This document shows positions 1 through 43,209 of a stretch of DNA of 43,209 bases, piece after piece. The translations under genes were made by a program, and so were the position numbers. Location: NCBI GenBank assembly GCA_030038565.1, contig JASHSS010000035.1, forward strand, positions 1-43,209, read 5' to 3'. Each line of letters starts with the position of its first letter. The first letter of the stretch is position 1. A model generated the notes under the pieces. It searched no databases, was not told the origin of the DNA, and worked only from the letters and a program-made list of their open reading frames with translations. This DNA is from Bryobacteraceae bacterium. GTDB lineage: Bacteria; Acidobacteriota; Terriglobia; Bryobacterales; Bryobacteraceae.

Positions 1-40
1 GTAATAGACATAGCATTGAAGTCGAAGGCGGGAATTTCAG

Positions 41-397
41 ATGAGACTGTCTTTTGTAACTGCGCTCCTGGTAGCCGCAAGCGTGGCGAGCTACGCACAG
101 CAGGCGATGCCTCGCATGGCCTCGGTGGACCCGGACAATGGCAAAGCTGGGGATGTCCTGGTCGTCACCGGGGAGAACCTGGCGAAGGACGCCGTTGGGA
201 AGGTATACCTGACCGATGGCAAGAACGACACCCAGGTAGAGATCGTGGAACAGACGGCCACCACCATCAAATTCAAGATTCCGGCGAAAATCGCCAACGG
301 CCGGTTTGCGTTGATGGTGCTGACCCTGGGTAAGGACGCCAAGTATATCGAACAGCCGGTGAAGGTCACTGTTGGAGAGCCGCCCACACAGCAGTAA
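41..397 (+). CDS. Secreted protein with IPT/TIG-like domain
   Basis: ORF with signal peptide (MRLSFVTALLVAASVASYAQQ) and IPT-like pattern VDPDNGKAGDVLVVTGENL. Confidence 0.75.
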   Translation: MRLSFVTALLVAASVASYAQQAMPRMASVDPDNGKAGDVLVVTGENLAKDAVGKVYLTDGKNDTQVEIVEQTATTIKFKIPAKIANGRFALMVLTLGKDAKYIEQPVKVTVGEPPTQQ

Positions 398-517
398 GGA
401 CCAGGTGGGGAGGCCCATCCTGCTCCGCGGCCCAGGGGGATGCACCTGGACCGGCCGCCCCAGTAATTGGGCGCGCCGGGGCCGATGGTTGAGCCTTGTT
501 CTCCAGAACGAGGGGAC

Positions 518-1720
518 TTACATTCTCCGGTAGGGTTGCGAGAGATATTTCCTGGATTCCTGGGCGGCCTCGGCGTCGGGGGCATAGGCGATGGCCTTCT
601 TGTAAGCCGCCAGCGCCTGGGCGCGCTGGTGCTTCATATCGTAGATCTGGCCCATGCGCAGCCAGGCCGAGACCCCGGTATTGAGATCCACCTCTTCGGA
701 TGCCGAGGCAGCCGCCACCTTTTTCATATTCTCCAGCGCACGATCCAGGTCGTTGTACCAGAATTCGACGATACCCTCCTGAAAGTAAATCTTCTCCCAG
801 GGGACGCGGTCATAGCCGGCGGTGTGGCTGGTTTTCAATTCGCCAACCTCTTCCGCGGCTTCGAGGGCATGGGCTTTATCGCCCGCCATGCTGTACATTT
901 GCGATAGCTCCAGGCGCAGGATGTAGTTTCGCGGGAAGCGCCGGATGAGATCCTGGACCAGCGGGACGGCCAGGCGGGTGTGGTTTTCGCGGCGGTAGAG
1001 GGCGCACAGGAAGATGGTGGCGTCCAGGCGATTGTCGTCCCCGTGCGCGGCCACGTACTGCACGGTGCGGATGCCCTTTTCTTTGTCGCCGTGGATTCCC
1101 ACCAGGAAGCCCAGCGCGCGGTAGCCCCAAGGCAGGCTTCCGACGATGTAATCGTGGAGGCCCTGCACCAGGCGCGCATCCACGTTGGCCGGGTCGAGTT
1201 CGCTGACGCGGTTGTGCAGCCTGCGCGCGGCGGTGGCGTCGCGAAGCGAATCGCGCCAGGATTTCTTCACCACCCAGTAATAATCCGACCGCAGCCCGAA
1301 AGCGATACCTTCCGCGTAGAGGGCATGAGTATCGTTGGGGTTGGATTTCAGGCGCGTTTCGGCCAGGGAGATGGACTTGGAGACTTCGTCCAGGAAGCGC
1401 TTCTCGGTGGCGGGCGAGGGGTTCAGCTTGGGCCGGCGGAGAAAGGAGTTGGTGCCCGACACCAGCTCGCTTTCGAGCGCGCCGTTGCGATACATTTCCT
1501 GGAACACGATGGCCTGCGCCAGGTGGTTGTGCAATTCCGGATCGTCCGGATGAATCGCGACAGCCTGTTCGAAGTCGGCGATGGCCTGGGGGTATTCGAG
1601 GTTATAGAAATGGTCGTAGCCTTGGGCGACGAGGTCGCTTTCGGCGGCCAGAGGCTGCGCCGGCAACACCAGAAATAAAAAAACTGCGAACCGGGGGCAA
1701 TTCCGGTTTAAGATGCCCAC
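518..1720 (-). CDS. TPR-repeat secreted protein
   Basis: 400-aa ORF, N-terminal signal-like segment, TPR-like repeats (DHFYNLEYPQAIADFEQAVAIHPDDPELHNHLAQA; AQALAAYKKAIAYAPDA). Confidence 0.8.
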   Translation of the reverse strand: MGILNRNCPRFAVFLFLVLPAQPLAAESDLVAQGYDHFYNLEYPQAIADFEQAVAIHPDDPELHNHLAQAIVFQEMYRNGALESELVSGTNSFLRRPKLNPSPATEKRFLDEVSKSISLAETRLKSNPNDTHALYAEGIAFGLRSDYYWVVKKSWRDSLRDATAARRLHNRVSELDPANVDARLVQGLHDYIVGSLPWGYRALGFLVGIHGDKEKGIRTVQYVAAHGDDNRLDATIFLCALYRRENHTRLAVPLVQDLIRRFPRNYILRLELSQMYSMAGDKAHALEAAEEVGELKTSHTAGYDRVPWEKIYFQEGIVEFWYNDLDRALENMKKVAAASASEEVDLNTGVSAWLRMGQIYDMKHQRAQALAAYKKAIAYAPDAEAAQESRKYLSQPYRRM

Positions 1721-1723
1721 TCT

Positions 1724-2827
1724 TCATGGTAACTGCCGGAGGGCCCACTGCGCATGTTCGGCGACCATGGCATCGGGCGATGCGGCGAGGCGCTCCAGAA
1801 CCGGGCGGTGCTCCGGACGTCGCTGGTTTCCCATGGCGATGGCCACGTTGCGCAGGAATCCGGAGTAGCGGGCGCGCGTGACCGGCGTTCCGCGGAACAT
1901 CCGGCGGAAATCGGCCTCCGAAAGGGCGGCCATCTGTTCCAGCGGCGGAGCGAACGAGCGCGGGGCAAAGGCCGGGTCGGCGGTGGAGGGCGCGCGGCGG
2001 TTCCAGGGACACACGTCCTGGCAGATATCGCATCCGAAGACGTGCGCGCCCATGCCGGCGCGGTGTTCCTCCGGGACTCGGCCGCGCAGTTCGATGGTGA
2101 AGTAGGAAATGCACAGCCGCGAATCGAGCGTGTATCCGCTGCCGGAGGGCACCAGGGCGGCGGTGGGGCAGGCGTCGATGCAGCGCGTGCAGGTGCCGCA
2201 GCGGTCGGGCGGAGGAGCGTCCGCTGGTCCCGGCTCGATTTCCAGCGATACCAGCAGTTCCCCGAGAAAGAACCAGGAGCCGCGCTGCTGATTGATCAGG
2301 CAGGTGTTCTTGCCAATCCAGCCGAGGCCGGCCAGCCGTGCGTAGGTGCGCTCCAGGAAGGGCGCGGTGTCTACCAGGATGCGGGTCTCGATGGCGCCGG
2401 GCCCAGGGGGCACCCCAGGGGGCACCCCAGAGGGCGCCCCTCCTCCCGTCCCGGCAAGTTCGCGGAGCGATTGTTCCAGGCGTTCGAGGCCGCGGCGCAT
2501 CTCCTGGTGATAGTCGCCGCCCCAGGCATAACGCGAGATCCAGCCGCGCCCGGCCTCGTCGAACCGGGTGGAATATGGCCACGGCGTGTGGTACAGCTTT
2601 CCCACCGAGATCACCGAGCGGGCCTGCGGCAGAAGCTGCCGCGGATCGTCGCGCAGCCCGGCGCGATGGTCCTGCAGGTAGCGCATCTCGCCGGCGTAAC
2701 CCTCCGCCAGCCATTGGTGATAGCGGCGGCGGTCGGCGGCGGGCTCGGCCCGCGCCACTCCGGCCAACTCGAAACCGCATTCCAGGGCCAGTTGGCGCAC
2801 GGTTTTGGAATTCAGAGCCGGGGCCAT
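1724..2827 (-). CDS. queG: Epoxyqueuosine reductase QueG
   Basis: Two 4Fe-4S motifs CGTCTRCIDACPTAAL and CDICQDVCPWNRRAP; N-terminal LALECGFELAGVARAEP typical of QueG. Confidence 0.92.
   Translation of the reverse strand: MAPALNSKTVRQLALECGFELAGVARAEPAADRRRYHQWLAEGYAGEMRYLQDHRAGLRDDPRQLLPQARSVISVGKLYHTPWPYSTRFDEAGRGWISRYAWGGDYHQEMRRGLERLEQSLRELAGTGGGAPSGVPPGVPPGPGAIETRILVDTAPFLERTYARLAGLGWIGKNTCLINQQRGSWFFLGELLVSLEIEPGPADAPPPDRCGTCTRCIDACPTAALVPSGSGYTLDSRLCISYFTIELRGRVPEEHRAGMGAHVFGCDICQDVCPWNRRAPSTADPAFAPRSFAPPLEQMAALSEADFRRMFRGTPVTRARYSGFLRNVAIAMGNQRRPEHRPVLERLAASPDAMVAEHAQWALRQLP
2403..2438. repeat. 12-bp in-frame tandem repeat (3 units) within queG
   Basis: ccagggggcacc x2 followed by ccagagggcgcc; encodes GAPSGVPPGVPPG on the minus strand. 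Confidence 0.9.
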
Positions 2828-2836
2828 AGGCGCGCG

Positions 2837-4672
2837 CTAAATTTCCAGCCCCACCTGGCGCATCAGCTCGATGGCGTTGCTTTTTCGCACCACGCCCGCG
2901 CGCATGCGGTAATCGAAATGGATCTGCCCGTTTTCGATCTGGTCCTCGAAGTGGACGTTGGCGGCGCGTTCGCCCAGCACGCCGGTGATATCGGCCAGGG
3001 CCAGGTCGTGGGTGGTGATCAGCCCGATGGCGCCGCGTTCCACCAGGCCGCGCACCAGGGCTTCGGCGCCGATGCGGCGATCATGGGAATTGGTGCCGTG
3101 CAGCACTTCATCGATGAGGAACAGGGCCGGGCGCCCGGACTGGGTCAGGTCCAGGATCTGGCGCAGGCGCAGAATTTCGGCATAGAATCGCGAGACGCCT
3201 TCCTGGAGCGAATCGATGACGCGAATGGAGGCCCCCACCGAGAGCGGCGAAAGGCGCAGCCGACGGGCGCGCACCGGCGCCCCCGCCTGCGCCAGCACGC
3301 AATTCACCCCCAGGGTGCGCAGCAAGGTGCTCTTGCCCGACATATTCGATCCGCTCACCACCAGCACGCGCGGGCCGTTCGCGCCGCCCAGGCAGACATC
3401 GTTGCGCACCAGGCGGCCGGCGGGGATCAGGGGGTGTCCGATGTCCGCGGCTTCCAGGGCGGGCGGTCCTTCGGTGAGTTCCGGATACGGATTGGCCGGG
3501 TTCTCGTAGGCGTGGCTGGCCAGCGAGCAGAGCGCTTCCATCTCGCCCACAGCGGTCAGCCAGCTTCGCACCGCCCGGCCCGAATGGCGGCGCCAATCCT
3601 CCACCGCCAGGGCCCCATGGGCCGTCCAGAGGATGAAGGGATCGGCCAAGCGGACGAAGAAGTTGTCCCGCGAGTCGAGGTTTTCGAGGATGCGTCCGAG
3701 CCGGGCGATGCGCGCCGAGGGCGGCGCGCCCTTGGAAACCAGCGAATCGCCCAGGGCGGCCAGGCGCGGCGAACGGAAGCGCTCGCGCTCCAGCCGCGCC
3801 AGGACGCCCGAAAGAAGTTGGAGTTCGTGGGCGGCATCTTCCACCGCGCCAACGACACGCTCCACCGCCGGACGGCGGCGATAGTAGAAAATGCCATTCA
3901 CCAGCAGGACCGCGATGGCATCGTCCCGCCAGAGCGCCGCGGCGCGCTCCGAAAGCCGCAACATACCGCCGAGGTTGAGGATGGTGGCGATAGCGCCCAC
4001 CAAACCGATTACTCCGACACAGGTGAACATCCACAACACCGGACGGATGGCCGGTGGCAGCAGGGCGGCCGCTTCTCCCCAGGCGGCCAGCGAGATGGGG
4101 TCCACGCCAGTGCGGGCTTCCTCCGCCACTACCGTCAGGTCTTCGCGCAAATCCAGGCGCGGGCGCAGTTCATCTACGGCCTGCTGGCGCCTGCCGATGG
4201 TGGCGGGATCGGCAGGGGCCAGCAGCCAGCGCGCCAGGGTATCCTCGCCGATGTGTGTGCGGGCGGTGGAAAGCAGTTCGAATAGCGAACCCTTGCCGAA
4301 GAGGTCGAGATCTTTGGCGTAGGGATGGGCGGGGTCGAGATAGCGGTCGCCGGTTTGGCCGTGGCCGGCCCAGTTGCCCTCCAGGCGCGCCAGGCCGCCC
4401 TCGAAAAAGCGCACCGCGCGGCGCAGCCGCTCGCCCTGCCGTTCGAGGCGGTTGTGGAACAGCATAAGGACCGTGAAGACGGCCGCGGGCGCCAGCACCC
4501 ACAGGATGGAGGAGGGCTGCCGGGCGAGCGCCAGCCAGACCACCGCCAGCGCGCCGGCCACCATGGCGAGGCGTGCGTAGGCCAGCCGGCGCTGCCTTGC
4601 TTCGAGCGACGCGATGGCGCGCAGCCGCTCGTCCCGCAGGGTTTGGTAGGCGGATTGGGCGGTTTCGGGCAT
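2837..4672 (-). CDS. MutS-family (domain V ATPase) membrane-associated protein
   Basis: Walker A GSNMSGKSTLLRTLG, Walker B LFLIDEVLHGTNSHDRR, TTHDLAL; N-terminal hydrophobic helices. Start taken at MPETAQ; ORF is open to 4702. Confidence 0.85.
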   Translation of the reverse strand: MPETAQSAYQTLRDERLRAIASLEARQRRLAYARLAMVAGALAVVWLALARQPSSILWVLAPAAVFTVLMLFHNRLERQGERLRRAVRFFEGGLARLEGNWAGHGQTGDRYLDPAHPYAKDLDLFGKGSLFELLSTARTHIGEDTLARWLLAPADPATIGRRQQAVDELRPRLDLREDLTVVAEEARTGVDPISLAAWGEAAALLPPAIRPVLWMFTCVGVIGLVGAIATILNLGGMLRLSERAAALWRDDAIAVLLVNGIFYYRRRPAVERVVGAVEDAAHELQLLSGVLARLERERFRSPRLAALGDSLVSKGAPPSARIARLGRILENLDSRDNFFVRLADPFILWTAHGALAVEDWRRHSGRAVRSWLTAVGEMEALCSLASHAYENPANPYPELTEGPPALEAADIGHPLIPAGRLVRNDVCLGGANGPRVLVVSGSNMSGKSTLLRTLGVNCVLAQAGAPVRARRLRLSPLSVGASIRVIDSLQEGVSRFYAEILRLRQILDLTQSGRPALFLIDEVLHGTNSHDRRIGAEALVRGLVERGAIGLITTHDLALADITGVLGERAANVHFEDQIENGQIHFDYRMRAGVVRKSNAIELMRQVGLEI

Positions 4673-4891
4673 GGTCACCCTCATTCTCTCTCGGAAATGC
4701 AATCGTGCTGCACGCTGCGCGGACGGATCGAGTAGGCTACTGCCGGCTTCTCAAGATTGCGGCCATCACGCGCGGACTGTGCCGTCCGTGCGTCACAGCG
4801 GCAACCCCTAACGGTCTTCCGTTAGTCAGGCGCATACGCAATCAGATACTCTCCCGCACCACGTTGGCAGGTGCGCGGGACTTTAAGCGTC

Positions 4892-5632
4892 CTAGCGATC
4901 CGGCAGCACGCGGATTTTGACGTTTTGGAACCAGGCCTCCGAGCCGTGGTTCTGCAAGCTGATCGGGCTCGACTCCACCAGCGGAGTTTGGGGTGGCGAG
5001 CCTTTGGGCAGATCGTTGCGCAGGAGCGCCTGAACCGGTGCATCGTTCAGATCGAAGGTCACCACCTTCACGCCGTTCAGCCAGTGCTCGACATGCGTTC
5101 CCCGGACCAGCAGGCGCGAGTGATTGAACGCGCCGATGCGTGGCGGAATGTGCGGCACCGGGGCGATCAGGGAATACAGCGAGGCGGCCACCTTGCGCGG
5201 GTCGGAGGCCGCGTCGCGATCCGTATCGTCGGCCAACTGGTATTCCAGGCCGCGGGCGCGCGCCTGGCGTCCTTGGGCGTTGGTCCACTCGTCCACTTTC
5301 TGGATGCGATATTTGAGGCCGGAGTTGCCGCCCGCCAGGATCTTCCAATCGAATTCCAGATCGAAAGAACGGAAGGTTTGGGTGGTGCGGATGTCCTGAG
5401 CGCCATCGGTGCGGACGAGCGCCTTGAGCGAGCCATCGGCGACGGTCCAGCAATTGGCGGGGAACGGTTTGCCGGTGATCTCCTGCCAGCCCGAGGTGGT
5501 CCGGCCATCGAACAGCAACTGCCAGCCCTGCTGCCGTTCGGCATCGGTGAGGCGGTTGGAGTCGGCCGCGCGGGCCACGGTGAAGGCGATGAGGAGAAAG
5601 AGAGCGGTCCGGGCGGCCGGCGTTGTCATCAT
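4892..5632 (-). CDS. DUF1080 (3-keto-disaccharide hydrolase-like) secreted protein
   Basis: Signal peptide from MMTTPAARTALFLLIAFTVARA; GWQLLFDGRTTSGWQEI, FDLEFDWKILAGGNSGLKYR motifs. Confidence 0.85.
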   Translation of the reverse strand: MMTTPAARTALFLLIAFTVARAADSNRLTDAERQQGWQLLFDGRTTSGWQEITGKPFPANCWTVADGSLKALVRTDGAQDIRTTQTFRSFDLEFDWKILAGGNSGLKYRIQKVDEWTNAQGRQARARGLEYQLADDTDRDAASDPRKVAASLYSLIAPVPHIPPRIGAFNHSRLLVRGTHVEHWLNGVKVVTFDLNDAPVQALLRNDLPKGSPPQTPLVESSPISLQNHGSEAWFQNVKIRVLPDR

Positions 5633-5636
5633 TTCA

Positions 5637-6248
5637 TCAATCCCCCAGCCGCTCGCGCAGCAGCGCCGGGACGTCCGCCGGCCGCTCCACCGCCAGGACT
5701 TCGAATCCGGCGGCGCGGCCGCTGGCAATTCCGGCGGGCGAATCCTCCAGCACCAGCGCGCGGGTAACGCCCAGGCGTCCAGCGGCCAGCAGGTACGGGT
5801 CGGGCGCGGGCTTGTGGTGCTGAACCTGCTCGCCGCCGACCAGGGTATCGAAATACGTCCGCAAGCCCCCGGCCGTCAGCAGCGGCTCGACCTCGGCCGT
5901 GGAACTGGAACTGACCACCGCAAGGCGGTAGCGCCCGGCGAGGCGGGCCAGCAGGCCGTTCAGAGCAGGGTCGAAAGCGGGCTGCGCGATCATGCGCGCG
6001 CGGAAGCGCTCCTTCTTGGCCGGATAGAGCGCCCACAAGTCGCGCCAGTCGCGCGGCGGGTCGGATTGGGAGGCCATCATGCGGAGCATCTCGCGGTCGT
6101 CAATCCCGATGCAGTGACGGCTGTAAAAATCCCAGGTGAGGGTGACTCCCAGGCCGGCCAGTTCTTCGGCCCAGCAGGCGCAGTGGACTGGCTCGCTATC
6201 CAGCAAAACGCCGTCAAAGTCGAAGAGAATGGCCTGGAATTCGGGCAT
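5637..6248 (-). CDS. HAD-superfamily hydrolase (beta-phosphoglucomutase/phosphatase-like)
   Basis: LFDFDGVLLDSEPVH, VVSSSS, KPAPDPYLLAAGRLGV, LVLEDSPAGIASGRAAG motifs. Confidence 0.9.
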   Translation of the reverse strand: MPEFQAILFDFDGVLLDSEPVHCACWAEELAGLGVTLTWDFYSRHCIGIDDREMLRMMASQSDPPRDWRDLWALYPAKKERFRARMIAQPAFDPALNGLLARLAGRYRLAVVSSSSTAEVEPLLTAGGLRTYFDTLVGGEQVQHHKPAPDPYLLAAGRLGVTRALVLEDSPAGIASGRAAGFEVLAVERPADVPALLRERLGD

Positions 6249-6303
6249 GCCGGGGGAAAACTTAGCGTAGCACGGGCAGGGTGTGGTATCACTGAAACAA
6301 GTT

Positions 6304-6552
6304 ATGCCGTCTGAAGAAGAACTGCAAGCTGAGATTGAACGCCTTCGAGCCGAAAACGAGAGTCTGAAGAAGCCAACGGTGCGCGGGCAGATGTCGCTGA
6401 AGGTGAGCGAAAAGGGGGCCCTGTCGGTTTACGGGCTGGGCCGCTTTCCGGTGACCCTGTACCGCGAGCAATGGGAGAAGTTGCTGGGGATGGCGGAGGA
6501 AATCCGGCGCTTCATCCACGATAACGATCAACGCCTGAAGAAGAAGGAATAG
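6304..6552 (+). CDS. Small conserved-looking coiled-coil protein of unknown function
   Basis: 82-aa ORF MPSEEELQAEIERLRAENESLKKPTVRGQMSLKVSEKGALSVYGLGRFPVTLYREQWEKLL. Confidence 0.7.
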   Translation: MPSEEELQAEIERLRAENESLKKPTVRGQMSLKVSEKGALSVYGLGRFPVTLYREQWEKLLGMAEEIRRFIHDNDQRLKKKE

Positions 6553-6708
6553 GCTCGGGACGCGTGCCGAAGTTTGCCCGGTGGAGCGCTCCACAGCGGC
6601 GCGGGAGACGGACGCCCTGCTCCGCCGGCCCCGCAGCCCGGGTGGACGGGGGCAGACTCCGTTGGCGAGGGTGTTCCGGTGGCCCGGAAGACCCGGGCTG
6701 AAGCAAGC

Positions 6709-7335
6709 GTGGAGGAGCGTTTCCATTCCGGCGGAGTGAGCGGCGTTCTGGAACGCCCCGAAGAGGCGCGCGGGGACGCCATGGCGCTGACGCACGGGGC
6801 GGGGTCGAACCGCGACGCTCCGTTATTGGTGAGCCTGGCGCGCGGGTTTGCCGCGGCCGGATACCTGGTGTTGCGTTACGATCTGCCGTTCCGCCAGCAG
6901 CGGCCCAAGGGTCCGCCTTTTCCCGCCGCAGCGGCGCGCGACCGGCAGGGCGTCCGCGAGGCCGTGGCGGCGCTGCGGACTCTGGCGCCGGGCCGCATCG
7001 TGGCGGGCGGCCATTCCTACGGTGGGCGCCAGACGGCCATGGCGGCCGCCGAACAAAGCGGCCTGGCCGATGCGCTGTTGCTGTTCTCGTATCCGCTGTA
7101 TCCGCCGGGGCGGCCGCAGCAAAAGCGCACCACGTTCTTCGGCGATTGGCGGATCCCGGCGTTATTCGTACACGGGACCAATGACGCTTTCGGGGCGCCC
7201 GAAGAACTGCGCGAGGCCGCGGCGGCCATTCCGGCGCGAACGGATGTGCTGGTGGTAGAGGGCGCGGGGCACGACCTGAAGCGCGCGGCGGGCCTGGCGG
7301 GCGAGATTCTGGAGCGGCTGGCGGCGCTGATGTAA
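6709..7335 (+). CDS. Alpha/beta hydrolase, Tex30/KANL3-like (dienelactone-hydrolase-like)
   Basis: ALTHGAGSNRDAPLL, RYDLPFRQQ, GGHSYGGRQTAMAA, FVHGTNDAFG, GAGHDL; start uncertain (GTG 6709 or upstream; ORF open from 6574). Confidence 0.8.
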   Translation: MEERFHSGGVSGVLERPEEARGDAMALTHGAGSNRDAPLLVSLARGFAAAGYLVLRYDLPFRQQRPKGPPFPAAAARDRQGVREAVAALRTLAPGRIVAGGHSYGGRQTAMAAAEQSGLADALLLFSYPLYPPGRPQQKRTTFFGDWRIPALFVHGTNDAFGAPEELREAAAAIPARTDVLVVEGAGHDLKRAAGLAGEILERLAALM

Positions 7336-7363
7336 GGCGGTGCACGGCGCGTGGTCGCGGAAT

Positions 7364-7418
7364 GGGTGGTGGGCAGACCTTCCAGCCTGCCCTGGACAGG
7401 CGGAAGGACTGTCCCACC
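7364..7418. repeat. Two-arm palindromic intergenic repeat
   Basis: ggtgg-ggcagaccttccagcctgcc-ggacaggcggaaggactgtcc-cacc: two adjacent hairpins bracketed by GGTGG/CCACC. Confidence 0.65.
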
Positions 7419-7513
7419 AGGCCCGCCGAGCAGTCGGCTGCCCAGGGGCTGTGGCCTCGCGGCGCCTGGATTTTGCGCATGTTATTCTGGACTAACCCAC
7501 AGGGGAAAATCCG

Positions 7514-9667
7514 ATGCGCGAAACAAGCTATACCACTCCCCACGGGATCAAGGTCACACGCAGCGTTTCCAAGGCCGGCTTCCGCCGCGGTTTAAAACAT
7601 CTGCTGCGTGATCTGGACCGCCACCGTGGCATCTATCTCTCTTCGGGATACGAATATCCCGGGAGGTATTCGCGCTGGGATATCGCCTCCACATGCCCCC
7701 CGCTGGAGATCGTGGCCTACGATCGCCAGGTGGAATTCCGCCCGCTGAACCAGCGCGGCCGGGTGATCCTGGAATTGCTCCGGCCGATACTGGCGGAGAA
7801 TCCCGCCTGGGCGGAGTTCGCCGCATCCGCCGGCGGCCTGCACGGCCGTCTGAAGCCGCTGCCCAAGCTGTTTCCGGAAGAGCAGCGCAGCAAGCAGCCT
7901 TCGGCATTTTCGATCCTGCGCGCGCTGATCGAGGAGTTTCGAGGCGAAGAAGAGCCGCGCCTGGGCCTGGTGGGCGCTTTTGGTTACGACCTGCTGTTCC
8001 AGTTCGAACCCATCGAAAAAAAACTGCCCCGCAGCGGCCCCAAAGACCTGCACCTGTTCCTGTGCGACGACATCTGGTTCATGGACCGCAAGAAGGAGCA
8101 GGTGGAGCGCTACCGTTTCGATTTCTCAAGCGAGGGCGTCTCAACCGCCGGCCTCGCGCGCGATGGCGCGGCCGTGCCGGAAGCAGCGGCGCGCGAGCCG
8201 GGCTCCATTGTTTCGGACCACACGCCGGAAGAGTACATGGCCAACGTGGAGAAGGTGCGCGAGGGCATGCGGCGCGGCGATTATTACGAAGTGGTGCTGC
8301 GGCAGACCTTCCGCACGCCGTATGCGGGGAAGGCTTCGGAACTGTTCGAGCGCGTGCAGCGCGCCAGCCCCAGTCCTTACGAGTTCCTACTGCAGTTCGG
8401 CGAAGAGCAACTGGTGGGGGCGTCGCCGGAGATGTTCGTGCGGGTGGAAGGGCACCGCGTCGAGACGTGTCCGATCTCCGGCACCGCCAAAAGGACCGGC
8501 GATCCGCTGCGCGACGCCGAGAATATTCGCGAGCTGCTGAAATCCACTAAGGAAGAATCCGAGCTCACCATGTGCACGGATGTGGACCGCAACGACAAAT
8601 CGCGCGTCTCCGAGCCGGGCAGCGTGCGGGTGATCGGGCGGCGGCTGATCGAATCCTACGCTGGAGTATTCCACACTGTGGATCACGTGGAAGGCTTTCT
8701 GAAGGAAGGCTTCGATTCGCTGGATGCCTTTCTCAGCCACATGTGGGCGGTGACCGTGATCGGCGCGCCCAAGAAGGCCGCGGCGCAGGCGGTGGAAGCG
8801 TTGGAACGCGACGCGCGCGGCTGGTACGGCGGCGCGGTGGGAATGATTTCGCTCAATGGCGATATCAACACCGGCATCCTGATCCGCACCACCTACCTGC
8901 GGGATGGCGTGGCGCGGTATCCCGTGGGCGCGACGCTGCTCTACGATTCGGTGCCCGCCATGGAGGAGCAGGAAACCAGGCTCAAGGCCACCGGTTTCTT
9001 CCGCACCCTGGGAGCGGGACTGGCGGAGCCGGCGGAAGCCGCGGGCGAGCGCGAAACGGTGGGCGCCGGCGCACGGCTGCTGCTGGTGGACAACGACGAT
9101 TGCTTCATCCACACGCTGGCCAACTACGCGCGGCAGACCGGCGCCGAAGTGGTGACCTATCGCGCCGGCTTTCCGGCCGAGTTGATTCGCGAAGTGGCCC
9201 CCAGTCTGATTCTGATTTCACCCGGCCCCGGACGGCCCGCGGATTTCGGCGTGCCCGAAGTGGTCCGGATGGCCGTGCGCCTGGGCGTGCCGGTGTTCGG
9301 CGTGTGCCTGGGCTTGCAGGGCATCGTGGAGGCGTTCGGCGGCGAACTGGGAGTGCTGGATTATCCCATGCACGGCAAGCCTTCCACCGTGCGGCATAGC
9401 GGGCGCGGCATTTTCGAAGGGCTGCCCGATGAATTCCAGGTGGGCCGCTACCATTCACTATTTGCGCGGCGCGAGACCTTCCCCGCTTGCCTGGAAGTGA
9501 CCGCCGAATCCACCGACGGGGTGATTATGGGCATCCGCCACCGCGAACTGCCGATCGAAGCGGTGCAGTTTCATCCCGAATCGATTCTCACCGCCGAGGG
9601 CGGCCACGGGTTGAAGCTGATGGCCAATGCGGTGCGGCTGGGCAAGGCCGTGCGCAGCGGGAAATAG
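7514..9667 (+). CDS. trpE(G): Fused anthranilate synthase component I/II (TrpE-TrpG)
   Basis: TrpE motifs CPISGTAKRTGDPLRDAENIRELLKSTKEESELTMCTDVDRNDKSRV; C-terminal GATase GVCLGLQGIVEAFGG and VQFHPESIL in the same ORF. Confidence 0.93.
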   Translation: MRETSYTTPHGIKVTRSVSKAGFRRGLKHLLRDLDRHRGIYLSSGYEYPGRYSRWDIASTCPPLEIVAYDRQVEFRPLNQRGRVILELLRPILAENPAWAEFAASAGGLHGRLKPLPKLFPEEQRSKQPSAFSILRALIEEFRGEEEPRLGLVGAFGYDLLFQFEPIEKKLPRSGPKDLHLFLCDDIWFMDRKKEQVERYRFDFSSEGVSTAGLARDGAAVPEAAAREPGSIVSDHTPEEYMANVEKVREGMRRGDYYEVVLRQTFRTPYAGKASELFERVQRASPSPYEFLLQFGEEQLVGASPEMFVRVEGHRVETCPISGTAKRTGDPLRDAENIRELLKSTKEESELTMCTDVDRNDKSRVSEPGSVRVIGRRLIESYAGVFHTVDHVEGFLKEGFDSLDAFLSHMWAVTVIGAPKKAAAQAVEALERDARGWYGGAVGMISLNGDINTGILIRTTYLRDGVARYPVGATLLYDSVPAMEEQETRLKATGFFRTLGAGLAEPAEAAGERETVGAGARLLLVDNDDCFIHTLANYARQTGAEVVTYRAGFPAELIREVAPSLILISPGPGRPADFGVPEVVRMAVRLGVPVFGVCLGLQGIVEAFGGELGVLDYPMHGKPSTVRHSGRGIFEGLPDEFQVGRYHSLFARRETFPACLEVTAESTDGVIMGIRHRELPIEAVQFHPESILTAEGGHGLKLMANAVRLGKAVRSGK

Positions 9668-9676
9668 AACCACCCG

Positions 9677-10129
9677 CTATAGATTCTCCAGCACCTCGGC
9701 GGCGTGCCCCTTGGCCTTCACCTTGCCGTAGATCTTTTCGATTTTCCCATCCGGGCCGATCACGAAGGTGGTGCGCTCGATGCCCATCACCTTCTTGCCG
9801 TACATGTTCTTCTCCTTCCAAACGCCGTAGGCGTTGGCCGCGGCCTTTTCCTCATCGGCCAGCAAGGCGAACGGCAGGCCGTACTTGGTTTTGAACTTCG
9901 CCTGGGCGGACGGCTTGTCGGGGGAGATCCCCACCACCACCGCGCCCTTTTTTCCAAACCCCTGAATGCCGTCGCGAAACTCGCACGCCTCGGTGGTGCA
10001 GCCGGGTGTATCGGCCTTGGGATAGAAATACAGCACCAGGCGCTTGCCCTTCAAATCGGCGAGCTGGAACTCCTCGCCCGAATCGGTGCGCAAGTGAATA
10101 TCGGGAGCCTGGTCGCCTTCTTTCAGCAT
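9677..10129 (-). CDS. bcp: Thioredoxin-dependent peroxiredoxin (Bcp/PrxQ)
   Basis: LKEGDQAPDIHL, YFYPKADTPGCTTEACEFRD, VVVGISPD motifs. Confidence 0.95.
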   Translation of the reverse strand: MLKEGDQAPDIHLRTDSGEEFQLADLKGKRLVLYFYPKADTPGCTTEACEFRDGIQGFGKKGAVVVGISPDKPSAQAKFKTKYGLPFALLADEEKAAANAYGVWKEKNMYGKKVMGIERTTFVIGPDGKIEKIYGKVKAKGHAAEVLENL

Positions 10130-11616
10130 TTCTCACCTCCTGCCAGATTGCGCTTCAAAAGCTCTGTGACAACCGTCACGTTGGCCTGCCCGCGGGTGGC
10201 GCGCATGGCCTGGCCCACCAGGAGATTCAGCACCGTGGTTTTACCGGCGCGGTACTGCGTCACCTGCTTGGGAAAGCCCGCGATCACCTCGGCGATGACC
10301 TTCTCCAACGCACCGGTGTCGCTGATCTGCTTCAACCCCTCGCGCTCGATGATCGCTCCGGCGGCTTGGCCCGAAGAAAACATTTTTGGGAAAATCTCCT
10401 TGGCCAGCTTGCCCGAAATCTCGCCCGCGGCGATGCGCTTCACCAGGTCGCCAAGGTGTTCGGCGCTCACCGGCGATTCGCCAATCTCCTTGCCCTCGGC
10501 CTTCAGCAGGCCCATCAAATCGCCCATCACCCAGTTGGCGGCGGTCTTGGGATCGCCCGAAACGCGGGCCGCGGTTTCGAAATACTCGCTCGACGCGCGC
10601 GTGGCGGTGAGCACCCCGGCATCGTACTCGCGCAGGCCGAATTCGCCGATGAAGCGCGCGCGCTTGTGCGCCGGAAGCTCCGGCATGACCCCCCGCACGC
10701 CGGCCAGCCACTTTTCGGAGATGCGCAGCGGCACCAGGTCCGGCTCGGGGAAGTAGCGGTAATCGTGGGCGTCCTCCTTGCTGCGCATGCTGAAGGTCTC
10801 GCCCACCTCGGGATTGTAGAGGCGCGTCTCCTGCACCACGCGGCCGCCCGATTCGAGCACCGCCACCTGGCGCGCGATTTCGTAATCCAGGGCCTGCTTC
10901 AGGAAGCGGAACGAGTTGAGGTTCTTTACCTCCGCCTTGACGCCGAACTTTTCCGCGCCCTTCAGCCGCACCGAGACGTTGGCGTCGCAGCGCAGGTGGC
11001 CCTTTTCCATGTCGCAGGTGGAGACTTCCACGAACTGGAGCGTCTGCTTGATCTCCATGAGGTAGGCGTAGGCTTCCTCCGAGCTGCGCATATCGGGCTC
11101 GCTGACAATCTCGATCAGCGGCGTGCCGGAACGGTTCAGGTCCACATAGGAGTAGCGGCCGGAATCGCGGAAGCCGTCGTGGATGCTCTTGCCGGCGTCG
11201 TCTTCCATGTGGACGCGGGTGACCCCGATGCGCCGCACCGCGCCATTGACCACGATCTCCACGTGGCCACACCCGGCCAGCGGCTCGTCGTACTGCGAGA
11301 TCTGGTAGCCCTTGGGCAGATCCGGATAAAAATAGTTCTTGCGCGCGAAACGGGATTGCGCCGGGATCTCGCACTCCAGCGCCAGAGCGGCCTTGAGGGC
11401 CAACTCGACGGCGGCGCGGTTGAGCACCGGAAGCGCCCCGGGCAGCCCCAGGCACACCGGACAGACATTGGTATTGGGCGGCGCGCCGAAGCTGGTGGGG
11501 CAGCCGCAGAAAATCTTCGTGGCGGTCGCGAGCTGCACGTGCACTTCCAGCCCGATCACCGGCTCGTAGCGGGCGATGCTTTCAGGCGAGGCCAGGTCAA
11601 TTGCCGAAGAGGACAT
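10123..11616 (-). CDS. gatB: Asp-tRNA(Asn)/Glu-tRNA(Gln) amidotransferase subunit B
   Basis: YEPVIGLEVHVQLATATKIFCGCPTSFGAPPNTNVCPVCLGLPGALPVLN; RNSGTPLIEIVSEPDMRS-type motif. Confidence 0.97.
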   Translation of the reverse strand: MSSSAIDLASPESIARYEPVIGLEVHVQLATATKIFCGCPTSFGAPPNTNVCPVCLGLPGALPVLNRAAVELALKAALALECEIPAQSRFARKNYFYPDLPKGYQISQYDEPLAGCGHVEIVVNGAVRRIGVTRVHMEDDAGKSIHDGFRDSGRYSYVDLNRSGTPLIEIVSEPDMRSSEEAYAYLMEIKQTLQFVEVSTCDMEKGHLRCDANVSVRLKGAEKFGVKAEVKNLNSFRFLKQALDYEIARQVAVLESGGRVVQETRLYNPEVGETFSMRSKEDAHDYRYFPEPDLVPLRISEKWLAGVRGVMPELPAHKRARFIGEFGLREYDAGVLTATRASSEYFETAARVSGDPKTAANWVMGDLMGLLKAEGKEIGESPVSAEHLGDLVKRIAAGEISGKLAKEIFPKMFSSGQAAGAIIEREGLKQISDTGALEKVIAEVIAGFPKQVTQYRAGKTTVLNLLVGQAMRATRGQANVTVVTELLKRNLAGGEKC

Positions 11617-11656
11617 GGTGTGCTTTCATTGTAGAATCTCCGGGCCAGGCGGGGAA

Positions 11657-11752
11657 TTCACCACGGAGGCGCGGAGTCCACGGAGGAAGCACGGAGAAAA
11701 CCAGGAGGTCCAGCAAGGTTCTTCTCCCTGCTCTCCGTGCCTCCGTGTGAAA
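11657..11752. repeat. Imperfect inverted repeat of CACGGAGG-type units
   Basis: Left arm ttcaccacggaggcgcggagtccacggaggaagcacggagaa, right arm ttctccctgctctccgtgcctccgtgtgaa. Confidence 0.75.
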
Positions 11753-11771
11753 ACAGTGCCCACCCGTCCCC

Positions 11772-12779
<1,008 letters not shown>

Positions 12780-12860
12780 AGGACCAGTCTATGCTGGAAC
12801 GGAAGCGATATCCGTGGCCGATTCGGTGTATGCTGCGGTATTGCCGTCGCGGTTTCACTT

Positions 12861-14186
12861 TTGAGCCAACCAACCGAAAAGCTCATCCGCGGATTCGGAC
12901 CCCTGGAGGCCGTGGCGCTCAACATGAGCAACATGGTGGGGGCCGGACCGTTCATCACCATTCCGCTGATTATCGCGTCCATGGGCGGGCCGCAGTGCAT
13001 GCTGGGCTGGCTCCTGGGCGCGGTCCTGGCGCTGGCGGATGGTCTGGTCTGGAGCGAATTGGCCGCCGCCATGCCGGGTACCGGCGGCACTTACCTCTAC
13101 CTGCGCGAAACCTTCCGCCAGACCAGGCTGGGCGGCCTGCTGCCGTTCCTGTTCATCTGGCAGTTCATCTTCAGCGGTCCCCTGGAAATCGCCTCCGGGT
13201 ATATCGGCTTCTCCCAATACGTGAGTTATTTCTGGCGCGGCATGACGGCGGGCGAGGCGCGCATGGTGAACGTGGCGGTGGGGGCGCTGGTGATCGCCCT
13301 GCTCTACCGGCGGATCACCACGGTGGGCCGCATTACCGTCACGCTGTGGGCGGGGGTGCTGGTCACCATGGCGTGGATCGTGGTGAGCGGGGTGGCCCAT
13401 TTTCACGCCCGCGTGGCATTCGATTTTCCGGCCCACGCATTCACCTTCTCGCGGGGCTTCGCCGCCGGGCTCGGCTCCGCCATGCTCATCGCCATGTACG
13501 ATTTCATGGGTTATTACGACATCTGTTACACCGGCGGCGAAGTCCGTAACCCGGCCCGCACGATTCCGCGTTCCATCATCTACTCGGTGCTGGCGGTGGC
13601 GGCGCTCTACGCGCTGATGAACCTGAGCATCATCGGGGTGGTGCCGTGGCGGGAGGCCATGCAATCGAAGTTCATCGCTTCCCAGTTCGTCGAGACGCTC
13701 TACGGGCCGAAGGCCGCCGCGGTGGCCACCGCCCTGGTTCTTTGGACGGCTTTGGCCTCGGTGTTCGCGCTGCTGCTGGGCTACAGCCGCATCCCGTACG
13801 CAGCCGCCGCCGACGGGCACTTCTTCGGGGTCTTCGCGCGGCTCCATCCGGAGGGAAAATTCCCGCACGTGTCGCTGCTGGCAATCGGGCTGCTGGCGAT
13901 TGGCGCATCGTTTTGGAGCCTGGATGCAGTGATCTCCGCGCTGCTCACGTCGCGAATCCTGGTACAGTTCATCGCCCAGATCTTCGCCCTCGACCGGCTG
14001 CGGAGACACCGCCCTGAGATCCCGCGTCCGTTCAAGATGTGGCTGTATCCCCTGCCGAGCGCGCTGGCCTTTTTGGGGTGGGCGTACATTTTCCTGACCT
14101 CCGGCTGGATCTTCATTGCCTTCGGCCTGCTGACGCTGGCCATGGGTGTGGCGGCGTATGCCGTTTGGAGGCGTGTGGGGGCATAG
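12861..14186 (+). CDS. APC-superfamily amino acid permease
   Basis: Multi-TM ORF; FGPLEAVALNMSNMVGAGPFITIPLI; TTG start in frame at 12861 after the divergent neighbour; the longer ORF call to 11910 runs over the antisense gene. Confidence 0.85.
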   Translation: MSQPTEKLIRGFGPLEAVALNMSNMVGAGPFITIPLIIASMGGPQCMLGWLLGAVLALADGLVWSELAAAMPGTGGTYLYLRETFRQTRLGGLLPFLFIWQFIFSGPLEIASGYIGFSQYVSYFWRGMTAGEARMVNVAVGALVIALLYRRITTVGRITVTLWAGVLVTMAWIVVSGVAHFHARVAFDFPAHAFTFSRGFAAGLGSAMLIAMYDFMGYYDICYTGGEVRNPARTIPRSIIYSVLAVAALYALMNLSIIGVVPWREAMQSKFIASQFVETLYGPKAAAVATALVLWTALASVFALLLGYSRIPYAAAADGHFFGVFARLHPEGKFPHVSLLAIGLLAIGASFWSLDAVISALLTSRILVQFIAQIFALDRLRRHRPEIPRPFKMWLYPLPSALAFLGWAYIFLTSGWIFIAFGLLTLAMGVAAYAVWRRVGA

Positions 14187-14224
14187 GCCAGGGATGTGGT
14201 AGTGTCATGGCGGAGGAGTAACTT

Positions 14225-15285
14225 GTGCCCATACCTACCGAACCGATCGGCAGTATTCCGCGGCCGGCAGAGCTGCTGGCTGCCCGGCAGGCGTTCGCGG
14301 AAGGCCGGATGACGGCTGCGGAATTCGCCCGGGCCGGAGAAGCCGCGCTGCGGGATACCATCCACCGCCTGGAGGAGACCGGCTCCCCGGTGATCACGGA
14401 CGGCGAACAGACCAAGCCCAGCTTTGCCACCTATCCGCTGGAAGGCATTTCGAACCTGGCGCCGGATGGCGTGGTGATTCCTTTTGAAGACGGCCACACC
14501 CGGCAATTGCCCCGGCTGACTGCAGGTCCGTTCCGCTACGGCACCCGCGCGTCCACCTACCTGGCGGCGGCTCGGCGTTTCACCGGGCTTCCGCTGAAGC
14601 AGGCGGTGATTTCGGCCTCAGCTTTGAGCCTGCTCTACCCCGGCACGGAGATTCCCGGTTACCCGCGCGAGCAATTTCTGGAGGACCTCGTCGCCGAAGC
14701 GGCAGCCGATATCCGCGGCTGCCTCGACCAGGGCGCCGATAGCGTGCAAATCGATTTCACCGAGGGCCGCCTGGCTCTCAAGCTCGATTCATCGGGAGGA
14801 TTGCTCGCGAGCTTCATCGCCCTGAACAACCGCGTGCTGGAGCATTTCTCCCCTGAAGAGCGCCGGCGCATCGGGGTGCACACCTGCCCGGGCGGCGACC
14901 GGGATGCCACCCACAGCGCCGCTGTGGATTACGCCGGGCTGCTGCCGGCTCTGTTCCAATTGCACGCCGGGCGCTTTTACATACAGTTGGCGAGCGAGAA
15001 AGATCCGGAGCGCGTCCTGGAGATCATCGGCCGCCACCGGCCGATCAGACCATCTTCGCCGGGGTGATCGATCCAATCGCGCCGGCCGTGGAAACGCCGG
15101 AGCAGGTGCGCGACCGCGTGCTGCTGGCCGCACGGCACCTGCCGGCGGGTCAATTCGGCACCACCGACGATTGCGGCTTCGCCCCCTTTTCCGACGACCT
15201 TTCGACCTCGCGGGAGATCGCCTTCGCCAAGATCCAGGCGCGGGTGGAAGGCACCCGGCTGGCCGCCCGGGAAATGCCGCAGTAA
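14225..15285 (+). pseudogene. Cobalamin-independent methionine synthase (MetE C-terminal)-like protein, apparent frameshift near 15040-15067
   Basis: ORF 14225-15067 ends GRHRPIRPSSPG*; the next frame continues the family (DQTIFAGVIDPIAPAVETPEQVRDRVLLAARHLPAGQFGTTDDCGFAPFSDDLSTSREIAFAKIQARVEGT) through 15285. Confidence 0.75.
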
Positions 15286-15396
15286 AGCGTCGCGCGTCCG
15301 CTTCCGAACCTGTTCGGCGGCCCCACGGCCCCCCGCCCCATCGGCAGGGCGATCATCGCGCAGCAGGCGTGGTCTCTGCCTGATCCGGGCCCCCTT

Positions 15397-16047
15397 TCAC
15401 ACCCTCCGCGTCGTGGCCAGCGAACCCTCCAGCGCAATGCGCACCAACTGGCTTCGCGTCCGCACGTGCGTCTTTTGGAATAACTGTTGCAGCGTGGCCT
15501 TCACCGCCCCTTCCGACACTCCAAGCTGTGCGGCGATCTCTTTGTTGGTGAGGCCTTCGAAGATCCCGCGGAGAACGCGCTGTTCGCGATCCGTCAACAG
15601 GGCCCGGAAGTTGGAATCCTCGCGCTGGTGGATGCCATCGGCCATTAACTGGATGACTTTCTGATCCAGCCACATCTCGCCGGCGGCTACCAGGCGGATG
15701 GCCTTGGCCAGCGTGCCCGGTGAGTTGTGCTTCAGAAACACGCCCGAGGCCCCCAACTGCAGCGCGATGGAAGATTCCGTGGCGGTCATTCCGGCGGTGA
15801 TCATCAGGAATTTGCCCTGGTAGCCGGCGCGCCGGGCGGAGCCGATGAACTGGCTGCCGTGGTCTTCGCCCAAATCGAAATCCAGCAGCACCACGTCCAC
15901 CGGCGTGCGGGCCAGGGCCTCCAACGCCTCCGCCGACGTCCCGCAGTTGCCGGCCATCTCAAAATCCGGCTCGGACGCCAGCAGGCGGCTCAGGCCTTCC
16001 CGGAACAGGATGTGGTCATCGAGCAATAAGAGTCGTATCGGGTTCAT
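15397..16047 (-). CDS. NarL/LuxR-family response regulator
   Basis: Receiver LLLLDDHILFREGL, VVLLDFDLG; C-terminal HTH LTDREQRVLRGIFEGLTNKEIAAQLGVSEGAVKATLQQLFQKTHVRTRSQLV. Confidence 0.93.
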   Translation of the reverse strand: MNPIRLLLLDDHILFREGLSRLLASEPDFEMAGNCGTSAEALEALARTPVDVVLLDFDLGEDHGSQFIGSARRAGYQGKFLMITAGMTATESSIALQLGASGVFLKHNSPGTLAKAIRLVAAGEMWLDQKVIQLMADGIHQREDSNFRALLTDREQRVLRGIFEGLTNKEIAAQLGVSEGAVKATLQQLFQKTHVRTRSQLVRIALEGSLATTRRV

Positions 16048-17446
16048 GGGAGACGGCCTCGGCGGAGCCGGCGACGGCCAGATCGATCACGAACGAGCAT
16101 CCCGCGCGGGTGGGATCGTGGCGCAGTTCGCCGCGGAACGAGCGGGCGAAGGCGCGCGAAAGATACAGGCCCAGCCCCGTGGAAGCGGCGCCCCTCTGGA
16201 AGGGCTGGAACAGTGTTTCGGGAGAAGCGATGCCCGGCCCGCTGTCGCTCACCCGGATGGAAACCATGTGGGGTCCGGCGGTTACCGAGATTTCGATACG
16301 CTTCTCCCGGGCGCCCTCAAGGGCCCGCTCGCTGTTCTTGGTCAGATTGAGCAGAATCTGGAGCAGCCTGTGGCGATCGCCCCACACCGGGGGAAGCTCG
16401 CCCGGAACGTTCCAGATCACCTGGATATTGGCCTCCTCGCAATACGGCTCCAGCACGATGCGCAGCTCGTCCAGAATCTCTCCGATCTCGATGCCGCCGA
16501 TCGGGGAGTGGTCGCGCGACTGCTTCAGCTCGAGCGAAGCGATCCGGTGCAGCGTTTCGACCAGCGCGCCCAGCGCTTCGAAGTCCTTGTTGCCGCGCAG
16601 CGTGCCGCCGCGCACCAGGTTCTCGTGGACCACCGCGATGGCGCTGCACACATTGCGGATCTCGTGGGAAACCGCGCCTACCAGGATGCGCGATCCCGCC
16701 AGCAGTTGCTCCAGGTTGCTCTCCTCCCGCTCGCGCAAGTCTTCGGAAGCGTCCACCACCAGGGCCGCCAGGCGCGGTCCCATGGCCGTGCGGTAAGTGG
16801 AGAAGAAGACGTTGGCCAGGAAGACATCGCCGCGCTCGCGTTCGCCGCGGCACTGCATCTCGGTGCGGAAAGCCTGTGCCGACTGCTCGAGGGAGGGCAC
16901 CCGCGCGAGAGAGGGCACATAGCGCCGGATGTTGCGCCCCGGCAGTAGGCTGTCCGGCACGCCGAACAGGCGATGGGCCGCTCCGTTGGCCAGCAGAATG
17001 ACTCCCTCAGGGGTCATGGTGAGGATGGCGGCGGGGCTCGAGTCGATCAGAAACTCCAATTGCTCCTCGGCCTCGCGGCGGGCATCCACTTCGGCTTCCA
17101 CGCGCCGCAGCGCGGCGGCCTCCCGCAGCCGGCTGAGGGTGACTTCAAAGGCGAACAGTCCCGTTCCGGCCAGCGATGTGAAGACCAGGATATCCCCCGG
17201 CAGCGAATTGGCCAGTGTGAACGGGAATGGGTCGAAGAGATCCGAGAGCAGGGTACACAGTAATGCGCAGGCCACCACCTGCCAGCGCGGCAGCACGGTA
17301 CCCACCAGGAGCATGGGAAAAAGATATAGAAAGCCGAACGAAATGTTCAGATCGACGCGCCAATCGATCAAGGCGATGATCGCGATCAGCAACGCAGCCC
17401 GTAGCAGAACGGCGCGCGGCGTCCCTTGCAGAAACGGGACATCCAT
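16016..17446 (-). CDS. Membrane sensor histidine kinase with PAS domain
   Basis: N-terminal TM segments; PAS FLIDSSPAAILTMTPEGVILLANGAAHRLFG; H-box GAVSHEIRNVCSA; N/G boxes NLTKNSERAL, VSDSGPGI, GLGLYLSRAFARS; overlaps the response regulator start. Confidence 0.92.
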   Translation of the reverse strand: MDVPFLQGTPRAVLLRAALLIAIIALIDWRVDLNISFGFLYLFPMLLVGTVLPRWQVVACALLCTLLSDLFDPFPFTLANSLPGDILVFTSLAGTGLFAFEVTLSRLREAAALRRVEAEVDARREAEEQLEFLIDSSPAAILTMTPEGVILLANGAAHRLFGVPDSLLPGRNIRRYVPSLARVPSLEQSAQAFRTEMQCRGERERGDVFLANVFFSTYRTAMGPRLAALVVDASEDLREREESNLEQLLAGSRILVGAVSHEIRNVCSAIAVVHENLVRGGTLRGNKDFEALGALVETLHRIASLELKQSRDHSPIGGIEIGEILDELRIVLEPYCEEANIQVIWNVPGELPPVWGDRHRLLQILLNLTKNSERALEGAREKRIEISVTAGPHMVSIRVSDSGPGIASPETLFQPFQRGAASTGLGLYLSRAFARSFRGELRHDPTRAGCSFVIDLAVAGSAEAVSHEPDTTLIAR

Positions 17447-17504
17447 TTCAAGCTCCTCTCCTTAAATTCTAGAAAAAACAAAACTTTTCGCAAAGCCTCT
17501 AGCC

Positions 17505-17535
17505 AAAAGATAGGTTTCTCCACACTAAAAGATAG
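17505..17535. promoter_or_regulatory. Paired AAAAGATAG direct repeat, 22-bp period (candidate regulator site)
   Basis: AAAAGATAG at 17505-17513 and 17527-17535 in the intergenic region between the divergent histidine kinase and TolC-like genes. Confidence 0.5.
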
Positions 17536-17747
17536 ATCCGCGGCGGAATGTGCGACAGCTACAGTAAAAGTACGGAAGACACTGGCGAGAGGCGTAGCGA
17601 TGCTTTCAGACGTCTTTCGGGACGACCGCGCTCCGAAGCCACGCCCCCCAGGGAGCTCCTGATCAGGGCGCCCCCGGCGGGTATCGTAAGGGAGCGGCTG
17701 GCGGCAAGGAGCCGGTGTTTTTCCGGCAGCGCTTTTCAGGAGGAATC

Positions 17748-19022
17748 ATGCGGCGCCTGCGGTGGCGTCTGTGGCTGGGAATGACAGCGGTGGTTTGGTT
17801 CGCCGGGGGCGCATGGGCGCAGCAGCCTCTCACCTGGCAGCAGGTGCGCGCGAAGTTCGAGGCAACCAACCCTACCTTGAAAGCGGCTGAACTCACCATC
17901 GATGAGGGCCGCGCCGCCGAAATCACCGCTTACCTGCGTCCTAACCCCGACTTCACTCTGTTGACCGATGGGAGTCAGATTGCCCCGTACCAGGGAGTGT
18001 GGCGTCCGTTCACCGGCACTGACATTTCCACCAGCTTCAGCTACCTGCACGAGCGCGCCCATAAACGCGAACTGCGTCTCGATAGCGCGCGAAAGGGCAC
18101 GGCGCTGGCCGTTTCCTCGCGTGACGACCAGGAACGCAACCTGCTATTCAACCTGCGCGGCGCCTTTGTCCAGGCGCTGGAAGCCAAGGCGGTGCTGGCG
18201 GAGGCCAACACCAACCTGGCCTACTACGATCGCCTGCTCGCCGTAAGCAACGACCGGTTCAGAGCCGGGGACATCGCGCAGGTGGACCTGGACCGTCTGG
18301 AACTTCAACGGGTGCAGTTCGAAACCGACGTGCAGACGGCCCTGGTAAATGTGCGCACCGCCAAAATTCAGCTTCTGCAACTGCTCGACGACCGCACGCC
18401 GGTGGAGCGGTTCGACATCACCGGTCCGTTCGAGTTCCCCGATACCCTGCCGCCGCTGGACGAAGTGCGCAGCGCCGCGCTGGCCACCCGGCCGGATTTG
18501 CGGGAGGCCCTTGAATCCGTCGATAAGGCCAATGCGGATTACAAGCTGGCCGTATCGAACGGCTCGGCCGATCCCACTTACAGCGCCTGGTGGACGCACA
18601 ACCCTTCGTTCAACAACCCGTACGACAACGAGACCCTGGGCGTCAGCGTCACCATTCCGCTGCGCATCTTCGACCGCAACCAGGGCGAGAAAGCACGCAC
18701 TCTCCTGGATATCCGCCGCAACCAGCGGCTGGCGGACGCTACCCGCGCCCAGGTTTTCAGCGACGTGGATTCGGCCTACGCCACGCTGATCGGTAACCTG
18801 GCCCTGCTGCGGCCGTATAAAGCCAAATATTTGCAGCTTGCCACGCGCGTGCGCGACACAGTCTCGTATGCCTATCAACACGGCGGCGCGTCGCTGCTGG
18901 ATTTTTTGCAGGCGCAGCAGGACTATCGCAGCGTGCAGGTGAATTATCTGAATCTGATTGGCGCCTGGTTAAGCGCCGCCAATCAACTCAATATGGCGGT
19001 GGGCCGTGAGGTGATCCAATGA
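17748..19022 (+). CDS. TolC/CusC-like outer membrane efflux protein
   Basis: Signal peptide MRRLRWRLWLGMTAVVWFAGGAWAQ, Shine-Dalgarno aggagg just upstream; OEP coiled-coil helices. Confidence 0.88.
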   Translation: MRRLRWRLWLGMTAVVWFAGGAWAQQPLTWQQVRAKFEATNPTLKAAELTIDEGRAAEITAYLRPNPDFTLLTDGSQIAPYQGVWRPFTGTDISTSFSYLHERAHKRELRLDSARKGTALAVSSRDDQERNLLFNLRGAFVQALEAKAVLAEANTNLAYYDRLLAVSNDRFRAGDIAQVDLDRLELQRVQFETDVQTALVNVRTAKIQLLQLLDDRTPVERFDITGPFEFPDTLPPLDEVRSAALATRPDLREALESVDKANADYKLAVSNGSADPTYSAWWTHNPSFNNPYDNETLGVSVTIPLRIFDRNQGEKARTLLDIRRNQRLADATRAQVFSDVDSAYATLIGNLALLRPYKAKYLQLATRVRDTVSYAYQHGGASLLDFLQAQQDYRSVQVNYLNLIGAWLSAANQLNMAVGREVIQ

Positions 19023-20158
19023 AACACGAAATCTATGCGGCCGGCCTGTGCGGGCTGGCACTGGTATTGGCGGGGTGCGGCGCCAAAGGCAGCACACGCA
19101 ACGACGAAAAGGGCGAAGCCCCTCCCCCCGCCCAGGTGGTGCAGGAGGCGGATGCCAGCCTGGTCAAAGTAGACCATCCGGAACAGTTCCCCCTGGCTAC
19201 CGCGGTCTCCCGCGCCGCCGCTCCCGAGCTCAATGTGACCGGTGTGGTGACCGCCGACGTTTCGCGCAACGTGCCGGTGATTTCGCTGGCTTCCGGCCGG
19301 GTGGTGGATATTCGCGCGCGTCTGGGCGACACCGTTCAGAAGGGCCAGATCCTGATGCGCGTGCAAAGCGCCGACCTCTCCGGCGCGTTTTCGGACTACC
19401 GTCACGCGCTGGCCGATGAAGTCCTGGCGAACGCGCAACTGGACCGTTCCAAGCTGCTCTACGAAAAGGGCGCCATCGCGCAGAAAGACCTGGAAGTGGC
19501 CGTGGATACCGAGGAGAAGGCCAAGGTGGATGTCGAGACGGCGCTCGAACACCTGCACGTGCTGGGGGCCGATCCGGACCATCCGTCGCCCATCGTGGAC
19601 ATCCCCGCGCCGGCTTCCGGGGTGATCACCGAGCAGAACGTGACCGCCGCGGCGGGCGTCAAGACCCTCGATAATTCGCCCAACCTGTTCACGATTTCGG
19701 ACCTCTCGGAGGTCTGGATCCTGTGCGACGTATACGAGAACAATCTGCCTGCCGTGCACCTGGGCGAATTCGCCGACATCCGCCTGAATGCCTATCCCGG
19801 GCAGGTGTTCCACGCGCGCATCGGCAACATCGGACCGATTCTGGATCCCAACATCCGCACCGCCAAGGTGCGCCTGGAAATCCACAACCCCGGCCTGATG
19901 AAGCTGGGGATGTTCGTCACGGCCACCTTCCACGGGCAGACCATCGAAATGCGGGCGGTGGTTCCGGCATCCGCGGTGCTGCACCTGCACGATCGCGACT
20001 GGGTTTATATGCCCGCGCCCAACAACGGTTTCCGCCGCGTGGAAGTAGTTGGTGGCAAGATGCTGCCACCCGACCGCCAGGAGATCGAAAACGGCGTGAA
20101 GCCCGGCGACCAGGTGGTGGCCAACGCCCTGGTTCTGCAGAACGCTGCTGAGCAGTAA
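19019..20158 (+). CDS. RND efflux periplasmic adaptor (CusB/CzcB-like), lipoprotein
   Basis: Lipobox LVLAGC; GRVVDIRARLGDTVQKGQILMRVQS; overlaps upstream gene by 4 bp (ATGA). Confidence 0.9.
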   Translation: MKHEIYAAGLCGLALVLAGCGAKGSTRNDEKGEAPPPAQVVQEADASLVKVDHPEQFPLATAVSRAAAPELNVTGVVTADVSRNVPVISLASGRVVDIRARLGDTVQKGQILMRVQSADLSGAFSDYRHALADEVLANAQLDRSKLLYEKGAIAQKDLEVAVDTEEKAKVDVETALEHLHVLGADPDHPSPIVDIPAPASGVITEQNVTAAAGVKTLDNSPNLFTISDLSEVWILCDVYENNLPAVHLGEFADIRLNAYPGQVFHARIGNIGPILDPNIRTAKVRLEIHNPGLMKLGMFVTATFHGQTIEMRAVVPASAVLHLHDRDWVYMPAPNNGFRRVEVVGGKMLPPDRQEIENGVKPGDQVVANALVLQNAAEQ

Positions 20159-20315
20159 GAGGCGCCGCCTGGACGCCGGAACGAGGAGAACGAGCCTTTC
20201 CGCGTCTTACTCCAGGCCCCCAGCGCACCCCGCCCCCCGTGTCCGGGACTCTAAATTGCCCGCTGGCTTTTTGAACTGGTGGTCGGACACGCGCCTGAGC
20301 TGGCGGCCCGTTCCC

Positions 20316-20346
20316 AAAAGATAGGGCCAGGTGAATCGAAAGATAG
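20316..20346. promoter_or_regulatory. Second AAAGATAG pair, 22-bp period
   Basis: AAAGATAG at 20317-20324 and 20339-20346, 50 bp upstream of the RND pump start. Confidence 0.5.
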
Positions 20347-20396
20347 GGCCACCCAGGGGGGGCCTGTCGCTACATTGAAAGCAGGCTTCAATTTCC

Positions 20397-23300
20397 ATGA
20401 TTCGCGGATTGGTCGATTTCGCGCTCCACAACCGTCTGCTGGTAATTGCTCTGGCCGTTATGCTGTTCGTATGGGGCGTCATCTCTTTTGAAAATCTGCC
20501 GATTGAAGCCTACCCCGATGTCGCCAACAACTATGTCCAGGTGATCACCCAGTGGCCCGGCCGGGCCGCCGAAGAGATGGAGCAGCAGGTCACCATCCCC
20601 ATCGAAATCGCGATGAACGGCCTGCCGCACCTGCAGCACCTGCGCTCCACGTCGCTGTTCGGCCTGTCCAGCGTAATGCTGGTTTTCGACGACGATTCGG
20701 AGGACGACTGGAACCGCCAGAAGGTGCTGGAGCGCCTCTCCATGGTCACGCTGCCGCAGAACCTCCAGCCGCAGATGGGCACCGACTACAGCCCGGTCGG
20801 CCAGATCTACTGGTATACCCTGCACAGCACCAATCCCGAATACGACCTGATGGAGCTCAAGTCGCTCGAAGACTGGTACCTGGAGAAGCAGTTCAAGTCG
20901 GTGCCCAACGTAGTGGACGTTTCCAGCTTCGGCGGGACCACCAAGGAATACCAGGTGCAGCCCGACCCCGACAAGCTGGTGGATTACGGGTTGAGCCTGT
21001 CGCAGGTGGAACAGCAGTTGGCCAACAACAACGTGAATGCCGGCGGCAGCTTCATCGAAGCCGGATTGCAGCAGATCAACGTGCGGTCGCTGGGGTTGGT
21101 GCAGCACGTCGGCGACATCGGCCAGATCGTCATCAAGGTGCAGAACGGCACGGCCATCCGGGTGGCGGATGTCGCCAACGTCGTGCAGGGTCCCAAGATC
21201 CGTCTGGGGCGCATCGGCAAGGCTATCCATCGGGCCGACGGCAAGATCCTCGACAACGATGACGTGGTGGAAGGAATCGTGCTTCTCCGCAAGGGCGCCA
21301 ATTCCGACGAAACGCTGGTGGCGATTCACAACAAAGTGGACGAGCTGAACAATGGCTTATTGCCTCCGGGAGTGAAGATCGTTCCGTTTCTGGACCGCAG
21401 CGAGCTGGTGCACTACACCACCCACACGGTACTCCACAACCTGAGCGAGGGCATCATCCTGGTAGCCCTGATCCTGTTCATGTTCCTGGGCAATGCCCGC
21501 GGCGCCCTGGTGGTGGCGATGACCATTCCGTTCTCGCTTCTGTTCGCGTCGATCTGCCTGGATTTGCGCCACATTCCGGCCAACCTGCTCTCGCTGGGAG
21601 CGCTGGATTTCGGCATGGTGGTGGATGGCGCGGTGGTGATGGTGGAGAACATCGTGCGGCACATGGGCCGCCGGGTGGATCCGCCGCGTCCCGTGCTGGC
21701 GCGCATCCGCGAGGCCGCCTTCGAGGTGCAGCGTCCGGTGTTTTACGCCATCGGCATCATCATTACCGCCTATCTGCCCATCTTCACCCTGCAAAGCGTG
21801 GAGGGCCGGCTCTTCAAGCCGATGGCCTGGACGGTGGCTTTCGCCCTGTTAGGAGCGTTGCTCTTCTCCATGGTCCTGGCGCCGGTGCTGTGCAGTTTCC
21901 TGTTCCGCGGCACCACCCGCGAATGGCGCAACCCGGTGCTGGTGTGGCTGATCGACCACTACCGGTCGGCGGTGCGCTTCGCCATTCGAGCACGATATCT
22001 GACCGCTGCTGTGGCGCTTGGCTCGGTGTGCGCGGCGGCCTGGCTGCTTTCGAGCGGCATCATCGGCTCCGAGTTCCTGCCGCACCTGGATGAAGGCGCG
22101 ATTTGGGCGCGCGGCACGCTGGCCCCCTCGACGGGTCCGGCGGAGGGCAACCGGCTGATGACTCAGGCGCGCCTGATCCTGGCTTCTTTTCCCGAGGTGA
22201 CCGAGGTGGTTTCGCAGGTGGGACGGCCAGACGACGGCACCGACACCACGGGCTTCTTCAATACCGAGTACTTCGTCGGCCTGAAGGACAAGGACCAGTG
22301 GCGGCCGGTGTTCCGGGAGCAGAAAGACGAGCTCATCGGCGCTATGGACCGCGAGCTGGAGAAGCTCCCGGGCGTGCTCTGGAATTTCTCCCAACCCATC
22401 GCCGACAACATGGAGGAAGCCGTCAGCGGCGTGAAAGGCGAGCTGGCGATTAAGATCTATGGCGACGATCTCAAGATCCTGGAGGAGAAAGGCGACCAGA
22501 TCGTCAACGTGATGCGCAAGATCAAGGGAGTGGAGGATCTCGGGTTGTTCCGCGTGATCGGGCAGCCCAACCTCAACTTCACGGTGGATTGGCGCCAGGC
22601 GGCGCGCTTCGGCCTCAACGCCGCCGACGTGCAGGACGCTGTACAGACCGCCGTGGGCGGCAACGCCCTGACGCAGGTGCTGCAAGGCGAGCGCCGCTTC
22701 GACCTGGTGCTGCGCTACCTGGCCCCCTTCCGCAACACCAAGGAAGCCATCGAGGCGGTGCGCCTGCTCTCGCCGACCAACGAGCGAGTTTCGCTGGAAC
22801 AGCTTTGCGACACCCAGGTGGCCGATGGCGCCTCCGAGATCTACCGCGAGGAGAACTCGCGCTACGTCGCTTTGAAGTACAGCGTGCGCGGCCGCGACTT
22901 GGGCAGCACGGTGGAAGAGGCCATCCGCAAGGTGAACGCGCAGGTGAAGCTGCCCACCGGCTACCGCATCGATTGGGCCGGCGAGTATGCCAGCCAGCAG
23001 CGCTCGCAACGCCGCCTCATGATCGTGCTGCCGATCACCATCCTGGTGATCTACATCATCATGTACACCATGTTCCACTCGTTCAAGTGGGCTACCCTGA
23101 TGCTGGCGAACATCGCCATGGCGCCTCTGGGCGGCCTGCTGGCGTTGCTCATCACGGGGACCCATTTCAGCGTGTCTTCAGGCGTCGGCTTCCTGGCGCT
23201 GTTCGGCGTTTGCGTGCAGACCGGCGTGATCATGCTGGAGTACATCAACCAGCTTCGCTCGCGCGGCCACTCGGTGCTCGATGCGGCGGTGGAAGGCGCG

Positions 23301-23534
23301 GTGCTCCGGCTGCGCCCCATCATGATGACCACCCTTGTGGCCACCCTGGGCCTGATTCCCGCCGCCATGTCCCACGCCATCGGCTCGGATTCGCAGCGCC
23401 CCTTCGCGATTGTGATTGTCGGCGGGCTGATGGTGGCCATGGTGATGAACGTCTTCCTGCTGCCCACGCTGTATGTCTGGGTGGCCGCGGACGACGATGT
23501 CCTGCCGACGCCGGAAGCGGACTTCGAAGAGTAG
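20397..23534 (+). CDS. RND efflux pump, CzcA/CusA (heavy-metal efflux) type
   Basis: 1045 aa; NLPIEAYPDVANNYVQVITQWPG; TM4 signature LDFGMVVDGAVVMVEN typical of the HME-RND subfamily. Confidence 0.92.
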   Translation: MIRGLVDFALHNRLLVIALAVMLFVWGVISFENLPIEAYPDVANNYVQVITQWPGRAAEEMEQQVTIPIEIAMNGLPHLQHLRSTSLFGLSSVMLVFDDDSEDDWNRQKVLERLSMVTLPQNLQPQMGTDYSPVGQIYWYTLHSTNPEYDLMELKSLEDWYLEKQFKSVPNVVDVSSFGGTTKEYQVQPDPDKLVDYGLSLSQVEQQLANNNVNAGGSFIEAGLQQINVRSLGLVQHVGDIGQIVIKVQNGTAIRVADVANVVQGPKIRLGRIGKAIHRADGKILDNDDVVEGIVLLRKGANSDETLVAIHNKVDELNNGLLPPGVKIVPFLDRSELVHYTTHTVLHNLSEGIILVALILFMFLGNARGALVVAMTIPFSLLFASICLDLRHIPANLLSLGALDFGMVVDGAVVMVENIVRHMGRRVDPPRPVLARIREAAFEVQRPVFYAIGIIITAYLPIFTLQSVEGRLFKPMAWTVAFALLGALLFSMVLAPVLCSFLFRGTTREWRNPVLVWLIDHYRSAVRFAIRARYLTAAVALGSVCAAAWLLSSGIIGSEFLPHLDEGAIWARGTLAPSTGPAEGNRLMTQARLILASFPEVTEVVSQVGRPDDGTDTTGFFNTEYFVGLKDKDQWRPVFREQKDELIGAMDRELEKLPGVLWNFSQPIADNMEEAVSGVKGELAIKIYGDDLKILEEKGDQIVNVMRKIKGVEDLGLFRVIGQPNLNFTVDWRQAARFGLNAADVQDAVQTAVGGNALTQVLQGERRFDLVLRYLAPFRNTKEAIEAVRLLSPTNERVSLEQLCDTQVADGASEIYREENSRYVALKYSVRGRDLGSTVEEAIRKVNAQVKLPTGYRIDWAGEYASQQRSQRRLMIVLPITILVIYIIMYTMFHSFKWATLMLANIAMAPLGGLLALLITGTHFSVSSGVGFLALFGVCVQTGVIMLEYINQLRSRGHSVLDAAVEGAVLRLRPIMMTTLVATLGLIPAAMSHAIGSDSQRPFAIVIVGGLMVAMVMNVFLLPTLYVWVAADDDVLPTPEADFEE

Positions 23535-23560
23535 CTCCCGCTAATATATTCATACTACTG

Positions 23561-23621
23561 ACCCTCGCCCGCGACGGGATTAAGCTTGATCTACAACGAG
23601 GGTAACGGCCGACTTCGGCCG
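23561..23621 (+). other. Structured leader upstream of the multiheme cytochrome gene
   Basis: Inverted repeat ACCCTCG (23561-23567)/CGAGGGT (23597-23603) and hairpin CGGCCG-actt-CGGCCG (23606-23621) ending 5 bp before ATG 23627. Confidence 0.45.
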
Positions 23622-23626
23622 GGCAC

Positions 23627-26359
23627 ATGAAAATCCGTCTCGCGGGCGCCTTATTTCTGTTTCTGCTGGTCAACAGCGGCTATCTGGTGGCTTACCCCTC
23701 CGCCACTTTGTTCTACATGGCTAACGCGGTGGCGCACCTGGCGGCGGGCCTCGCGCTGATGGCAGTGGCGGCGTGGAGCCTGAAGCGCTATCCGCGGGAA
23801 GGCGGAGCGTTTCTGGTGGCCGGTCTGCCGGCGCTGTTTCTGGCAGTGCGGGGCAACACCTTCGATCATCGCGCCATCTTGTGGCTGCACATCGCGCTCG
23901 CGTCGGTCGCGGTGGGGCTGGTGGCATGGCGGGCCCGGAGGGTGCCCCGGCGCCGGATTCCGCTGGTCGCGCCGGCTTGCGCGGTCGCGCTGCTGCTGCC
24001 GGTCTCGGCGGCTGTATGGAACCGTGTCCATCCCTCGCCGGATGACCGCATCGTGAATCCGCCCTCTCCGCCCCTTTCCATGGATGAGGAGGGGTTGGGC
24101 GCGCATTCGCCCTTTGCCCCGTCCTCCGCGCGCACCACCACCGGACGCACCATCCCTTCGAACTTTTTCATGGATTCGGCAACCTGCGGCGAGTGCCACA
24201 AGGACATCTACGAGCAGTGGAAAGGCTCCATGCACCACATGGCCTCCTTCAACAACCAGTTTTATCGCAAGGCCATCGAATACATGCAGTCTGTTACCGG
24301 AACGCGTCCCAGTAAATGGTGCGCCGGATGCCACGATCACGCGGTGTTTTTCAACGGCCGTTTCGACCGGCCCATCTCCCAGCAGATCGATACTCCGGAG
24401 GCCCAGGCGGGCCTCGGTTGCATGTCCTGCCACGCCATCGTCCACGTGGGAAGCTCCATGGGCAACGCCGATATAGCGGTGGAATACCCTCCCCTGCATG
24501 AGTTGGCTTCCAGCCACAGCGGGCCGGTGCGGGCGGTCTCCTCGTTCCTCACCTATCTGAATCCCGCGCCGCATCGCATGACCTTCCTGAAGCCCTTCAT
24601 GCGCCAGGCGGAGTTTTGCGCCGCCTGCCACAAAGTGCACCTGGATGTGCCGGTGAACAGCTATCGCTGGCAGCGCGGCTTCAACGACTACGACAACTGG
24701 CAGGCCAGCGGCGTTTCCGGCCAGGGCGCGCGCTCGTTCTATTACCCCGACAAGCCCATGGCCTGCGCCGATTGCCATATGCCGCTGGTGGATTCGCGCG
24801 ACCCGGGCAACCGCCAGGGCAAGATCCACTCGCATCGCTTCGCCGCCGCCAATACGGCCGTCCCGTACGTCGATGGGGACAGCCGGCAGCTCGCGGAGAC
24901 CGAAAAGTTTCTCCAGTCGGGCTTCATCACGGTGGACATTTTCGCCGTCTCTCCGGTGGATGCCGCGCGCGGGCAGACTTCCATGCTGCGGCGCAACGAC
25001 GCGCCCCAGGCCAATTCCACGTTCGCGGTGGGGGAGGAAGCCGAACACTCCGCGCCGGCGATGGTGCGGGAAGTCGGCAAGCTGTCTGCGCCCGTGGGAG
25101 CGGCCGGCGCGTGCCTGGAACCCGGTACGACGTCGCGCGTGGACGTGGTGGTGCGCACCCGCAAAATCGGCCACTTCTTCCCGGCCGGCACGGTAGATGT
25201 TTTCGACACCTGGCTGGAATTGCAGGCCAAAGATGACGACGGCCGCATACTCTTCTGGAGCGGGATGGTGGAAGATGGCGGAAAGGGTCCGGTCGAGCCG
25301 GGCGCGCACTTCTACCGCTCCTTGCAACTGGATGCCGCCGGAAACCCCATCGACAAGCGCAACGCCTGGCAATCGCGCAGCCTGCTGTACGTCAGGCTGA
25401 TCCCGCCCGGCGCGGCCGATGTGGTGCATTACCTGGTGAAGACGCCCCGCGACGCCAAGGGACCGATCCATCTCACCGCGCGGCTGAATTACCGCAAGTT
25501 CTCCTGGTATTACACGCAATTTGCGTATGCCGGCGTGCCCCGGCCCGGACAGGATCCGGCCCTGCTCACGAAGGATTTCAACAGCCTGCAATACAGCTTT
25601 CTGCCGGCCTCCATCCCGCCCAACGTCTCTGGAAAGATTCGCGGCCGCATCCCCGACCCGCCCATCGTTACCCTGGCGGAAACGCACGCCACTCTGCCCC
25701 TGGGCCGGCCGGATTGGAAGCCGGTGGTGCGGAAACAGGATCGCGAGCGATGGAACGATTGGGGCATCGGGCTGCTGCTGCAGGGCGATCTCAAGGGCGC
25801 CGAGTACGCCTTCGAGCGCGTGACCGAGGCCGACCCGGCGTACGCCGACGGCTGGCTGAATGTGGCCCGCGCGCTGATACAGGAGGGCGAGACTGACGCC
25901 GCCAAGCCGTACCTGGCGAAAGCCCTGGGCCTGAGCCCGCGCCTCGGCCGCGCCGAGTTTTTCCAGGCCGCGGTAGAAAAAGCCGATGGCGATTACGCGG
26001 GCGCGCTCGCCTCGCTGGCGGTGGCGCGCGAGCAGTACCCGCGCGATCGCGTGGTGCTCAACCAGTTCGCCCGCATTCAGTTCCTCCAGCGGCGGTACGC
26101 CGAGGCCGTGGAGACGCTAAAGGCTGTAGATGCGGTGGACCCGGAGGATGTGCAGATGCACTACACCCTGATGCTGTGCTATCGCGGGCTGGGCAATGCC
26201 GCCTCGGCCGAGCGCGAGGAGCAGTTATTCCGCCGCTTCAAAGCCGACGAGGCCTCGCAGGCGATCACCGAAAAACGGCGGCAGCTCAGCCCCGAAGATA
26301 ACAACGAGCGCCAGCCAGTCCACGACCACGAGAGCGTGGCGCTTCCGGAGGGCAAGTGA
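23627..26359 (+). CDS. Membrane-anchored multiheme c-type cytochrome (c554-like) with C-terminal TPR
   Basis: Several N-terminal TM helices; five CxxCH motifs (CGECH, CAGCH, CMSCH, CAACH, CADCH); TPR-like C-terminus. Confidence 0.88.
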   Translation: MKIRLAGALFLFLLVNSGYLVAYPSATLFYMANAVAHLAAGLALMAVAAWSLKRYPREGGAFLVAGLPALFLAVRGNTFDHRAILWLHIALASVAVGLVAWRARRVPRRRIPLVAPACAVALLLPVSAAVWNRVHPSPDDRIVNPPSPPLSMDEEGLGAHSPFAPSSARTTTGRTIPSNFFMDSATCGECHKDIYEQWKGSMHHMASFNNQFYRKAIEYMQSVTGTRPSKWCAGCHDHAVFFNGRFDRPISQQIDTPEAQAGLGCMSCHAIVHVGSSMGNADIAVEYPPLHELASSHSGPVRAVSSFLTYLNPAPHRMTFLKPFMRQAEFCAACHKVHLDVPVNSYRWQRGFNDYDNWQASGVSGQGARSFYYPDKPMACADCHMPLVDSRDPGNRQGKIHSHRFAAANTAVPYVDGDSRQLAETEKFLQSGFITVDIFAVSPVDAARGQTSMLRRNDAPQANSTFAVGEEAEHSAPAMVREVGKLSAPVGAAGACLEPGTTSRVDVVVRTRKIGHFFPAGTVDVFDTWLELQAKDDDGRILFWSGMVEDGGKGPVEPGAHFYRSLQLDAAGNPIDKRNAWQSRSLLYVRLIPPGAADVVHYLVKTPRDAKGPIHLTARLNYRKFSWYYTQFAYAGVPRPGQDPALLTKDFNSLQYSFLPASIPPNVSGKIRGRIPDPPIVTLAETHATLPLGRPDWKPVVRKQDRERWNDWGIGLLLQGDLKGAEYAFERVTEADPAYADGWLNVARALIQEGETDAAKPYLAKALGLSPRLGRAEFFQAAVEKADGDYAGALASLAVAREQYPRDRVVLNQFARIQFLQRRYAEAVETLKAVDAVDPEDVQMHYTLMLCYRGLGNAASAEREEQLFRRFKADEASQAITEKRRQLSPEDNNERQPVHDHESVALPEGK

Positions 26360-28149
26360 CCCCGCCTGCGAAGGATCGGCAACGAGCCGGCGCCGCGCAG
26401 GGTTGGTGGGACAGGCTATTAGCCTGTCGAAAGACGGTCCCGCCATCCAAACTACGCGCGGCCTCGGTGAGGGGGCCCTTTGGCCTGCCCCACCTTCTGC
26501 TAGCCTCGATTGCCGTGGCCTCGATGGCCGTCCTCCTTGCGGCGGACCGGCTGCCCGGCGCGGGAGTGCAGTTTACCGACGTGACCGCTGCGGCCGGGAT
26601 ACACTTCACCCACAACGCCGGGCGCACGGGGCGGAAATTCCTGCCGGAGACGCTCGGCGCGGGCTGCGCCTTCTTCGATGCCGATGGCGACGGCTGGCCG
26701 GATATCCTGCTCATCAACGGCAAGGATTTCGTACCTCACGGCCGCCGCACGGTCGCTGCGCTGTACCACAACAATCACAACGGGACTTTCACCGATGTGA
26801 CCGCCGGAAGCGGCCTGGATGTCGAGATGTACGGCCTGGGCGTGGCCATCGCCGATTACGATAACGATGGCCGCGAAGACGTCTACATCACCGCACTGGA
26901 CGGCGACCACCTTTTCCACAACGAGGGCCACGGAAAGTTCCGCGACGTGACCGCGGCTTCGGGAATCCGCAATGCCAGCTTCGGCGCCAGCGCCGCGTGG
27001 CTGGACTACGACCGCGACGGCAAAGTGGACCTGTTCGTCGCCAACTACGTCCAGTGGAGCGCCAAGACGGACCTGTGGTGCTCACTGGATGGCTCGACCA
27101 AATCCTATTGCACCCCCGAATCCTACAAGGGCACGCGCTCGCGCCTGTTTCACAACCTGGGCAACGGCCGGTTTGAAGATGTCACCGAGAAGGCCGGATT
27201 GGGCGACCCCACCAGCAAGTCGCTGGGCGTTACGGTGCTCGACTACAACAACGATGGATGGCCGGACCTGTTCGTGGCCAACGATACCCAACCCAATAAG
27301 CTCTATCGCAACCTGGGCAACGGTACGTTCCACGAAGAGGGTATGGCGGCGGGAGTTGCATATGGCGAGGACGGCGTGGCGCGCGGAGCCATGGGCGCGG
27401 ATGCCGGCGACTACGACCGCAGCGGACGGCCTGGCCTGCTGGTGGGCAACTTCTCCAACCAGATGCTGGGACTCTACCACAACGAGGGCAACGGGCTGTT
27501 TGTGGATGAAGCGCCTTCCTCGACGGTGGGCCGATCGAGCCTCCTTTCGCTTTCGTTCGGGGTGTTCTTCTTCGACTACGATCTGGATGGCTACCCGGAT
27601 ATCCTGGCGGCCAACGGCCATATCGAGGACGAAATCGGGCGCGTGCAGCCCAAGGTGAGCTACCGGGAAACCCCGCTGCTTTTCCGCAATCTGGGGAATC
27701 ACCGCTTCGAAAATGTCAGCTCGCAGATGGGGCCGGCGTTTTCCAGACCCATGGTGGCGCGCGGCGCCGCTTACGCCGATTTCGATCACGATGGCGATCT
27801 GGACGTGCTGATCTCCAACAACAACGGGCCCGCCGTGCTGCTGCGCAACGACGGTGGCAACCGCAACCATTGGCTCAGCGTCCGGCTGGCGGGCGCGCGA
27901 TCCAACCGCGACGGCCTCGGCGCGGTGGTGCGGGTGGAAAGCCAGGGCGGAAAGCAGTGGAATATGGTCCGCAGCGGATCGAGTTACTGCTCCCAAAGCG
28001 ACCTGGCGCTGACGTTCGGGCTGGGCGCCGACACCACCGCCAATGTGGAGGTGGTCTGGCCCAGCGGCACGAAGCAGCAGTTTCGGAACGTGGCCGCCAA
28101 CCGGCGCGTGCTGATCGACGAAAATCGCGGGATCAGCGTTCTGCCGTAG
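26356..28149 (+). CDS. FG-GAP/VCBS repeat protein with ASPIC/UnbV domain (CRTAC1-like)
   Basis: Repeated DYNNDGWPDLFVAND, DYDLDGYPDILAANG; C-terminal NHWLSVRLAGARSNRDGLGAVVRV. GTGA overlap with upstream gene; the true start could be downstream. Confidence 0.9.
   Translation: MTPPAKDRQRAGAAQGWWDRLLACRKTVPPSKLRAASVRGPFGLPHLLLASIAVASMAVLLAADRLPGAGVQFTDVTAAAGIHFTHNAGRTGRKFLPETLGAGCAFFDADGDGWPDILLINGKDFVPHGRRTVAALYHNNHNGTFTDVTAGSGLDVEMYGLGVAIADYDNDGREDVYITALDGDHLFHNEGHGKFRDVTAASGIRNASFGASAAWLDYDRDGKVDLFVANYVQWSAKTDLWCSLDGSTKSYCTPESYKGTRSRLFHNLGNGRFEDVTEKAGLGDPTSKSLGVTVLDYNNDGWPDLFVANDTQPNKLYRNLGNGTFHEEGMAAGVAYGEDGVARGAMGADAGDYDRSGRPGLLVGNFSNQMLGLYHNEGNGLFVDEAPSSTVGRSSLLSLSFGVFFFDYDLDGYPDILAANGHIEDEIGRVQPKVSYRETPLLFRNLGNHRFENVSSQMGPAFSRPMVARGAAYADFDHDGDLDVLISNNNGPAVLLRNDGGNRNHWLSVRLAGARSNRDGLGAVVRVESQGGKQWNMVRSGSSYCSQSDLALTFGLGADTTANVEVVWPSGTKQQFRNVAANRRVLIDENRGISVLP
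26401..26447. repeat. Palindromic repeat at the start of the CRTAC1-like ORF
   Basis: GACAGGCTA-T-TAGCCTGTC (26410-26428) nested in GGTGGGAC...GTCCCGCC. Confidence 0.75.
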
Positions 28150-29551
28150 GCGCGGCCGGTGGTTTCCACCCTCCGAAAACCTCCTCCAGCCAGAGCGCCA
28201 CGCGCAGCACGATATCTTCGCGCCACGGGCCGGCCGCTACCTGCACCGCGATCGGCAGGCCGGTGCTGGATTCTCCGCAGCGCACCACCGCGGCGGGCCA
28301 GCCCGCGACGTTGAACGCCATGGTGTGGCTGAATCCTCGAAAATTCTCGTCGAGGATGGATTCGCCGTGAGGGAGCGCGGGGTGGGTGTAAGCCGGGCAA
28401 AGAATTACGTCGTAGCGGCTCAGGAAGCGGGCCATCTCCGCGCGATACGCATCCAACTCGGCCCAGTACCGCGCAAAGCCGGCCAGATCGGTGCGGTACG
28501 GCTCCAGTTTGTCGAGCCAGCCGGTGAGCAGCGGATGCACCTGGGTGGACCCGAGCTCACGCAAGTAGGCCCTCAGCCCGTCGCCGCCATCCGGGCCGAT
28601 CAGCATCATTTCCAGATCGTAGGCCGCCTCCAGGCACGCCGGGCGGGTTTCCTCCACCGATCGGACCACCGAGTCCAGGGCCGCGCCCGCCGGCCATACC
28701 ACCCAAGTCACCTCGTCGTCCGCCGCGGCGATCCCGTTGTTGGTGTAGACTGCCACGCGCAATTCGGAGAGATCCACCTCGTGCGGATCGCGGAACGGCA
28801 CATGGGGAACCGTGGGATCGATGCCGTCGGGACCGTTCAGCAGGCGCATGGCCTCGATGAGGTCTTCCACCCTTCGGGCCATGGGTCCGATCTGCCATAC
28901 CGTTTCCAGCCAGCCGCCCGCAGGTGGGAAGTGGCCCGTGCGCGGCAGACGGCCGGAGGTCGGCTTGAGAGCGGCGATCCCGCAGAATGCCGCCGGCAGC
29001 CGGACGGAACCAGCCGCATCGCTGCCCAGCCCCAAAGGCGAGCCGCACGCCGCAATCAGCGCCGCTTCGCCCCCGCTGCTGCCGCCCGAAGTGCGCGTCA
29101 CTTCGTAGGGATTATTGGTTTGCCCGAAGATCAGGTTGGCGCTTTCGAAGGCGAAAAGCAGGTCTGGCAGATTGGTTCGGGCGATGGGGATGGCGCCGGC
29201 CGCGCGCAGCCGCGCGACCAGGGTGGCATCGGCGGTGGAAGGCGGTGCGTTTCGCCGGCCCCAGGTGCCCGCGGTCGATCGGGTTCCGGCTTGTTCGATC
29301 GAGTCCTTGACGCTGAACGGCACGCCGTGCAAAGGCCCGCGCAACGTTCCCGCCGCCAGTTCACGGTCGGCCGCATCCGCATCCGCGAGCGCCCGCTCGC
29401 ATTGCACCTCGACCGCCGCGTGGAGCAGCGGATCGATCGCCGCGATCCGCTCCAGATGCGCCGCGATCAACTCGCGCGATGAGAGGGCGCGCTCGCGTAC
29501 CAGGCGAGCTTGCTCCAGCGCCGGGAGCGTCAGGGGGTCGGGGTGAGGCAT
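28133..29551 (-). CDS. Amidase signature family protein
   Basis: GVPFSVKDSIEQAGT, TSGGSSGGEAALIAACGSPLGLGSDAAGSVRLPAAFCG; start at MPHPDPLTL rather than the upstream 30085. Confidence 0.93.
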   Translation of the reverse strand: MPHPDPLTLPALEQARLVRERALSSRELIAAHLERIAAIDPLLHAAVEVQCERALADADAADRELAAGTLRGPLHGVPFSVKDSIEQAGTRSTAGTWGRRNAPPSTADATLVARLRAAGAIPIARTNLPDLLFAFESANLIFGQTNNPYEVTRTSGGSSGGEAALIAACGSPLGLGSDAAGSVRLPAAFCGIAALKPTSGRLPRTGHFPPAGGWLETVWQIGPMARRVEDLIEAMRLLNGPDGIDPTVPHVPFRDPHEVDLSELRVAVYTNNGIAAADDEVTWVVWPAGAALDSVVRSVEETRPACLEAAYDLEMMLIGPDGGDGLRAYLRELGSTQVHPLLTGWLDKLEPYRTDLAGFARYWAELDAYRAEMARFLSRYDVILCPAYTHPALPHGESILDENFRGFSHTMAFNVAGWPAAVVRCGESSTGLPIAVQVAAGPWREDIVLRVALWLEEVFGGWKPPAAPTAER

Positions 29552-29563
29552 ACTGTCATGTAG

Positions 29564-32500
29564 ATGCGCAGCAAATTTCGAGGGTTCCTTGGCGCGGCCG
29601 CATTGGCCGGAATGGCCGGCGCGGGCTGGCTGGTCTTCGGGCAGAGTTCCAACGACGACCGGCTTTGGCAGCACCGCAACCTGGGCAAAGCGTTTTATGA
29701 GAACCCCACCCTCCACAAGGAGGCGGTGGACGAACTGCGCCAGGCTCTCGCCCTGGCGCCCAATTCCGTCCGCGAGCGGTTGAATTACGGGCTGGCCCTG
29801 CTGCGGCTGGGCGATGTGGAAGCGGCCACCGCCGAATTGGAGCGGGTGCAAAAGACCGATCCCGGGCTTCCCCATACGTGGTTCAACCTGGGCATCGTTT
29901 ACAAGAAAGAAAATGAGGTGGACAAGGCCTTCACCCAGTTCCAGGAGATGGTCAGGCTGGTTCCCAACGAACCGATAGCTCACTACCAGTTGGGGGTGGT
30001 CGACAAGCTGAAGGGCGACACCGCCGCGGCGGTTGCGCAGTTCGAAGCCGCGCGCGATCTCAACCCGCTGCTGGCCGCGCCGCATTTCCAGCTCTTCGGA
30101 CTATACCGGCAGACCGGCCGCGACATGCAATCGGCGGAAGAGCTGCGCGTTTTCCAGGAGATCAAAAAGCAGCAGGAGGGAGCGGCGGTTCCGGAAGATG
30201 TCGAATGGTGCCAGTACGCCGAGTTGTACGATCCGATCGACGCGCCCTCGCTTCCCCTGGCCGCGCCGGTGTACCGCGAGGAGAAGGTGGCGGAAGGCTT
30301 CAGCGGGCCGGCTTCCGGGGTGACTTCGCTGGCCGGCGCTAACGGGCACGCGGACCTGATCGCCTGGTCATCGGGCCGCGTGGCATGGTTCCGCGGCGGC
30401 CGGACCCCGGTGGCGGATTCCGGCCTGGAGGCCCTCCGCGACGTGCGCTTCATCGCGCCCGGCGATTTCGATAACGATGGTTTGCCCGACCTCTGCGTGA
30501 TCACCGCCAAGGGCGCCACGCTTTATCGCAACACCGGCAGCCGGTTTGTGAAACACTCCGAGCTGGCCGCCGGATCCTTCCGCCAGGGCGTCTGGATCGA
30601 TTACGACCACGATTACGACGAAGACCTGATCCTGGTGGGGGACGATTCGCGCCTGTTGCGCAACAACGGGGAAGCTGGATTCAGCGACGAAACCAGGCGC
30701 TTTCCGTTTGTGCCAGGGCGGGCGCTGGATGCCGTGCGATTCGACCTGGAACCCGACACGCCGGGCTTCGACCTGGTGGTCTCCTATGCCGGGCGGCCCG
30801 GCGTGCTCTACCGCGACCACCTCGCCGGAAGTTACCAGGCGGTTCCGCTCGCGGCGCTGCCCCCGGACGCTCACGGCCTGACGGCGGCAGATGTCAACCA
30901 CGATGGCTTCACCGACCTGGAGTTCGAACCCGGACGCCTGCTCCTGAATCATGGGGGCCGTCTGGAAACCGCTCCGCGGCCCGAGCCCCGTCCGTTCCCC
31001 ACCACCTATGCCGCCGCGGATTTCACCGGCAACGGGAGGCTCGATTGGGCCGGCGTGAAGGGCGATGGAACCCTGGTGATCGAACGGGACGTCACCCCCA
31101 ACTATGGCCATTGGATCGAAGTGGCGCTCGCCGGCGTGAAGAGTCCGAAACTGGCCCTGAACTCCAAGGTTGAGGTGAAGGCCGGCTCCCGCTACGAAAA
31201 ACAGACCTACGCGGGCATACCGCTGGTCTTCCGCCTGGGCGGTCATGCCGCGGTGGATACCGTGCGCATCACCTGGCCGAACGGCCTCATCCAGAACGAA
31301 ACCAGTCCGCCCGTGGACCGCGTGCTGGCGGTGAAAGAAGCGCCGCGACTGTCTGGCTCCTGCCCCATGATCTTCACCTGGAACGGAGAGCGCTTCCAGT
31401 TTGTCACGGACGTGCTGGGCGTAGCGCCGCTGGGCGCCAGTTCCGGCGATGGACAATTCTTCCCCGTGGACCACCAGGAATACGTCGCCATCCCCGCCGC
31501 CATGCTCCAGGCGCGCGAAGGAGCTTACCAGATCCGCATGACCGAGGAACTGCGTGAGGTCTCTTATATCGATCAGATCAAGCTGCTGGCGCTGGACCAT
31601 CCCGCGGACATGGAAATCGTCACCAACGAGAAGTTCAAATCGCCGCCGTTCCCCGAATATCGCCTGTACGGAGCGAGCCGCAGAATTTATCCCGCCGCGG
31701 CGCGGGATAGCCACGGGGCCGACGTGCGCGCGGCCCTCCTGGAACGCGACCGGCGCTACCCGGATGCCTTCCGGCGCGATCATGCGGGCGTGGCGGAGTT
31801 GCACCATCTGGACCTGGATTTCGCTGGCGCGGCTGCCGATGGAAGAGCCGTTCTGGTGCTCTACGGCTGGGTGGATTGGGCCGATGGCAGCACCTTCCTG
31901 GCCGCCGCCCAGGCTCATCGCGACCTGGTGTTTCCGTACCTTCAGGTAAAAGATGCGCAGGGGAATTGGAAAACCGTGATCGAAGATATGGGCATGCCGT
32001 CGGGGAAGCCCAAGGCCATGGCGGTGGACCTCACCGGCAAGTTCCTCTCGCCGTCGCGCGAGGTGCGGATCGTCACCAACCTGTGCGTCTATTGGGACCA
32101 GATCTATCTGTTCGAGACCAATGCGCCGCCGCCCGCGCGGCTGACGGAAATTCCGCTGGCTTCCGCTGACCTGCATTTTCGCGGCTTCTCGCGGGCCACC
32201 ATCGATCCCCAGCGCAAACAGCCCGAATCCTTCGATTACCAGACCACCCGCGCCACTTCCATGTGGAACCCGACGCCCGGCAACTACACCCGTTACGGCC
32301 CCATCACGACCCTGCTGCGCGACGCCGACGACCGCATGGCGATCCTGGGATCGGGCGACGAAATCCGCATGACGTTCTCCGCTGGCGGCCTGCCGCTGCT
32401 TTCCCCCGGCTGGACCCGCGATTACCTGCTGCTGGTGGACGGCTGGGCCAAGGATGCCGATGCCAACACGGCCTTCTCGCAATCGGTGATGCCGTTGCCC

Positions 32501-32647
32501 TTCCACGCCATGAGCCGCTACCCGTACCCGGAGGGCGAGCGCTATCCGGACGACCCGGCCCACCGGTCTTACATCCGCGAGTATCTGACCCGCCCCGCTC
32601 TGCGGCTGGTACGGCCGCTCGCGCCAGCCGAACCCGGGACGCGGTAG
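29564..32647 (+). CDS. TPR + FG-GAP/ASPIC-UnbV large exported protein
   Basis: 1027 aa; TPR units near N-terminus, FG-GAP-like repeats (DFDNDGLPDLCV, DVNHDGFTDLEF), UnbV-like IEVALAGVKSPKLALNSKVEV. Confidence 0.85.
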   Translation: MRSKFRGFLGAAALAGMAGAGWLVFGQSSNDDRLWQHRNLGKAFYENPTLHKEAVDELRQALALAPNSVRERLNYGLALLRLGDVEAATAELERVQKTDPGLPHTWFNLGIVYKKENEVDKAFTQFQEMVRLVPNEPIAHYQLGVVDKLKGDTAAAVAQFEAARDLNPLLAAPHFQLFGLYRQTGRDMQSAEELRVFQEIKKQQEGAAVPEDVEWCQYAELYDPIDAPSLPLAAPVYREEKVAEGFSGPASGVTSLAGANGHADLIAWSSGRVAWFRGGRTPVADSGLEALRDVRFIAPGDFDNDGLPDLCVITAKGATLYRNTGSRFVKHSELAAGSFRQGVWIDYDHDYDEDLILVGDDSRLLRNNGEAGFSDETRRFPFVPGRALDAVRFDLEPDTPGFDLVVSYAGRPGVLYRDHLAGSYQAVPLAALPPDAHGLTAADVNHDGFTDLEFEPGRLLLNHGGRLETAPRPEPRPFPTTYAAADFTGNGRLDWAGVKGDGTLVIERDVTPNYGHWIEVALAGVKSPKLALNSKVEVKAGSRYEKQTYAGIPLVFRLGGHAAVDTVRITWPNGLIQNETSPPVDRVLAVKEAPRLSGSCPMIFTWNGERFQFVTDVLGVAPLGASSGDGQFFPVDHQEYVAIPAAMLQAREGAYQIRMTEELREVSYIDQIKLLALDHPADMEIVTNEKFKSPPFPEYRLYGASRRIYPAAARDSHGADVRAALLERDRRYPDAFRRDHAGVAELHHLDLDFAGAAADGRAVLVLYGWVDWADGSTFLAAAQAHRDLVFPYLQVKDAQGNWKTVIEDMGMPSGKPKAMAVDLTGKFLSPSREVRIVTNLCVYWDQIYLFETNAPPPARLTEIPLASADLHFRGFSRATIDPQRKQPESFDYQTTRATSMWNPTPGNYTRYGPITTLLRDADDRMAILGSGDEIRMTFSAGGLPLLSPGWTRDYLLLVDGWAKDADANTAFSQSVMPLPFHAMSRYPYPEGERYPDDPAHRSYIREYLTRPALRLVRPLAPAEPGTR

Positions 32648-32870
32648 AAAACACCGGCTATGGCGGCACACTCCTGTTGCGCCGGTTCGCTTTGCTGAGT
32701 GATGCCGGAGACGGGCGAGGCTGGCTCGCCGCCGGAATCTCCTCCACGCGATCGATGACCATCACCGGCGCCGGCACGCGACGTACGTCGGCTGTGCCGG
32801 GCTCCGAACCCTGCGCCTCGTGTTCTGAAGTAGACTGATCTTGGTGCTTCTCAACAGGAGGGCGATCGAC

Positions 32871-33563
32871 ATGGCGCGGGTGGCGGCATTTCTGTTTCTG
32901 GCGTTTTCTTTCAGCGTCGCGGCCTTCGCCGCCGGCGCGGAACAGAACGCCTGCACGGGCGATCCGAATCACTGGCGGCAACTCTTCGACGGCAAGGACC
33001 TTTCGGCCTGGAAGCACGTGGGGCCCGGCGGAATGACCGTGGAGGATGGCCTGATCCACACCCACGGCGGCATGGGATTGCTCTACTGGACGGGCGGGCA
33101 GATCGGCAATTGCGTCCTTCGGGTGGTCTTCAAAATGCGCGACGAGAACGACAATTCCGGCGTCTTCATTCGCATTCCCCTGGAGCCGCGCGAGGAGTGG
33201 ATGCCCGTGCATTACGGCTACGAAGTGCAGATCGATAACCACCCCGAACGCTCCAACCCGCCCGAGGACGAAGCCCATTCGACGGGCATGTTGTACTCCC
33301 TCACCAGGCCGCTCGCCATGGCCGGCAAGCCGGGACCGCAGTGGAATACCATGGAAATCACCCTCGATGGCCCCCGCACCATCGTGGCGCTCAACGGCGT
33401 AAAGGTGACCGATTACAAGGAAGGCGATCCGGTGCCGCCGCGCAAGTTCAGTTTCGAGCCGCAGCGCGGGCTGCGCCCCAATCTGGGGTATATCGGGCTT
33501 CAGAACCACAGCGATCACGACATCGTCTTCTTCCGCGAAGTGGCCATCAAGCCGCTGAAGTGA
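32871..33563 (+). CDS. DUF1080 (3-keto-disaccharide hydrolase-like) secreted protein
   Basis: Signal peptide MARVAAFLFLAFSFSVAAFAAGA; WRQLFDGKDLSAWKHVGPGGMTVEDGLI; second paralogue in the window. Confidence 0.88.
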   Translation: MARVAAFLFLAFSFSVAAFAAGAEQNACTGDPNHWRQLFDGKDLSAWKHVGPGGMTVEDGLIHTHGGMGLLYWTGGQIGNCVLRVVFKMRDENDNSGVFIRIPLEPREEWMPVHYGYEVQIDNHPERSNPPEDEAHSTGMLYSLTRPLAMAGKPGPQWNTMEITLDGPRTIVALNGVKVTDYKEGDPVPPRKFSFEPQRGLRPNLGYIGLQNHSDHDIVFFREVAIKPLK

Positions 33564-33580
33564 GGAAGGGAGGTTGGTCT

Positions 33581-34930
33581 ATGAAACTCGATTCATCGCG
33601 CCGCCAGTTCCTGCGCACGGGATCCGCGGCCGCCGGCAGCCTGCTGGCCGCCGCTACCGTGGACCTTGCGCCGATTGCTGTGGAAGCCGCCGCACAAGGG
33701 GACAAGGGCGCCACGGTGCGGTTCGGCATCATCGGCGTGGGCATGGAAGGCTCGGGATTGTTACGGGCCGCCCTCACCCTTCCGGGCGTAGAATGCGTGG
33801 CCGCCGCCGACCTCTACGATGGCCGCCATACGTTGGCCAAGGCCATCACCGGCAACGCCAGCCTGCCCACCACCCGCCGCTACCAGGAACTGCTGGAACG
33901 CCGGGACATCGACTGCATTCTCGCCGCGGTGCCCGACCACTGGCATAAACGCGTGGTGGTGGATGCCTGCAACGCGGGCAAAGACATCTACTGCGAGAAA
34001 CCCATGTCGCATGCCGTTCCGGAAGGTTTCGAAATGGTGGAGGCGGCGCGCCGGAACCACCGCATCGTGCAAATCGGTTCGCAGCGGGTCAGTTCGGCGC
34101 TCTGTGCTAAGGCTCGGGAACTCTACCACGGCGGCGCCATCGGCGACGTGGAGATGGTGGAACTCTCGCTGGGGCGCAACGATCCCACGGGAGCCTGGGT
34201 TTATCCGCCGCCGCCCGACCTTTCTCCCCAAAACCTGGATTGGGACACCTGGTTGAACGATGCCCCCAAGATTCCCTTCAACCCGGAACGCTTCGCCCGC
34301 TGGCGCTGCTGGAAGGAGTACGGCACCGGCGTGGGCGGCGACCTGATGGTGCACCTGCTCAGCGGGATGATGTTTACGCTCGGTTGGAACGAGATTCCGC
34401 GCTCGGCATCGGCTTTGGGCGGCATTTTCCGCTGGAAAGACGGGCGCAACATGCCGGACTTGCACGTGGTGCTGTTCGATTATCATGGGATTCCGGTCTA
34501 CGTCCGGCTGGGTCTGGGTACGGAAACCGAGGAAATGGCCCGCTTCTTGGGCCCCCAGGGCATCCTGGAAGCCGGCGAGTATCAGCTCCGCCACATACCG
34601 CAACCGGGCGTGGACACGGCGCCCAGCTACTACGCGGCCAGCTTCCCGCCCAAGCTGCATCAGGCATACGTGGAGCAGTGGCATGCCCAACACGACCCCG
34701 CGCCCGGAAAGGAACCCATTGCCGCCGAAGCGGTCTATCGCGGCGACGACTGGGACGACCTCCGCCCGCACCTGTGGACTTTCTTCCAGGCCGCCAAGAC
34801 CCGCCAGCCCGTAACGGAAGACGCGATGTTCGGCAACCATGCCGCCATCGCCTGCCACATGGCCAACGAATCGTATTTCCGGAAGAAGCCCGTTTTTTGG
34901 GATGAGGCTTCCCGCAGCATCGTGAGCTAA
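33581..34930 (+). CDS. Gfo/Idh/MocA oxidoreductase with Tat signal
   Basis: SSRRQFLRTGSAAAGSLLAAA Tat-like signal; RFGIIGVGMEGSGLL, NAGKDIYCEKPMSHAVPEG. Confidence 0.92.
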   Translation: MKLDSSRRQFLRTGSAAAGSLLAAATVDLAPIAVEAAAQGDKGATVRFGIIGVGMEGSGLLRAALTLPGVECVAAADLYDGRHTLAKAITGNASLPTTRRYQELLERRDIDCILAAVPDHWHKRVVVDACNAGKDIYCEKPMSHAVPEGFEMVEAARRNHRIVQIGSQRVSSALCAKARELYHGGAIGDVEMVELSLGRNDPTGAWVYPPPPDLSPQNLDWDTWLNDAPKIPFNPERFARWRCWKEYGTGVGGDLMVHLLSGMMFTLGWNEIPRSASALGGIFRWKDGRNMPDLHVVLFDYHGIPVYVRLGLGTETEEMARFLGPQGILEAGEYQLRHIPQPGVDTAPSYYAASFPPKLHQAYVEQWHAQHDPAPGKEPIAAEAVYRGDDWDDLRPHLWTFFQAAKTRQPVTEDAMFGNHAAIACHMANESYFRKKPVFWDEASRSIVS

Positions 34931-34946
34931 GCGCCCGGCAACGGCG

Positions 34947-36875
34947 CTACATGTACTCCGGGATCGGGATTCCCAGAATCGCCGCCGTGCGCTCCAGTTG
35001 CTGCCGGAAGAAACTGGTCATCCACAGCAGAAAGACCTGCCGTTCGCGGTTCTGCTCGTGAATCACGGGATACTTCTGATAGAAATTGCTGAACGCCTGC
35101 GCGAGTTGGAAGGCGTATCGCGCCACGTGGGAGGGCTCGCCCGCGCTGACCGCGCTTTCCAGCGCCGATTCCGCCTTGGAGGCGGCCAGCAGCACCTGCC
35201 AGAAATCCTCGCTTTGCAGCTGCCGGGCCATCGCCGCGGCGTTCAGTTCGGCGGCAAAATCGGGCAGAGGCGCGCCGCGCTCCGCGAACTTCGCCAGAAT
35301 CTTGCGCGCCCGCACCGCGGCGTACTGTAAGTAAGGCCCGGTTTCGCCCTCAAAACTCAGCGCCTCCTGCAAATCGAAGGCAATCACCGTATTGCGCGTG
35401 AACTTGAGCAGGAAATAACGTAGCGCGCCGATGGCGATCCTGGTGGCCACGGCGCGATTCTGTTCGGCGCTGTCCTCGGGGTGGCGCGAGACCACTTCGT
35501 CCAGCGCTTTGCCAATCAGGCTGTCCAGCAGGTCGTCCGCTTTCACGCCCAGGCCCTTGCGCCCCGAAACTTCCACATACGGCCGCTTGCGATCTTCCTC
35601 CGAGAGCGGAATCCCCAGTTCGGCGCAGCAGCGGGGCGAAAGCGCCACCATCTCGTAGGAAAAGTGGATGGATCGGTCGGCTTGCTCGCGGTACCCCAGT
35701 CCCCGCAGCCCTTCCGCCACCACGTCCTGCAAATAGGACTGGCGTGAATCGATCACGTTGTACACCCGGGATCCATGCCCGAAGCGCACTCCGGATTCCA
35801 CGGGCTGATCGGTGGTGACCCACAGCATCCGCCCGTCCGCATAGGTCTTGAGCGGCCGGTAATAAAAATCCTTGCCGAGGAGTCCGAATTTCCAGAGTTG
35901 ATAGGCGATGTCCTTGCCGGTGTAAACCACCGTTCCGTCCGATCGCACGATCACCTTGCCCTCTTCGGAAAGCCCCGGCATCACCCAGCAGCCCGCGTGT
36001 TTGCCCTCGGTTTCGAAGACGATGGCATGGCGCTCTTTGAGCAGCTCGAAGGCCGCCGCCCAGAATTCCAGGTGCAGGATTTCGCTTTCCCTCGGCAGCA
36101 CGTCGTACTCCACGTCCAGCCGCAGCATGGTGGCCAGGTGGGCTTCCACAATCGCGTCCGCCACCAGGTGGGCCAGTTCCGCCAGTTCGCCCTCGCCCGC
36201 CTCGATGGCGTGCAGAGTTTGGGTGCGCCAGGCCAGCGCTTCCGGATGGTCGTGGTACCAGGCCGAGGTGCCCGCGTAGAGGTCCCAGCAGTAGTAATCG
36301 AAGCGCACCGCGGGGTCCGCGATCAACCCGCGCACCGCGGCGGGCGCCAGGTGCTCCAGGTAGTGGAAGCCCACTACCACGTCGGCCACCTGCACTCCGG
36401 TGTTGTCGATGTAATTCTGCACCTCCACCCGGTTGCCGCTGGCGCGCAGCATGCGCACGAAGGTGTCGCCGAGGGTGGCGTTCCTGAGGTGCCCGATGTG
36501 GGCCGCCTTGTTGGGATTGATGTTGGTGTGCTCGACGATGATTTTTTCGCCCGCCGGGGTTTCGGCGGCCGCATCCCCCGCGAGCAGGCTGGCCCCATAG
36601 GCGCCGCGGTCCAGCCGGATGTTGATGTAGCCGTTGCCGGCCACTTCGGTAGCCGCCACGCCGGCAATCGGGCCCAGTTCTTCCACCAGTTCCGCGGCGA
36701 TTTTGCGCGGCGCCTGCCGCAGTTGCCTGGCAAGCTGGAAAGCCGCTGGAACCGCCATCTCGCCGAAATCGCTCTGCCGCGGCTGTTCTACCGTAACCGA
36801 CAGATCGATTCCGTAGCGAATCCGGATATGCGTGTGAAAGGCGTCCGCTACTTGTTTTTCAATGGTATGGAACAC
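34947..36875 (-). CDS. argS: Arginyl-tRNA synthetase
   Basis: VEHTNINPNKAAHIGHLRNATLGD, GPYLQYAAVRARKIL, C-terminal DALR-like region. Confidence 0.95.
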   Translation of the reverse strand: MFHTIEKQVADAFHTHIRIRYGIDLSVTVEQPRQSDFGEMAVPAAFQLARQLRQAPRKIAAELVEELGPIAGVAATEVAGNGYINIRLDRGAYGASLLAGDAAAETPAGEKIIVEHTNINPNKAAHIGHLRNATLGDTFVRMLRASGNRVEVQNYIDNTGVQVADVVVGFHYLEHLAPAAVRGLIADPAVRFDYYCWDLYAGTSAWYHDHPEALAWRTQTLHAIEAGEGELAELAHLVADAIVEAHLATMLRLDVEYDVLPRESEILHLEFWAAAFELLKERHAIVFETEGKHAGCWVMPGLSEEGKVIVRSDGTVVYTGKDIAYQLWKFGLLGKDFYYRPLKTYADGRMLWVTTDQPVESGVRFGHGSRVYNVIDSRQSYLQDVVAEGLRGLGYREQADRSIHFSYEMVALSPRCCAELGIPLSEEDRKRPYVEVSGRKGLGVKADDLLDSLIGKALDEVVSRHPEDSAEQNRAVATRIAIGALRYFLLKFTRNTVIAFDLQEALSFEGETGPYLQYAAVRARKILAKFAERGAPLPDFAAELNAAAMARQLQSEDFWQVLLAASKAESALESAVSAGEPSHVARYAFQLAQAFSNFYQKYPVIHEQNRERQVFLLWMTSFFRQQLERTAAILGIPIPEYM

Positions 36876-37059
36876 GGGAACTTACGAGTATAACAAGCGG
36901 CTCCCGGCGGGCCGCCGGCGAGGGCGCGGTGCGCCAAAGCCCGGCCACAGCGCTGGTACCAGGGTGTAATGGGACCGGAGAACCATAACAAAGGCAAGCA
37001 TGTTACTGTTGCCCATCGGCGTTGCATACTCAGGGTGGATCGCAAGGAGGGCGACCGAT

Positions 37060-37308
37060 ATGTACATGCTGCTGAGATATCCAGCCGGGATCACCCTGGA
37101 AGCGTTGCTACTCGCCAGGAGGAAGAATCGGATGCGGGTGGTGGCGAAAGGCCTTTCCGACACCATCGAATTGAGGCGCTCAGGTACCCTGTGGCTAGAC
37201 CCCGACCGGCAGCCGGTCGAGTTCGATTTTATGATGTCCGCCGGCACTGAATTCGAGAGCCAGCCGGTGGCAAGTTCCGTCCGCGTGGCTGGTTTAGCCG
37301 CCGGATAG
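37060..37308 (+). CDS. Small hypothetical protein
   Basis: ORF with GGAGG upstream of ATG 37060; MYMLLRYPAGITLEALLLARRKNRMRVVAKG. Confidence 0.5.
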   Translation: MYMLLRYPAGITLEALLLARRKNRMRVVAKGLSDTIELRRSGTLWLDPDRQPVEFDFMMSAGTEFESQPVASSVRVAGLAAG

Positions 37309-37354
37309 CCGCGTGCGCAGCGGGCGCTTCCGGGGCTTGCCCACCGGGATTCTC

Positions 37355-37717
37355 TCAGGAAGCCGCCCGCACCTGCACGATCATCGAAGTGGTAATCGGC
37401 TCGAAGGCGGGATGATTGAATTCCAGGCACATGCCCCGCCCGATAAACCCCTGCTTGATCATCGAGCCGCCCCAGGTGGACCCCTGGATGGTCACCAGCA
37501 CTGGCTCGGGGCAAAACACCGGATGCCCCGAGATGAGCGCCTTGCCCATCCCCTCGTAGCGCAGCTTGTACGAGCGGTTCTGCGTAAGCACTTCCAGCAC
37601 CGTGCCGGGTTGCACATCGCGAAGGTGAACACCGCCTTCGATCTCCGACTGCACAATCCGGCTGTTCACAAAGTCGGCCAAGTGCGGGCTGGGCTGAAAG
37701 AGGACCGGACTCTCCAT
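37355..37717 (-). CDS. Hypothetical protein (PilZ-like length and pattern, not confirmed)
   Basis: 120-aa [66 protein letters not shown]. Confidence 0.65.
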
Positions 37718-38120
37718 CCTCCTTTCAGCTTAATACACCTTCGCCGACCGGGTGGCGCGCCCGGGTTGCGAGGGTCTTAACCAGCACTCCGTAGCGGCCG
37801 CGGTTCGCTCAGGGAAGCCCCGGGGCCCACTCCGGTCACCGCCCTCTCGCAGATATTTCCACTGCTCTTGGGCGTCAAGAGAGAGATCCTGCCCGCCGAT
37901 CTTCCCGCGAGCACAGGCAACTGTTTTGGAGCGCTTGGCAGCGCGGCCGTGCGCTTCCATGCCGCAACCAGAAAGCCGAAACTAATCCAGCCAGATCCAT
38001 GAGTTCCAGAACTTGTAGGCATTTTCACAATTTGTTTGCAAACCGCGCCCTCGTCGTTTATCATCAACGTGAGATTCCGCTACCAGGCTCGGGTAACACC
38101 GAAAAGGAGGACACGTTTCG

Positions 38121-38648
38121 ATGGGAGGTGGCGATGGTCAGAGCGCGCCCAAGCCCTCTGAGAGGGCCGGACTCCATATCGTGGCCGCGGAACTTGCCTT
38201 TTTGCTTGTCCCTTTCGTAGTCGTTGGCCTCGCCTACTTTTACAAAGGTGACCTGGTTAACCTCCTTTACGTCCCATACTGGTCTATCGCGTCGAGCGTT
38301 CTGATCGGTCACGCCCTGATCCGGTTCATCATTCGTCTGCTCCAATCCAATGGGCACGATCCGGGCATTTCGTGGGAGAAAGTCACATTGATATTCTCCC
38401 TGCTCATCATTTTTGGGCTGATCCCTTCCCTTTTAGTGCTGCTGCTGGTGCTGATCTCCGCTCAGCCATCGATGTACCTGGGCGTGACTCAATTGGTTTT
38501 GTTCGTGTTCGCGCTGGGGCTTTACCTCTGGTTCGGCTCGATCGCGCAAGACATGCCGAATACCGCAGCCACCGAAGAATTCAGCGCCGGGTTGAATATC
38601 TCCACACCCAACGTCCCCCGCTCTTATAGGAAAGCCAGCGGAGAATAA
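38121..38648 (+). CDS. Hypothetical membrane protein (about 4 TM)
   Basis: AGGAGG RBS upstream; hydrophobic segments LAFLLVPFVVVGLAYF, LIFSLLIIFGLIPSLLVLLLVLIS. Confidence 0.75.
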   Translation: MGGGDGQSAPKPSERAGLHIVAAELAFLLVPFVVVGLAYFYKGDLVNLLYVPYWSIASSVLIGHALIRFIIRLLQSNGHDPGISWEKVTLIFSLLIIFGLIPSLLVLLLVLISAQPSMYLGVTQLVLFVFALGLYLWFGSIAQDMPNTAATEEFSAGLNISTPNVPRSYRKASGE

Positions 38649-38700
38649 CCGCGCGGCTGGGTCCAGCGCTTCCGGCAAGTTTTCGTAAGTTATTGATTTA

Positions 38701-38745
38701 TGGAGCGGGAGACGGGGATCGAACCCGCGACCAACAGCTTGGAAG
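38701..38745 (-). tRNA. Partial tRNA-Gly(TCC): 3' 45 nt only, candidate att site
   Basis: Reverse complement CTTCCAAGCTGTTGGTCGCGGGTTCGATCCCCGTCTCCCGCTCCA = anticodon loop CTTCCAA, T-arm GCGGG-TTCGATC-CCCGT, acceptor CTCCCGC, T73, CCA; no 5' half (GCGGGAG...TAGCTC) follows. Confidence 0.85.
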
Positions 38746-38848
38746 ATTACGTCTGTTTTGAAAATAAAGAACATATGCGCCAATGGCGCTGAACTCTGGC
38801 CACCTAAACCACTGGGTTTTCAACCCCACCTTCGGCGGGCCTGCTTAA

Positions 38849-38866
38849 CGGAGTAATCGGAGTAAC
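38849..38866. repeat. Tandem 9-mers CGGAGTAAT/CGGAGTAAC
   Basis: Direct reading of the sequence about 100 bp inside the tRNA fragment. Confidence 0.6.
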
Positions 38867-39121
38867 GGCCCGCCCGACTTCACAGCCCGCCTAGTTGTGC
38901 TTCAACGCGACAGCCCCACAAACACGAAAACCGCCGGTAGCGCGGCGGCTCGCGAGAATCTTGAAAGGCGATTTGGATGCCCAGCCCATTTGGGTCCCGT
39001 GGCGGCCTGAAGACAGTGGACCGCCGGAAGCTCGCAGCAAAATGGATTCTGGCCGGATTGGCCGCCGCCGCACGCATTTCAGCGAGTGGCCCGCTGACCG
39101 GCCGCGAGATTGGAGTTTGAT

Positions 39122-39472
39122 ATGGCTGACATCCAGACGATCTACTCGATCCTGTTGGCCAAGAGCTACCAGGAGCAGCTTTTCTCAGATCTCATCGGTA
39201 TCCGCAAGAGAGAGGCGGGAGGACGGGAGACTCTGGTTACCTGTCCCTTCTGCCAGAAGGAGCGTCACTTTTCCTATAACCGCGACAAGCCCGTATGGAA
39301 ATGCTGGCATTGCGGTGAAGGTGGGGACTGGATCGCATACCTGCAGAAGGCTAAGGGCCTCGATTTCAAAGATGCGGTGCTGTGGCTGGCCCGGGATGCT
39401 CGATCCACGACTCGATTTGAGGTTTCCCTCCCGTCAAGAAGCGCTTTCGTAGGGGTGGATGGCGATCGATGA
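39122..39472 (+). CDS. Standalone CHC2-like zinc-finger (DnaG primase N-terminal) protein
   Basis: VTCPFCQKERHFSYNRDKPVWKCWHCGEGGDWIAYLQKAKGLDFKDAVLWLA; four-Cys variant; no TOPRIM domain follows. Confidence 0.82.
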   Translation: MADIQTIYSILLAKSYQEQLFSDLIGIRKREAGGRETLVTCPFCQKERHFSYNRDKPVWKCWHCGEGGDWIAYLQKAKGLDFKDAVLWLARDARSTTRFEVSLPSRSAFVGVDGDR

Positions 39473-40947
39473 ACGGATTGCCCCAATCAAACAGTCCTCA
39501 CACCCCGCGGCTCCGATATCGGAAGCGTGTATACAGCTACCACCGCGAAAAGTTCAAATGCCAAACGCGAAGCCAAATCACAGAGCGGTGGTTGGCGGAC
39601 AAGACCTTCGCCATGATACCGAGACGATTCTTCCCGTATTTGTTTAGAATCACTGGATCTAAGCGCGAGTTGGCGGTCCTTCTCGCCGTTATCGATTTTA
39701 GTGTCTGCAGGCCAGCTCTCGATTTCAAGGGGCCGGAAAAGAATAAGGTGGAGCAGGCCCTTGAGGGAAGGTATTACACACCGCCGTTGGTAGGGCCGGA
39801 CATCGCCGGTATGTCCGACATCAATGAGAATGGGATCGCCGCGGCGTTTGAGGAAGAAGTTCGCAATGGTGTTATCGAGCGCAAATGTGGATGCAGCGCG
39901 GGCCGCATATGCGGCAACCAAGCGGACCATCACAGCTACCGCTGCCGGTTTGACAACTGGCCCAACATCAAACGCGAGGACATCTGGGAGGATCGCAATG
40001 GAGTCCATGACCCGGATACCGGCCGATTTGCGCCCAAGAAGCCAGTCTGCTCCGAAGGACTGGGAAGTGACAGTCCGATCCAGGCGGAACAGGATCAGTT
40101 AGTTACATCCGAGCCCGCAGCCGCAACTGGGTTCCGCCCATCGGATCCCGGCGCACAAGCGCATCCAGGCGATGGCAGTGAAGTTAAGGATTCTCACTGT
40201 GATGCAACAGGTTTCTCTGTCGATGAGTTGGCAAGTCAATCTCGTCCAATGGATCGAGTCACTCTGGCAATCCCCACGAAGCCCGTCGAGATTCAGGCTG
40301 GCCAAACCGTCATGATAGCCTCGAAGCCAATCCCGGTTCATTGTAAAAACGAGATGTCGGCTCCGACACTCGTCTCGGCCAGCATTCCGCCGAATGGGCA
40401 GGGCTTCTGCTTTCATATTCACCAAACTGCGGAGGCACTGTCCAGACACGGACCCTCGTTCGCCGCGCCTGCAGTTGACCTGCCAGCATCGTTTGCCGCT
40501 CCATCAGCTGGCAGTGATCCCTGCGCGCGAAGTAGTGGAGCGCCGCCATCCAAGGCCACTTCCACGTCGCGGGATGCTCTGATCGCGGGCCTGAGTGAGC
40601 GCAAGATCGCCTGTGAGCCGAGCTATGCCGACCAAGTCCTCCAAAACCTCGCACCTGCATCGCTGGCATATTTTTTTGAGTGCCTCGATGTTGAGGCCGC
40701 GGGCAAGCGCAAAGCTCGAAAGCCCTTTAATCCTGCCCGGTACCTCCACGTCATCGCCGAACAGGTATGCGTCAAGTGGAAGACTGCAGTTTTGCCACGC
40801 CAGCACGCCGAGGAAGCCGCGGCGCAGGACCGTCGGAAGGAGGAGATCACCGAGTGGCTGCGCATGCTGGCAGACCCGAAAATATCTAAGGAAGATCACC
40901 AAGTCGTCCGCGAGTGCCTCCACAAGGCTGGCCATACCTTCACGTAG
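39469..40947 (+). CDS. Candidate mobile-element replication protein (hypothetical)
   Basis: ATGA overlap with the CHC2 gene; N-terminal region resembling winged-helix replication/helicase-loader proteins (FPYLFRITGSKRELAVLLAVIDFS) plus Cys/His cluster CGCSAGRICGNQADHHSYRC. Confidence 0.55.
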   Translation: MNGLPQSNSPHTPRLRYRKRVYSYHREKFKCQTRSQITERWLADKTFAMIPRRFFPYLFRITGSKRELAVLLAVIDFSVCRPALDFKGPEKNKVEQALEGRYYTPPLVGPDIAGMSDINENGIAAAFEEEVRNGVIERKCGCSAGRICGNQADHHSYRCRFDNWPNIKREDIWEDRNGVHDPDTGRFAPKKPVCSEGLGSDSPIQAEQDQLVTSEPAAATGFRPSDPGAQAHPGDGSEVKDSHCDATGFSVDELASQSRPMDRVTLAIPTKPVEIQAGQTVMIASKPIPVHCKNEMSAPTLVSASIPPNGQGFCFHIHQTAEALSRHGPSFAAPAVDLPASFAAPSAGSDPCARSSGAPPSKATSTSRDALIAGLSERKIACEPSYADQVLQNLAPASLAYFFECLDVEAAGKRKARKPFNPARYLHVIAEQVCVKWKTAVLPRQHAEEAAAQDRRKEEITEWLRMLADPKISKEDHQVVRECLHKAGHTFT

Positions 40948-41422
40948 GTGTGTTCGGGTTTGTGCGGCCATGGCTTTGCTGTCCGTCATCGACCGGACAA
41001 ACGTCTCAAAAGTATTCGGCCGAAGTCACTGAAATTCAGCGCGAGCGTGCGCTGCTCGCGGGAACACCGTAGGGTGGGGCACCGTGGCCCGCTCACACAA
41101 TCCACCTGAAGGCACGCTTGGGCGCGAATGTTCGGCACGTCGCAAGCAGCCGAAGGGCTGGTGAAGCGCATTCAAACCTGGTGCATCCGACCACACCGAA
41201 CACGGGGCCGTGTAGCTGTCGCTCATCAGCTCATGGTGTGGGATAGTTTCTCTGCCCCAGGAATGGGTGAGCCGGTGGGCTGGCCTTTCTCGCCAGGCGC
41301 CCCACTCGGCCTCCGCCAATCTCCCGCCTCCCTTCTTTCGCGAGCATTCTAAGTAATATCTGATGCGCATCGCAGTATCTAACCCGCGCGTTCTCTTACA
41401 TATCCATTCGTGAAGCAGCTCC

Positions 41423-41468
41423 TTTGACGTCAGCGACTTGCTCCATTTGACATCAGCGACTCGCTCCA
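41423..41468. repeat. 23-bp tandem duplication
   Basis: tttgacgtcagcgacttgctcca / tttgacatcagcgactcgctcca, 21/23 identical. Confidence 0.85.
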
Positions 41469-41597
41469 TTGCTTGTTGGCCAGTGGCTCCAATAGACGTT
41501 GCCACGGTAGCTTTACCCCCGAGGGCGCGAGGGGATGGGGAACATTGTCTTATCTCAACCGGGCGCGCGGCGCTGTAGCCGGAAGTACCTTTCGGGA

Positions 41598-41672
41598 TTA
41601 TCAGCTCGACCGGGGGCAACGGGACCAACGGCTACTCCGGAGACAGGGGCTGGCGGCTGGCGCAACATCTTC
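41598..41672 (+). pseudogene. Possible NHL-repeat protein remnant
   Basis: IISSTGGNGTNGYSGDRGWRLAQH resembles the acidobacterial NHL motif NGTNGYSGDGGPATxAQL, with frame damage. Confidence 0.35.
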
Positions 41673-41944
41673 CCGAAAGGGCAGCGTGGTTTGCTCGGGC
41701 TGATGGCACCGGGTTGGCGGCCTTGGCGGCCCCCGGAAGGATGTTTTCGAGCGTCAGGGGCTGGTTCGGCACGTATTTCTAGACGCGGATCAGGGCGGTC
41801 GGGCTACCAAATGTACGAGGAGAATTGGACTGTCGAAGTGCGCACCGATGAGTGAACAGGCTGCAATTTGCCCACGGCTGGTTATCTGTCAATCAGCCGG
41901 GGAAGAAGGCTGGAAAGAGAGGAACGCGCCCGCGAGCGCGACGT

Positions 41945-42090
41945 GAGGGTCGCCGAATGCGCGGCGGGGGATCAACGCGTCCGCCTGGTGGTGATCCCCG
42001 GCTCGGGCAAACCCGCCGCTGGCCGCGCGGGCACGGCGGGAGGGTCGCCGCATGCGCGGCCGGAGGATGAACGCGTCCGCCTGGCGGTCA
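41945..42090. repeat. Two divergent direct-repeat units, about 95 bp apart
   Basis: gagggtcgccgaatgcgcggcgggggatcaacgcgtccgcctggtggt and gagggtcgccgcatgcgcggccggaggatgaacgcgtccgcctggcggt. Confidence 0.8.
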
Positions 42091-42151
42091 GTTCCTGACA
42101 ATGTGAGAAGACATCACCTGAGCAGGCACTATAAGCCCGAGGAAAGGCTTG

Positions 42152-42640
42152 ATGGCGAAAAAGAGTGTAGCGTGGTCGACAACAGGGATCAGGAGAATTC
42201 TTCGCAATCACGGCGCGGCCGTCGGAGGCCGGGTTACACGCCTGTTCTGCGTTGACGCGGTCACGTGTTGTGAGCTGGATAACGGCCTGCTTATTGGCGG
42301 TCAAGTCGCCAAACACGGTAGTATCGAATTAGTCGTGGCGCGCCCTGAACATTTGCCCGCCGAGTTCAGCACTGGCCGAAAAAGCGCACCCAGGGCTATG
42401 GAACTAATCCTGCTCGGCCGTACGTTTCGCGGGATAGTGGGACATCCTAAGAGCGGCGATGTGTCCTTCGATTTTGGACGCTACAGATTACGCTTCCATC
42501 GCCTTGAGTGTGGGATCTCCATCGAAATAGGCATCGATCAAACAGGATTCTACGACCTGACCGAGGATAGCCATTTGTCAATCGACGACCAGATAATGGC
42601 AGCACAAGACCTTGCGCGAGCCGAGCATAGGCCCTCTTGA
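42152..42640 (+). CDS. Orphan hypothetical protein
   Basis: 162-aa ORF MAKKSVAWSTTGIRRILRNHGAAVGGRVTRLF...GRTFRGIVGHPKSGDVSFDFGRYRLRFHRLECG; no recognised family. Confidence 0.5.
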   Translation: MAKKSVAWSTTGIRRILRNHGAAVGGRVTRLFCVDAVTCCELDNGLLIGGQVAKHGSIELVVARPEHLPAEFSTGRKSAPRAMELILLGRTFRGIVGHPKSGDVSFDFGRYRLRFHRLECGISIEIGIDQTGFYDLTEDSHLSIDDQIMAAQDLARAEHRPS

Positions 42641-42776
42641 CACGGGACTCTCGGAGCTCGCGCGTAAGGAATACCGGATACCTCTCCAGCCCACGGCATA
42701 CGGATCCGGACCTGCAACGCGATAGTCCCATCCCGGCGGGCCGCATACTCGCGCATCGCCCGGTTCCGCATCTCTA

Positions 42777-43209
42777 CCAATGTCTACCGTCCCTACGCGC
42801 GCGCGAGGGAAACACAGGAGTTACGGTCGGATCCCGCGCCGCCCAACGTCTGGCTGCGGGGCAGGGGGGAGGGTCGCTGCTGCGCGTCCGTTCGCCGGAA
42901 AGCGGCCGGGACAATCGATTCGCCTGGCGGCGATCCACGGCTCGGGCACTGCGCCACCGGCCGCGCGGCCCGGCCCGACGTGACGGACGTTGGCGGTGGG
43001 CACGGCGACGAGACACTTTTCCCCCCAGCGCGCAGGGCCGAACACGAGCACGCTGAGGAACGCGCCTCCCAACGGCGGCGATGCCATCGCAGACGACGTC
43101 GTTCGGGCCGCGACCAATGTCCACCCCTCCACGCGCGCGCGAGGGAAACACAGGAGTTACGGTCGGAGGATTCGCCCGCGCGAGTGCCGCGGGGCACTGC
43201 GGGAGGGTC
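42777..43209. repeat. Direct repeat of about 335-bp period, truncated by the window edge
   Basis: ccaatgt...acgcgcgcgcgagggaaacacaggagttacggtcgga at 42777-42831 and 43114-43167 (identical about 37-bp core); gagggtc follows each at a similar offset (about 42870 and about 43203). Confidence 0.75.

Follow-up and report, generated by a model that had tools for sequence, protein, structure and literature searches.

The 43,209-nt window, which is the whole stretch of DNA analysed here, ends in what we read, with a probability of about 0.9, as the distal (P) end of a tyrosine-integrase element that targets tRNA-Gly genes. This end begins at 38746 and reaches the contig end or beyond, and a displaced tRNA fragment probably joins it to a decayed older element. 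The fragment stops at the anticodon loop, and the DNA to its right is homologous to other P ends. Relatives carry the same architecture with an integrase and with tandem copies.

38701 to 38745, minus strand: displaced 3´ end of tRNA-Gly(TCC), from nt 32 to CCA, the att core; identical to intact genes in relatives

The minus-strand sequence of this interval, CTTCCAAGCTGTTGGTCGCGGGTTCGATCCCCGTCTCCCGCTCCA, is identical to the 3´ 45 nt (C32 to CCA) of the intact tRNA-Gly(TCC) genes of genomes G001 and G022, in agreement with the preliminary description of the 45 bp as the 3´ part of this tRNA. The intact genes of most other relatives differ from it by 1–3 nt. The match cannot be chance, because the interval is the sole match with ≤3 mismatches in its own 8.08-Mb assembly and a reversed-pattern control yields 0 matches. 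The statement that the D arm and the 5´ acceptor strand are lacking on the other side also holds: 5´ of C32 the window contains neither of these nor the 5´ strand of the anticodon stem, and ARAGORN finds no tRNA gene in the window. The boundary at nt 32 corresponds to the first base of the anticodon loop and is common to other displaced fragments. A core start at nt 33 was considered and dropped, nt 32 being present in both tRNA-Gly(TCC) and tRNA-Gly(CCC) fragments. The best candidate in the window for a second, decayed tRNA-Gly fragment has 12 mismatches in 35 nt, which is the chance level. The relatives, in which the same orphan fragment was to be sought, carry single intact genes instead.

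38746 to 38874, minus strand: P-end attachment arm, the distal terminus of the element; homologous to 8 other P ends and matched by a profile
38847 to 38863, minus strand: paired direct repeat ACTCCGATTACTCCGTT, presumably where the integrase binds the arm; recurs at tRNA-Gly in relatives

Positions 38746–38880 are homologous to the DNA abutting 8 other displaced tRNA-Gly 3´ fragments from four other genera (one in G001, three in G004, and two each in G007 and G015), with z values of 10–27 against dinucleotide shuffles. Seven of the eight alignments have 75–84 identities across about 100 nt, and the eighth has 40/50 nt. The consensus is approximately GTGGTCAGRATTnnCGCCATGGnCGCATATGTTCTTTATTTTCAAA, after which the tRNA starts at nt 32. 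A P-arm profile built without any tRNA sequence matches the window at 38752–38874 (E 2.4e-24, with the window among its training rows) and has hits in 68 of the 200 family genomes, spread over 38 of 76 genera. A tRNA-Gly 3´ end lies within about 10 nt of the P arm in 24 of the 30 loci examined, about 19 of which were not used in building the profile; two of the remaining six are wrongly positioned on short contigs and most of the others keep a decayed fragment. Within the window's P end, paired ACTCCG/ACTGCG repeats are located about 100 bp from the core, and ACTCCGATTACTCCGTT is found again next to intact tRNA-Gly genes, on their integrase side. The paired-repeat motif has 23 matches (≤1 mismatch) in 61 genomes, compared with one for the reversed pattern, and 16 of the 23 adjoin a tRNA-Gly gene, a 3´ fragment or a recognisable P end. 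In G015 and G035, both with an intact tRNA-Gly(TCC), ACTCCGTTTACTCCRTT is found about 40–50 bp after the CCA. Homology to other element ends thus sustains the earlier claim that the DNA from about 38746 onwards belongs to an element.

39110 to 39472, plus strand: 120-aa CHC2 (DnaG-type) zinc-finger protein, the first gene inside the P end (Pfam PF01807, E 9.6e-12)
39469 to 40947, plus strand: 492-aa open reading frame with a 4-nt overlap with the CHC2 gene
41850 to 43209, no strand assigned: stretch rich in a dispersed repeat at the contig end

About 4.5 kb of the element is visible. The CHC2 protein matches DNA primase in PHROG (E 1.9e-12), and its gene occupies the place of RepA or ParA genes in several relatives. 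The 492-aa product has no match in Pfam, PHROG, NCBIfam, PADLOC or plasmid libraries and no homology to RepA. PHROG matches in the visible part are of primase type only, and conjugation genes number zero in these 4.5 kb. Positions 41423–41468 hold two 23-nt tandem copies (TTTGACGTCAGCGACTTGCTCCA) that are 91% identical. The repeat family at 41850–43209 is GC-rich, with 112 matches in the window's own genome clustered on about 20 contigs, and two exact 37-nt copies lie at 42795 and 43131. The assembly breaks at the contig end because this stretch is rich in the dispersed repeat.

The window belongs to an 870-contig MAG of 8.08 Mb, from which an intact tRNA-Gly(TCC) gene is absent; the tRNA search lists 29 tRNAs. 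tRNA-Gly(TCC) normally reads GGA codons, so an intact copy should exist and is expected within an assembly gap. The cognate integrase is likewise absent from the assembly: no close relative of the tRNA-Gly integrases adjoins any tRNA-Gly there, and the best own relative adjoins tRNA-Arg(CCG) on contig C77. No tyrosine integrase is encoded in the window, the visible 4.5 kb of the element included, and searches for integrase remnants to the left and right of the fragment return chance-level matches only; the gene would be expected at the opposite end of the element. On the other contigs of the assembly, no P-arm repeat that could mark the other end of the element is present within 1 mismatch.

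In relatives, such elements are arranged in the order intact tRNA-Gly, short signature (TTTTCAATAACTTRCAG), paired repeat and convergent tyrosine integrase, with paired repeats on both sides of the element. The following convergent integrases (PF00589) directly follow the P´ arm.

L114, 5907 to 7049
L113, 7709 to 8863
L115, 676 to 1884
L206, 6531 to 8177

The near-complete relative G127, assembled in 4 contigs, exhibits the entire plan on contig C3 at 2458040–2552000 (L259–L266), including a second element in tandem.

2458040 to 2458114: intact tRNA-Gly(CCC)
2458267 to 2459631: integrase
2533730 to 2533841: P end
2533847: identical 45-nt fragment

The G127 element carries TraG, TrbE, TrbL and TrbI and, close to its P end, a RepA-type gene; counted from the core, the first 1056 nt are identical in the first and second elements. 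With its Trb conjugation genes and RepA, it amounts to a 75.8-kb ICE at tRNA-Gly(CCC). In G004, a 5.9-kb element lies between two tRNA-Gly fragments on contig C5 (L111, 2367–8218). No integrase was found in it; it encodes a TOTE-type AEP primase-helicase, a Schlafen-AlbA protein and RepA, and is possibly a mobilisable defence cassette. After the second G004 fragment the DNA lacks the signature, and this point is taken as the true chromosome boundary. In G007, contig C11 has an intact tRNA at 147 kb, followed by one fragment at 12.8 kb and another at 9.0 kb; an integrase lies past the 9.0-kb fragment. In G035, C445 carries an intact tRNA-Gly(TCC) with a P´ arm, and C431 carries a TCC fragment beside a P end; these are the two ends either of one TCC element or of two. 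The C431 fragment (17020–17140, L233) has a one-base deletion. In many relatives, an intact tRNA-Gly(TCC) has no adjoining element arms and is often directly followed by tRNA-Thr.

On the left of the fragment, the following features are located.

38684 to 38696, minus strand: signature TCAATAACTTACG just 3´ of the fragment, marking the P´ start of another tRNA-targeting element; 0 mismatches to TCAANNACTTRC
approximately 37000 to 38700, no strand assigned: probable relic of a second, older element, as suggested by the signature at its right edge, its low GC and its lack of synteny
38121 to 38648, plus strand: 175-aa orphan open reading frame with hydrophobic stretches, convergent with the fragment and within the GC-poor stretch
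34947 to 36875, minus strand: arginyl-tRNA synthetase (ArgRS; NCBIfam argS), marking the true chromosome on the left

The window sequence directly after the CCA is TAAATCAATAACTTACG, and the left flank opens with TCAATAACTTAC, the signature that begins such elements; the same signature is found at the starts of tRNA-Gly elements. Among 24 P-end fragments, the window's included, the signature follows 15. Six of these 15 continue into integrase sequence, truncated in some, compared with none of the nine fragments without it. The signature thus marks where a further element begins. The GC content is 0.535 from 38001, giving a GC-poor stretch of about 0.7 kb left of the fragment. The 175-aa product has no Pfam, PHROG or NCBIfam match and no relative among the genome contigs. 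The left flank is unrelated to the DNA beside ArgRS in relatives, and ArgRS itself is the only part shared here; this gene has a single match in its own genome and is 83% identical in G001. GatB lies farther left, and the gene content of the genome includes ASPIC/UnbV FG-GAP proteins. No exact empty site with the window's left flank was found among the relatives. Between the chromosome and the fragment there is probably a decayed older element no longer than 1.8 kb, and true chromosome probably begins again somewhere between the fragment and the ArgRS gene start (36875). The polarity first proposed, with the chromosome to the left and the element to the right, stands for the right side by P-end homology; plain chromosome directly to the left probably does not, since the signature and low GC are found there.

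The signature is also present elsewhere in this genome. TCAANNACTTRC follows 10 of the 27 own tRNA genes at ≤2 mismatches, where 0.28 would be expected; the consensus was partly derived from these flanks, and the figure is therefore an enrichment over background and not an independent prediction. These TCAAnnACTTRC occurrences are at the 3´ flanks of intact tRNA genes in loci L002–L030, and several signature-bearing flanks also have paired direct repeats and a convergent integrase. Several own tRNA genes are adjoined by integrases, and islands seem to occupy many tRNA genes in this genome.

The main competitor to a stacked arrangement is a single element with plain chromosome directly to its left, in which TCAATAACTTAC beside the CCA would be a coincidence or part of the chromosomal target. 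A single-copy ArgRS only 1.8 kb from the fragment, and a left side without arm repeats, integrase or integrase remnant, or second tRNA fragment, would suit this arrangement. However, the signature is at the right place with 0 mismatches, whereas the match rate for 32-bp stretches drawn at random from the window is 0.00024, and it is missing from the unoccupied tRNA-Gly genes of relatives. Its presence after most P-end fragments, its association with integrase sequence and the low GC that begins at 38001 also argue against plain chromosome, and we consider this explanation rather unlikely. It is considerably less probable that the fragment represents the attP of one element in circular or tandemly repeated form, the left side being its integrase end. 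P arm, core and signature do stand in a row as in an attP, and junctions with arms on both sides exist on G015 contig C318 and G004 contig C34, but the window's left side lacks P´ arm repeats and an integrase and reaches the single-copy ArgRS within 1.8 kb, then GatB.

A chimeric contig, in which unrelated pieces were joined through the 45-bp tRNA repeat, is conceivable in an 870-contig MAG with a join at a repeated sequence. The same order of P arm, core and signature nevertheless recurs in many independent assemblies, one of them of 4 contigs, which makes an artefact slightly less credible still than an attP. Group I introns sit at the anticodon loop in some bacterial tRNA genes, and the tRNA sequence here ends exactly at that loop, as a split or intron-interrupted tRNA-Gly gene would. 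This is the least plausible of the alternatives, to the point of being negligible: no group I intron or other RNA family matches at the fragment, no 5´ half is found rightward, and the right flank is an element end common to other genera.

Under the preferred reading, an element stacked on a decayed older one, a circular element would have at its attP a 45-bp copy of the tRNA 3´ part, from nt 32 to CCA, and its integrase would bind the paired ACTCCG-type arm repeats on both sides. Strand exchange would occur within the 7-nt anticodon loop. At the integrase-proximal (P´) end, the element's own copy would then complete the tRNA, and the chromosomal 3´ part would be pushed to the P end, where it would be the fragment in the window. 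The site was probably occupied before, since the P´ signature of another element opens the sequence immediately to the left of the fragment; the fragment would thus join the newer element to the decayed older one, followed by the chromosome. Anticodon-loop crossover and displacement of the 3´ part are established for such islands (Islander, PMC4383910). The nt-32 boundary, the displaced orientation, the two-sided arms and the tandem cases in relatives fit this crossover. The initial proposal that an anticodon-loop integrase left the displaced 3´ end therefore gains from the P ends and the boundary shared with relatives. For the window's copy, we infer the position of strand exchange, the integrase, the size and any present mobility, as well as the older relic.

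One end of a mobile element is thereby fixed to the base. The P-arm profile detects such ends in about one third of the sampled family genomes, even in fragmented ones without an intact tRNA or integrase. The family-wide att signature and the frequent stacking are the more interesting part. We see about an even chance that these elements constitute a family-wide, so far undescribed lineage of tRNA-Gly-specific integrative (conjugative) elements that habitually stack, carry plasmid-type replication genes at the P end, and share TCAAnnACTTRC with islands that sit, in the same genomes, at many other tRNA genes. If so, each newcomer would enter the rebuilt tRNA of the previous element and leave a row of 45-bp fragments; such rows would record successive insertions and could serve to order them.

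Compared with known systems, the window's element is clearly a new member of a well-known kind, which inserts into tRNA-Gly genes throughout the bacterial family. It resembles the anticodon-loop (class A) islands in tRNA genes, of which Islander lists 2083 (PMC4383910): the boundary is at the anticodon loop, a tRNA 3´ fragment is displaced away from the integrase, and relatives have a tyrosine integrase beside the rebuilt tRNA. Unlike those islands, the window shows the fragment end only. Islander also records tandem arrays of at least three only 4 times in 2168 genomes (PMC4383910), whereas in the present family it looks common for a fragment to lead into another element. The G127 relative, with a coupling protein and type IV secretion genes (TraG, TrbE, TrbL, TrbI), an integrase and a RepA-type initiator, corresponds to ICEs with P-type (Trb) type IV secretion; in contrast, the window's 4.5 kb has no conjugation gene and its first gene encodes a CHC2 zinc finger rather than RepA. 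CIMEs and other mobilisable elements without an integrase of their own, which accrete in tandem as att-bounded elements or relics stacked at one site (PMC5704250), are the counterpart of the 5.9-kb G004 element and possibly of the relic on the left side of the window.
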